DNA from: Bacteroidetes bacterium GWA2_32_17
GTDB taxonomy: Bacteria; Bacteroidota; Bacteroidia; Bacteroidales; GWA2-32-17
Reading direction: 5' to 3'
Length of the DNA: 43,062 nucleotides
Assembly: GCA_001769035.1 (NCBI GenBank)
Contig: MENF01000055.1
Span: 784-43,845, forward strand
Positions 1 to 43,062 of the stretch are shown here, piece after piece (the stretch's first letter is position 1; each line of letters opens with the position of its first letter). A model generated the notes under the pieces. That model was not told the DNA's origin and did not search any database. It was given only the letters and a program-made list of their open reading frames with translations. The position numbers and the translations under genes were made by a program.

Positions 1-260
1 ATTGATGAATACGTTCTTCAATCTTGTCTTCTCAATCTATTCAATCTTGTTTTTTCAATCCTTTAAATCTTTCTTTTCAATATTGTTTTCATGTGTTTAT
101 ATTTTTTAGTTTATTGATACTCAATTTATTATATTTTTCAGATTGATGTAGATTGAAGAAGATTGATAAGATTGATGAAGACGTTCTTCAATCTTGTCTT
201 CTCAATCTATTCAATCTTGTTTTTTCAATCCTTTCAATCTTTCTTCTCAATCTTATTTTC
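1..260. repeat. Two-copy ~90-bp direct repeat rich in TCAATC/GATTGA
   Basis: Positions 1-90 recur at 171-260 with only about five differences. Each copy is a string of TCAATC words spaced about 9 or 14 bp apart. The spacer (about 141-180) carries the opposite-strand word GATTGA at 9-10-bp spacing, so it can pair imperfectly with the second copy. No ORF of credible composition is present. The block resembles low-complexity intergenic repeats common in AT-rich Bacteroidota; function unknown. Confidence 0.75.
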
Positions 261-552
261 TCAATCTCATCACTTAACCTCAACCGCTAATATAATCATT
301 CCCTTGTGTGTCTTTAAATAGTCGTGGATGTTTCATCTGTTTATATTTTAGTTAGTATCTCATTTCATTAGTTTAGAGTTGTTAAAAAACCCGAAACTTT
401 AAACTCGAAACTTTTATATATAAATGTTAAATTTAAGTTTTTTACGTATATTTTTTTAAAAAGTTGTTTTTTTATATGACGAAAAATAAAAATAAAAGTT
501 GCTTAAAAATTTATTTTTTCCCGAAAAGCAAAAAAACAAATATTAAAGGATT
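261..552. other. Gene-free AT-rich stretch
   Basis: No gene is recognisable here. It holds the tail of the TCAATC repeat block (to about 277) and a short run of three 7-bp units at 393-413 (GAAACTT, TAAACTC, GAAACTT) related to the heptamer arrays elsewhere in the window. The rest is poly-A/T sequence. Confidence 0.6.
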
Positions 553-576
553 AAAAAAAGCCACCTCATGGTGGCT
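553..576 (-). terminator. Intrinsic terminator of tRNA-Asn
   Basis: On the minus strand, three bases after the tRNA-Asn 3' end, a perfect 7-bp stem AGCCACC/GGTGGCT (559-565 with 570-576) closes a 4-base loop and is followed by seven Ts (complement of 553-559). This is a classic rho-independent terminator for a tRNA transcribed alone. Confidence 0.85.
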
Positions 577-578
577 TG

Positions 579-652
579 CTCCCCAAGCAGGACTTGAACC
601 TGCGACCCTCTGATTAACAGTCAGATGCTCTAACCAACTGAGCTATTGAGGA
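579..652 (-). tRNA. tRNA-Asn (anticodon GTT)
   Basis: The reverse complement folds as a cloverleaf. The acceptor stem TCCTCAA/TTGGGGA contains one T-G pair, and the D-arm contains AGCTCAGTTGG. The anticodon arm TCTGA-CTGTTAA-TCAGA places GTT at the anticodon, and the T-arm contains GGTTCAAGTCC. The discriminator base is G and no CCA is encoded. Length is 74 nt. A terminator follows directly. Confidence 0.95.
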
Positions 653-659
653 ATTTTTT

Positions 660-677
660 GTCCCGATATTTCGGGAC
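660..677. repeat. Perfect 7-bp dyad GTCCCGA-TATT-TCGGGAC
   Basis: A perfect inverted repeat lies between the divergent tRNA-Asn and sugar-kinase genes. The nearest T-run precedes it on the plus strand, so it is a poor terminator in either direction. CCGATA-type dyads recur in this window (see 36039 and 39922), which suggests a REP-like or protein-binding site; role unknown. Confidence 0.5.
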
Positions 678-711
678 TGCAAAAATAATAGATTTTTTGT
701 AAAAATAAAAA

Positions 712-719
712 TACATTTG
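712..719 (+). promoter_or_regulatory. Possible Bacteroidota -7 box (TACATTTG)
   Basis: TACATTTG matches the Bacteroidota housekeeping -7 consensus TAnnTTTG and lies 24 bp before the sugar-kinase ATG. No TTTG is present at the usual ~26-bp upstream distance, so this is only half a promoter by sequence. Confidence 0.35.
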
Positions 720-742
720 TAAAAAAAATAATATTAATATTT

Positions 743-1726
743 ATGGCAGGGATTATTGGTATTGGAAACGCACTTACAGATGTTATGACAAGGTTATCTA
801 ACTATAATGTGATTATAGAGTTAGCATTTCCAAAAGGGAGCATGCAACTTGTAGATAAAAACGCTTTACAAAAAGTTTTAGAACTTATAAAAGAGGTACC
901 TCAAACTATAACTTCGGGTGGAAGTGCAGCAAATACTATTCATGGATTATCAAAACTTGGTGCAAACACTGCATTTATCGGAAAAGTTGGTTCCGATAAG
1001 TTTGGTGTTTTTTTTAGCGATGACCTTAAAAATAGTGGAATTACACCAATTTTATTAAATAGTAATAATGAATCGGGTTGTGCAATAGCAATGATAACTC
1101 CCGATTCCGAAAGAACTTTTGCTGTGCATCTCGGCGCTTCTGTTGAACTTACAGCTAACGATATTAAATCGGATTACTTTAAGGGTTATAATTATTTTCA
1201 CATCGAAGGATATTTATTGCAAAATCACGAACTTATGCTTAAAGCAACTTCAGAAGCAAAAAAAGCTGGTTTAATGGTTTCGCTCGATTTAGCAAGCTTT
1301 AATGTTGTTGAAGAAAACCGCGAGTTTCTTCACGATTTTGTAAAAAAATATGTTGATATTGTCTTTGCAAACGAAGAAGAAGCAAAATCATATACTGGAA
1401 AAAATCCCGAAGAATCGTTACATGTTATTGCCGAAGAATGTAAAATTGCTATTGTAAAAATAGGCAAAGAAGGTTCATTAATTAAAAGTAATGGTAATGT
1501 ATATAAAATTTTACCTATCAAAGCCAATAGCATTGATACAACGGGTGCGGGCGATTTATATGCATCGGGGTTTTTATATGGTTTGATGAAAAATTTAGAT
1601 TTTAATAAATGCGGAAAAATTGGTTCGCTTTTATCGGGAACTGTTATTGAAACTATTGGCGCAAAAATTAGTAATGAAAAATGGAAAGAATTAATAGAAG
1701 AGGTGAAAAAAATAGAAAATAAATAG
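743..1726 (+). CDS. PfkB-family carbohydrate kinase, adenosine kinase-like
   Basis: A 327-residue cytoplasmic kinase of the ribokinase/PfkB superfamily, which phosphorylates a sugar or nucleoside hydroxyl with ATP. The N-terminal strand IIGIGNALTDV is typical of the adenosine-kinase branch. The substrate-side GGSAANT motif is near residue 59. The anion-hole/catalytic signature DTTGAGD is at about 265-271, followed by YASGFLYG. Length fits the family. Bacteroidota members are usually annotated adenosine kinase, but substrate cannot be proved from sequence; ribokinase- or inosine-kinase-type activity is possible. The gene stands alone: tRNA-Asn is divergent, and its stop codon overlaps the first unit of a 7-bp repeat array. 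Confidence 0.88.
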   Translation: MAGIIGIGNALTDVMTRLSNYNVIIELAFPKGSMQLVDKNALQKVLELIKEVPQTITSGGSAANTIHGLSKLGANTAFIGKVGSDKFGVFFSDDLKNSGITPILLNSNNESGCAIAMITPDSERTFAVHLGASVELTANDIKSDYFKGYNYFHIEGYLLQNHELMLKATSEAKKAGLMVSLDLASFNVVEENREFLHDFVKKYVDIVFANEEEAKSYTGKNPEESLHVIAEECKIAIVKIGKEGSLIKSNGNVYKILPIKANSIDTTGAGDLYASGFLYGLMKNLDFNKCGKIGSLLSGTVIETIGAKISNEKWKELIEEVKKIENK

Positions 1727-2036
1727 TAGGCAGTGGGTAGTAGGCAGTAGGCAGTAGGCAGTGGGCAATCAGCAGTGGGCAGTGAACAATGAACAATAAA
1801 CAATGAACAATAAACAATGAACATTTTTAAACTTTTTTGAACAATGAACAAAGGTATTAAGTACAAAGTATTAAGTATAATGAACGATGAACTAAAAACT
1901 CGAAACTGAAAACTTTTTTGAACAGTAAACAATATTTTATTCGTAAATTCGTAAAATTCGTATTTCGTAAAGAACAATGAACAGTGAACAATAAACAATG
2001 AACATAAATCGTAAATCCTAAATCCTTAATTTAATT
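1725..2036. repeat. Tandem degenerate heptamer array filling the intergenic gap
   Basis: From the stop codon of the kinase gene, fourteen consecutive 7-bp units (1725-1822) drift stepwise through AGTAGGC, AGTGGGC, AGTGAAC, AATGAAC and AATAAAC. A further phased run covers 1855-1917 (for example TATTAAG, AACGATG, AACTCGA). A third run, AACAATG to ATCCTAA, covers about 1974-2030 and ends next to the helicase start codon. The 7-bp phase is obvious although the units are not identical. Such heptads resemble the short tandemly repeated heptanucleotides known from cyanobacteria, but no relationship is shown. Confidence 0.85.
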
Positions 2037-4499
2037 ATGTCAGAATACATTAATCAACAATTAAAATTAGCTTATGAATTTGTTGAAAATACAAACAAAT
2101 CAGTTTTTTTAACTGGTAAAGCAGGAACCGGAAAAACAACTTTTCTTCACGAGCTTAAAAAGAGTTCTCCAAAACGAATGATAATTGTTGCTCCAACAGG
2201 AGTTGCTGCTATTAATGCCACCGGTGTAACTATACACTCATTTTTTCAATTACCTTTTAGTCCTTACATTCCAAATAACAATGAAAGTATAGTTAATCAA
2301 TCGTTTAACCAAAGAAAATTCAATCGCGATAAAATTCGTATTATTAAATCGTTAGAATTACTTGTAATTGATGAAATTAGCATGGTTAGAGCCGACATGC
2401 TCGATGCAATTGACAATGTTTTAAAAACTTACAAAGACCATTCGAAACCTTTTGGTGGCGTTCAACTATTGCTAATTGGCGATTTGCATCAACTTGCTCC
2501 TGTAATTAAAGAAGACGAATGGAGTATTCTTAAAAACTATTACGACACAGTGTTTTTCTTTAGCAGTAAAGCATTACAACAAATAAATTTTGTTAGTATT
2601 GAATTACAGCATATTTACCGTCAATCGGATAAAGAATTTATAGAAATATTAAACAAAATCCGCGACAATAAAATTGATTCAGATTTACTTAAAGCATTAA
2701 ACAAAAGATATATACCTAGCTTTAACCCAAATGACGATGAGGGCTATATAATTTTAACAACACACAATGCAAATGCTCATAACACTAATCAAAACAAACT
2801 TAAAGAGATAAAAGAAAAATCAAAAATATTTAAAGCACAAATTAAAAACGATTTTCCCGAATATGTTTATCCTACTGATACAAACTTAGAATTAAAAACA
2901 AATTCGCAGGTAATGTTTGTTAAAAATGATAGCTCTCATAACAAATTATACTATAATGGTAAAATCGGAAAAATCACACGATTTTCTGATGATGGTATTT
3001 ATGTTAAATGTCAAACTGATGAAAGAGAAATACTCGTTGGAACCGAAGAGTGGGAAAATGTGAAATATTCGTACAACGACAAAACTAAAGAAATTAAAGA
3101 GGATATAATTGGCAGTTTTACTCAATATCCGTTAAAATTAGCGTGGGCAATAACAATTCACAAAAGCCAAGGTTTAACTTTTGAAAAAGCAATTATTGAT
3201 GCAAATGCTTCATTTGCACATGGGCAGGTTTACGTAGCACTTAGTCGTTGTAAAAATTTCGAGGGGTTGGTTTTAAGCACTCCTATAACATTTAGCAGTG
3301 TAAGAATGGATAACACTATTCTGCACTTTACTCAAGATGTTCGTAACAATGAACCTGACGACGACAAATTATTAAAATCTAAAATTCAATATCAACAAGA
3401 TATACTGCTCGAACTGATTGATTTTATTAAAATTAAAATATCATTTTTATATCTTAAAAAAATATTATTACAAAACTCGAATATTATAAATAAAAGCGTT
3501 ATTTCAGATTTTGAAAAGATTGAACCGGTTTTACAAAACGAAATTCATAATGTATCGGACAAATTCAAGGTTCAACTTTCACAAATGTTTACTAATAACG
3601 ATTTGCCCGAATTTAATTTAAATGTTCAGGAAAGGATAAAAAAAGGGGCGATTTATTTTATCGAAAAACTGAATAATTTGTACGAATTTATACAAAATCA
3701 AAATATTGAAATTGATAATAAAGAGGTAAGAAAGAATATTTATTCGATTTTAGAAAAATTACAAAAAGAAATATTCATAAAACTCGCTTGCCTAAGAGTG
3801 TGCATAAATGGCTTTAACACATTAAATTATATTAAAACTAAAAATGATTCAGATGTTGATTTCAAACCAATTTTAAAATCTAAAACTGTAATTCAAAATT
3901 TAATTTCAGACGATTCCAAACATTCTGCACTTTATGCCGAATTAAAGAATTGGCGAAGCATGCTCGCCGAAGAAAATGATACCGATGAATATATGATACT
4001 GCCATATAAAGCAATGACAGAATTAACAAAGTATTTACCCACAACTTTAGCAGAATTAAGAACAATAAAAGGAATTGGGAATAAAAAAATTCAACAGTTT
4101 GGAAGCGATATAATCGAAATAATTTCATCGTATTGCGAAAGGAATAATACTGAAAAACCGGAAATAGAAATAAAAATTAAACAACTTGCAAAGGATAAAA
4201 TTAACTCTAAATTATTAAGTTTCGATTTATATAAATCGGGCAAAACTATTGACGAAATTGCTTCCGAAAGAAAAATGGTAAGAACTACAATTGAAGGACA
4301 TTTATCTTATTATATCGGTACCGGCGAATTAAGCATTTTCGAGTTTTTAACAAATGATAAAGTTGATATAATTACAGAATGTTTTAATAAATTACATACT
4401 AAATCGTTAACTGAAATATATTCTGCATTAAAAGGCAAATATGATTATGGTGAATTGAGATTAGTGTTAAAACATTTAGAACATATTGCTGAAATTTAA
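2037..4499 (+). CDS. Dda/Pif1-like SF1B DNA helicase with HRDC and C-terminal HTH domains
   Basis: An 820-residue ATP-dependent helicase. Walker A is GKAGTGKTT (27-35), followed by motif Ia APTGVAAIN. Walker B is LLVIDEIS (about 108-115), and motif III is GDLHQLAPV (148-156). The C-terminal RecA-like domain carries AITIHKSQGLTF (about 371-382) and the motif VI region VYVALSRC. After this core come an unclassified helical segment, an HRDC-like domain with a helix-hairpin-helix-like IKGIGNKKI (about 630-700), and a helix-turn-helix region (about 726-818) like the 'helicase HTH' module of Bacteroidota RecQ/Dda proteins. It probably acts in DNA repair or replication-fork processing. The ATG is preceded directly by heptamer repeats, with no clear ribosome-binding site. 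Confidence 0.85.
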   Translation: MSEYINQQLKLAYEFVENTNKSVFLTGKAGTGKTTFLHELKKSSPKRMIIVAPTGVAAINATGVTIHSFFQLPFSPYIPNNNESIVNQSFNQRKFNRDKIRIIKSLELLVIDEISMVRADMLDAIDNVLKTYKDHSKPFGGVQLLLIGDLHQLAPVIKEDEWSILKNYYDTVFFFSSKALQQINFVSIELQHIYRQSDKEFIEILNKIRDNKIDSDLLKALNKRYIPSFNPNDDEGYIILTTHNANAHNTNQNKLKEIKEKSKIFKAQIKNDFPEYVYPTDTNLELKTNSQVMFVKNDSSHNKLYYNGKIGKITRFSDDGIYVKCQTDEREILVGTEEWENVKYSYNDKTKEIKEDIIGSFTQYPLKLAWAITIHKSQGLTFEKAIIDANASFAHGQVYVALSRCKNFEGLVLSTPITFSSVRMDNTILHFTQDVRNNEPDDDKLLKSKIQYQQDILLELIDFIKIKISFLYLKKILLQNSNIINKSVISDFEKIEPVLQNEIHNVSDKFKVQLSQMFTNNDLPEFNLNVQERIKKGAIYFIEKLNNLYEFIQNQNIEIDNKEVRKNIYSILEKLQKEIFIKLACLRVCINGFNTLNYIKTKNDSDVDFKPILKSKTVIQNLISDDSKHSALYAELKNWRSMLAEENDTDEYMILPYKAMTELTKYLPTTLAELRTIKGIGNKKIQQFGSDIIEIISSYCERNNTEKPEIEIKIKQLAKDKINSKLLSFDLYKSGKTIDEIASERKMVRTTIEGHLSYYIGTGELSIFEFLTNDKVDIITECFNKLHTKSLTEIYSALKGKYDYGELRLVLKHLEHIAEI

Positions 4500-5338
4500 T
4501 TTTTTCGCATAACTCAATTCGTAATAGAGAGGAACAAAGCAATCCACATCAAACACATCGTTATCATTCCTATTGAGAGAGGAATATGTATTTGGGATAA
4601 GATTACTCACATTTTAATTTTATAGTTCGACATGCTCACTACAAGTTTTCAAGGTGCTTGCCCCGTTAGATAAGGCGAATAAAGAGTGTTTACTCTTTTA
4701 ATTAACAAATATCTAACGGGGTGAATGAGATCGCCCTAAAGAACAAGTTCAATAGGGTAAACTTCGCTAAGTTCTTCACTACGTAAACTCCGTTCAGAAT
4801 GACAAAAGGGAATCGCAGCATTTGTTTTTGTGATTTGTTCCGAGTGTCACAAACCCTAAATATAAATACGCAAAGCCTTAATCTTAAAAAAGGGTATTTA
4901 GTCGTCCCTTAAAAAGTACCAAATAAATTAATTGTCAAATAATTGAACTAAAATAAACGTAAATTTATTTGCAAGAAATAATGATAAAACAGTTAAAATA
5001 TTGCATTTTTTATAATTTCTTTAATGCAAAAAAGCTAATTGTTTTCTAAAGTTTTAATCGAAGCGGTGCGGTGTGCTGTCCACGAACGGCTTTAGCCCTC
5101 ACGAACACCATAAAAAAATAAAAAAAAGATGTGAGTAACTGTGCGAACTACAATTTTTGGGTTAATTATACACGGTGTTACAACAAAGCTATTTCATCTA
5201 TTAAGTTATTTATTTTGAATTAGTTAAAAAATTGGAGTTGGATGGAGTTTATCCTGAACGAAGTTGAAGGATGGAGGGTTTTTTGTTTCTTTTTTGGTGC
5301 CTGCCCTGAGCTTGCCGAAGGGGTGAAAAAACAAAAAT
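4500..5338. other. 840-bp gene-free region: mosaic of REP-like fragments and hairpins
   Basis: No ORF with credible composition was found on either strand. On the minus strand 4517-4545 reads GGATTGCTTTGTTCC followed by CTCTATTACGAAT, and 4771-4803 carries GTCATTCTGAACGG followed by TAGTGAAGAA. Both resemble repeats I recall as widespread between bacterial genes. 5251-5272 (ATCCTGAACG...GAAGGAT) and 5304-5322 (CCCTGAGCTTGCCGAAGGG) are dyads of the same general kind. A structured 61-bp hairpin is at 4661-4721. A GC-richer patch at about 5062-5111 contains GGCTTTAGCC flanked by two copies of CACGAAC. The region looks like a sink for small repeats. Confidence 0.6.
4661..4721. repeat. Compound hairpin: 12-bp outer stem with a 7-bp inner stem
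   Basis: CCCCGTTAGATA (4661-4672) is perfectly complementary to TATCTAACGGGG (4710-4721). Inside, AAAGAGT-GTTT-ACTCTTT (4681-4698) forms a second perfect 7-bp hairpin, leaving 8- and 11-base internal loops. It could be a small structured RNA, a palindromic mini-element or a protein-binding site. No T-run follows, so it is not a simple terminator. Confidence 0.7.
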
Positions 5339-5365
5339 AAAAAAAGCCTCGATTTTGAGGCTTTT
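5339..5365 (-). terminator. Intrinsic terminator of tRNA-Val
   Basis: On the minus strand just past the tRNA-Val 3' end, AAAAGCCTC pairs with GAGGCTTTT around a 6-base loop and is followed by a run of Ts (complement of 5339-5345). It is a strong rho-independent terminator arranged like that of tRNA-Asn. Confidence 0.85.
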
Positions 5366-5366
5366 G

Positions 5367-5441
5367 TGGGAGCTACAGGATTCGAACCTGTGACCCCCTG
5401 GGTGTAAACCAGGTGCTCTGAACCAGCTGAGCTAAGCTCCC
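5367..5441 (-). tRNA. tRNA-Val (anticodon TAC)
   Basis: The reverse complement gives a 75-nt cloverleaf. The acceptor stem is GGGAGCT/AGCTCCC with discriminator A, and the D-arm contains GCTCAGCTGG. The anticodon arm CCTGG-TTTACAC-CCAGG has anticodon TAC (valine GUA/GUG), and the T-arm is GGTTCGAATCC. No CCA is encoded. folC lies upstream on the same strand, 67 bp away. Confidence 0.95.
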
Positions 5442-5508
5442 TTGTTTTTTTAAGGAGTGCAAATATACTATCATTATTTATATTTACAAAAAAATAGTAA
5501 ATATTTTT

Positions 5509-6753
5509 TTATAAAACCTCTGCAACTACAAAGGCACTCCCCCCAACAAACACTATATCAGATTGTTTTGCTGATTTTAAAGCTGCGTTATATGCTTTTG
5601 TTACAGTTGAATATGTTTTACCCAACAATCTATATATTTTAGCATCTTGTTGCAATTCTATCTCGTTTTTTGCTCTCGGAATATTTGCTTTTGTAAAATA
5701 ATAAATAGCGTTTTTAGGTAATAATTTTAGTATTTTTTTAAAATCTTTATCGGCAACCATACCAAAAACAATATGTAACATTTCGTATTTTAACTTATTT
5801 AATTGAGTAACATTCTGTTTAATTCCACCAACATTATGACCAATATCGCAAATAACCAAAGGATTGTTCGATAATATTTGCCAACGTCCTTTTAAAGTAG
5901 TATTATTAATTACATTTTTAAAACCTTTATAAATGTTCTTGTCATTAATTATAAAGCCAATATTTTTTAATTTTTCGACAGAAGCCAAAACTGTTGCTGT
6001 GTTTTTTTTCTGGTACTCTCCTAATAATGGAGTTTTTAATCCATTTAACACTTGTTCTTTTTTATGTTTTATTCTAAACATTTGCATTGTGTCGGGAGTT
6101 TGAATGGATTTTTTAACGCTAAATGTTTTATCTGCCCAAATGAGTTCGCTTTTTAATTCGTTAGCTTTATTATTAAAAACGTGACTAATGTTTTTTTGAA
6201 ATTCACCTAATATAACAGGTGTGTTTTTTTTAATAATGCCAGCTTTTTCTATTGCAATTTTTTCTAAAGTATTTCCTAAAATATCGTTATGGTCCCAGCT
6301 AATATTTGTTATTATTGACAAAACCGGTTTGATGATATTTGTGCAATCAAGCCGCCCACCTAGTCCGGTTTCAATAACTGCAATATCAACTTTACAATTT
6401 TTAAAATATTCAAATGCCATTATTGTTGTAAGTTCAAAAAATGATGGGTTTACTTCTTTAATAATCTGAATATTGTTATCAATAAATTCGGCAACTTCTT
6501 CTTCTGTTATCATTAACCCGTTAACTTTTATTCTTTCTCTAAAATCTTTAAGATGAGGTGATGTAAATAACCCTGTTTTGTACCCGGCATCTTGTAAAAT
6601 TGATGCAATTAAATGCGAAACTGAACCTTTCCCATTAGTCCCTGCAACATGAATGGTTTTAAATTTTTTGTGAGGATTTTTAAAATAATTGTCGAGTGTT
6701 ATAGTATTATTCAAATTAGCTTTGTAAGCCGATTTACCAACCCTGTGAAACAT
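5509..6753 (-). CDS. folC: Bifunctional folylpolyglutamate / dihydrofolate synthase (FolC); true N-terminus lies upstream
   Basis: A Mur-ligase-family enzyme that adds glutamate to dihydropteroate and to reduced folates with ATP. The P-loop GTNGKGS is at residues 38-44 counted from this ATG. Other family marks are SWDHNDILG (family histidine-aspartate region), VIETGLGGRLD and the C-terminal-domain segment CDIGHNVGG. Homologues begin about 12-17 residues before the conserved MFHRVGKSAYK. Here the in-frame codons 6754-6801 translate to the family-like TNYEEAISYIYSRVP, but the frame reaches a TAA at 6808-6810 with no ATG, GTG or TTG. Translation probably starts at a rare ATT (6799-6801) or ATA, unless the start was mutated or mis-sequenced. 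The listed end is the first conventional ATG. Confidence 0.9.
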   Translation of the reverse strand: MFHRVGKSAYKANLNNTITLDNYFKNPHKKFKTIHVAGTNGKGSVSHLIASILQDAGYKTGLFTSPHLKDFRERIKVNGLMITEEEVAEFIDNNIQIIKEVNPSFFELTTIMAFEYFKNCKVDIAVIETGLGGRLDCTNIIKPVLSIITNISWDHNDILGNTLEKIAIEKAGIIKKNTPVILGEFQKNISHVFNNKANELKSELIWADKTFSVKKSIQTPDTMQMFRIKHKKEQVLNGLKTPLLGEYQKKNTATVLASVEKLKNIGFIINDKNIYKGFKNVINNTTLKGRWQILSNNPLVICDIGHNVGGIKQNVTQLNKLKYEMLHIVFGMVADKDFKKILKLLPKNAIYYFTKANIPRAKNEIELQQDAKIYRLLGKTYSTVTKAYNAALKSAKQSDIVFVGGSAFVVAEVL

Positions 6754-6885
6754 TGGAACTCGGGAATAAATATATGATATGGCTTCTTCGTAGTTCGTAA
6801 TTATTGTTTAAAATTCAAATATTCATTTGTTCTTTGATAATAAGTGTCTGCAATAAAACACATTAATTCGATGTTGGATTATAAA

Positions 6886-8118
6886 TTAAAACAAAGGTTT
6901 AACTTTTGGGAAATTATAATCGAACCTTATTGCTTTTGGTTTTTCGATAAAGTATGAAAGAAAATCCATATAAATTTCGTTAAAATGGAATTCTTTTTTG
7001 TCGTAATAATTAAAAGGTAAAGGTTGATTGCCAATATTTCCCATATCAATTGTGCTTGTGTGGTATTCTTCAATTTCCTGATATGTAGATAGTTTAGACA
7101 TAACAGGCATCATTCCATAATCTTCGCGAAGCAATAAGTCAACCACTTTATCGGCAAGCACACCAACAAATCTTTTATCGTAATTACGACAATCGCCTGA
7201 ACGGGCATAATAGCCAATGTTTTGAGCACGAGCTTGAATACCAGTATTTTTTTCAACTTCGCTGGCAATTACTCCACTAATGCCGCCAAATCTTGGATGT
7301 CCGTATTCGTCAACTTCGCTTGAGGCGTAAACTACATCAACTTTATCGGTTTTTTCCTGATACCAACGCACACCTTCGGAAACGGCTATTAGCAAAAAAT
7401 GTTTTTTAGTTTTTTGATAAACTTCTTTAACTTTTTCGAAAAATTCCACTTTCTTTTCTTTTGTTATCGGAATTTCAGGTATTAGTGAAATTTCTGCACC
7501 ACCCATCATTGCCGAACCCGTAAGCCAGCCAGCGTCGCGTCCCATAACTTCTAAAACAATTATTCGTGAGTGCGATTCGGCTGTTGTAGCTAACCTTGTT
7601 GTAAATTCTGCAACTCCTTTAGCTGCCGAAGGGAATCCAGGACAAACAACTGCTTCAATTAATTTCCCGTTATAGTTGTGTATCGTTTTAGTTTTAAGGT
7701 CATTGTCAATTGTTTTTGGAAAACCTATTACCGGAACGCCTTCGAGTTCGTAAAGTTTTTTTGCTGCACCGTTTGTGTCGTCGCCGCCAATTGTAACAAG
7801 CACATCAATTTTGTAGCGTTTCAAATTTTTCATTATTTGCTCAACGCGACTATTGTCTTTAACTCCAAAAGGATTAGTTCTGCTACTTCTTAATGCAGTT
7901 CCACCATAAACTCCATCATAAGGCTGAAAACTTAAATCAACAACATCGCCATCGCCTAATAAACCTTTCCATCCTTTTCTGATTCCGTAAACATTATAGC
8001 CCAATACTGAAGCACGGCTTTTTATTGCTTCTATACTTGCATTTAATGCAGGGGTATCGCCACCTCCAGTTAATATTCCAAGTGTTTTTCCTTCAAAAAG
8101 TTTTTTAGATAATGCCAT
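6886..8118 (-). CDS. 6-phosphofructokinase, sequence type expected to use pyrophosphate
   Basis: A 410-residue glycolytic/gluconeogenic enzyme of the PFK family that phosphorylates fructose-6-phosphate. GILTGGGDTPALN (about 14-26) forms the phosphoryl-donor loop. The donor-specificity positions read GGDD (111-114) and PKTIDND (134-140). Asp and Lys at the positions equivalent to E. coli Gly104 and Gly124 are the established signature of PPi-dependent enzymes. TID carries the catalytic aspartate, and MGRDAGW (192-198) binds substrate. A PPi enzyme would work reversibly near equilibrium. The start ATG follows a heptamer repeat array. It may be co-transcribed with folC downstream (84-bp gap to the probable folC start), though this is not certain. 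Confidence 0.9.
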   Translation of the reverse strand: MALSKKLFEGKTLGILTGGGDTPALNASIEAIKSRASVLGYNVYGIRKGWKGLLGDGDVVDLSFQPYDGVYGGTALRSSRTNPFGVKDNSRVEQIMKNLKRYKIDVLVTIGGDDTNGAAKKLYELEGVPVIGFPKTIDNDLKTKTIHNYNGKLIEAVVCPGFPSAAKGVAEFTTRLATTAESHSRIIVLEVMGRDAGWLTGSAMMGGAEISLIPEIPITKEKKVEFFEKVKEVYQKTKKHFLLIAVSEGVRWYQEKTDKVDVVYASSEVDEYGHPRFGGISGVIASEVEKNTGIQARAQNIGYYARSGDCRNYDKRFVGVLADKVVDLLLREDYGMMPVMSKLSTYQEIEEYHTSTIDMGNIGNQPLPFNYYDKKEFHFNEIYMDFLSYFIEKPKAIRFDYNFPKVKPLF

Positions 8119-8130
8119 AATTAATAATTT

Positions 8131-8172
8131 AGGATTAAGGATTAAGGATTAAGGATTTTAGATTTATGATTT
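8131..8172. repeat. Heptamer array upstream of the phosphofructokinase gene
   Basis: Six consecutive 7-bp units: AGGATTA three times, then AGGATTT, TAGATTT and ATGATTT. They start 12 bp before the pfk ATG (minus strand), between it and a possible -7 box. They have the same architecture as the 1725-2036 array but a different unit sequence. Confidence 0.8.
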
Positions 8173-8194
8173 GTTGTATATTCTTAAAATTTTC

Positions 8195-8202
8195 CAAAGT
8201 TA
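8195..8202 (-). promoter_or_regulatory. Possible -7 box (TAACTTTG) of the pfk gene
   Basis: TAACTTTG on the minus strand matches the Bacteroidota -7 consensus TAnnTTTG, about 76 bp before the pfk start. The expected -33 TTTG is not seen. The heptamer array would lie in the transcribed leader. Confidence 0.35.
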
Positions 8203-8226
8203 TAATTTGAAAGTGATTTTAAAAAA

Positions 8227-9189
8227 TTAAATTCTGAATACCCTGTTTGCAAGCTTAAAAGTTAAAATATGACGGTCTTTTTTTGTATTGTAAATATCTT
8301 TTATTGTTACAAGTATTCCTGTTTCTTCAACACTTCCAAAGTGATTGTTAATTGCTGTTCCAAAAGTTTTCATTGTTGGCGATAAGCTCATGTACGAATT
8401 AATTAACGGAGGTATATTTTCGCCTAAATTTCTAACATTTTGAGAGAGTATTTTATAGTTTCCATGATAATTATCGCTTCTGAAAATTTTTTCCATTTCG
8501 CTGTCAGATGTTTCTGCTTTAACAGGAATTATAGGTATAACAAGGTTTTCGGTGTCTTTAAAATATTTCTTTAAAAAATAAAGTATCATATCGCGGGCTG
8601 TACTATTAAAATCGGGATACATTGTTACTTTACCAAAAAAATATTTAATATTCGGATGCATAATTGTTAATGCACCTAATCCGTCCCATAAATTATCTAA
8701 TGCAAAAAGTCCCTTTCTGTCGGTACTTGTAGATTGATAATTTGGCTGAACAAACGACCTGCCTAACTCGATAGTGAAAGGCATATATTCGTTTAAAAAT
8801 TTTTCAGAAAAATTAAATAGTGAAGATGTTGAAAGTTGAATAACACCGTTTTTGTCGGTTGGGGATTCGCTTCCTAAAATATATCTGTATCCGCCAAGTA
8901 TTTCTTTACGCTTTGGGTCCCAAACAATTAGTTGCTGATATGGTTTTTCGCCAAAATCACATTCGTCAACATCAATATCTTCGCCTGTACCGCCTCCTGC
9001 ATTTCTAAACGACAATTCACGCAACCGCCCAATTTCTTTCATTACATTTGGAGAATTGTTAGAATTTATAGAAAATATTTGATTGTTGCCGTAATTAGAA
9101 AAGCGAATAAATTTATCGTGGCGAAGTTCCTTTTTTAAAAGTTTAACAGGAACAGGTGGAATAATATGCTTCATTAATGGTTGATTCAT
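8227..9189 (-). CDS. glsB: GNAT-family N-acyltransferase of glycine/ornithine lipid synthesis (GlsB/OlsB-like)
   Basis: A 320-residue protein of the GNAT/'hemolysin' acyltransferase group related to OlsB and Bacteroides GlsB, which N-acylates an amino acid with a 3-hydroxy fatty acid. Marks are the acyl-CoA/ACP-binding core ILGGYRYILG (97-106) and ELGRSFVQPNYQ (141-152), the most characteristic motif of this group, then LWDGLGALTIMHP. It is the second gene of a two-gene unit: its ATG overlaps the stop of the PlsC-like gene by 4 bp (9186-9189). That is the same pairing as glsB-glsA in Bacteroides thetaiotaomicron, some Bacteroidota having the two fused instead. The acylated amino acid (glycine or another) is inferred from taxonomy. 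Confidence 0.75.
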   Translation of the reverse strand: MNQPLMKHIIPPVPVKLLKKELRHDKFIRFSNYGNNQIFSINSNNSPNVMKEIGRLRELSFRNAGGGTGEDIDVDECDFGEKPYQQLIVWDPKRKEILGGYRYILGSESPTDKNGVIQLSTSSLFNFSEKFLNEYMPFTIELGRSFVQPNYQSTSTDRKGLFALDNLWDGLGALTIMHPNIKYFFGKVTMYPDFNSTARDMILYFLKKYFKDTENLVIPIIPVKAETSDSEMEKIFRSDNYHGNYKILSQNVRNLGENIPPLINSYMSLSPTMKTFGTAINNHFGSVEETGILVTIKDIYNTKKDRHILTFKLANRVFRI

Positions 9190-10028
9190 AATATTTGAAC
9201 TTTTAATGAATATACTGTTTTTCTTACATAATTTGCCCAGTAAGTTGAACTATATGTTTTATCAAAAGTTTGATATGAAATAGGTTTTCCAAAAACTAAT
9301 GTAAACATATTTCCATTTTGTTTATACATTTCGTTAGGTAAATAAAACATTTCGATATTTGATTTTATGCCGATAAATTTACGAAAATTTGCCAAACGAT
9401 AAAAAAAGTTTGAATTTTTTGCATCAATATAAACAGGAACTATATCGCGTTTATACTTAATTGCTAAATTAATAAAACTTTTTTTCCACTCGGTGTCCTG
9501 AATTTTACCATTAATTTTTCTGGAAACTAATCCTGCAGGGTAAAATAAAATCTGATTTTCGCTCTGAAAAACTTCATCGAACTTTTTAACAGCATTTTTA
9601 CTTTGTCCGCCATATAAATTAATAGGTACAAAAATTGGTTCAAAATGATGTAAATTTAAAAGCACATCGTTTACCATAAAACGTGTTTCGCCAAAGTTTT
9701 TGAAAACATTATCAATCAGGCACATACTATCTATTCCTCCTTGAGGATGATTCGATACAAATAAATATTTTTTATCTTTTGTAATGTTATCAATACCAAT
9801 AACATTTTGCTTAACATTAAACAATTTTATAACAGCCCTTGTAAAATCAATTCCATATAAATTTTTATTTCCTTCTAAAAACTTATTTATTTCGTTCTGA
9901 TGCAGAATTTTTTTTATATATCTGATTAAAAAACCAGGCAAAGCTTTTGCAAGCCGAGGATTTTTACTTTTAATAATTTGCTCAATATCAATTTTAATCG
10001 CCTTATTATCAGTAATATCTGTTTGCAT
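9186..10028 (-). CDS. glsA: PlsC-like O-acyltransferase, probable GlsA of glycine-lipid synthesis
   Basis: A 280-residue lysophospholipid-acyltransferase-family protein, probably membrane-associated, that would add the second acyl chain to the lyso-glycine lipid made by the adjacent GNAT enzyme. The catalytic motif is NHPQGGID (93-100): His94 and Asp100 are five residues apart rather than the usual four, as in Bacteroidota homologues with NHPLGGLD. YPAGLVSRK replaces the common FPEG-type substrate motif. Translational coupling to the downstream glsB (4-bp overlap) supports a shared pathway. A general 1-acyl-glycerol-3-phosphate acyltransferase role is the alternative. The gene opens the unit, about 138 bp from the 3' end of the M43 gene. 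Confidence 0.75.
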   Translation of the reverse strand: MQTDITDNKAIKIDIEQIIKSKNPRLAKALPGFLIRYIKKILHQNEINKFLEGNKNLYGIDFTRAVIKLFNVKQNVIGIDNITKDKKYLFVSNHPQGGIDSMCLIDNVFKNFGETRFMVNDVLLNLHHFEPIFVPINLYGGQSKNAVKKFDEVFQSENQILFYPAGLVSRKINGKIQDTEWKKSFINLAIKYKRDIVPVYIDAKNSNFFYRLANFRKFIGIKSNIEMFYLPNEMYKQNGNMFTLVFGKPISYQTFDKTYSSTYWANYVRKTVYSLKVQIL

Positions 10029-10117
10029 TCTTTAGATAAAATTATTTTTAATTGTGTTTTCAAAGATATTGATTTTCGTTAATATTTAAAATTGTAATAA
10101 AAATCTGATAACAAAAT

Positions 10118-10146
10118 AAAAAAGGCTACCAAAAGATAGCCTTTTT
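10118..10146 (-). terminator. Intrinsic terminator after the M43 protein gene
   Basis: AAAAAAGGCTA (10118-10128) pairs with TAGCCTTTTT (10137-10146). On the minus strand this gives a stem followed by TTTTTTAT, 20 bp beyond the stop codon of the large secreted-protein gene. Its symmetry would allow function in both directions. Confidence 0.8.
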
Positions 10147-10166
10147 AAAACAATTTATTTTTTTGT

Positions 10167-13100
10167 TTATTCAATAACCGTCATTCCCGAAACAGCAACT
10201 TTTTTTCCGTTTTGCATTAGCGATATGTTATATATTCCTTTTGATAATTCACTTCTTGGAATTTGAACTTCGCTGTAACCACCCTGTACTTTCAGCGTTT
10301 TTACAAGTCTGCCAAATATATCTGTAATTTCAATAATACTTTCGTTTTCATCTGCTGTGTTTACAGCTATTACCGATGATTGGTTTATAGGGTTTGGTTT
10401 GGCATAGAGCCAGGGCTGGTTTTCGGTTTCTGGTTGCTGGTTTTCGGTTTCGTTTTCAATTATTTCGGAAGCTTCGGCTGATTTTAGCATTGCAGTTGCA
10501 GGGCATTGGGAATATTTAACAGTTGACATTTTTTGAATATTATCATCATATATTCTGCCTGTTACATAAACATTAAGATTCTCACTAACTACTATATCAT
10601 TTCCTGCTGCCTGTAATTGAGAATTACCATTTAAAGTTTCAATCCATTTTTCATTTCCGTCTGAATCATATTTTATTGTTACCATCTCAAATGACTTTGT
10701 TATATATGGAGCTGAAGCGCTCCTACCTGTTACATATACATCGTTGTTATTATCAAGTGATATTGCTTGTAATACATCCATTCCATTTGAGTATATACTG
10801 GAATAAGTTTGATTCCAAATCATCGTTCCTGAAGAATTATATTTTATTGTAAATCCATTTGTGTTAAATGTACCTGTAATATAGGTATTTCCTGCAATAT
10901 CTGTAACAATATCATAAACTGTGCCTCCACTATTAGCTAACCATTGCTGAATACCGGAAGAGTTATATTTAATTGTTGTTACATTGCTTCCTGAACCTGT
11001 AACATATACATTATTACTATTGTCAATTGAAATGGCTTTCATGTTTTCGTCATATCCACTTTCATATAGTTTTGTCCAAAGTACAGAACCATTTTTGTTA
11101 TATTTTATTGTAATAAAGTTCATGTTTGTACTTGTACCTGTTGAACCAGCAACAAGTATATTTCCTGAATAATCAACTTTTATATCGGCTGCAATATTTA
11201 TAGGATTTACATTATATGTCTTAACCCACGACATTAAACCTGTTTTTGTGTATTTTATTAATAAAATATTGCTCGCTAATGCAGGTGGTTTAGTGTATCC
11301 TGCAATATAAATATTACCTGAAGGGTCAAGGACTAATGCTACAGGCATATTATTATAATTCTGAGAATCATTATAACGATTTAACCATAACTGATTCCCT
11401 TCTGAGTCATATTTAATCAGAACTATATCCTGTCCTGTCCCATTTCCTTCACTATTACCCAATACATAACAGTTATTTTCATTATCAATAGCTATATCAA
11501 TTGCTATGTCATATCCATTACCTGTACCGTTGTATGTTTTAATCCACAAACGCTGACCCGTTGGACTGTACTTAATAGTTAAAAAATCTGTATTATTTGC
11601 AATGCTTGTATAACCAGCTACATAAATATTACCATCCAAATCAATTGCATTTCCAACATTAAATAATGAGTCAACACTGCTGTAAAAATCGTTCCATTCA
11701 AGATTTGAACCAGTAAGTTTAAGAGAAAAAGGACTTTGAGAAATCATGTCTTTTATTTTAATAAAATCGGAAGATAATAGTTCAAAACCTGATTTTGTTG
11801 CAAATTTTACATATTGTTCATGATCTAAATCTGTAATTTCATTTTCATTAAAGATAAACATTCCATAATTGTCTGTTATTGCAGGCGTTAAAGGTATAGT
11901 ATCATTTGTATTAGAAATTAATATCAAAGTGTCATTTGTAAAGAGATTACCACCGCAATTGTCAGAATCATATAGAAACCCGAAAATCGGTTTCGGTTGT
12001 TCAACAATATGGTAAGGTAGTTTTATCCATTCTTTATATTTAACGGAATCTATCTGACACATTATTTTTTTTGCAATAGAACCGGGATTACTTGTTGAAT
12101 CGTTGGAAAAGGATTGTACAATTTGTAATTGTTCGGCTGTTAAATCATAAAATGTCAAATTGCTTTCTTTTAAATCAAGTAATATACCATATATGTCTTT
12201 AAATTTATTATATGAATTTAGTTGAGTGTTATCAAGGGTATATTTATTAGGCAATTGTAATAACAAATTTCTTGCATCTGTAATTTGACCTAAAGTATAA
12301 AAATACGAAATAAGCTTGTAGTCATAAGCTAATGTATTCATTGTTGATAAGAAATTTATTAATGAAGTCTGAGAAGCGGGAAGGGTATCGTCAAGATAAT
12401 AATTAATTATTTCGTTTGCATAATATTCTTTATCATTAATTAATGATGAAATTTGAGCATCCATAGCGGTTTTGGAAGATAACACAGAATCTAAAGCATC
12501 TATCCGGTATCTTAATGCTAAAGGCAAAGGTGTTGGCATATTATCCAAACTTGATTGAATTACCGGACTGGTAGCTGATTGGGGGTTACTTACCAAAACA
12601 TCTGTTAAATTTTCGGGACTAAAATAATTTTCTTCTTTTATCAGCGAAACAAGTACTGTATCGGAAAGCCATGGTGATACTTCAAGTAGTTTGTTTTTTA
12701 AATTGGTTGGATTATGATTTTGATTTATCTTTTTTAAATACCAATCTGTTTTGTTGCCATCTATCAGGTTATTGTATGCATTTAGCGACGAATCTAAAGT
12801 ATTATTACTCTGTGCAAATTTAAGTGTTACATCTGAGATAGGTATAGGCACAGGCACTAAACCATAGTTTGACGGGCAAACCTCGTTAAAAGTAGTAAAG
12901 TGTACAGAAGAAGCTGTTCTTATAACATCAGATGTAACACAATTTGGGTACATCGCAGGGTTATCTAAATGATAAGAATAATGTACACTTCCATCGAAAA
13001 AATTATTTCCATCGCCTGTACATGTTACAGTACTAAAAGTATTACCGGCAGGGTTATAATAGTCACCTTGACTAAAATCAACAGCATTAATATTCATAGC

Positions 13101-15134
13101 AACAAAATCATATTGATTATTATCCGCCCTATTACACTTTATTTTCAACGCTGTGGAACCGTAATGACTATTAATCCCTTGAGCTATAAATGCATAAGGC
13201 AAATTATTAAAAACATTTCGATAAACCTGATTAGAGTTAGTACTTCCAGATGCAGAAATTACAAGACCAACTATACCCTGATTCGGGAGTTGGGTTGTAA
13301 AGTTATTTTCTTCAATTTTATAACCTGTAGATTGTTCAAAGAAAGCACCATAAGCGAGTTCGTCATTATAATCAAATGTATTATAAGGATCTACATCCGT
13401 AATCGGCTCTCCGATATTAAACGTATTAAAAGATAAAGTTGTATTATGACTATACCAACAATAAACACCACGAGTACAATTATTAAACTGACACCTGTTT
13501 ATATTTACTTTGTCGAAACCATTATATCCTTCAAAATAAACACCACAAGAAAGATTTTCGAAAATACATGGAGTAGCGTTTGCACATGATTGTCCGGGAA
13601 ATGTCGGAATTACGCAATAGGGATTTACATTAACTCCTGAAAACCGCGGATTAATTCCGGTTCCTCTTTCATCAATATAATATGAAGCAGGATTCATATT
13701 TTTAAACAGGTTTCCTAATAAATTCAATTTGCGAACATTATATAAATAAATAAAAGTTTCAGGAACCCTACCAATATTATTTAAATAATCGGTAGTAATA
13801 AAATTGCATTTATTTATAAAGCTATTTTGAACAGGATCACCATCAATATAAAAAGCTGTAATATTATTTTTAAATTCACTGTCTGAAACTTTAATCAAAA
13901 CATTTTCTACTGTTGATATTCCGTTTATGGCATTCTCGATTTTTGATGAGTTTTTTACTTCAATTGAACCGCCTTGCTCAACAGAAATTCCCTGCCAAAG
14001 GTTATTACATACATTCGTAATTATTCCTTCATCAATAATAAGTTTCCCGTTTGACTCAATTATTATTTTTGCATGTTCTGGTAATGATAATTTACATTTT
14101 ACTGTCAAAGTTGCTCCATCTTCAATTATCAAATCGCCCTTTAAATATTTTTCATATTCCCATTGAATATTTTGTCCTAAAGCAATAATTATAGTTTCTG
14201 ATGGTGAGTAAGAGCAATAATCTTGTATTAAGCAATCATTTATATTATACGATGGACCTGCTTTACCCATTAAATAATAATGCATTCGCCCTAACTGGCA
14301 TTCTGTCAATGCACAAATGCATGCATCGTAATCCATTACATTATTTGTTACATTAGTAATAAGTGAGCAAAGAGGATTAGTTGATGGCTCATTTAAATTC
14401 CAGCAACCTTGATTATACGGTGTGTCATCACAATAGTCATATTGGCTCCAAGTATGCCATAAACCAAGGTTGTGTCCTAATTCATGCCGAATTGTATTAG
14501 CAGGGCCCCAAAAATTTCCACCTTGCGTGTAATCGTAATAAATACCTGTAACAATAGTCCATTTTTTATTTCCAATTCCACTTGCTACACCTTTACCTGC
14601 ATTATTTTCACCGCAAAAAACATGCACAGAATGGTATTTATTTGACACTAAAGGATTATTAATAACATACGTTTGGTAAAGTGTATTTCCTGTAGTCGAA
14701 TTTATTTTACTATTCTGCATATCCCATCCATAATCATCATTCCAAAAAAATATGTTATCCACCACAAAGCGAATTCTGGAATCATGAATGTATGGAGAAG
14801 TAGTTGGTATATTCATCTGCGTTAAATTTGCCATCGTATTATTTAATCCCGCTGTAATAATATAATTATTAATCCAGTCTCTGCTATCCTGAATATCGGG
14901 AAAATTGCCTGTACCATCGGTTTTATTAAAAACATGCAGTGTAATACTTACATATTTTATTGGTGTCATACCATCATCGTGAGGAGCATAATTTATAGAC
15001 ATATCACAGGAAACATAAGTTTTTTCTTCCTCTGTTGTGGTGGTATCCATAAAACACTGAGAAAAAACAGGAGTGCAAATAAAAACTAAGATTATATGCA
15101 CCAATATTTTTAGATTAAAAGGTAAGTTTTTCAT
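10167..15134 (-). CDS. Secreted M43 (pappalysin-like) metallopeptidase with beta-helix, SBBP propeller and T9SS tail
   Basis: A 1655-residue exported protein. A signal peptide (about 1-25, ending VFSQ) is followed by an M43-type zinc peptidase domain with HELGHNLGLWH (217-227) and a Met-turn NVMDYDAC (Met267). A region of parallel beta-helix character follows (about 315-700, beginning GDLIIEDGATLTV, with LWQGISV). Next are a helical stretch (about 760-1060) and a beta-propeller of SBBP-type repeats (about 1145-1540; recurring 'GNIYVAGYT' and 'IKYDSEGNQLW' motifs). The type A T9SS sorting domain (about 1575-1655, YAKPNPINQSS ... FGRLVKTL ... GIYNISL) ends the protein. It should be secreted across the outer membrane and attached to the surface or released. 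A heptamer-derived linker (NQQPETEN, 1565-1572) precedes the tail. The gene lies 13 bp after the upstream T9SS gene. Confidence 0.88.
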   Translation of the reverse strand: MKNLPFNLKILVHIILVFICTPVFSQCFMDTTTTEEEKTYVSCDMSINYAPHDDGMTPIKYVSITLHVFNKTDGTGNFPDIQDSRDWINNYIITAGLNNTMANLTQMNIPTTSPYIHDSRIRFVVDNIFFWNDDYGWDMQNSKINSTTGNTLYQTYVINNPLVSNKYHSVHVFCGENNAGKGVASGIGNKKWTIVTGIYYDYTQGGNFWGPANTIRHELGHNLGLWHTWSQYDYCDDTPYNQGCWNLNEPSTNPLCSLITNVTNNVMDYDACICALTECQLGRMHYYLMGKAGPSYNINDCLIQDYCSYSPSETIIIALGQNIQWEYEKYLKGDLIIEDGATLTVKCKLSLPEHAKIIIESNGKLIIDEGIITNVCNNLWQGISVEQGGSIEVKNSSKIENAINGISTVENVLIKVSDSEFKNNITAFYIDGDPVQNSFINKCNFITTDYLNNIGRVPETFIYLYNVRKLNLLGNLFKNMNPASYYIDERGTGINPRFSGVNVNPYCVIPTFPGQSCANATPCIFENLSCGVYFEGYNGFDKVNINRCQFNNCTRGVYCWYSHNTTLSFNTFNIGEPITDVDPYNTFDYNDELAYGAFFEQSTGYKIEENNFTTQLPNQGIVGLVISASGSTNSNQVYRNVFNNLPYAFIAQGINSHYGSTALKIKCNRADNNQYDFVAMNINAVDFSQGDYYNPAGNTFSTVTCTGDGNNFFDGSVHYSYHLDNPAMYPNCVTSDVIRTASSVHFTTFNEVCPSNYGLVPVPIPISDVTLKFAQSNNTLDSSLNAYNNLIDGNKTDWYLKKINQNHNPTNLKNKLLEVSPWLSDTVLVSLIKEENYFSPENLTDVLVSNPQSATSPVIQSSLDNMPTPLPLALRYRIDALDSVLSSKTAMDAQISSLINDKEYYANEIINYYLDDTLPASQTSLINFLSTMNTLAYDYKLISYFYTLGQITDARNLLLQLPNKYTLDNTQLNSYNKFKDIYGILLDLKESNLTFYDLTAEQLQIVQSFSNDSTSNPGSIAKKIMCQIDSVKYKEWIKLPYHIVEQPKPIFGFLYDSDNCGGNLFTNDTLILISNTNDTIPLTPAITDNYGMFIFNENEITDLDHEQYVKFATKSGFELLSSDFIKIKDMISQSPFSLKLTGSNLEWNDFYSSVDSLFNVGNAIDLDGNIYVAGYTSIANNTDFLTIKYSPTGQRLWIKTYNGTGNGYDIAIDIAIDNENNCYVLGNSEGNGTGQDIVLIKYDSEGNQLWLNRYNDSQNYNNMPVALVLDPSGNIYIAGYTKPPALASNILLIKYTKTGLMSWVKTYNVNPINIAADIKVDYSGNILVAGSTGTSTNMNFITIKYNKNGSVLWTKLYESGYDENMKAISIDNSNNVYVTGSGSNVTTIKYNSSGIQQWLANSGGTVYDIVTDIAGNTYITGTFNTNGFTIKYNSSGTMIWNQTYSSIYSNGMDVLQAISLDNNNDVYVTGRSASAPYITKSFEMVTIKYDSDGNEKWIETLNGNSQLQAAGNDIVVSENLNVYVTGRIYDDNIQKMSTVKYSQCPATAMLKSAEASEIIENETENQQPETENQPWLYAKPNPINQSSVIAVNTADENESIIEITDIFGRLVKTLKVQGGYSEVQIPRSELSKGIYNISLMQNGKKVAVSGMTVIE
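10416..10457. repeat. Heptamer array inside the coding sequence, before the T9SS domain
   Basis: Six in-phase 7-bp units, read on the minus strand as AAACCAG, AAACCGA, CAACCAG, AAACCAG, AAACCGA and GAAAACG. They encode the acidic/polar linker between propeller and sorting domain. The codon-aligned segment 10419-10442 matches ftsZ 35084-35107 at 19 of 24 bases and 6 of 8 residues. Confidence 0.8.
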
Positions 15135-15147
15135 AATTTAAATTTTT

Positions 15148-16107
15148 TTAATGGTTTAAATATATTTTAATAAATTTTTTTATACTAGAATATTCTTTAC
15201 TTCTTATTCTTATAAAATAAATACCATTTTTCAATCCTGCAAGTTCTATTAATTGAGTAGAATTAACAACATTCGGTTCAAAAAAAATTTGTTCTCCTAA
15301 TAAATTAAAAATTGAAATTTCATAGCTCATTTTCAATGTATAATTATTTTGGATATATATATTCTCTTGCACAGGATTCGGATAGATGATGAAGTTATTA
15401 TTTAGACTTGATTCGTCTATGAAATTTATAATAATCGTATCACAGGACATTTGGGGATATTTATTATAAAATATATTGCTGTCTGAATAACAATGTAAAT
15501 AAGGACAATTAGCGGCATCACAGGCAAGTCCATTATTTGGAAACATATAAAAAATATCTCCGATTCTTTCTATTACTTCTCCGCTAGTAAACCATGGAAC
15601 ACCTGAATATGGACCGAATATAACATGATTATACTGGACTTTCAAAACAAAAGTATCCACTATTTTAATTGAATTTGAATCTACAACCAATGTAATAGTT
15701 GTATCAGGACTTGTATCTGTAAAATATGGCTCTTTTATTTTGAAAGTATCTCCTGGCAGAAGCGAAAAATCGTACAACACATAAAATTGGTCATACAGAT
15801 AATGGTAAACTTTACTGCTGTCGGAATACATTATTTCAATGCCTCTGTCAATAGTATCTCTATCAGAAGAAAAATATGTTTTTTGTAATACTTTAGAAGG
15901 TATTCCCAAGATGGTAGTATCTTTAATAGATTCAATTTTTAAATAGCCAATATTATGTGGGGGGGGAGACATTGGATTTTCATCAACACCATAATACCAC
16001 TTAGCTCCAATGGGAGCAAACACGTTTGTTTGTGCTTTTGTTTTTTGTGGTATGGCAAGCCCCAGCAATAATGTTGCAAGGGCTAATGAAATAATTAGTT
16101 TTTTCAT
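15148..16107 (-). CDS. Exported protein with T9SS C-terminal sorting domain, function unknown
   Basis: A 319-residue protein with a signal peptide (MKKLIISLALATLLLGLAIP, cleaved near KAQ, about residue 25). The N-terminal beta-rich region contains FAPIGAKWYYG, seen in many Bacteroidota T9SS cargo proteins. The type A sorting tail is at about 240-319 (IYPNPVQENIYI ... ISIFNLLGEQIF ... GIYFIRI). It is homologous in plan to the frameshifted gene at 18155-19071, which shares QTNV near the mature start. No catalytic motif is visible. The M43 gene follows 13 bp downstream on the same strand, so the two may be co-transcribed. Confidence 0.8.
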   Translation of the reverse strand: MKKLIISLALATLLLGLAIPQKTKAQTNVFAPIGAKWYYGVDENPMSPPPHNIGYLKIESIKDTTILGIPSKVLQKTYFSSDRDTIDRGIEIMYSDSSKVYHYLYDQFYVLYDFSLLPGDTFKIKEPYFTDTSPDTTITLVVDSNSIKIVDTFVLKVQYNHVIFGPYSGVPWFTSGEVIERIGDIFYMFPNNGLACDAANCPYLHCYSDSNIFYNKYPQMSCDTIIINFIDESSLNNNFIIYPNPVQENIYIQNNYTLKMSYEISIFNLLGEQIFFEPNVVNSTQLIELAGLKNGIYFIRIRSKEYSSIKKFIKIYLNH

Positions 16108-16292
16108 AAGCTTATGGTTTATTTTTTATGCAATTTAAAACGAATAATTAATATTTGAAAATATTTTTTTTATAATTTAATTGTTTTTAAACATAAATGT
16201 TTAATTTTATACGAGAAGAAAAAGTATTGGTTGCAAAATATTTAATTTATTTTCACAGTATAAGAATATGTTGGGTTTTGTGAAGGGTCAAT

Positions 16293-16913
16293 CTAATATA
16301 AGTTTATTTCGAATGTGCAGTTTTGAATATAACTTATGTTGCCTGTTAACGAACCATTTGATAAGTGATTATGATAGGTTGCAAAATATATACCCGAATA
16401 ATTATTTTTAAAAATTGCTCTGTTTGCTTTAATAATTCCTCCTGTGAAATCAAGCGGGTGAGCATCTCCTGAGTTTAAGGTACGAATTGCTGCAACAGCA
16501 TTTTCAATTGTGCCGCCGTTTATTATTTCAACAACTCCCTGGTTGGTTTCGGGATATTGTCTTAGGTTTTTGTTGCCTTGTACTTCGATGCCTTTCCACA
16601 TATTGTTACCACAATCGGAGTTGGTTAAACGGCAACCGTCTAATATTAGTTTGGCACCGGGCTCTACTACTATTTTACAGTCTTTTTGAAATTTTACAGT
16701 ACTCTTTATTATAAGTGTTTTACCTGGTTTGATTACAAGGTTTTGATTCATTGTTTCATCATTATACCTGTTAACAAATGCCGGTGATGTATTACTACAG
16801 TTTATTGATTTTGCCTCATAAGGTGGACAAATCGCAGTATCAATAAAAGAGAAATCCTGGCTAATACAGGCAATGCTTAATAGCATTAACGAAAACAATA
16901 AATAATTTTTCAT
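16293..16913 (-). CDS. Truncated beta-helix exported protein lacking a T9SS tail
   Basis: A 206-residue protein with a signal peptide (ends near CISQD, about residue 20) and the start of a parallel beta-helix. LVIKPGKTLIIKS, NNMWKGIEVQ and GGTIENAVAAI correspond to GDLIIEDGATLTV, NNLWQGISVE and SSKIENAINGI in the M43 protein, so the two are paralogous here. Homology ends at IQNCTFEINLY with a TAG (16293-16295). The M43 protein continues for hundreds of residues after the equivalent INKCNF. The frame beyond the TAG stays open for only about 16 codons and has no sorting domain. It is probably the 5' remnant of a longer surface-protein gene and may be non-functional. Confidence 0.65.
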   Translation of the reverse strand: MKNYLLFSLMLLSIACISQDFSFIDTAICPPYEAKSINCSNTSPAFVNRYNDETMNQNLVIKPGKTLIIKSTVKFQKDCKIVVEPGAKLILDGCRLTNSDCGNNMWKGIEVQGNKNLRQYPETNQGVVEIINGGTIENAVAAIRTLNSGDAHPLDFTGGIIKANRAIFKNNYSGIYFATYHNHLSNGSLTGNISYIQNCTFEINLY

Positions 16914-16925
16914 AACTGGTTTGTT

Positions 16926-18131
16926 TTAGTTTATAATTAATTTAACATCATATTGCAAATTGTTTTTTATCTGAACTTTTGCCAAATAGAATCCCGATTT
17001 TAATCCATCGCGGGTAATTTTTAATTGATATGAGTTATTACCTTTAATTGTTCTTGTTTTTTTTCCAGTTAAATCGAAAATTGAAACTTCAACAATTTTA
17101 CTTTGATCACATACAATGGATGTTTCAACACTAAAAGGGTTGGGATAAGAAAATACCTGAATTATTGGTGAAATGTTATCTTTTAACCCGGTGGATAAAT
17201 GAAGTTTATAAATAGTAACACCACTAGTAGCCATCCAAATATCAAAATTATTATCCTCTATTAAATTATATGCACCACTATTAATAGGCGAGTTTGATGT
17301 ATCATAATATGTCCATAAATTGTTTTTATATCTTATTAATTTATCGCCACCTAACCATAAGCTACTATCAGAGGTAATAATTGCATCCCAAATTTTATTT
17401 GATGGGATTAACGAATTGGAAGTATTGTAAATATTCCAATTGATATCATCATAAATTATAAGCCCATTAGAATTAGAGCCAATATACTTTTCTTTGCTTA
17501 ATTTATCAATATAAATAACACCAACTCCCGTATCAGTGGGTAATCCTGAATTTGTAGAGTTAAAAGATGTCCAGTTTCCACTTTCAAGTTTTTGAATGCC
17601 ATGCTGGTACGGACTAAACCAAACAGTACTGTCATTTTCAATTTGAACAAAAACGATATTACTTAATAAGGGGGAATTACTTGTATTATACCATGTAAAA
17701 ATAGTACCATCATATTTTGCAACCCCGCTTTCCCATCCACAAAACCAAATATCATTATTTTCGCTAATTTTTATATCTGTTACGTAAGAATATGGTGAAT
17801 AATATGTCCAGTTTACTCCATCAAATTTTGCTAAATTACCTCCGGCAGTTCCAATCCATAAATTATTATTTTTATCAACTTCTATTGCATAACATACATC
17901 ATGTGGCAAACCTGAATTAGCCTGGTTATATGTTGTCCAATTTGTTCCATCAAATTTTACAATTCCTTGATAAGTTGCAAACCATTTATTACCGGCAGTA
18001 TCAATTGCTATATCACTGATATGGGCGTTTGGTAAACCAGAATTAGTGTAGTTGTACATTGTCCAAGTCTGGCAAAAAGAATTAATTGTAAGCAAGTTTA
18101 AAATAGCGAATAAAAGAATTAAGAGTTTCAT
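16926..18131 (-). CDS. Exported two-component-type beta-propeller protein with T9SS sorting domain
   Basis: A 401-residue protein. A signal peptide ends near FCQT (about residue 20). About seven propeller blades follow, each with a 'NLWIGT / KWFATYQG' strand and 'KFDGTNWTYY'-type loops separated by NSGLP or SNSP turns. These resemble the Reg_prop repeats of hybrid two-component sensors, but no histidine-kinase or transmembrane part follows. The type A sorting tail is at about 325-401 (SYPNPFSVETSI ... VSIFDLTGKKTRTI ... SGFYLAKV). It is likely a secreted or surface-attached binding protein; ligand unknown. Gaps of 12 bp downstream and 23 bp upstream suggest tandem expression with its neighbours. 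Confidence 0.82.
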   Translation of the reverse strand: MKLLILLFAILNLLTINSFCQTWTMYNYTNSGLPNAHISDIAIDTAGNKWFATYQGIVKFDGTNWTTYNQANSGLPHDVCYAIEVDKNNNLWIGTAGGNLAKFDGVNWTYYSPYSYVTDIKISENNDIWFCGWESGVAKYDGTIFTWYNTSNSPLLSNIVFVQIENDSTVWFSPYQHGIQKLESGNWTSFNSTNSGLPTDTGVGVIYIDKLSKEKYIGSNSNGLIIYDDINWNIYNTSNSLIPSNKIWDAIITSDSSLWLGGDKLIRYKNNLWTYYDTSNSPINSGAYNLIEDNNFDIWMATSGVTIYKLHLSTGLKDNISPIIQVFSYPNPFSVETSIVCDQSKIVEVSIFDLTGKKTRTIKGNNSYQLKITRDGLKSGFYLAKVQIKNNLQYDVKLIIN

Positions 18132-18154
18132 AATTGGGTTGTTTTAAATTAAGA

Positions 18155-19071
18155 TTACTTAATAATTAATTGTTTACTTGCAACTATTTTATTCATTTTA
18201 TTAATGAATGAAATGATATAGGTACCTTGAGAAATACTTCCTAAAAATAAATTTATTTCATCAGTTAAATTGACTTTTTGCTGTTTAACAAGATTGCCTT
18301 TAATATCATAAATATTGATTTTACCAGTAACTTTTTCTGAAAACCGAACTGTAAAATCATTTGTGGTAGGATTTGGAAAAACTTTTACTTGATTTGAAAT
18401 TTCTTCATTGGAATTTAGAGAAGTAATAAGCTGACAATTCGTTGTAGTGTCTGGATAAAGTGTTTGTCCGTTTTGTTTAAAGCATAATAAAGTTGTTCCA
18501 GATTCAAAAGGAGGATATAGATAACCGAATAATCCAAATGTACTACCTATACCTTGAATTAAATATACATAATTTAAATTACTACCAGATGATAAACCAT
18601 ATCTTTTATAATATTTATTTCCAACTATTATTGAGTCAATTAATGATACATGATTCATATAATTAATGGAATCATTAATTATACTTGATAGTAATGTGTC
18701 TCCAATAGATAAATTAAAATCATATAGCAAGGTGTCGTAAGAGTTATTTTCAGGTATAAAAAACACTTTTTTATTTATTGTATCTTCTCTGAATGCACCA
18801 ATATAATTATTATAATATTTGTACAAAATCCTGACATATCTTCAGAATACTTAACTCCTGATTTTTTGATTTTATGATATGTGAAACTATTAATAATTGT
18901 ATCACCAGTAATGAAATATTGATAATCTGAACAACAGCTACATTGATAACCCCCTGAATATTCCCTCCACAACGCATTACTATCAGGAAACGGATGATAT
19001 ACATTGGTTTGTGCCTTTATTATAACAATAAAGAAGTTGCAAATAATTAAAAATAATATTATTTTTTTCAT
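18155..19071 (-). pseudogene. T9SS cargo protein gene broken by a one-base frameshift
   Basis: The 5' part (18775-19071) encodes a signal peptide (MKKIILFLIICNFF..., ending IKAQ) and a mature start QTNVYHPFPDSNALWREY. The 3' part (18155-18826) in the -1 frame encodes YKYYNNYIGAFRED and a type A sorting tail (VFPNPTTNDFTV ... INIYDIKGNLVKQ ... GTYIISF). Restoring one T in the T-run complementary to 18825-18828 fuses them smoothly as DMSGFLYKYYNNYIGAFRED, giving about 305 residues, close to the 319-residue paralogue at 15148-16107. So a single-base deletion is the simplest reading: pseudogene, phase variation or sequencing/assembly error. The shorter alternative starts inside it are not credible genes. 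Confidence 0.8.
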
Positions 19072-19285
19072 AAAAATTGCTTTAAAAATCTTAAATATAT
19101 ACGAAAGTTAACTTTATAAGTTGCTGAAAATTTAAAGAAATTTATTTTAAATTCATAAGAGTATTAATAATATTGCGTGTATCTAAACTCCTGTCTGAAA
19201 AGCATTTAAAAATATTTTTTTCATAACCTTTGTATTTAAATTTTGTGTAATTTAAAGCAATTAATTAATATTTGCAAATGTTATT
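19072..19285. other. AT-rich spacer between the T9SS region and the dcw cluster
   Basis: No gene is recognised. Together with 19286-19586 it forms a 515-bp gap that holds the DUF433 remnant and the mraZ control region; this part is plain AT-rich sequence. Confidence 0.5.
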
Positions 19286-19438
19286 TTAAGATTTTGTATT
19301 TACTATTTGTGAAGCATATATAAGAAATAGCTCAATATCTTCTTTTTCCAAATATGAATATTCACTTAAAATTTCTTCTTTCGTCATTTTACCCAAAATG
19401 ATTATTTTCAAATATCTTTTTAACAAATTATAATTCTG
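19286..19438 (-). pseudogene. Remnant of a DUF433-type antitoxin gene
   Basis: An open frame on the minus strand between a TAG (19439-19441) and a TAA (19286-19288) reads LLKRYLKIIILGKMTKEE, then ILSEYSYLEKEDIELFLIY and ASQIVNTKS. This matches the C-terminal half of DUF433 (VapB-like) antitoxins, whose typical pattern is '(G)MTxEEILxEYPxLxxEDIxAxLxYA'. The N-terminal part of the family ('GKPVIKGTRI') is missing. An internal ATG (19385-19387) could give a peptide of 33 residues. No toxin partner is visible. Confidence 0.6.
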
Positions 19439-19510
19439 CTAATTTTTTTATTTTTATAACGTACTGTATATCAGCAAATAATCACTGTGTGTAAAAAAAG
19501 TTATCAACAA

Positions 19511-19550
19511 AGTGGTAAATTGTGGTAAATTTTGGAACAAAGTGGGAATT
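19511..19550 (+). promoter_or_regulatory. MraZ operator: four boxes at 10-bp spacing
   Basis: Four consecutive 10-bp units read AGTGGTAAAT, TGTGGTAAAT, TTTGGAACAA and AGTGGGAATT, giving (G/T)TGG cores at 19512, 19522, 19532 and 19542. In E. coli MraZ binds TGGGN repeats separated by 5 bp, the same 10-bp period, just ahead of its own gene. In Mycoplasma it binds AAAGTG-type repeats, and AAAGTGG occurs twice here. The boxes overlap the -33 element of the promoter, which fits repression by the MraZ encoded 37 bp downstream. Confidence 0.8.
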
Positions 19551-19564
19551 TATTATTATTTTTG
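19531..19564 (+). promoter_or_regulatory. Bacteroidota-type promoter of the dcw cluster
   Basis: TTTG at 19531-19534 and TATTTTTG at 19557-19564 match the -33 (TTTG) and -7 (TAnnTTTG) elements of Bacteroidota housekeeping promoters. Their starts are exactly 26 bp apart. Transcription would begin near 19570, leaving a leader of roughly 15-17 nt before the mraZ ATG. The -33 element lies inside the third MraZ box. Confidence 0.75.
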
Positions 19565-19586
19565 AACCATAAAATTTTATATCACT

Positions 19587-20060
19587 ATGACCACGTTTAT
19601 AGGCGATTATCCTTGCAAAGCCGATTCTAAAGGTCGGATAATGCTTCCGTCGGCTTTAAAAAAGCAGATGGCAGGTGCTGTTCAGGACAGGTTTGTGGTA
19701 AAAAAAGACATATTCGAAAAATGTCTTGTACTTTTTCCTTTCGATGAGTGGGAACGTCAGATTAAAATATTAAGAAGTAAAATAAATCCTTACAACCGCG
19801 AGCATAACAAGTTTTTGCGTGAGTTTTACAAAGGAACAGCCGAAATTACTCTTGATGGAAATAACAGAATGCTAATTCCGCGAAGGTTATTAGAGTGGGC
19901 TGGAATATTATCGGGTGATGTTATTCTTGCAGGTCAGGATGGAAGGATTTTAGTTCTCGATAAAAACACTTATGAATCGGCAGGGATGAAAGAAGATGAT
20001 TTTGCTTCGTTAGCTGAAAAAATTCTTGGTGGAACACCTAACGAAATGAATAATGACTGA
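19587..20060 (+). CDS. mraZ: Transcriptional regulator MraZ
   Basis: A 157-residue DNA-binding protein that opens the division and cell-wall cluster. Two tandem SpoVT/AbrB-like domains are visible: the first has DSKGRIMLPSALK (about 13-25), the second DGNNRMLIPRRLLEWAG (about 91-107). These are the repeated DxxGR/NR-xxxP motifs of the family, which forms a ring that reads repeated DNA boxes. The operator just upstream suggests autoregulation of the cluster. The 3' end overlaps rsmH by 8 bp. Confidence 0.96.
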   Translation: MTTFIGDYPCKADSKGRIMLPSALKKQMAGAVQDRFVVKKDIFEKCLVLFPFDEWERQIKILRSKINPYNREHNKFLREFYKGTAEITLDGNNRMLIPRRLLEWAGILSGDVILAGQDGRILVLDKNTYESAGMKEDDFASLAEKILGGTPNEMNND

Positions 20061-20958
20061 TTATCATAACCCCGTTCTTTTAAAAGAAAGTGTAGATGGT
20101 TTAAATATTGTTCCGGAAGGTGTTTACGTTGATTTGACTTTTGGCAGCGGAGGACATTCTAAAGAAATTTTAAAAAGAATAAAAGGAGGAAAATTAATTG
20201 CCTTTGACCATGACATAGAAGCAAAACAAAATGTAATTAATGATAAACGATTTGTTTTTGTAAATGGAAATTTCAGGTTCTTTAAAAATTTTTTGTTGTA
20301 TTTGGGGTTTAAAAAAGTTAATGGCATAATTGCTGACTTAGGAGTTTCATCGCATCACTTCGACGAAAAGAACAGAGGATTTTCTTTTAGAAACAGCGGT
20401 TCGTTGGATATGAGGATGAATAGCTCATCTAAAATTACTGCTGCACATCTTGTTAACACACTTTCAACCGAAAAACTCTCAAACATTTTTTTCACTTTTG
20501 GCGAAATTCACAACTCCCGAAATGTTGCAGCACTAATAGAAAAAGTCCGCAATAGCAAACCTATTGAAACAACTTTTGATTTATGCGATGCTCTTTTGCC
20601 GTTAACTCCAAAAGGTAAAGAAAATAAGTTTTTAGCAAAAGTTTTTCAGGCATTAAGAATTGTAGTTAATGATGAGTTAAATGCACTTACCGAAATGCTT
20701 TTACAAACACCTGAAATGCTAAGGGCTGATGGTAGATTAGTTGTTATAACATATCATTCGCTTGAAGACAGGTTGGTTAAGAATTATTTTCGTTCCGGAA
20801 ACTTTGAAGGAAAAATTGAAAGCGATTTGTATGGAAACATTATTGGATTGCCTTTCAGCATTATAAATAATAAAGTTATAACACCCAACGATGAAGAAAT
20901 AAATAAAAATTCAAGAGCAAGAAGTGCTAAATTAAGAATAGCAAAAAGAAATGAATAA
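20053..20958 (+). CDS. rsmH: 16S rRNA m4C1402 methyltransferase RsmH (MraW)
   Basis: A 301-residue SAM-dependent methyltransferase that N4-methylates C1402 of 16S rRNA. NPVLLKESVDGL opens the family. The SAM loop is DLTFGSGGHSKEIL (about 29-42), GIIADLGVSSHHFD follows, and the C-terminal region carries VITYHSLEDRLVKNYF and SRARSAKLRIAKR. Length is typical. It overlaps mraZ by 8 bp and ftsL by 8 bp, so it is probably translationally coupled to both. Confidence 0.97.
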   Translation: MTDYHNPVLLKESVDGLNIVPEGVYVDLTFGSGGHSKEILKRIKGGKLIAFDHDIEAKQNVINDKRFVFVNGNFRFFKNFLLYLGFKKVNGIIADLGVSSHHFDEKNRGFSFRNSGSLDMRMNSSSKITAAHLVNTLSTEKLSNIFFTFGEIHNSRNVAALIEKVRNSKPIETTFDLCDALLPLTPKGKENKFLAKVFQALRIVVNDELNALTEMLLQTPEMLRADGRLVVITYHSLEDRLVKNYFRSGNFEGKIESDLYGNIIGLPFSIINNKVITPNDEEINKNSRARSAKLRIAKRNE

Positions 20959-21367
20959 GGAAAACGAAAATAACGATGAAAATAAAGTAGAAGATGTTAA
21001 AAATGGCTCTGAACAAGTTATTGTAAAGGAGCATGAAAAATCATTTTCTAACTTTTTTAAATCTTTTATAAATGGAACTTTACTTTCGCGCGAAGTAATA
21101 CTTAAACAATTTCCTTTTGTTATATACTTAACATTTATTGCTATTATATTAATAGCTAATCGTTACGATGCCGAAAAAGTAGTCAGGAACACACAATCAA
21201 TTACAAACGAATTAAAAGAGTTGAAAGCAGAGCAAATTTCTGTAACATCTGAACTAATGCGGTTAAGCCAGCAAAGCGAAGTAATTAAACTTGTAAATCA
21301 ATATGAAATAGGACTTTCTGAATTAATAGAACCACCAAAGAAAATTATTATTAAAGAAAAAGAATAA
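20951..21367 (+). CDS. ftsL: FtsL-like cell-division protein
   Basis: A 138-residue bitopic membrane protein. An acidic cytoplasmic N-terminus (about 1-50) precedes a transmembrane helix (about 55-73, FPFVIYLTFIAIILIA). A periplasmic coiled coil (about 80-115, QSITNELKELKAEQISVTSE) with leucine heptads follows. Size, topology and position between rsmH and ftsI identify it as FtsL, the partner of FtsQ/DivIB and FtsB in the septal complex. Sequence alone is weakly conserved. It abuts ftsI with no gap. Confidence 0.85.
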   Translation: MNKENENNDENKVEDVKNGSEQVIVKEHEKSFSNFFKSFINGTLLSREVILKQFPFVIYLTFIAIILIANRYDAEKVVRNTQSITNELKELKAEQISVTSELMRLSQQSEVIKLVNQYEIGLSELIEPPKKIIIKEKE

Positions 21368-23485
21368 ATGCCCGGGTTAAGAAAAGACATATTATGGCGA
21401 ATGGCACTCATTTATATTTTAATGGGTGGTTTTGCTTTAATTGTAGTAGGGCGTATTTTATATATACAAATAGTTGAGGGCAGTAAATGGAAATCGAAGG
21501 CAATCGAAATGACTAAAAAAAATGTAGTAATAGAACCTTTGCGTGGTGAAATTTATTCGGAAGATGGAAGAGTGCTGGCAAGTTCGGTTCCAATTTACGA
21601 AATCAGATTTGACTCAAAAGCCGAAGGTCTAGAAAAAGATATATTTTATAAAAATGTTGATGCGCTTGCAATTTGCTTATCTAATTTATTTCTTGATAAC
21701 ACAATGTCCGAGTATAGGTCAGCATTAGTTCAGGCATATCGTTTAGGTGCACGTTATCAGTTAATTAAACGAAATGTTTCTTATTCACAATTAAAAAAAA
21801 TGAAAAAGTTTCCCCTTTTTAAAATGGGGCAAAACAAAGGTGGATTTATAGTTATTCAATTTAATAAACGTGCAAAACCTTTTGGGATGCTTGCTTCACG
21901 TACTATTGGATATACTACAAAAGAAAGGGTAGTTGTTGGAATAGAAGGTGCTTTTGACCAGTATTTGCGGGGGAAACAAGGTTTGGAGTTTATGCAAAAA
22001 CTTTCGGGAAATGTTTGGATGCCAATAAACAATGGTAACGAAGTTGAGCCACAAGATGGATATGATGTTTGCACAACTTTAGATATTAATTTACAGGATG
22101 TTGCACAAAATGCACTTTTAAAACAACTTCAGATAAGCAATGCTCATCACGGTTGCGTTGTGTTAATGGAGGTTGAAACAGGAAAAATTAAAGCAATTGT
22201 AAATCTTCAAAGAAAAGAAGATGAAACGGGATATGTCGAAGATTATAATTATGCAATAGGTGAGAGTATAGAACCAGGCTCAACTTTTAAACTTGTTTCA
22301 ATGTTAATAGCTCTTGATGAGGGAGTTGTTGATTTAAACGATACAATAAACACCGGCAATGGTGTTGTTTTATATTATGGTCTTAAAATGAAAGATTCGC
22401 ATAAAGGTGGTTTAGGAAAATTAACAGTAAAACAAGTTTTTGCACATTCGTCAAATGTTGGAGTATCAAAAATTATTACACAATATTTTTCTAAAGACCC
22501 GCATCGCTTTGTTGATAGAATTTACAAACTTAAACTTAACGAAAAACTCGGATTAGATATTAAAGGTGAAGGAATACCAATTGTAAAAGACCCTTCAGAT
22601 TCTTCATGGTCGGGCGTAACATTGCCTTGGATGTCAATCGGATACGAAGTAAAACTTACACCACTTCAGATTTTAACAATTTACAATGCAGTAGCAAACA
22701 ACGGAAGAATGGTTAAGCCAAAATTGGTTAAAGAACTTCGTTTTCATGACGAAATAATTAAAGAATATAAACCCGAAGTTATTATTCCATCTATATGTTC
22801 TGACGAAACTATAAAAAAACTAAAATTTATGCTCGAAAGTGTTGTAGAAAGTGGTACAGCTACAAATTTAAAAGGAGCAAATTATAAAATTGCAGGAAAA
22901 ACAGGTACAGCACAAATTGCTAATGCTCGTCATGGTTATGCCGATGAAAATGCTAAAAAAACTTACCAGGCTTCGTTTGTCGGATATTTTCCTGCCGATA
23001 ATCCTAAATATAGTTGCATTGTCGTAGTTAGTTCGCCATCAAATTCGGTTTATTACGGAAATGTTGTTGCCGGTCCAATATTCAAAGAAATTGCCGATAA
23101 AGTATATGCAACAAGCACTGATATTCATAAACCATTAAATATTTCTCCTGTAATATCACAAAATATTCCTGTTGCAAAAAGTGGTAAAAAACAAGATATT
23201 GTAAATATTTATAAATCAATAGGAATACCTGTCAACGAAAAGTCAACTTCATCTGATTGGGTTTCGGTTTCGCAAACATACAACTCTGTTAATATTCGGA
23301 ATGCAAATTTAAAAGCAAGTATAGTTCCTGATGTTATTGGAATGGGTTTACGTGATGCTTTGTTTTTGTTAGGAAATTGCGGTTTACAGGTTAAACCAAT
23401 TGGTAAAGGTGTAATTAAATCACAGTCAATTCCTGCTGGAAACAGGGCTGTTAATGGTCAAACAATTTATATTTTATTAAGTTGA
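21368..23485 (+). CDS. ftsI: Septal transpeptidase FtsI (PBP3-type, with PASTA domain)
   Basis: A 705-residue class B penicillin-binding protein that cross-links septal peptidoglycan. It has an N-terminal membrane anchor (about 12-34) and a dimerisation domain (PLRGEIYSEDGRVLAS, 58-73). The transpeptidase domain has SxxK as STFK (305-308), SSN (361-363) and KTGT (511-514). A single C-terminal PASTA domain (about 654-705, VPDVIGMGLRDALFLL) is present; it is usual in Bacteroidota FtsI and absent from E. coli FtsI. The stop overlaps the murE TTG start (TTGA). Confidence 0.96.
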   Translation: MPGLRKDILWRMALIYILMGGFALIVVGRILYIQIVEGSKWKSKAIEMTKKNVVIEPLRGEIYSEDGRVLASSVPIYEIRFDSKAEGLEKDIFYKNVDALAICLSNLFLDNTMSEYRSALVQAYRLGARYQLIKRNVSYSQLKKMKKFPLFKMGQNKGGFIVIQFNKRAKPFGMLASRTIGYTTKERVVVGIEGAFDQYLRGKQGLEFMQKLSGNVWMPINNGNEVEPQDGYDVCTTLDINLQDVAQNALLKQLQISNAHHGCVVLMEVETGKIKAIVNLQRKEDETGYVEDYNYAIGESIEPGSTFKLVSMLIALDEGVVDLNDTINTGNGVVLYYGLKMKDSHKGGLGKLTVKQVFAHSSNVGVSKIITQYFSKDPHRFVDRIYKLKLNEKLGLDIKGEGIPIVKDPSDSSWSGVTLPWMSIGYEVKLTPLQILTIYNAVANNGRMVKPKLVKELRFHDEIIKEYKPEVIIPSICSDETIKKLKFMLESVVESGTATNLKGANYKIAGKTGTAQIANARHGYADENAKKTYQASFVGYFPADNPKYSCIVVVSSPSNSVYYGNVVAGPIFKEIADKVYATSTDIHKPLNISPVISQNIPVAKSGKKQDIVNIYKSIGIPVNEKSTSSDWVSVSQTYNSVNIRNANLKASIVPDVIGMGLRDALFLLGNCGLQVKPIGKGVIKSQSIPAGNRAVNGQTIYILLS

Positions 23486-24942
23486 GAAAATTATCCGAAA
23501 TATTATCTGAAATAAAAGTTACTAAAGTTATTGGTAACCCGGATGTTCCTGTTTATAAAATTTACATTGATTCAAGGAAAATAACAAATAACTCAATATT
23601 TGTTGCAATTCGTGGAATTCAAACTGACGGGCACAATTTTATAGGCGACGTAATAAAAGCTGGCGCAAAAACAATAATATGCGAAAAAATTCCATCGAAA
23701 ATCGTAGCTGATGTAACTTATGTACAGGTTGAAAATACTTCTGTTTTGCTTGGACCAATTGCTGATTCGTATTACGAACACCCTTCTTCAAAATTAAAAG
23801 TTATAGGTATTACCGGAACAAATGGTAAAACTACAATTGCTACTTTACTTTATAAATTGTTTAGAAGGTTAGGGTACCGCACTGGATTAATTTCAACAGT
23901 TGTAAATTATGCCGATTCCAAATCGTTTGAAAGCACCCATACAACTCCCGATGCTATTAGTATTAACAAATTGCTCAACAAAATGGTTGAAGCAGGTTGT
24001 AAATATTGTTTTATGGAAATCAGTTCGCACTCTATTGTACAAAACAGAATTAACGGAATAACTTTCGCAGGGGGCATTTTTACTAATTTAACACACGACC
24101 ATCTTGATTATCACAATACTTTTGAAGAATATCTAACAGCTAAAAAGAAATTTTTCGACGATTTACCTGCTACATCATTTGCAATAACAAATGCAGATGA
24201 TAAAAACGGTAAAATTATGCTCCAAAATACTAAAGCTAAAACATTTACTTACTCGCTTCATTCTTTATCCGATTATAATGCAACAATTATTGAAAGCCAT
24301 ATTAATGGTATGTTGTTAAAAATTAACAGCGTGGAAATGTGGACTCGTTTAATAGGTAAATTTAATGCAAGTAATATTTTAGCAATATACTCAACAGCTA
24401 TTTTACTCAATGCTGATAAAGAAAAAGTAATGCTCGAATTGAGCGATTTAACTTCAGTAGATGGGCGGTTTGAATATTTCACATCTCCAAAACAATATAC
24501 AGCAATTGTTGATTATGCTCATACTCCCGATGCTCTGTTAAATGTTTTACAAACAATGAAGCAATTAGTTAAAACAAATGGAAAAATTATAACAGTTGTC
24601 GGTGCAGGTGGTAACAGAGATAAAACAAAACGCCCTGTGATGGCAAAAGTTAGTGCAGAGTTAAGCGATAAAGTGATTTTAACATCCGACAATCCGCGTA
24701 ATGAAAAACCTGAAGATATAATTTGCGATATGAAGCAGGGATTAGACAAAGAATTATCGAAGAAAGTGTTAACAATTATAAATCGGCGTGAAGCAATACG
24801 TACAGCTTGCGAATTAGCAACTAAAGACGATATGATTCTTGTAGCAGGTAAAGGGCACGAAACTTATCAGGAAGTAAATGGCGTAAAATCGCATTTTGAT
24901 GACAGAGAAATAATTAAAGAAATATTTAACGATTTAATGTAA
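23482..24942 (+). CDS. murE: UDP-MurNAc-L-Ala-D-Glu:meso-diaminopimelate ligase MurE
   Basis: A 486-residue cytoplasmic Mur ligase that adds the third stem-peptide residue. The P-loop is TGTNGKTT (111-118), followed by [17 protein letters not shown] and [11 protein letters not shown]. The amino-acid selectivity motif DNPR (403-406) is the established meso-diaminopimelate signature, so the wall is DAP-type. The start is TTG within the 4-bp overlap with ftsI (23482-23485). This start gives the family-typical MRKLSEIL, and the overlap suggests coupled translation. Confidence 0.96.
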
Positions 24943-24943
24943 T

Positions 24944-26197
24944 ATGTTATATTATTTATTCACATATCTTGATAAATTAGATTTTCCGGGCGCCGGTGTA
25001 TTTCAATACATTTCGTTTAGGTCGGCAATGGCTGTTATAACATCATTAATAATTTCGTTAATAATTGGCAAAATAATTATCCGATTCCTACAGAAAAAAC
25101 AAATTGGAGAAACTGTACGCGATTTAGGGCTCGAAGGTCAACTTAATAAGCAAGGAACACCGACAATGGGTGGAATAATTATTCTTGCTTCAATAATAAT
25201 TCCAACACTATTATTTGCGAAACTTCATAACATTTACATTATTATTTTGCTTGTTACAACAATATGGCTTGGTTTTATGGGCTTTATTGACGATTATATT
25301 AAAGTTTTTAAACACGATAAACAGGGATTAAAAGGTAAATCTAAAATATTAGGTCAGGTAAGTCTTGGGTTACTTGTAGGACTTACAATTTACTTTAGTA
25401 ACAACATTGTTATTCGTGAAAAAATAAGCACAAATAATGTTGAACCAAAATCAGAAATAACAAAATCCACTAATGCTTTTGAAAGACGTGCAGTTTATAT
25501 GTCGGGCGATTTGAAATCTACAAAAACAACAATACCTTTCTTAAAAAACAATGAATTTGATTATGAATATTTGTTGGCTTTTTTAAACAAAACTGCCCGT
25601 AAACAATGGGTTTGGGTTGTGTTTATTTTCGCAGTAATTTTTATTGTAACAGCGGTTTCAAACGGTGCAAACATGACCGATGGATTAGATGGACTTGCAA
25701 CAGGGGTCTCGGCGGTTATTGGTACTACACTTGGAATTTTAGCTTATGTTTCGGGTAACATAATATTTGCCGACTACCTTAATATAATGTATATCCCATA
25801 TTCGGGCGAAATGGTAGTTTTTGCAAGTGCATTTATTGGAGCTACTGTTGGTTTTATGTGGTACAATTCTTATCCGGCTCAAGTTTTTATGGGCGATACA
25901 GGGAGCTTAGCAATAGGAGGAATTATTGCTGTTTTTGCAATTCTTATCAGAAAAGAGATTTTGTTGCCAATTCTTTGCGGAATTTTCTTTGTCGAAAATT
26001 TATCGGTAATGCTCCAGGTAGGGTGGTTTAAATTTACTAAAAGAAAGTATGGTGAAGGAAGAAGAATCTTTTTGATGTCGCCTTTACATCATCATTATCA
26101 GAAAAAGGGATACGTAGAACCTAAAATTGTAACACGGTTTTGGATTATTGCAATAATGTTAGCTGTAATAACAATAATTACATTAAAATTAAGATAA
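24944..26197 (+). CDS. mraY: Phospho-MurNAc-pentapeptide transferase MraY with a loop insertion
   Basis: A 417-residue polytopic inner-membrane enzyme that makes lipid I on undecaprenyl phosphate. Motifs are [10 protein letters not shown] (71-80), FIDDYIK (114-120), [11 protein letters not shown] (240-250), [10 protein letters not shown] (about 317-326) and the C-terminal HHHYQKKG. It is about 55 residues longer than E. coli MraY (360). The extra sequence lies between two membrane segments (about 155-222, charged and poor in hydrophobics), apparently a Bacteroidota-type insertion. It begins 2 bp after murE and abuts murD. Confidence 0.95.
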
Positions 26198-27535
26198 TTG
26201 AGTAATTTAATTGTAATATTAGGAGCAGGCGAAAGCGGAATTGGTTCGGCAATATTGGCGAAGCAAAAAGGATTTGATGTGTTTATTAGCGACAATTGCA
26301 AAATAAAAACCAAATATCTCGAACAAATTGCAAAACATAATATTCTGTTTGAAGAAGGCAACCATACTTTAACAAAAATTCTTGAAGCTGATGAAATAAT
26401 TAAAAGTCCTGGTATCCCTGATAGTGCCGAAGTAATAAAAGAGATAAGAGAAAAAGGTATTCCAGTAATTTCGGATATTGAATTTGCATCGCGTTATACT
26501 AATGCAAAAACAATTTGCATAACAGGTAGTAATGGTAAAACAACTACAACTCTTCTAATTTATCATATACTAAAAACTGCAGGTTTAAATGTTGGATTGG
26601 CTGGCAATGTCGGAAAAAGTTTTGCTTTAGAAGTTGCCGAAAATAACTACGAATATTTTGTAATTGAATTAAGCAGTTTTCAACTGGACGAGATGTATAA
26701 GTTTAGAGCAGATATAGCAATAATTCTTAACATAACCCCAGACCATTTAGACAGATATGCAAATAAGTTTCAAAATTATGTAAACAGCAAATTTCGCATA
26801 ACTCAAAACCAAAAATCAAGTGATGCATTTATATATTGTTATGATGATGAGGTAATAATGAACGAAATGAAAAAACGAAAATTAAAATCACAATTAATTC
26901 CATTTTCTATTAAAAAAGAAGTTGAGAATGGTGGCTATGTTAAAGATAATAAACTAATTATTAATATAAACAATAATACATTTACTATGTCGATACAAGA
27001 ATTAGCTTTACAGGGAAAGCACAATCAGTACAATTCGCTGGTTGCAGCAATATCTTCGGAATTATTAAGAATCCGCAAAGATGATATTCGGAACTGTTTA
27101 AGAGATTTTCAGACAGTTGAACATCGTTTAGAAAAAGTGTTGAAAGTGCGTGGAATAGAGTTTATTAACGACTCAAAAGCTACCAATATTAATTCAACAT
27201 GGTATGCTTTGGAAACTATGAAAAAACCTATTATCTGGATTGTCGGAGGAACCGACAAGGGAAACGATTACAGTCAGCTTTCCGATTTGGTGAAATTAAA
27301 AGTTAAAAGTATAATTTGTTTAGGATTAGATAATTCTAAAATATTAAAAGCATTTAAAGATATTAATGTTCCTATATTAGAAACAAAATCAATGAATGAT
27401 GCTGTAAAATCTTCGTATTATCTTGCAAAAGAGGGAGATGTTGTATTGCTGTCGCCAGCATGTGCAAGTTTCGATATATTCGAAAATTACGAAGATAGAG
27501 GCAAACAATTTAAAAAAGCTGTCAGAGATTTATAA
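26198..27535 (+). CDS. murD: UDP-MurNAc-L-alanine:D-glutamate ligase MurD
   Basis: A 445-residue cytoplasmic Mur ligase. The N-terminal Rossmann-like start LIVILGAGESGIG is followed by P-loop GSNGKTT (110-116), ELSSFQLD, LNITPDHLDRY and NDSKATN. WIVGGTDKGNDY and SPACASFDIFENYEDRGKQF complete the C-terminal domain. The start is TTG immediately after the mraY stop (TAA-TTG), the only start that gives the family N-terminus. ftsW follows 11 bp later. Confidence 0.96.
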   Translation: MSNLIVILGAGESGIGSAILAKQKGFDVFISDNCKIKTKYLEQIAKHNILFEEGNHTLTKILEADEIIKSPGIPDSAEVIKEIREKGIPVISDIEFASRYTNAKTICITGSNGKTTTTLLIYHILKTAGLNVGLAGNVGKSFALEVAENNYEYFVIELSSFQLDEMYKFRADIAIILNITPDHLDRYANKFQNYVNSKFRITQNQKSSDAFIYCYDDEVIMNEMKKRKLKSQLIPFSIKKEVENGGYVKDNKLIININNNTFTMSIQELALQGKHNQYNSLVAAISSELLRIRKDDIRNCLRDFQTVEHRLEKVLKVRGIEFINDSKATNINSTWYALETMKKPIIWIVGGTDKGNDYSQLSDLVKLKVKSIICLGLDNSKILKAFKDINVPILETKSMNDAVKSSYYLAKEGDVVLLSPACASFDIFENYEDRGKQFKKAVRDL

Positions 27536-27546
27536 CATTATATTTG

Positions 27547-28710
27547 ATGAAAACTATTACAGCAAAAATATTTAAAGGAGATGCAGTTATTTGGGGAGTA
27601 ATTGCCATGCTTTCTATTTTCTCTATTCTTGCTGTTTATAGTTCAACAGGAACTCTTGCATTTAAATATCAAGGTGGCAATACATTATATTATTTATTGC
27701 GACATGGATTTTTATTATTGATTGGGCTTGCTATTATATTTATTACACACAAAATTCCTGTTATTGTTTATTTAAAAATATCTCAAATTTTACTTTTTAT
27801 ATCTATACCGCTGTTAGTATGGACTTTAATTCGTGGAACAAATTTAAACGAAGCATCCCGCTGGTTAACTATTCCCGGTATCGGGTTTTCATTTCAAACG
27901 TCTGATTTAGCAAAATTTTCATTAATAATTTTTATTGCCCGTTTTCTAGCTAAAAATCAAGGTCATATAAAGGATTTTAAAACTGGCTTTCGCTCAATAA
28001 TTATTTGGATTATAATTGTTTGCGGACTGATTTTACCTGCAAATTTTTCTACTGCCGCTATGCTTTTTTTCACATCGCTTATTCTCTTGTTTTTAGGAAG
28101 AGTAAAAATTCAATATTTGCTCTATGTTATTGGAATTGGGATTGCAGGAGTTGCAATATTTGTTATCATAGCCATCAATTTGCCCGAGCAAAAACAGGGT
28201 AGAGTAGGCACATGGAAAAAAAGAATTGAAAATTATTTTAGTGGAAAAAGCGAAGAAAATTTTCAGGTAGAACAAGCTAAAATTGCTATTGCTAACGGAG
28301 GATTTATTGGTAAAGGACCTGGTAACAGTATGCAACGTAATTTCTTGCCACACCCATATTCTGATTTTATTTTTGCCATTATTGTTGAAGAATATGGTGT
28401 TTCAGGAGCTTTTATTCTTATTGCACTTTACTTAGTGTTATTATTTAGGGCTGGTACAATTGTAAGAAAATCAACAAGTGCATTTGCTGCATTTTTATCA
28501 ATGGGGCTTGTTATTAGTCTGATTTTTCAGGCATTTATTAATATGGCGGTTGCTGTAAATTTATTTCCTGTTACCGGTCAAACATTGCCTTTGGTGAGTA
28601 TGGGTGGTACTTCAATAATTTTTACATGTGCAGCCTTTGGAATAATTTTAAGTATCAGTCAAAATGTAATTAAAAAACCTGAATATGAGCGCACTAAAGC
28701 AGAATCTTAA
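27547..28710 (+). CDS. ftsW: Septal peptidoglycan polymerase / lipid II glycosyltransferase FtsW (SEDS family)
   Basis: An integral membrane SEDS protein with about ten hydrophobic segments. Family marks are SRWLTIPGIGFSFQTSDLAK (about 111-130), GNSMQRNFLPHPYSDFIFA with IIVEEYG, and TGQTLPLVSMGGTS. It polymerises lipid II at the septum with FtsI. An in-frame TTG lies one codon earlier (27544). ATG at 27547 gives MKTITAK and is preferred. The 3' end overlaps murG by 26 bp. Confidence 0.95.
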   Translation: MKTITAKIFKGDAVIWGVIAMLSIFSILAVYSSTGTLAFKYQGGNTLYYLLRHGFLLLIGLAIIFITHKIPVIVYLKISQILLFISIPLLVWTLIRGTNLNEASRWLTIPGIGFSFQTSDLAKFSLIIFIARFLAKNQGHIKDFKTGFRSIIIWIIIVCGLILPANFSTAAMLFFTSLILLFLGRVKIQYLLYVIGIGIAGVAIFVIIAINLPEQKQGRVGTWKKRIENYFSGKSEENFQVEQAKIAIANGGFIGKGPGNSMQRNFLPHPYSDFIFAIIVEEYGVSGAFILIALYLVLLFRAGTIVRKSTSAFAAFLSMGLVISLIFQAFINMAVAVNLFPVTGQTLPLVSMGGTSIIFTCAAFGIILSISQNVIKKPEYERTKAES

Positions 28711-29797
28711 AGTAATAATTAGCGGCGGTGGAACAGGTGGACACATTTTTCCAGCTATTTCGATTGCTAATGCACTTAAACAAAAAGATAACAACGTAGA
28801 AATACTTTTTGTTGGTGCCGAAGGTAAAATGGAAATGGAAAAAGTTCCTGCTGCAGGCTATAAAATTATTGGATTGCCGGTTCGGGGATTTCAAAGAAGA
28901 TTTACTTTTCAAAATATTTCGTTTTTTTACAAACTAATTGTTAGCATGATTAGGGCTCGCAAAATAATTAGTACATTTAAACCTAATGTTGTTGTTGGTG
29001 TTGGCGGTTTTGCGTCAGGTCCAATTCTTAGGGCTGCAACTAAAATGCGAATACCGACTCTTATTCAGGAACAAAATTCTTATGCAGGTGTTACTAATAA
29101 AATACTTGCAAATAAGGTAAATAAAGTTTGTGTTGCTTATGAAAATATGGAAAGATTTTTTCCAAAAAACAAAATTGTTTTTACCGGGAATCCTGTTCGT
29201 CAGAATTTGAATGATATTACTGGAAAAAAACGCGAAGAAGCAATTTATCATTTTGGTATTCAGGGAAATAAAAAAACAATTTTAGTGATTGGTGGTAGTT
29301 TAGGTGCACGAACAATAAACAAAAGTATTGAAAATGGATTATCGAAAATTATTGAACATAAATTCCAATTACTTTGGCAAACTGGAAAAGATTATTTTAC
29401 TGATGCAAAACGTGTTGTTGATGGTTATAAATACAACGACATTAAAGTTCTCGATTTTATTTCGCGAATGGATTTAGCATATTCTGTAGCCGATATTGTG
29501 ATTTCAAGAGCCGGAGCAAGCACTATATCAGAGCTATGTATTGTTAAAAAACCAGCTATTTTAGTTCCATCGCCAAATGTAGCCGAAGACCACCAAACAA
29601 AAAATGCAATGGCTCTTTTTAATAACGATGCTGCTATGATGATTCCCGATGCCGAAGCTCCAATTAAGCTTGTTGATGAGGCAATCAGATTATTAAATGA
29701 CGAATTTTTAATAAATGTTTATCGCGAAAATTGTGGAAAAATGGCTGTTGCTAATTCAGCCGAAAAAATTGTAAACGAAATATTATTATTAGTATAA
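28685..29797 (+). CDS. murG: Lipid II synthase MurG (N-acetylglucosaminyltransferase)
   Basis: A 370-residue GT-B glycosyltransferase, peripheral to the inner membrane, that adds GlcNAc to lipid I. The N-terminal GGGTGGH loop is at 14-20. Other marks are GVGGFASGP, LIQEQNSYAGVTNK, the second domain ILVIGGSLGARTIN and donor-site SRAGASTISELC. Length is normal. Its ATG lies 26 bp inside ftsW. After it comes a 120-bp gap of heptamer repeats, the largest break between essential genes of the cluster. Confidence 0.96.
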   Translation: MSALKQNLKVIISGGGTGGHIFPAISIANALKQKDNNVEILFVGAEGKMEMEKVPAAGYKIIGLPVRGFQRRFTFQNISFFYKLIVSMIRARKIISTFKPNVVVGVGGFASGPILRAATKMRIPTLIQEQNSYAGVTNKILANKVNKVCVAYENMERFFPKNKIVFTGNPVRQNLNDITGKKREEAIYHFGIQGNKKTILVIGGSLGARTINKSIENGLSKIIEHKFQLLWQTGKDYFTDAKRVVDGYKYNDIKVLDFISRMDLAYSVADIVISRAGASTISELCIVKKPAILVPSPNVAEDHQTKNAMALFNNDAAMMIPDAEAPIKLVDEAIRLLNDEFLINVYRENCGKMAVANSAEKIVNEILLLV

Positions 29798-29847
29798 ATA
29801 AAACATTCATGCTCAAAAATTTTAAAAAAGAAAGGTAATAAAAAGAA

Positions 29848-29917
29848 AGTTTCAAGTTTTTAGTTTGAAGTTTCTAACAACCTCAAACTAAAAACCTTAA
29901 ACCATAAACCAGTTAAT
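29848..29917. repeat. Heptamer array between murG and murC, including a 13-bp inverted repeat
   Basis: Ten 7-bp units run in phase to the base before the murC ATG, for example AGTTTCA, AGTTTTT, AGTTTGA, AGTTTCT, then TCAAACT, AAAAACC, TTAAACC and ATAAACC. The units switch strand sense midway, so GTTTTTAGTTTGA (29856-29868) pairs perfectly with TCAAACTAAAAAC (29883-29895) around a 14-base loop. A hairpin in the murC leader could affect translation or partially terminate; no T-run follows it. Confidence 0.8.
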
Positions 29918-31294
29918 ATGAATTTGAAAAACATACATAATGTTTATTTGCTCGGTATTGGCGGTATTGGTATGAGCGCCCTTGCAAAATACTTTAAATT
30001 AAAAGGTTGTAATGTTGCAGGGTACGACCATACTCAATCTGCCTTATGCGATGAACTTTCGCAAGCATGCATAAACATTCATTATTCAGATGATATTTCG
30101 CTAATTCCAAAAGAATTTACAACTACATTTAAAGATCACATATTAATAATTTTTACACCTGCTATTCCACAAAATCACAGGGAATTTATATGGTTTAAAG
30201 AAAATAATTTTACTGTAAAAAAAAGAGCAGAAATTTTAGGCGAAATAACATTGAACAATTATACCATTGCCGTTGCAGGTACTCATGGTAAAACAACTAT
30301 TTCGACTTGTCTTGCACACATTTATAATCAATTAGAAAATGGTTGCAATGCGTTTTTGGGAGGTATTTCAAAAAATTATCAGACAAATTTTTTGTATTCA
30401 AAAAACAGCAACGTAACAGTAGTTGAAGCCGATGAATACGACCGTTCTTTTTTACAACTTTTACCATCTTCGGCAATTGTTACCGCTGTAGATGCCGACC
30501 ATCTCGATATTTATAACAATTATCAGAATGTTGTTGATGCCTTTACACAGTTCGCTCAAAAAGTTAAAGAAAATGGCAAATTACTAATAAAAAAGGAAAG
30601 TAAATTTAATCCTAAACCTGTTAATGCAAATGTTGCAACTTATTCGGTTAAAGAAAATGCCGATTGCACTATTTCGGATTTGCAACTTTATAACGGTAAA
30701 TTTACCTTTAATTTACACACACCTTGGGGAAATATCGAAAAATTAGCTCCCGGAATTACCGGAATGTTTAATGTTGAAAATGTTGCTGCTGCTGCATCAA
30801 TGTGTCTTTGGGAAGGTGTTGATTTTAATAAAATAAAGTCAGGCATCGAAACATTTCTGGGTGTAAAAAGACGATTTGACGTGCAAGCTGTTACAACAAA
30901 TAGTATTTATATTGATGATTATGCTCATCATCCCGAGGAACTTAAAGCTTTTATTTCGTCGGTAAAAGGAGTATATCCCAAAAAACAAATTACAGGAATA
31001 TTTCAACCTCATTTATATACACGAACACGCGATTTTGCCGATGGTTTTGGCGAAGCTTTATCATTACTCGATAAACTTATTTTGTTAGATATTTACCCTG
31101 CAAGAGAGTTGCCAATACAAAATATAACAAGTAAAACAATTTTAGAAAAAGTTAAAATTAAAGATAAAACAATTTGTACAATAGATGAACTTTTTAAAAT
31201 CATTAAAAAACAAAAGCCAGAACTCTTATTAACTATGGGTGCCGGCGATATTGCTCAATTAGTTGAGCCACTAAAAAATATAATTTTAAGTTAA
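29918..31294 (+). CDS. murC: UDP-N-acetylmuramate:L-alanine ligase MurC
   Basis: A 458-residue cytoplasmic ligase that starts the stem peptide. The N-terminal UDP-binding loop is LLGIGGIGMSALA (11-23). The P-loop is GTHGKTT (121-127), VVEADEYDRSFL and AVDADHLDIY follow, and the C-terminal domain has DDYAHHPEELKA, a feature of MurC, plus FQPHLYTRTRDF. Length is typical. It follows a heptamer array that reaches its ATG and is followed by ftsQ with a 1-bp gap. Confidence 0.96.
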   Translation: MNLKNIHNVYLLGIGGIGMSALAKYFKLKGCNVAGYDHTQSALCDELSQACINIHYSDDISLIPKEFTTTFKDHILIIFTPAIPQNHREFIWFKENNFTVKKRAEILGEITLNNYTIAVAGTHGKTTISTCLAHIYNQLENGCNAFLGGISKNYQTNFLYSKNSNVTVVEADEYDRSFLQLLPSSAIVTAVDADHLDIYNNYQNVVDAFTQFAQKVKENGKLLIKKESKFNPKPVNANVATYSVKENADCTISDLQLYNGKFTFNLHTPWGNIEKLAPGITGMFNVENVAAAASMCLWEGVDFNKIKSGIETFLGVKRRFDVQAVTTNSIYIDDYAHHPEELKAFISSVKGVYPKKQITGIFQPHLYTRTRDFADGFGEALSLLDKLILLDIYPARELPIQNITSKTILEKVKIKDKTICTIDELFKIIKKQKPELLLTMGAGDIAQLVEPLKNIILS

Positions 31295-31295
31295 T

Positions 31296-32117
31296 ATGAA
31301 AAAAGTTATAATAAAAAAAATAATTTCTATTGCAATATGGTTAGTATTTATTGCAGTATTTGTTATTTCATTGGGCTTTTCGAAAACTGAACTTAATAAA
31401 GTGAAATGTAAAAGTATTGATGTGCAAATTGTTGACACAACAGGCAATAGTTTCGTTGAATCGAATGATATAATCGAATTTTTAAATCAAAATAATTATA
31501 AAATTATTAGAAATTATATCGAAGATATTCCTCTTAATAAAATCGAAAACGATATAAATAATTATCCTTCAATAAAATCAACTGAAGTTTTTACTACTTT
31601 AGATGGAATATTGCACATTGTTATTGTTCAGCGTGAACCAATTCTTCGTATAATTAATTACGATTGTACTAGTTATTATATTGATTGTGATGGTGCATTA
31701 TTTCCTTTATCAGGAAAATATACAGCAAGGGTATTAGCAGCTAACGGAAAAATTAATGAGCCTTACAATTTGCGTTATACTAAAGATATTACCAAAACCG
31801 AAGCAAAAGATGAACTTGGTCGGAAATTTATTGTAGATGACCTGTTTATACTTGCAAAATTTATTAGAGCGGATAAATTTTTAGATGCTTTTATTGAACA
31901 AATATTTATTAACAATAATGACGAAATTGAGCTTGTGCCAAAAGTAGGAACATTTACAATACTTTTAGGCGATATACAAAATTTAGAAGAAAAATTTACA
32001 AATCTAAAAGCATTAATTTTAATTGGTTTACCTCGCGAAGGTTGGAATAAATATGAAACAATAAATATTAAATATAAAAATCAAGTTGTTTGTACTAAAA
32101 TTAACGAAAATGAATAA
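31296..32117 (+). CDS. ftsQ: Cell-division protein FtsQ/DivIB
   Basis: A 273-residue bitopic inner-membrane protein. It has a basic N-terminus and transmembrane helix (about 8-27, IISIAIWLVFIAVFVISLGF). A periplasmic POTRA-like domain (about 38-112) begins with a VKCKSIDVQIV strand and includes INNYPSIKSTEVF and LHIVIVQREPILRII; a beta domain follows. It links FtsL/FtsB to the early divisome. Bacteroidota FtsQ is poorly conserved, so the call rests on topology, the 'REP' strand motif and position between murC and ftsA. It overlaps ftsA by 8 bp. Confidence 0.88.
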   Translation: MKKVIIKKIISIAIWLVFIAVFVISLGFSKTELNKVKCKSIDVQIVDTTGNSFVESNDIIEFLNQNNYKIIRNYIEDIPLNKIENDINNYPSIKSTEVFTTLDGILHIVIVQREPILRIINYDCTSYYIDCDGALFPLSGKYTARVLAANGKINEPYNLRYTKDITKTEAKDELGRKFIVDDLFILAKFIRADKFLDAFIEQIFINNNDEIELVPKVGTFTILLGDIQNLEEKFTNLKALILIGLPREGWNKYETINIKYKNQVVCTKINENE

Positions 32118-33507
32118 GATGAATAACATTATTGCAGCAATTGACATTGGCACTACAAAAATTGTAGCCGTAATTGGGAAAAAAGAAGCCGATGGAAAAT
32201 TTAGGGTTTTGGGAATAGGAAAAGCAAAATCCTCGGGTGTTAAACGCGGAAATGTGCTTAACATTGAAGAAACTGTTGACGGAATTAAAACCGCCATAAA
32301 AATTGCCGAACTTCAATCGAACATTAATATTAAAGAAGTATTTGTAGGCATTGCTGGTCAAAATATTAAGTGTATTGGCAACTCCGGGTATATTAATCGT
32401 CCAAATTTTGAACAGGAAATTACTCAGGAAGAAATTGATTTACTTGAAAATGACCAGTATAGAATTGCACTTGAACCGGGCGAAGAAATTATTCATGTTT
32501 TACCAAAAAGTTTCTCAGTTGATAACGAAAGTGGCGTTAAACCAATTGGTATATGCGGAAACCGTTTGGAAGGACAATTCCATGTTATTATTGGTAAATC
32601 AATGAACATTAAAAACCTGAAGCGTTGTGTTGAAAAAGCCGGTATAAAGTTGATTTCATTATTTCTCGAACCAATTGCATCGGCAAAAGCCTCTCTTACC
32701 GAAGATGAAAAAGAAGCTGGAGTTGCTATGATAGATATTGGCGGAGGCACATCAGACCTTGCAATTTATTACGAAGGTTCAATTTGTCATACTGCAGTTG
32801 TTCCATTTGGAGGAAATGTTTTAACAAATGACATTAAACAAGCATACAACCTTTTAGAAAAAGATGCCGAAGAATTAAAAGTTAAACATGGAGCTGCACT
32901 TGCCGAAACAATTTCAAACGAAGAAGTTGTTAGCGTTCCCGGAATTAGCGGAAGAAGTGCCAAAGAAATTAGTAAAAAAGATTTATCAAGAATTATTCAG
33001 GCTCGTATGGATGAGATAATTGGCATTATTGAGTTTCAAATTAAAAACTCAGGATATGCCGATAAACTTGGTGCCGGAATAGTTTTAACCGGTGGTGGCT
33101 CATTGTTAAAATCATTACCGCAATTTGTTTCTTTTAAAACAGGATATGAAATACGTATTGGAAACCCGATTTTATATCTTAATTCTGATATTCAGGAAAA
33201 TGTAAATTCGCCAATTTTTTCGACAAGCGTTGGGCTTATTATAGTTGGCGATGAATTCTTAAATAAACTTGGGAAAAAGACAGAAACTGGCTTATTTGAA
33301 ATTCAAGAAGAAGAAAAAGTTGTTAAAGCTATTTCTAAACCCGATGAATTTGGTTTTTCAGATGAATTGGAAAAGAAAGAAGCAAAAAAGAAAAAACTAC
33401 CTAAGGAACAAATAACCTATAAGGAAATCAGAGAATCAAAAGTTAATAAAATTTTGTCAAGTCTTTCTAAACTATTTGACGATTCAGATACAAAAATTAA
33501 TGAATAA
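32110..33507 (+). CDS. ftsA: Cell-division actin homologue FtsA
   Basis: An actin-like ATPase that tethers FtsZ to the membrane. The phosphate-1 loop AAIDIGTTKI is near the N-terminus, phosphate-2 is AMIDIGGGTSDLAIY, and the adenosine region is VLTGGGSLLKSLP. The FtsA-specific 1C subdomain lies about residues 85-170 (EEIIHVLPKSFSVD). The C-terminus has a charged linker and an amphipathic helix (VNKILSSLSKLFDD), the expected membrane-targeting sequence. ATGs at 32110 and 32119 are both plausible starts. 32110 is listed and gives an 8-bp overlap with ftsQ. An inverted-repeat-bounded cassette follows instead of ftsZ. Confidence 0.95.
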   Translation: MNKMNNIIAAIDIGTTKIVAVIGKKEADGKFRVLGIGKAKSSGVKRGNVLNIEETVDGIKTAIKIAELQSNINIKEVFVGIAGQNIKCIGNSGYINRPNFEQEITQEEIDLLENDQYRIALEPGEEIIHVLPKSFSVDNESGVKPIGICGNRLEGQFHVIIGKSMNIKNLKRCVEKAGIKLISLFLEPIASAKASLTEDEKEAGVAMIDIGGGTSDLAIYYEGSICHTAVVPFGGNVLTNDIKQAYNLLEKDAEELKVKHGAALAETISNEEVVSVPGISGRSAKEISKKDLSRIIQARMDEIIGIIEFQIKNSGYADKLGAGIVLTGGGSLLKSLPQFVSFKTGYEIRIGNPILYLNSDIQENVNSPIFSTSVGLIIVGDEFLNKLGKKTETGLFEIQEEEKVVKAISKPDEFGFSDELEKKEAKKKKLPKEQITYKEIRESKVNKILSSLSKLFDDSDTKINE

Positions 33508-33530
33508 CTAATGTTACGCAAAAATAAAGT

Positions 33531-34010
33531 TGACACTAATTTCACAAATTTTCACCAAAAAATAATAATACTATGGAACAGTTAGTTTATAAAGAGGAGG
33601 CATACCAAATTATCGGTATTTGTATGGAGGTGCATAGAATTCTTGGGAAAGGGCATAGTGAAGTGGTTTATAAGGATGCATTAGAATACGAATTTCAAAA
33701 CACCGATATTGAGTATTCAAGGGAACAACAATATAAAATAAAATATAAAAAAATCATTTTACCACATCCTTACAATGCTGATTTTGTAGTATTTGATAAA
33801 ATAATACTTGAAGTTAAAGCCATCGAATTACTAACAGATAGCCATATTAAGCAAACACTGAATTATCTCGCAGCATCAAAGCAAAAGTTAGGATTATTGG
33901 TTAATTTTGGACAAGACAGTTTAGTATATAAAAGAATTGTATTATAGGTATGAATTATCACGAATAAGAATAGTATTAATAATTAGTGCAAATTAGTGTA
34001 ATTAGTGTCA
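33531..34010. mobile_element. Putative mini-element carrying a GxxExxY gene between ftsA and ftsZ
   Basis: The ends are inverted repeats of 25 bp. Left (33531-33555) starts TGACACTAATT; right (33986-34010) ends AATTAGTGTCA; they agree at 22 of 25 positions. The exact 10-bp sequence AAAATAAAGT lies directly outside both ends (33521-33530 and 34011-34020) in direct orientation, like a target-site duplication. Further out, ATGTTACGCA (33511-33520) and TGTGTAACAT (34025-34034) form another inverted pair (9/10), so the true boundary could be 33511-34034. There is no transposase; the only gene is GxxExxY. If it moved, it was mobilised in trans or by an unknown route. Confidence 0.5.
33573..33947 (+). 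CDS. GxxExxY family protein (PD-(D/E)XK nuclease-like)
   Basis: A 124-residue small cytoplasmic protein. The name-giving motif is G27-x-x-E30-x-x-Y33 (GKGHSEVVY). The nuclease-fold core follows as D70 in YNADFVVFDK and E80-V-K82 in IILEVKAIE, then SHIKQTLNYLAASKQKLGLLVNFG. The family is abundant in Bacteroidota and environmental genomes; it belongs to the PDDEXK superfamily by motif, but its biological role is not established. It interrupts the ftsA-ftsZ adjacency and is bounded by inverted repeats. Strand agrees with the cluster, so it is probably co-transcribed with ftsA and ftsZ. Confidence 0.85.
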   Translation: MEQLVYKEEAYQIIGICMEVHRILGKGHSEVVYKDALEYEFQNTDIEYSREQQYKIKYKKIILPHPYNADFVVFDKIILEVKAIELLTDSHIKQTLNYLAASKQKLGLLVNFGQDSLVYKRIVL

Positions 34011-34069
34011 AAAATAAAGTAATATGTGTAACATAAGTAATAATTTATAAACAATAAAACCTCAAAATT

Positions 34070-35467
34070 ATGAACGAAGAAGATTTATTAAAATTTGGAT
34101 TTCCTACCGAAAGACCTTCAATTATAAAGGTGCTGGGAGTAGGAGGTGGTGGTAGTAATGCCGTTAACCACATGTTTAAACAAGGTATTAATGATGTTGA
34201 CTTTGTGGTTTGCAATACCGATGTTCAGGCACTTGCGAAAAGTCCGGTTCCTATTAAAATTCAATTAGGACAAACTTTAACCGAAGGACTTGGCGCAGGA
34301 AGCTATCCCGAACAAGGAAAACAAGCTGCAATAGAAAGTTTGAACGACATTGTTAGTTTACTTTCCGAAAATACAAAAATGGTTTTTATTACAGCAGGAA
34401 TGGGTGGAGGTACCGGAACTGGTGCAGCACCCGTAATTGCAAAAGCTGCTAAAGAATTAGGTTTGCTTACAGTAGCTATTGTTACAATACCTTTCCATTT
34501 CGAAGGTCCAAGACGCTTTAATCAGGCGATAGAAGGCATTCGGGAATTAAAAGAAAATGTTGATTCATTGTTAGTTATTAACAATGAAAAATTACGCGAA
34601 ATTTATGGAAATCTTCCTGCATCCGAGGGATTCTCAAAAGCCGATGATGTGCTAACAATGGGTGCCAAAGGTATTGCAGAAATTATTACCGTATCAGGTC
34701 ATATAAACGTTGACTTTGCCGATGTTAAAACCGTAATGAGTAATAGCGGAGTTGCAATTATGGGAATTGGCGAAGCTGAAGGCGAAAATCGTGCTATTGA
34801 GGCAATAAAAATAGCTCTTTCGTCGCCACTTCTTAATAATAATGAAATTAACGGAGCAAAAAATGTACTTTTAAATATTACTTCCGGTGAATGTGAAGCT
34901 ACTATGGATGAAATCGGACAAATTAGTGATTATGTTCAGGATGCTACCGGTTCTAAAGCTGACATGATTTTTGGAAGCTGCACTAATCATGCTCTTGGAA
35001 GTAAAATTAGTGTAACTATTATTGCTACAGGTTTTGGTACATCTTCAATTCCTGAATTAAATGTTATAACACCTAAAACCAGAAACCAAAAACCTGAAAC
35101 CAGAAACTCAGAAACAAAAACTCAGAAAATTGAAATACCAAAAGAAAACAATGTAAATAATTCAATTACTTCGTTTGAGCAGAAATCAATTGATTTTAAC
35201 GAAAACAATATTTCAGAGAACAATGTTGTAACAAATCTTCAAAATACATTAACCAACCCTCAAAAACAAACCATTCTTACTGATTTAGATAATAATGATG
35301 AGATAGATAAACTATCGAATATTCCGGCTTATTTAAGGCAAAATATTGTAGTTGAAGATAAAAATTTTTCAACTTCATCTGATAAATCAAGTTTCACGAT
35401 TAATAAGACTAAAAATGGTACTCAGTTAAGAGAAAATAATTCATATTTACACGATAATGTTGATTAA
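34070..35467 (+). CDS. ftsZ: Cell-division tubulin FtsZ with heptamer-derived linker
   Basis: A 465-residue GTPase that polymerises into the Z-ring. GVGGGGSNAVNHM (about 23-35) and the tubulin signature GGGTGTG (112-118) bind GTP. The T7 catalytic loop is NVDFADVKTVM. The globular core ends near residue 325. A disordered linker follows, whose start (335-353) is encoded by a heptamer array. The conserved Bacteroidota C-terminal peptide IPAYLRQN is at about 418-425 and would bind FtsA. About 40 residues extend beyond this peptide, unusual because it is normally close to the C-terminus. It is preceded by the GxxExxY cassette instead of ftsA. Confidence 0.97.
   Translation: MNEEDLLKFGFPTERPSIIKVLGVGGGGSNAVNHMFKQGINDVDFVVCNTDVQALAKSPVPIKIQLGQTLTEGLGAGSYPEQGKQAAIESLNDIVSLLSENTKMVFITAGMGGGTGTGAAPVIAKAAKELGLLTVAIVTIPFHFEGPRRFNQAIEGIRELKENVDSLLVINNEKLREIYGNLPASEGFSKADDVLTMGAKGIAEIITVSGHINVDFADVKTVMSNSGVAIMGIGEAEGENRAIEAIKIALSSPLLNNNEINGAKNVLLNITSGECEATMDEIGQISDYVQDATGSKADMIFGSCTNHALGSKISVTIIATGFGTSSIPELNVITPKTRNQKPETRNSETKTQKIEIPKENNVNNSITSFEQKSIDFNENNISENNVVTNLQNTLTNPQKQTILTDLDNNDEIDKLSNIPAYLRQNIVVEDKNFSTSSDKSSFTINKTKNGTQLRENNSYLHDNVD
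35072..35127. repeat. Heptamer array inside ftsZ
   Basis: Eight in-phase 7-bp units, including CCTAAAA, CCAGAAA, CCAAAAA, CCTGAAA, CCAGAAA, CTCAGAA and ACAAAAA, encode the first part of the FtsZ linker (TPKTRNQKPETRNSETKTQK). The units are circular permutations of the AAACCAG/AAACCGA heptamers in the M43 gene. Confidence 0.8.
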
Positions 35468-35478
35468 AAAATAAAATT

Positions 35479-35931
35479 ATGACACTTTTCGAAACAATAA
35501 ACAACGACATTAAAAATGCAATGCTTGCTCGTGAGAGTGGCAAGTTAGAAACCCTTAGAAGCATTAAAGCTGCATTTTTGATAGCTAAAACTGAAAGTTC
35601 AAATTCAGAATTAACCCCCGAAAAAGAATTATCAATTATTCAGAAACTTTATAAACAACGCAAAGAATCGGCAAAAATTTATATTGACAATAATCGTAAA
35701 GAACTTGCCGATAAAGAGTTGTTTGAAGCAGAAGTTATAGAACAATATTTACCTAAACCTCCAACTGATGACGAGATTATAAAAATTTTAAATGAAATTA
35801 TAGTTCAGGTTGGTGCAAAATCACCTGCCGAAATCGGAAAAATTATGGGTGTTGCCACAAAACGCTTTGCAGGCTCGGTTGATGGTAAAGTGCTTTCGGA
35901 AAAAGTAAGACAATTATTAGCTGGAAAATAA
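35479..35931 (+). CDS. GatB/YqeY domain protein
   Basis: A 150-residue protein of the YqeY family, related to the C-terminal tRNA-binding domain of amidotransferase subunit GatB. Visible marks are LFETINNDIKNAMLARE with LETLRSIKAA, QKLYKQRKESAKIY, EAEVIEQYLPKPPTDDEI and GKIMGVATKRFAGSVDGK near the C-terminus. A role in tRNA-dependent amidation is often suggested but not established. It lies 11 bp after ftsZ and is the last gene of the plus-strand cluster; this ftsZ-yqeY linkage is common in Bacteroidota. Confidence 0.9.
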   Translation: MTLFETINNDIKNAMLARESGKLETLRSIKAAFLIAKTESSNSELTPEKELSIIQKLYKQRKESAKIYIDNNRKELADKELFEAEVIEQYLPKPPTDDEIIKILNEIIVQVGAKSPAEIGKIMGVATKRFAGSVDGKVLSEKVRQLLAGK

Positions 35932-36038
35932 AAATCTTTGTTCTGTTGGTTTTGGTTAACCACTTATCATATTATTTGGTAGAGGGTTTTATTAAAATAT
36001 TTTTTTACTGTTCGGGTTTAAGTCTATTATTTATCTGG

Positions 36039-36106
36039 TAGCTATCGGATTTATTCTTCGTGACGGTTTTTCGTCAAGCCCATAACATGCAACTCAGCAT
36101 GACAAA
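36039..36106. repeat. REP-like fragment between yqeY and the TldE-like gene
   Basis: TAGCTATCGGATT (36039-36051) recurs exactly at 39929-39941. It is followed by GACG-GTTTTT-CGTC and CATGC-AACTCA-GCATG hairpins and by CAGCATGACA, which resembles CAGAATGACA at 4795-4804. These are probably degraded members of dispersed intergenic repeats in the gap between converging genes. Confidence 0.5.
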
Positions 36107-36193
36107 AAAATAAAATCTATACATTTTACTAATACCATATATTTTTATTATTTGCCTGATAAGAATTTGCATTAGTAACTTAAATTCAGCATT

Positions 36194-38017
36194 TCACTTA
36201 ATTTTACTAAGCGGGTTGCCTACAACAGGGATATTTTTAACTACACCTTGCTTTTCTTTTACAATATCTAATTCCTGAAATAAAAGACCTTCAGGTAAAA
36301 TAAAACTTGCTGGTGTACCTGTTAATTTATAGTCCCAATTGTAAATATCAATATTAATAGGCATTATCATTGTATTATAAACCTGCATTTCGGATGATGT
36401 TGCCAATATTCGTTTAAAAGATTTTGTACTAAGTCCTTGAACTTCAGCTAAACTTACTAATTCCTCGCTTCCATCGAATACTTTAACCCGATAAACCTGT
36501 ATTGTTTTTGAAAGGTCGGTTTTGGGTTTAGATGCACCAAAAAAGGAAATGCTGTTTTCGTTTTCAATGTCTGCAGCATCGGAAACAACTTTTCTTACAA
36601 TATATGCATACTCAAGATCTTCTTCTTTAGCTGATGCTAAAAGCATTTCTTTTAGTTTTTTCTTATCAACGGATGTTACAGGGTTATTATTGAACATTTT
36701 TATAACACCTGCTCCGGTAACTGTTTTTATTCCTCCGTTGTGTAATGCAGCACGGGCGTGACCATTGGTCTGTTTCATTTTTAAGCTGGGGGTTCTGGTG
36801 CAAAGTAAATTTTTAAGCACACCCTTTTCAACCAGAACTAATGTGTCGCGAGCTTTAACTCCTTCTGCATCTGTGATAAAACTGCCAATTAATGTTGTAT
36901 TTTGAAAAGCTGCAAGTGTTGGAAGTGCTTCTATACTAATATCCCTGGAAATTATTTTTTTATTTAGCATTGCTTCAAGTGTGTTCTCTTTTACCTTGTC
37001 GGGAGCCATGCTAATAATCTGCTCACTTCCAACAACGGGTTTTCTTACAGCAACCAATCCATTAACATTTGTAAAAAACTTTTGCACAAAAACTTCGGCA
37101 GCTGCCTGACCTTCGAATAATATTGGTCCGCTATAAGGTTCGTTGATTGCATTTTTTTGTACCAGTTCCGATAAATTATTTGCCATCTTTTCAACTTCGG
37201 CAAGCATTGTTTTTTCATCGGGTAATTGTGATGTGTTTTTACAAAACCACAAAACATGGTCGTTTAACACCTCTCCACTTGGTGCTTGCGTTGTTGCAAC
37301 TACTTTGACTGATATGATTTGTAATGGATATTGCACAGAAGTCCCTTCGCTATTAGCGAAAAATACCTGCCCATCGTAAACAAAAACATTCACATCAGAT
37401 TTTTGGATATTATGGTATTTGTTAAAAACAATTGAAAGATTTCGGGCAAGACTTTCCATCTGAGATTTATTAAACTGAAAACTTTGATAAGGTACAACCG
37501 TTTCCGATTTTGTTACTAGGCAAAAATCAACTAATTGCTTTTCTTCTTCTGTAAGACTTTGTTGGCTTAAAGCAGAAATTTTAGCTTCGTAATTTGTTAT
37601 TGCATCTTTGTAATTATTATCTGTAAGAAGCCACAATGCTCTGCGTATATCATTCTTATTATTTGAAAAAGGAACTTCGTTACTAATGTTATTCCATGAC
37701 CACATATTATTTTCGTCGAGATAATTTTCGTTAGTTTTTCCGTTTTCGCCAACCAATACACGATTTTCGAACAATCTGAAGGGTTTTTCTTCTGACAGAA
37801 CAATGGCACCCAAAGTTGCTTTAATTTGAATTGTTTTTGCATCGGATATGCTGTAGCTTATAAATTTTGGAGGAAGCATTTTTTCAATTTTCAAGCTGTC
37901 CATCCCTCGTTGTATTTCATGTTTCATAGCATCCATAAATGGATTGCTTTGTGCTATTCCTAAAGTTGTTGTATAGATTAATACTACAACTATTAAATAT
38001 GTTTTTATCCTGTTCAT
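36194..38017 (-). CDS. Exported TldE/PmbA-like protein (non-catalytic partner)
   Basis: A 607-residue protein with a signal peptide (about 1-22, ending GIAQS) and a TldD/PmbA-fold domain. Compared with its neighbour, the position of the zinc motif reads EGQAAAEVFVQKFF, with no HExxxH. This is as expected of the TldE (PmbA) subunit, which forms a heterodimer with the zinc-bearing TldD. The shared family elements GVLKNLLCTRTPS and NGHARAALHNGG are present. In E. coli TldD/E is a cytoplasmic peptidase that processes microcin B17 and CcdA; the signal peptide here places this pair in the periplasm or beyond. It follows the TldD-like gene by 21 bp. Confidence 0.82.
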   Translation of the reverse strand: MNRIKTYLIVVVLIYTTTLGIAQSNPFMDAMKHEIQRGMDSLKIEKMLPPKFISYSISDAKTIQIKATLGAIVLSEEKPFRLFENRVLVGENGKTNENYLDENNMWSWNNISNEVPFSNNKNDIRRALWLLTDNNYKDAITNYEAKISALSQQSLTEEEKQLVDFCLVTKSETVVPYQSFQFNKSQMESLARNLSIVFNKYHNIQKSDVNVFVYDGQVFFANSEGTSVQYPLQIISVKVVATTQAPSGEVLNDHVLWFCKNTSQLPDEKTMLAEVEKMANNLSELVQKNAINEPYSGPILFEGQAAAEVFVQKFFTNVNGLVAVRKPVVGSEQIISMAPDKVKENTLEAMLNKKIISRDISIEALPTLAAFQNTTLIGSFITDAEGVKARDTLVLVEKGVLKNLLCTRTPSLKMKQTNGHARAALHNGGIKTVTGAGVIKMFNNNPVTSVDKKKLKEMLLASAKEEDLEYAYIVRKVVSDAADIENENSISFFGASKPKTDLSKTIQVYRVKVFDGSEELVSLAEVQGLSTKSFKRILATSSEMQVYNTMIMPINIDIYNWDYKLTGTPASFILPEGLLFQELDIVKEKQGVVKNIPVVGNPLSKIK

Positions 38018-38038
38018 ATATTTTTTTTGTGGTTATTA

Positions 38039-39709
38039 TTACGGTCTTGGTAAAATTGGCAATTTAGTTTGATTTTTTGCTTTACGTTGTGTTTCAATTT
38101 GTTTTACAAATAGTGTTGGGCAAACAGTACATACAGGAACTGAACCGGATTCTGCTCCGCAAAATCCGGTAAAAATATCATAATCATCACCGGATGCTTC
38201 AATATTCGAAAAAATAGATAAGGGTGTCCCTATTAAATCAACTCCACGAACCAATTCATCAGGTCTGCCATCGGTATAAATTCTATATACTTCGGTAGGG
38301 GTAACATTAAATGCGTTGGGAATATATCTGCCGGTCATTGTAAAGCCTCCCACCGTACTAACAAATAAGTATCCATATTCTTTTCCTTGTTTTTTTGCTT
38401 CATCAATCAGAGCTTGTTTCAATTGTTTTGTTGTTAAAGGTTTATTCGATTCAACAAACATATTCGATTGACGACTAACAGCTTGCATACCTGCCTGTGC
38501 TCTTCCATGTCCGTTTGAATTACTAAACTCTTTTATTGGAGTTCTCGACATTAAAAAGTTTCGCAAAATTCCATTTTCTACTATAATTATTCTTTTACCC
38601 AATTGTCCTTGCTCATCATATTTATATGCTCCGTTTAAAAAGAAATTTTTATATTTAGAAATGGATGGGTCAAAAATAATAGACAAATTTTCATTCAATA
38701 CTTTTTCGCCTACTTTTTTCTTGAATGTTTGAGCATCACTCTCGTCTTTCATTCGTTGTCCTTCAATACGGTGCCCAAAAATCTCATGAAAGAAAACTCC
38801 TGCCGATGCAGCAGATAATAAAGCAGGTCCTGTATATGAATCAACAACCGGAGCTGACCTTAATTTAGTCAGTGTTTCGCTTAATATTTTGGTTTCATTC
38901 ACAATAACTTCATCCAATGGCAAATCGCTTGGATAAAATCCAAAGTAACTTTTATATAATGGCAAATCCATTCCGTCATCAGCCTGAGTTTTGCCATTTA
39001 CCATTACCCTGCAGGTAACTCTGTTTTCTGTAATATTGCTACCATCATCCGATACAAAATATTTTTTTTCGATAATATAAGTGAAATTGGCAGTACCTTC
39101 AATCACATCCTTATTTTGAAGAAATATTACTGAATAACTTTTAAGTTTTTCTTCCCATAATTTGATATCAAAAGCAAGGGTTGTTTCATTTAGTTGGGCT
39201 TCATTATAAATCACAGGTTTTTCTTTACTAAAATCATCAGATTTGTCTTCGTCTTCTACTTTCACAGCAATATTAGCCAAAACCTTTGCATATAAATCGG
39301 CAGATTTGCGATACTGTTTATCTGTTTCTTTCCATAAAACCTGCTTTATTCCTTCTGATACATTTTCAATGGGAATATCAATTCCTTTATCCCAGTCGAA
39401 CCAACCGTAATCTTCTCCTTTTATTGGATGTGTATTGTCAATAGTATTATTACCTACCCTTACCTGTACACATAATCGACGATTATGCGACCAACCGGAT
39501 TTAATAATTTGTCCAAATGATGTTTCAATATTATAAGTTCTTACATCATTTACACGATACGACAGATAATAAGGTGCTGCCTTTTCTTTTTTTAAGGTTT
39601 CCATATTTCTGTTGAGCTCTTCTTTCAGGATGTCTGTTAACTTATCTTGCGAAATTGCCGGAACTGAAAGTAAAAATCCAATAAAAAATAAATAAATTAT
39701 TTTTTTCAT
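38039..39709 (-). CDS. Exported TldD-like metallopeptidase
   Basis: A 556-residue protein with a signal peptide (about 1-20, ending PAIS) and a TldD-type peptidase domain. The zinc motif HEIFGH (308-313, HExxxH) is followed by RIEGQRMKDE. The family's third zinc ligand is the cysteine in FCGAESGSVPVC (about 516); E. coli TldD has the comparable CGKEGQSVPV. GILRNFLMSRTP and NGHGRAQAG are conserved family segments. It should be the catalytic half of a heterodimer with the gene just downstream. Exported TldD/E pairs occur in Bacteroidota, but their substrate is unknown. Confidence 0.87.
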   Translation of the reverse strand: MKKIIYLFFIGFLLSVPAISQDKLTDILKEELNRNMETLKKEKAAPYYLSYRVNDVRTYNIETSFGQIIKSGWSHNRRLCVQVRVGNNTIDNTHPIKGEDYGWFDWDKGIDIPIENVSEGIKQVLWKETDKQYRKSADLYAKVLANIAVKVEDEDKSDDFSKEKPVIYNEAQLNETTLAFDIKLWEEKLKSYSVIFLQNKDVIEGTANFTYIIEKKYFVSDDGSNITENRVTCRVMVNGKTQADDGMDLPLYKSYFGFYPSDLPLDEVIVNETKILSETLTKLRSAPVVDSYTGPALLSAASAGVFFHEIFGHRIEGQRMKDESDAQTFKKKVGEKVLNENLSIIFDPSISKYKNFFLNGAYKYDEQGQLGKRIIIVENGILRNFLMSRTPIKEFSNSNGHGRAQAGMQAVSRQSNMFVESNKPLTTKQLKQALIDEAKKQGKEYGYLFVSTVGGFTMTGRYIPNAFNVTPTEVYRIYTDGRPDELVRGVDLIGTPLSIFSNIEASGDDYDIFTGFCGAESGSVPVCTVCPTLFVKQIETQRKAKNQTKLPILPRP

Positions 39710-40019
39710 TTGTATTAAGTTTTTGTAAATAATTTCTTGATAAATTAGTTTCTTCTAATTTACCGTTTGCAAATTTACAAATTAATTTTAAGACGGTTCT
39801 ATAAATTTATTTTTTTGTAATCGTTGCACATTGTTAATAATTATGAAGATTTTTGAAGCATTAACTTCGTTATGCTTAATTACTGTCTGTCTGTAAAGTT
39901 AGTGTTTGAACCAGAATGTTCGAACCAATAGCTATCGGATTGTTCATAGCTTGTTGTTAAACAATGAACTACAAACTTTTAACATTTCAAAAATGCCAGA
40001 CATTACAAACAAACACTAA
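39710..40019. other. 310-bp gene-free gap upstream of the TldD-like gene
   Basis: It holds a possible -7 box (39770-39777) and an imperfect dyad GAACCAATAGC...GGATTGTTC (39922-39945) centred on ATAGCTAT, which shares 13 bp exactly with 36039-36051. No ORF is recognised. Confidence 0.5.
39770..39777 (-). promoter_or_regulatory. Possible -7 box (TAAATTTG) of the TldD/TldE genes
   Basis: TAAATTTG on the minus strand matches TAnnTTTG, 60 bp before the TldD-like start. No TTTG is seen at the usual upstream distance, so support is partial. Confidence 0.35.
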
Positions 40020-40682
40020 TTACTCTACCGCTTTTTCTCTTGCCTCAATTTCTTCTACAACTTTTTTTTGATTTTCAATTTCTTTTTCTTTATCGGTTTG
40101 GGACGTTTTATTGGTTTCTATATTTTTTTCGGCATCGGCAATTTTCGATTTGTAATCTTCAATTTGTTTTTCAGCCCTTTCTTTTTCTTTTGTTAAATCA
40201 TCTTTTTCTTTTGTTAAGGCATCTAAATCTTTTTGTGCTGCTTTGTGTTTTTCTTTTATAGCATCAACAGATGTTTGAATTGCAAAATCTTTTAATATTT
40301 TTTCCATAGTTTTATATTTCGAAGAATGTTCTGAAGATGATAAATAAGCACCACCCATATCTACTCCAACAACAATTTCGAATTCATCATCACTAACTTT
40401 TCTGACAAAAGCAAATAAGTCGCATGTGTTTGACGATAAGTCTTTTATTGTAGCATCGTCAGCAAATATTTCTTTTTTCATATTTACTTTTGCCCCATAA
40501 TCTTTCATTAATTTTTTCCAGGCTTTTTCGATGTTGTCTTGGTTCGACTCGTAAATTGTTGCAACTAAAGCATTATTTGTGCCGCTACCAATTTTTTCAT
40601 TTTTTTCGTGAATTTTGATTTTCCTTTGTCCAATTGTTGTTAATGTTATAATAACTAACAAGAATGTGAATAATTTTTTCAT
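40020..40682 (-). CDS. Exported coiled-coil protein of unknown function
   Basis: A 220-residue protein. A signal peptide (about 1-19, ending TTIGQ) precedes a compact alpha/beta region (about 20-130) with DFAIQTSVDAIKEKH at its end. A long, highly charged coiled coil (about 135-220, e.g. KEKDDLTKEKERAEKQIEDY) follows. No catalytic motif is recognised. Its ATG overlaps the stop of the DUF502 gene by 4 bp, so the two are probably translated together and may act together at the envelope. Confidence 0.7.
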   Translation of the reverse strand: MKKLFTFLLVIITLTTIGQRKIKIHEKNEKIGSGTNNALVATIYESNQDNIEKAWKKLMKDYGAKVNMKKEIFADDATIKDLSSNTCDLFAFVRKVSDDEFEIVVGVDMGGAYLSSSEHSSKYKTMEKILKDFAIQTSVDAIKEKHKAAQKDLDALTKEKDDLTKEKERAEKQIEDYKSKIADAEKNIETNKTSQTDKEKEIENQKKVVEEIEAREKAVE

Positions 40683-41263
40683 GTTTCTGATTTTATTTCG
40701 TTAGTAAATTGTTTAACAGCACCGCCGGTTAAAATAAACTTCATAGCAACTGATGATGGTATATTTAATTGTTTAACACTTTCGGCTGGTACAATAAAAA
40801 GCTCGCCCGAAAAAGCGTAAGAATGAGGAAAGTAAACAGCTACTTTTTTCCCTTCAACTCCCAAATCCGATAAATCAGTTTGAGTTATAAATCCAATTTT
40901 TTCGAGATTACTAATATTATTAACTTTAACCAATACAGGTGTATTAAATTTTTTTTCTTTGCCAATAAGTGCCGAAAAAAAATCTTTTAGCGGAATGTAC
41001 AAGTCTTTAATTACAGGCAATTTAATAATGAATTTATTTAGCATAACCATTAAAGGTTGAGCAAAAACTCTGCTTCCTACAAACCCTAAAATTGTTACTG
41101 TTACAATTGTTATAACTAATCCTAAACCAGGTATATGTGGATTAAAAAACTCAGCAAATAAATTATCGACAAATAAAAATATTTGATATAAAACATACAT
41201 TGTTACCCCAATTGGAGCTATGTAAAATAATCCTTGAATAAAGTAGTATAGAATCTTTTTCAT
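40679..41263 (-). CDS. DUF502 family membrane protein
   Basis: A 194-residue protein with two transmembrane segments (about 5-32 and 46-66). The family-typical LFYIAPIGVTMYVLYQI, IPGLGLVITIVTVTILGFVGS, IPLKDFFSALI and VAVYFPHSYAFSGELFIVP follow. DUF502 proteins are widespread inner-membrane proteins of unknown function. It lies 1 bp after the YjbR-like gene and overlaps the coiled-coil gene by 4 bp, which suggests one operon. Confidence 0.9.
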   Translation of the reverse strand: MKKILYYFIQGLFYIAPIGVTMYVLYQIFLFVDNLFAEFFNPHIPGLGLVITIVTVTILGFVGSRVFAQPLMVMLNKFIIKLPVIKDLYIPLKDFFSALIGKEKKFNTPVLVKVNNISNLEKIGFITQTDLSDLGVEGKKVAVYFPHSYAFSGELFIVPAESVKQLNIPSSVAMKFILTGGAVKQFTNEIKSET

Positions 41264-41264
41264 T

Positions 41265-41621
41265 TTACAATAAGTTAAATTCCTTTTTTGTTTTCATTGT
41301 AAGACTTTGAGTTACAATTTTGTACGAATGGTCTATTAATTCAAAAACTAATCGGCTTTTAATATTTCCATCTAAATTTAATGTGTTCCAATGTGTTTTG
41401 TTCATGTGATAGCCGGGTGTTATATCTGAATATTGTTCGCGTAATTCTAAAGCTTTTTCAGGGTTGCACTTCAAATTCAATCCGAAGTTGCCATCTAAAC
41501 TTAAAAGAGCAAAAATTTTACCTGCTACTTTAAAAACAAGAGTATCGTTATCGAAAGGAAAGCTTTCGGTAACTGCTTGTTTTTTTAAACAATGTTCACG
41601 TATAGTTTCAATGTTAAGCAA
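41265..41621 (-). CDS. MmcQ/YjbR family protein
   Basis: A 118-residue cytoplasmic protein of the YjbR (CyaY-like fold) family. Marks are ESFPFDNDTLVFKVAGKIFAL and, toward the C-terminus, ITPGYHMNKTHWNTLNLDG, the family's hallmark 'PGYHMNKxHW'. The biochemical role is unknown; DNA binding has been suggested for the fold. It lies between the M23 endopeptidase (12-bp gap) and the DUF502 gene (1-bp gap). Confidence 0.9.
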   Translation of the reverse strand: MLNIETIREHCLKKQAVTESFPFDNDTLVFKVAGKIFALLSLDGNFGLNLKCNPEKALELREQYSDITPGYHMNKTHWNTLNLDGNIKSRLVFELIDHSYKIVTQSLTMKTKKEFNLL

Positions 41622-41633
41622 TTGTTATTTTTA

Positions 41634-42536
41634 TTAAGTATATCTTAACTTTCGCCCAATTCGCAATATTGTTTTTCGTGAAATTCCGTTTAATTTACAT
41701 AAACGTGAGATAGAAACGCCATTACGTTTTGCTATTTTTCCCAAACAGTCGCCCTTCCTAACTGTATAATATCTTGCTTTTTGAATATCATTCATATATT
41801 CGAAAAGACAAGAGTCAACTGTTAATTTATATTTTAACAATGCAAAATTATTAAAATCAATTATTCCGTTAGGATTAATGGGTCCACCTAAATACCTGAT
41901 TTCAAAATGTAAATGTGGTCCTGAAGAGTGACCAGTACTTCCTCCTAATCCAATTAATTCACCCGATTTAACTTCTTGATTTGTACACACTAATGCTTTT
42001 GAAAGATGTGCATAAAGAGTTTCAAGTCCATTATTATTTCTTATAACAATGACATTCCCATACGATTTACTTTTTCTAACAACTCGCACCATCCCATCAA
42101 AAGCAGCAACAATTGAATCGCCGGCACTTAATCCTAAATCTATTCCATAATGAAATTTCCATCTACGCCAGCCAAAATTTGAATTAATTGGTCCTTTTAT
42201 TGGAACCGAAAAAACTGAATTACTATCCAATAATGTTAATATTAGAGTTTCGGTAAGTTTATTCATTTTCGATTGGTAAGGATGAATATCTAACGTATCC
42301 CAAAAAAAGTATTGATTATAAGCAGGAACATTAAAATTACTATCTTTTTTGATTTTAAAAAACTCGTTATCAGTATTTAAAACATCAAATTGCGATGGTT
42401 CTAACTCGTCCTCATCTTCAGGTCCAATAGCTGTAGTATCAGGATTTTCTTCAATTAATTTTGATTGAACTTGTGCAAAAGTTGTAGTAACAATTAGCAC
42501 AAATATAAAAATAAATATTATATAAAATATCTTCAA
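41634..42536 (-). CDS. M23 peptidoglycan endopeptidase with C-terminal LysM domain
   Basis: A 300-residue exported wall hydrolase. A signal peptide (about 1-21, ending TFAQ) is followed by an acidic linker. The M23 (LytM) domain has zinc ligands HxxxD in HYGIDLG (His129, Asp133) and HxH in HLHF (208-210), with GWRRWKFHYG and GSTGHSSGPHLHFE typical of active members. A single LysM domain (about 257-300, YTVRKGDCLGKIAKRNGVS) would bind glycan. It probably cleaves stem-peptide cross-links in the periplasm. It leads the minus-strand group. Directly upstream is the hairpin-rich element at 42547-42690. Confidence 0.93.
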   Translation of the reverse strand: MKIFYIIFIFIFVLIVTTTFAQVQSKLIEENPDTTAIGPEDEDELEPSQFDVLNTDNEFFKIKKDSNFNVPAYNQYFFWDTLDIHPYQSKMNKLTETLILTLLDSNSVFSVPIKGPINSNFGWRRWKFHYGIDLGLSAGDSIVAAFDGMVRVVRKSKSYGNVIVIRNNNGLETLYAHLSKALVCTNQEVKSGELIGLGGSTGHSSGPHLHFEIRYLGGPINPNGIIDFNNFALLKYKLTVDSCLFEYMNDIQKARYYTVRKGDCLGKIAKRNGVSISRLCKLNGISRKTILRIGRKLRYT

Positions 42537-42546
42537 ATCTTTTGTT

Positions 42547-42690
42547 ATTAAGAGGGGTTCTAAAAATTAGATTTTTCGAGGCGGACAAGGTTTTAAAATC
42601 GGAGTTCCGCTATGGCGGAATGAGGATTTTAATCCCGCCAAAGCGGGAGAAGTCCAACAAAGAAAAAGCAATTTTTAGAAGTCCCCTTAT
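42547..42690. repeat. MITE-like element: terminal inverted repeats with two internal hairpins
   Basis: The ends TTCTAAAAATT (42558-42568) and AATTTTTAGAA (42670-42680) are perfectly inverted. The dyad continues imperfectly outward (AAGAGGGG against CCCCTT). Inside, TTAAAATC (42593-42600) pairs with GATTTTAA (42625-42632), enclosing the hairpin TTCCGC-TATG-GCGGAA (42605-42620). A second hairpin, TCCCGC-CAAA-GCGGGA (42633-42648), is adjacent. The element is much richer in GC than its surroundings. No ORF. Confidence 0.7.
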
Positions 42691-43062
42691 ATTAATATTA
42701 AAATAACAAAGTTAATCGTTTGAACGAGACAGCCAAATTTATTTGATAAAATAGAATAAATTAATTTTAAGAATTTTCTCGAAATGTTAATATTATGCTG
42801 TAATTGTGATACTTAGAATTATGCCGATACAGAACGGAAATACAAAATATTTATATCGGTATAACTTACAAAAGCAGATTTCGGATAGAGTTTTTATTCG
42901 GAGTAGCAAAAAAATAAATAAGGATTTATCGTAATGTTACATGGTTAGGTAAAATCGCAAGTTAAAATTCATTAAAAGTAACTAATCAGAGTCAAAGTTA
43001 ATTTGATTTTTTATTTAACATACAAGTTCTTCTCTCAAATATTATGTCACGCAAAGCTCGCA
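42691..43062. other. Gene-free right end
   Basis: No credible ORF or RNA gene. AT-rich sequence ends in TCACGCAAAGCTCGCA, which looks like the start of another dispersed intergenic repeat cut off by the window edge. Confidence 0.5.

Follow-up and report, generated by a model that had tools for sequence, protein, structure and literature searches.

A small gene of Bacteroidetes bacterium GWA2_32_17 (contig MENF01000055.1) lies between two genes that are normally adjacent, and this raises the question of whether it is carried by a mobile unit and whether the nuclease fold of its product is responsible for the movement. The neighbours are presumed to be ftsA, a name taken from the first-pass annotation and from the position before ftsZ, and ftsZ. 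The analysis covers the window, i.e. the whole stretch of 43,062 nucleotides in which the gene is found, the remaining contigs of the source genome, and related genomes of the genus and beyond. The account favoured here, which as a whole is probably correct, is that of a mobile cassette, sisters of which would have been moved in trans by an IS66-type transposase, with short repeats (iterons) at its ends that would be read by the encoded nuclease.

The cassette between ftsA and ftsZ

The window copy is bounded by the arms TTGACACTAATTTCACAAATTTTCA and (as reverse complement) TTGACACTAATTACACTAATTTGCA, which form a 25-nt inverted repeat with 22 matching positions and lengthen to a 41-nt arm pair at 80%. 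When 45-nt arms were compared throughout the window with the stretch 300-700 nt downstream, this pair was the top inverted repeat (score 42, 99.9th percentile 31.6). The arrays at the two ends consist of the iterons CACTAATT/CACAAATT at a spacing of 9-10 nt, and an exact direct repeat of AAAATAAAGT encloses 480 bp; the inverted ends, the exact 10-bp direct repeat and the 480-bp unit reported in the first-pass annotation are thus all present in the sequence. An outer end pair, GTTACGCA...TGTGTAAC, delimits 520 bp (33513-34032) and is flanked by ATAACTAAT and ATAAGTAAT, which are identical at 8 of 9 positions. Among the 115 GTWAC pairs in the window, only this outer pair has at most one mismatch in 9, the chance of which is 0.0008 per pair, with about 0.09 expected across all 115. 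The candidates for a target duplication are the inner repeat of 10 bp, which is exact, and the outer repeat of 9 bp, which has one mismatch, and the inner AAAATAAAGT may represent a second, nested duplication. The iteron unit would perhaps be nested within a short GTTAC...GTAAC palindrome. A search for this palindrome as a repeat family (TGTTACRCA...TGYGTAACA) gave no hits in the source genome, the window site itself falling outside the pattern owing to its insert. A sequence similar to AAAATAAAGT, AAAATAAG, adjoins the iteron ends in the locus L148.

Two inverted ends around a gene, and no transposase gene, are features of a mobile insertion cassette that the window copy displays, and the window element would be a small single-gene cassette of this kind, made up of outer ends, inverted iteron arrays and a PD-(D/E)XK gene. 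The coordinates are given in Table 1. Identity with a 23S rRNA intervening sequence was considered and rejected, the site being the ftsA-ftsZ junction and the product a nuclease.

The claim that the cassette splits normally adjacent genes is borne out by the other genomes of the genus, in all four of which ftsA and ftsZ are separated by 23-26 nt without an insert, these congeners being too diverged for the empty target sequence to be read. The cassette lies in sense at the junction, and in view of its absence in the four congeners it most likely entered after the lineage of the source genome had split off; the mobility of the window copy itself we infer. The ftsA-ftsZ junction is shown to tolerate such an insert. 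The first 277 amino acids of the ftsZ product were matched in 37 of the 41 genomes searched, the source genome included.

Table 1. Features of the cassette in the window and copies of a gene-less element in contigs of the source genome
Feature	Position	Strand	Remarks
ftsA	32086..33507	+	ORF; presumed name; upstream neighbour; stop codon 33505-33507 inside outer direct repeat
Outer direct repeat, left copy ATAACTAAT	33504..33512	.	8/9 with right copy; possible target duplication
Outer inverted end GTTACGCA	33513..33520	+	
Inner direct repeat AAAATAAAGT, left copy	33521..33530	.	exact
Left iteron array CACTAATT, CACAAATT, CAC	33531..33555	+	
GxxExxY gene	33573..33947	+	124 aa, PD-(D/E)XK nuclease family
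Right iteron array, AATTAGTG x3	33981..34010	-	inverted copies of CACTAATT
Inner direct repeat AAAATAAAGT, right copy	34011..34020	.	exact
Outer inverted end TGTGTAAC	34025..34032	-	
Outer direct repeat, right copy ATAAGTAAT	34033..34041	.	
ftsZ	34070..35467	+	ORF; presumed name; downstream neighbour
186-bp element, source genome (G000)	C2:3327-3512, C36:371-556, C100:6243-6428, C121:15611-15796, C187:1529-1714		near-identity seen in four of the five

The gene product is a member of the GxxExxY/PDDEXK_3 family, matching the TIGR04256 (GxxExxY) profile with 131.2 bits (cut-off 35, E=2.1e-38) and the PF13366 (PDDEXK_3) profile with 116.2 bits (cut-off 22, E=1.3e-33). In an alignment of 76 sequences D70 is invariant, and E30, E80 and K82 are conserved in at least 90%. 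The structural model of the window protein (pLDDT 96.4) gave, at E=8e-5 and weaker, SSO0001 (4ic1), which we take to be a Cas4, as the top Foldseek match, followed by lambda-type exonucleases, with a weak structural likeness also to the homing endonuclease I-Bth0305I and a Holliday junction resolvase. The D...ExK core, seen in the conservation, and the fold place the protein in the PD-(D/E)XK superfamily, of which, as modelled, it appears to be a bare core. Retention of the catalytic residues in a mobile gene suggests that a nuclease activity may be under selection. A sequence search for relatives of solved structure gave no significant match (best E=0.23). A literature search found no described role for the family, and no description of GxxExxY cassettes was found in the titles and abstracts of the open-licence literature, in which the family itself is named. 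A role in anti-phage defence and carriage as phage cargo were both rejected, there being no PADLOC match for the four proteins scanned, and 50,697 phage records having yielded nothing by tblastn; one of four proteins has a weak endonuclease match in PHROG, and 8 plasmid records contain a distant relative.

Iteron arrays around GxxExxY genes

The gene is present in 29 of the 60 genomes of the order, including the source genome, which contains eight copies (L001, the window copy, to L008). In most of these, short arrays flank the gene on either side, and the array type varies between copies, the iterons being CACTAATT in L001, CACAGATT in L002, ACGAATT in L004, CGCAAAG in L005 and L006, and CACGGAT in L007. 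When each copy was compared with permuted partners, L001, L002, L005 and L006 stood out (0-1 of 54 as good) and L003, L004, L007 and L008 did not (8-44 of 54 as good); by eye, iterons can be made out in L004, in L007 and at one end of L008. The profile search adds two pieces that resemble one gene split by cassettes carrying a gene of the four-helix family (see below). At L020 (C31, 260-2340) a GxxExxY gene is apparently split by four-helix cassettes in tandem duplicate with a 464-bp period, and a 21-bp tandem array of the four-helix cassette iterons is present, one cassette family being inserted into the other. At L008, another inverted element (1858-2048), about 190 bp long, adjoins the broken GxxExxY gene, with the ends GTTACTGTTTGGGT / GTTACTGTTCGGGT and CCACGAC...GTCGTGG hairpins inside.

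A contig scan with the window clade confirmed at least 523 relatives, of which the best 80 loci, mainly from Flavobacteriaceae, Bacteroidales and Ignavibacteria, were kept; inverted ends were scored at 77 of these best 80 of at least 523, three being dropped for short or N flanks. The 77 loci have a median score of 40, while the control, 170 further ORFs taken from these loci, has 17 (p=1.5e-34, many of the Flavobacterium loci being orthologous), and 70 of the 77 exceed the 95th percentile of the control, 44 the 99th. The control ORF with the top score (50) reads from its sequence as a MarR-like regulator and another top control as a four-helix gene. The triple CACNNATT occurs at both ends in 37 of the best 80 (of at least 523) loci, and further array types appear in another set, which comprises 83 loci of the source genome, the genus and the order. 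The period of the arrays is 8-11 nt, the peaks at 16-20 being weaker and uneven. GxxExxY genes are carried by single-gene cassettes with inverted iteron-array ends. The refutation foreseen in the first-pass annotation, a lack of inverted repeats at other GxxExxY genes, did not come about, as the 70 of 77 loci drawn from the best 80 of at least 523 show, though four of the eight copies in the source genome (L003, L004, L007 and L008) remain below the 95th percentile of the control.

For the comparison of iteron type with protein, both locus sets (including the best 80 of at least 523) were pooled into 154 loci and thinned to 95 proteins of less than 80% identity; entries with more than one stop, partial matches and short or N flanks were dropped from the pool. 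Similarity of the flanks within 110 nt rises with the protein identity (Spearman/Mantel r=0.287, p=0.002), while that of flanks 300-410 nt away does not (r=-0.015, p=0.70; 95 proteins in each case). Flanks taken in the wrong orientation correlate almost equally with the protein (r=0.245, 95 proteins), because many of the flanks are palindromic. These results bear on the alternative that common intergenic repeats, of regulatory origin or left as MITE debris, make up the iterons and lie by chance beside GxxExxY genes. Although such repeats do occur without the gene, only 5% of the loci would be expected to exceed the percentile reached by 70 of the 77 (best 80 of at least 523), and co-variation of the near flanks with the protein, not shared by the far flanks, also speaks against this alternative, which is very improbable.

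The agreement between the left and right arms at three variable iteron positions is 0.57, 0.41 and 0.38, against 0.48, 0.34 and 0.31 under independence, in the 37 of the best 80 (of at least 523) loci to which a pattern fixing the CAC and ATT letters applies. Such weak co-variation favours a protein-read site over base pairing in an RNA stem. In the favoured account the iterons are most likely a putative DNA site that the encoded nuclease recognises and through which it may cut, recombine or hold the cassette. Such self-recognition would account for the match between iteron type and protein, for the weak co-variation of the arms and for the conservation of the catalytic residues.

The idea that target duplications generally accompany the iteron ends was rejected by a shared-stretch test on 89 loci, in which the mean shared stretch is 4.24 against 4.01 in permuted pairs (sd 0.10). 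An exact 8-bp duplication with a 6-nt inverted end was found in 12 of 149 loci against 0-5 in eight permutations, and an exact 9-bp duplication with such an end in 6 of 149 against 0-1. Duplications are now visible in a minority of loci at most.

Movement of sister cassettes and a probable IS66 connection

Two GxxExxY units, L005 and L006, of 541 bp each and 89% identical, occupy different sites in the source genome, their left flanks being unrelated (23%, ungapped). Both combine inverted ends with an exact 8-bp target duplication (AATCTTTT for L005, TACATTTT for L006), as expected of mobile insertion cassettes, and since exact 8-bp duplications accompany their GTWACTAYTCAG-like ends, L005 and L006 are shown to have moved as such cassettes. 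Together with L025, a four-helix unit of 596 bp with the duplication AATTTATT, they are the three gene-bearing units with GTWACTAYTCAG ends and have the IS66-type combination of a GTWACTAYTCAG-like end and an 8-bp duplication, with departures from the consensus at both L005 ends and one L025 end.

The ends have many further representatives in the source genome, where exact matches to GTWACTAYTCAG number 74, the reversed control having 1. Of 71 distinct ends, 37 could be paired with an exact 8-bp partner, and six permutations gave 0-2; when one mismatch was permitted, the number rose to 41, and to 1-9 in the permutations. The partnerless ends lie partly at contig ends. From these ends 34 distinct elements were delimited, 30 with exact duplications, the longest (2767 bp, 7/8) being doubtful. 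For 59 of the 71 ends there are iterons no more than 75 nt away, against a background of 4.5%, copies of one element being counted apart. About thirty gene-less elements share GTWACTAYTCAG-like ends, and among the gene-less elements one of 186 bp has several near-identical copies in both orientations (Table 1) and looks like a recently active MITE; it has the terminal inverted repeat GTAACTACTCAGCC, exact 8-bp duplications in three copies and CACAGATT iterons inside. In other genomes, the GxxExxY units L226 and L231 of G056 have similar ends with 7/8 duplications, and L069 of G002 has GTTACTATT ends with an exact AATAAATT duplication.

IS66 genes were found in three of the eight relatives searched. 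In the congener G002 an IS66 transposase frame (a frameshifted gene) starts 92 nt from the end GTAACTATTCAGCAGC, which is identical over 16 nt to the ends of four elements of the source genome (L256, L274, L306 and L314). G056 has an uninterrupted IS66 frame (480 aa) whose start is 99 nt away from GTTACTGTTCGGGTT, which also forms the right-hand end of the GxxExxY unit L230 of that genome, the left end of L230 being irregular. For the IS66 elements of G002 and G056 the far end was looked for and not found, and the link is drawn from one end in each genome together with the published ends; all that the source genome retains of IS66 is a remnant lying about 270 nt from a GTAACTATTTAG. As described in PMC12898284, ISDge4, a member of the ISBst12 group of IS66 that was seen to insert, has the ends GTGACTACTCAGCA / GTAACTGCTCAGCA and an 8-bp repeat; its GTRACTRCTCAGCA ends and 8-bp direct repeat are comparable to the GTAACTATTCAGCAGC ends of the source genome, but the cassettes have no transposase inside. 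IS66 ends starting with GTAAGCG, of which the ends in the source genome share GTAA only, and 8-bp repeats are given in PMC11946415, and 8-bp repeats are tabulated for two IS66 elements in PMC3281130.

Because their ends match the IS66-adjacent ends and also occur on gene-less elements and on a four-helix unit, L005 and L006 were probably moved in trans and not by the nuclease, the agent being most likely a transposase of the IS66 family (ISBst12 group), to judge from the matching ends. Some GxxExxY cassettes were thus probably moved by the transposase of another element. The window copy, with the ends GTTACGCA / GTTACACA and a repeat of 9 (8/9), lacks the GTWACTAYTCAG end and the 8-bp duplication; it is not assigned to the IS66-type units because its ends agree with the consensus in GTTAC only, and it probably arrived by a related route.

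Further signs of mobility come from comparisons between genomes. L002 has an empty site in all four congeners. A junction orthologous among the relatives of G029 is empty in G016 and contains one GxxExxY clade in G070; in G029 itself it contains a different GxxExxY clade, apparently nested in outer arrays of the G070 type, while G074 has a four-helix gene and G075 a WxcM-like gene at this junction (both named from sequence). The suggestion that GxxExxY genes are themselves mobile units is accordingly upheld by the inverted iteron ends at most loci, by the empty congener sites of two cassettes, by the 8-bp duplications of L005 and L006 and by the alternative cassettes in one orthologous slot.

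Occupation of a single slot by alternative cassettes, among them one that seems to be nested within iterons of a different type, would also be compatible with an autonomous element, in which the GxxExxY protein cuts iterons in the donor and the target and repair copies the cassette. The association of the iteron type with the protein, the conserved catalytic residues and the weak structural likeness to I-Bth0305I and a Holliday junction resolvase are in its favour; however, L006 has moved in spite of a stop codon in its gene, provided that the stop is older than the move; in the source genome, gene-less elements by far outnumber the others with such ends; and a four-helix gene without a nuclease fold has such ends too. 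Autonomous movement is hence regarded as quite unlikely. The first-pass interpretation stands as regards mobility, and its further proposal, that the nuclease fold aids movement, finds no support in the clearest cases, where the same ends delimit gene-less elements and a four-helix unit, and is there probably wrong. Under movement in trans, a nuclease activity would more likely serve retention, replacement, homing at iterons or regulation than the basic step of transposition, since the ends that demonstrably moved also occur on gene-less elements.

Placement of the cassettes and the parallel with intervening sequences

Both neighbours lie within 400 nt at 59 of the 95 loci, and the orientation of the gene among these is tandem-sense in 50, tandem-antisense in 1, convergent in 4 and divergent in 4; ordinary genes in the same loci are sense in 24, antisense in 5, convergent in 7 and divergent in 4. 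The sense bias of 50:1 exceeds the control ratio of 24:5 (Fisher p=0.02), and some of it is what operon genes normally show. The start of the cassette coincides, in many Flavobacterium loci, with the stop codon of a gene that we take, from its sequence, to be map, ahead of what is presumably a methyltransferase gene. A GxxExxY cassette is present at this junction in many species (L095-L122 and other Flavobacteriaceae loci), and its recurrence suggests long retention or a preferred site.

Insertion in sense within operons would be accounted for if the ends acted at the RNA level, the inverted iterons forming a stem in the host transcript in the manner of the RNase III-cut 23S rRNA intervening sequences (IVS). 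Strong hairpins, such as the solo unit at L100 (-36.5 kcal/mol), are in line with such a role, as are the terminal inverted repeats and RNase III processing described for IVS elements with an S23 ORF (PMC4990558) and the same layout in the four-helix family. The arrays, however, are repeats of a short core and not one long stem, the 8-bp duplications indicate DNA transposition for the units having them, and the arms barely co-vary at the variable positions (37 of the best 80 of at least 523 loci), which disfavours an RNA stem as the cause of the inverted arms. The RNA-level explanation is considered unlikely.

The four-helix (S23/IVS-type) family is unrelated to GxxExxY and uses a similar layout. 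The source genome has 20 TIGR02436 matches to it (L009-L028), several with inverted short repeats of their own. With 150-nt flanks measured from the profile match, 4 of 16 four-helix loci exceed the 95th percentile of the control (p=0.0002 overall), a weaker result than for GxxExxY; when the flanks are extended to 250 nt, a larger number ranks high relative to permuted partners. Sharing of iterons between the two families in the source genome shows no excess (23.0 across families, 23.0 within four-helix), the similarity within GxxExxY being 27.9 with the L005-L006 pair at 130. A wider and still tentative proposal, regarded as rather doubtful, would give GxxExxY and the four-helix S23-type proteins the key part in a broad class of selfish iteron cassettes with a single gene, found in Bacteroidota and also outside them; each protein would recognise the iterons at its own ends and drive replacement or homing at co-directional junctions, with IS66-type ends as an extra vehicle in some.

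The closest known systems include the mobile insertion cassettes (MIC231, mic elements), which are described in PMC3913671 as having inverted ends, no transposase gene, a target duplication and cargo mobilised in trans; L005 and L006 fit these in their ends, absent transposase and duplication. A difference is that the cargo here comes from a single nuclease family, whose iterons follow the protein, and that such ends here also carry an unrelated four-helix gene or none. The 23S rRNA IVS, as portrayed in PMC4990558, likewise have one small gene between terminal inverted repeats and a patchy distribution and are deemed selfish or mobile, but the cassettes lie outside rRNA, encode another protein fold and have iteron arrays and, in some, DNA-type target duplications. 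The GxxExxY cassettes can be described as mobile insertion cassettes with unusual protein-following iterons and an unexpected parallel to the S23/IVS system. The location of GxxExxY genes on such cassettes offers a first testable role for a curated family, and the parallel extends to the old puzzle of the rRNA intervening sequences and the S23 protein.

The cassettes may also explain part of the short iterated intergenic repeats in Bacteroidota. Gene-less hairpins with the same iterons occur about 1 kb from the cassette in a number of Flavobacterium loci. Tandem arrays of 79-nt iteron hairpin units were observed beside the GxxExxY genes at L091 (3372-3890) and L143 (1475-1810).
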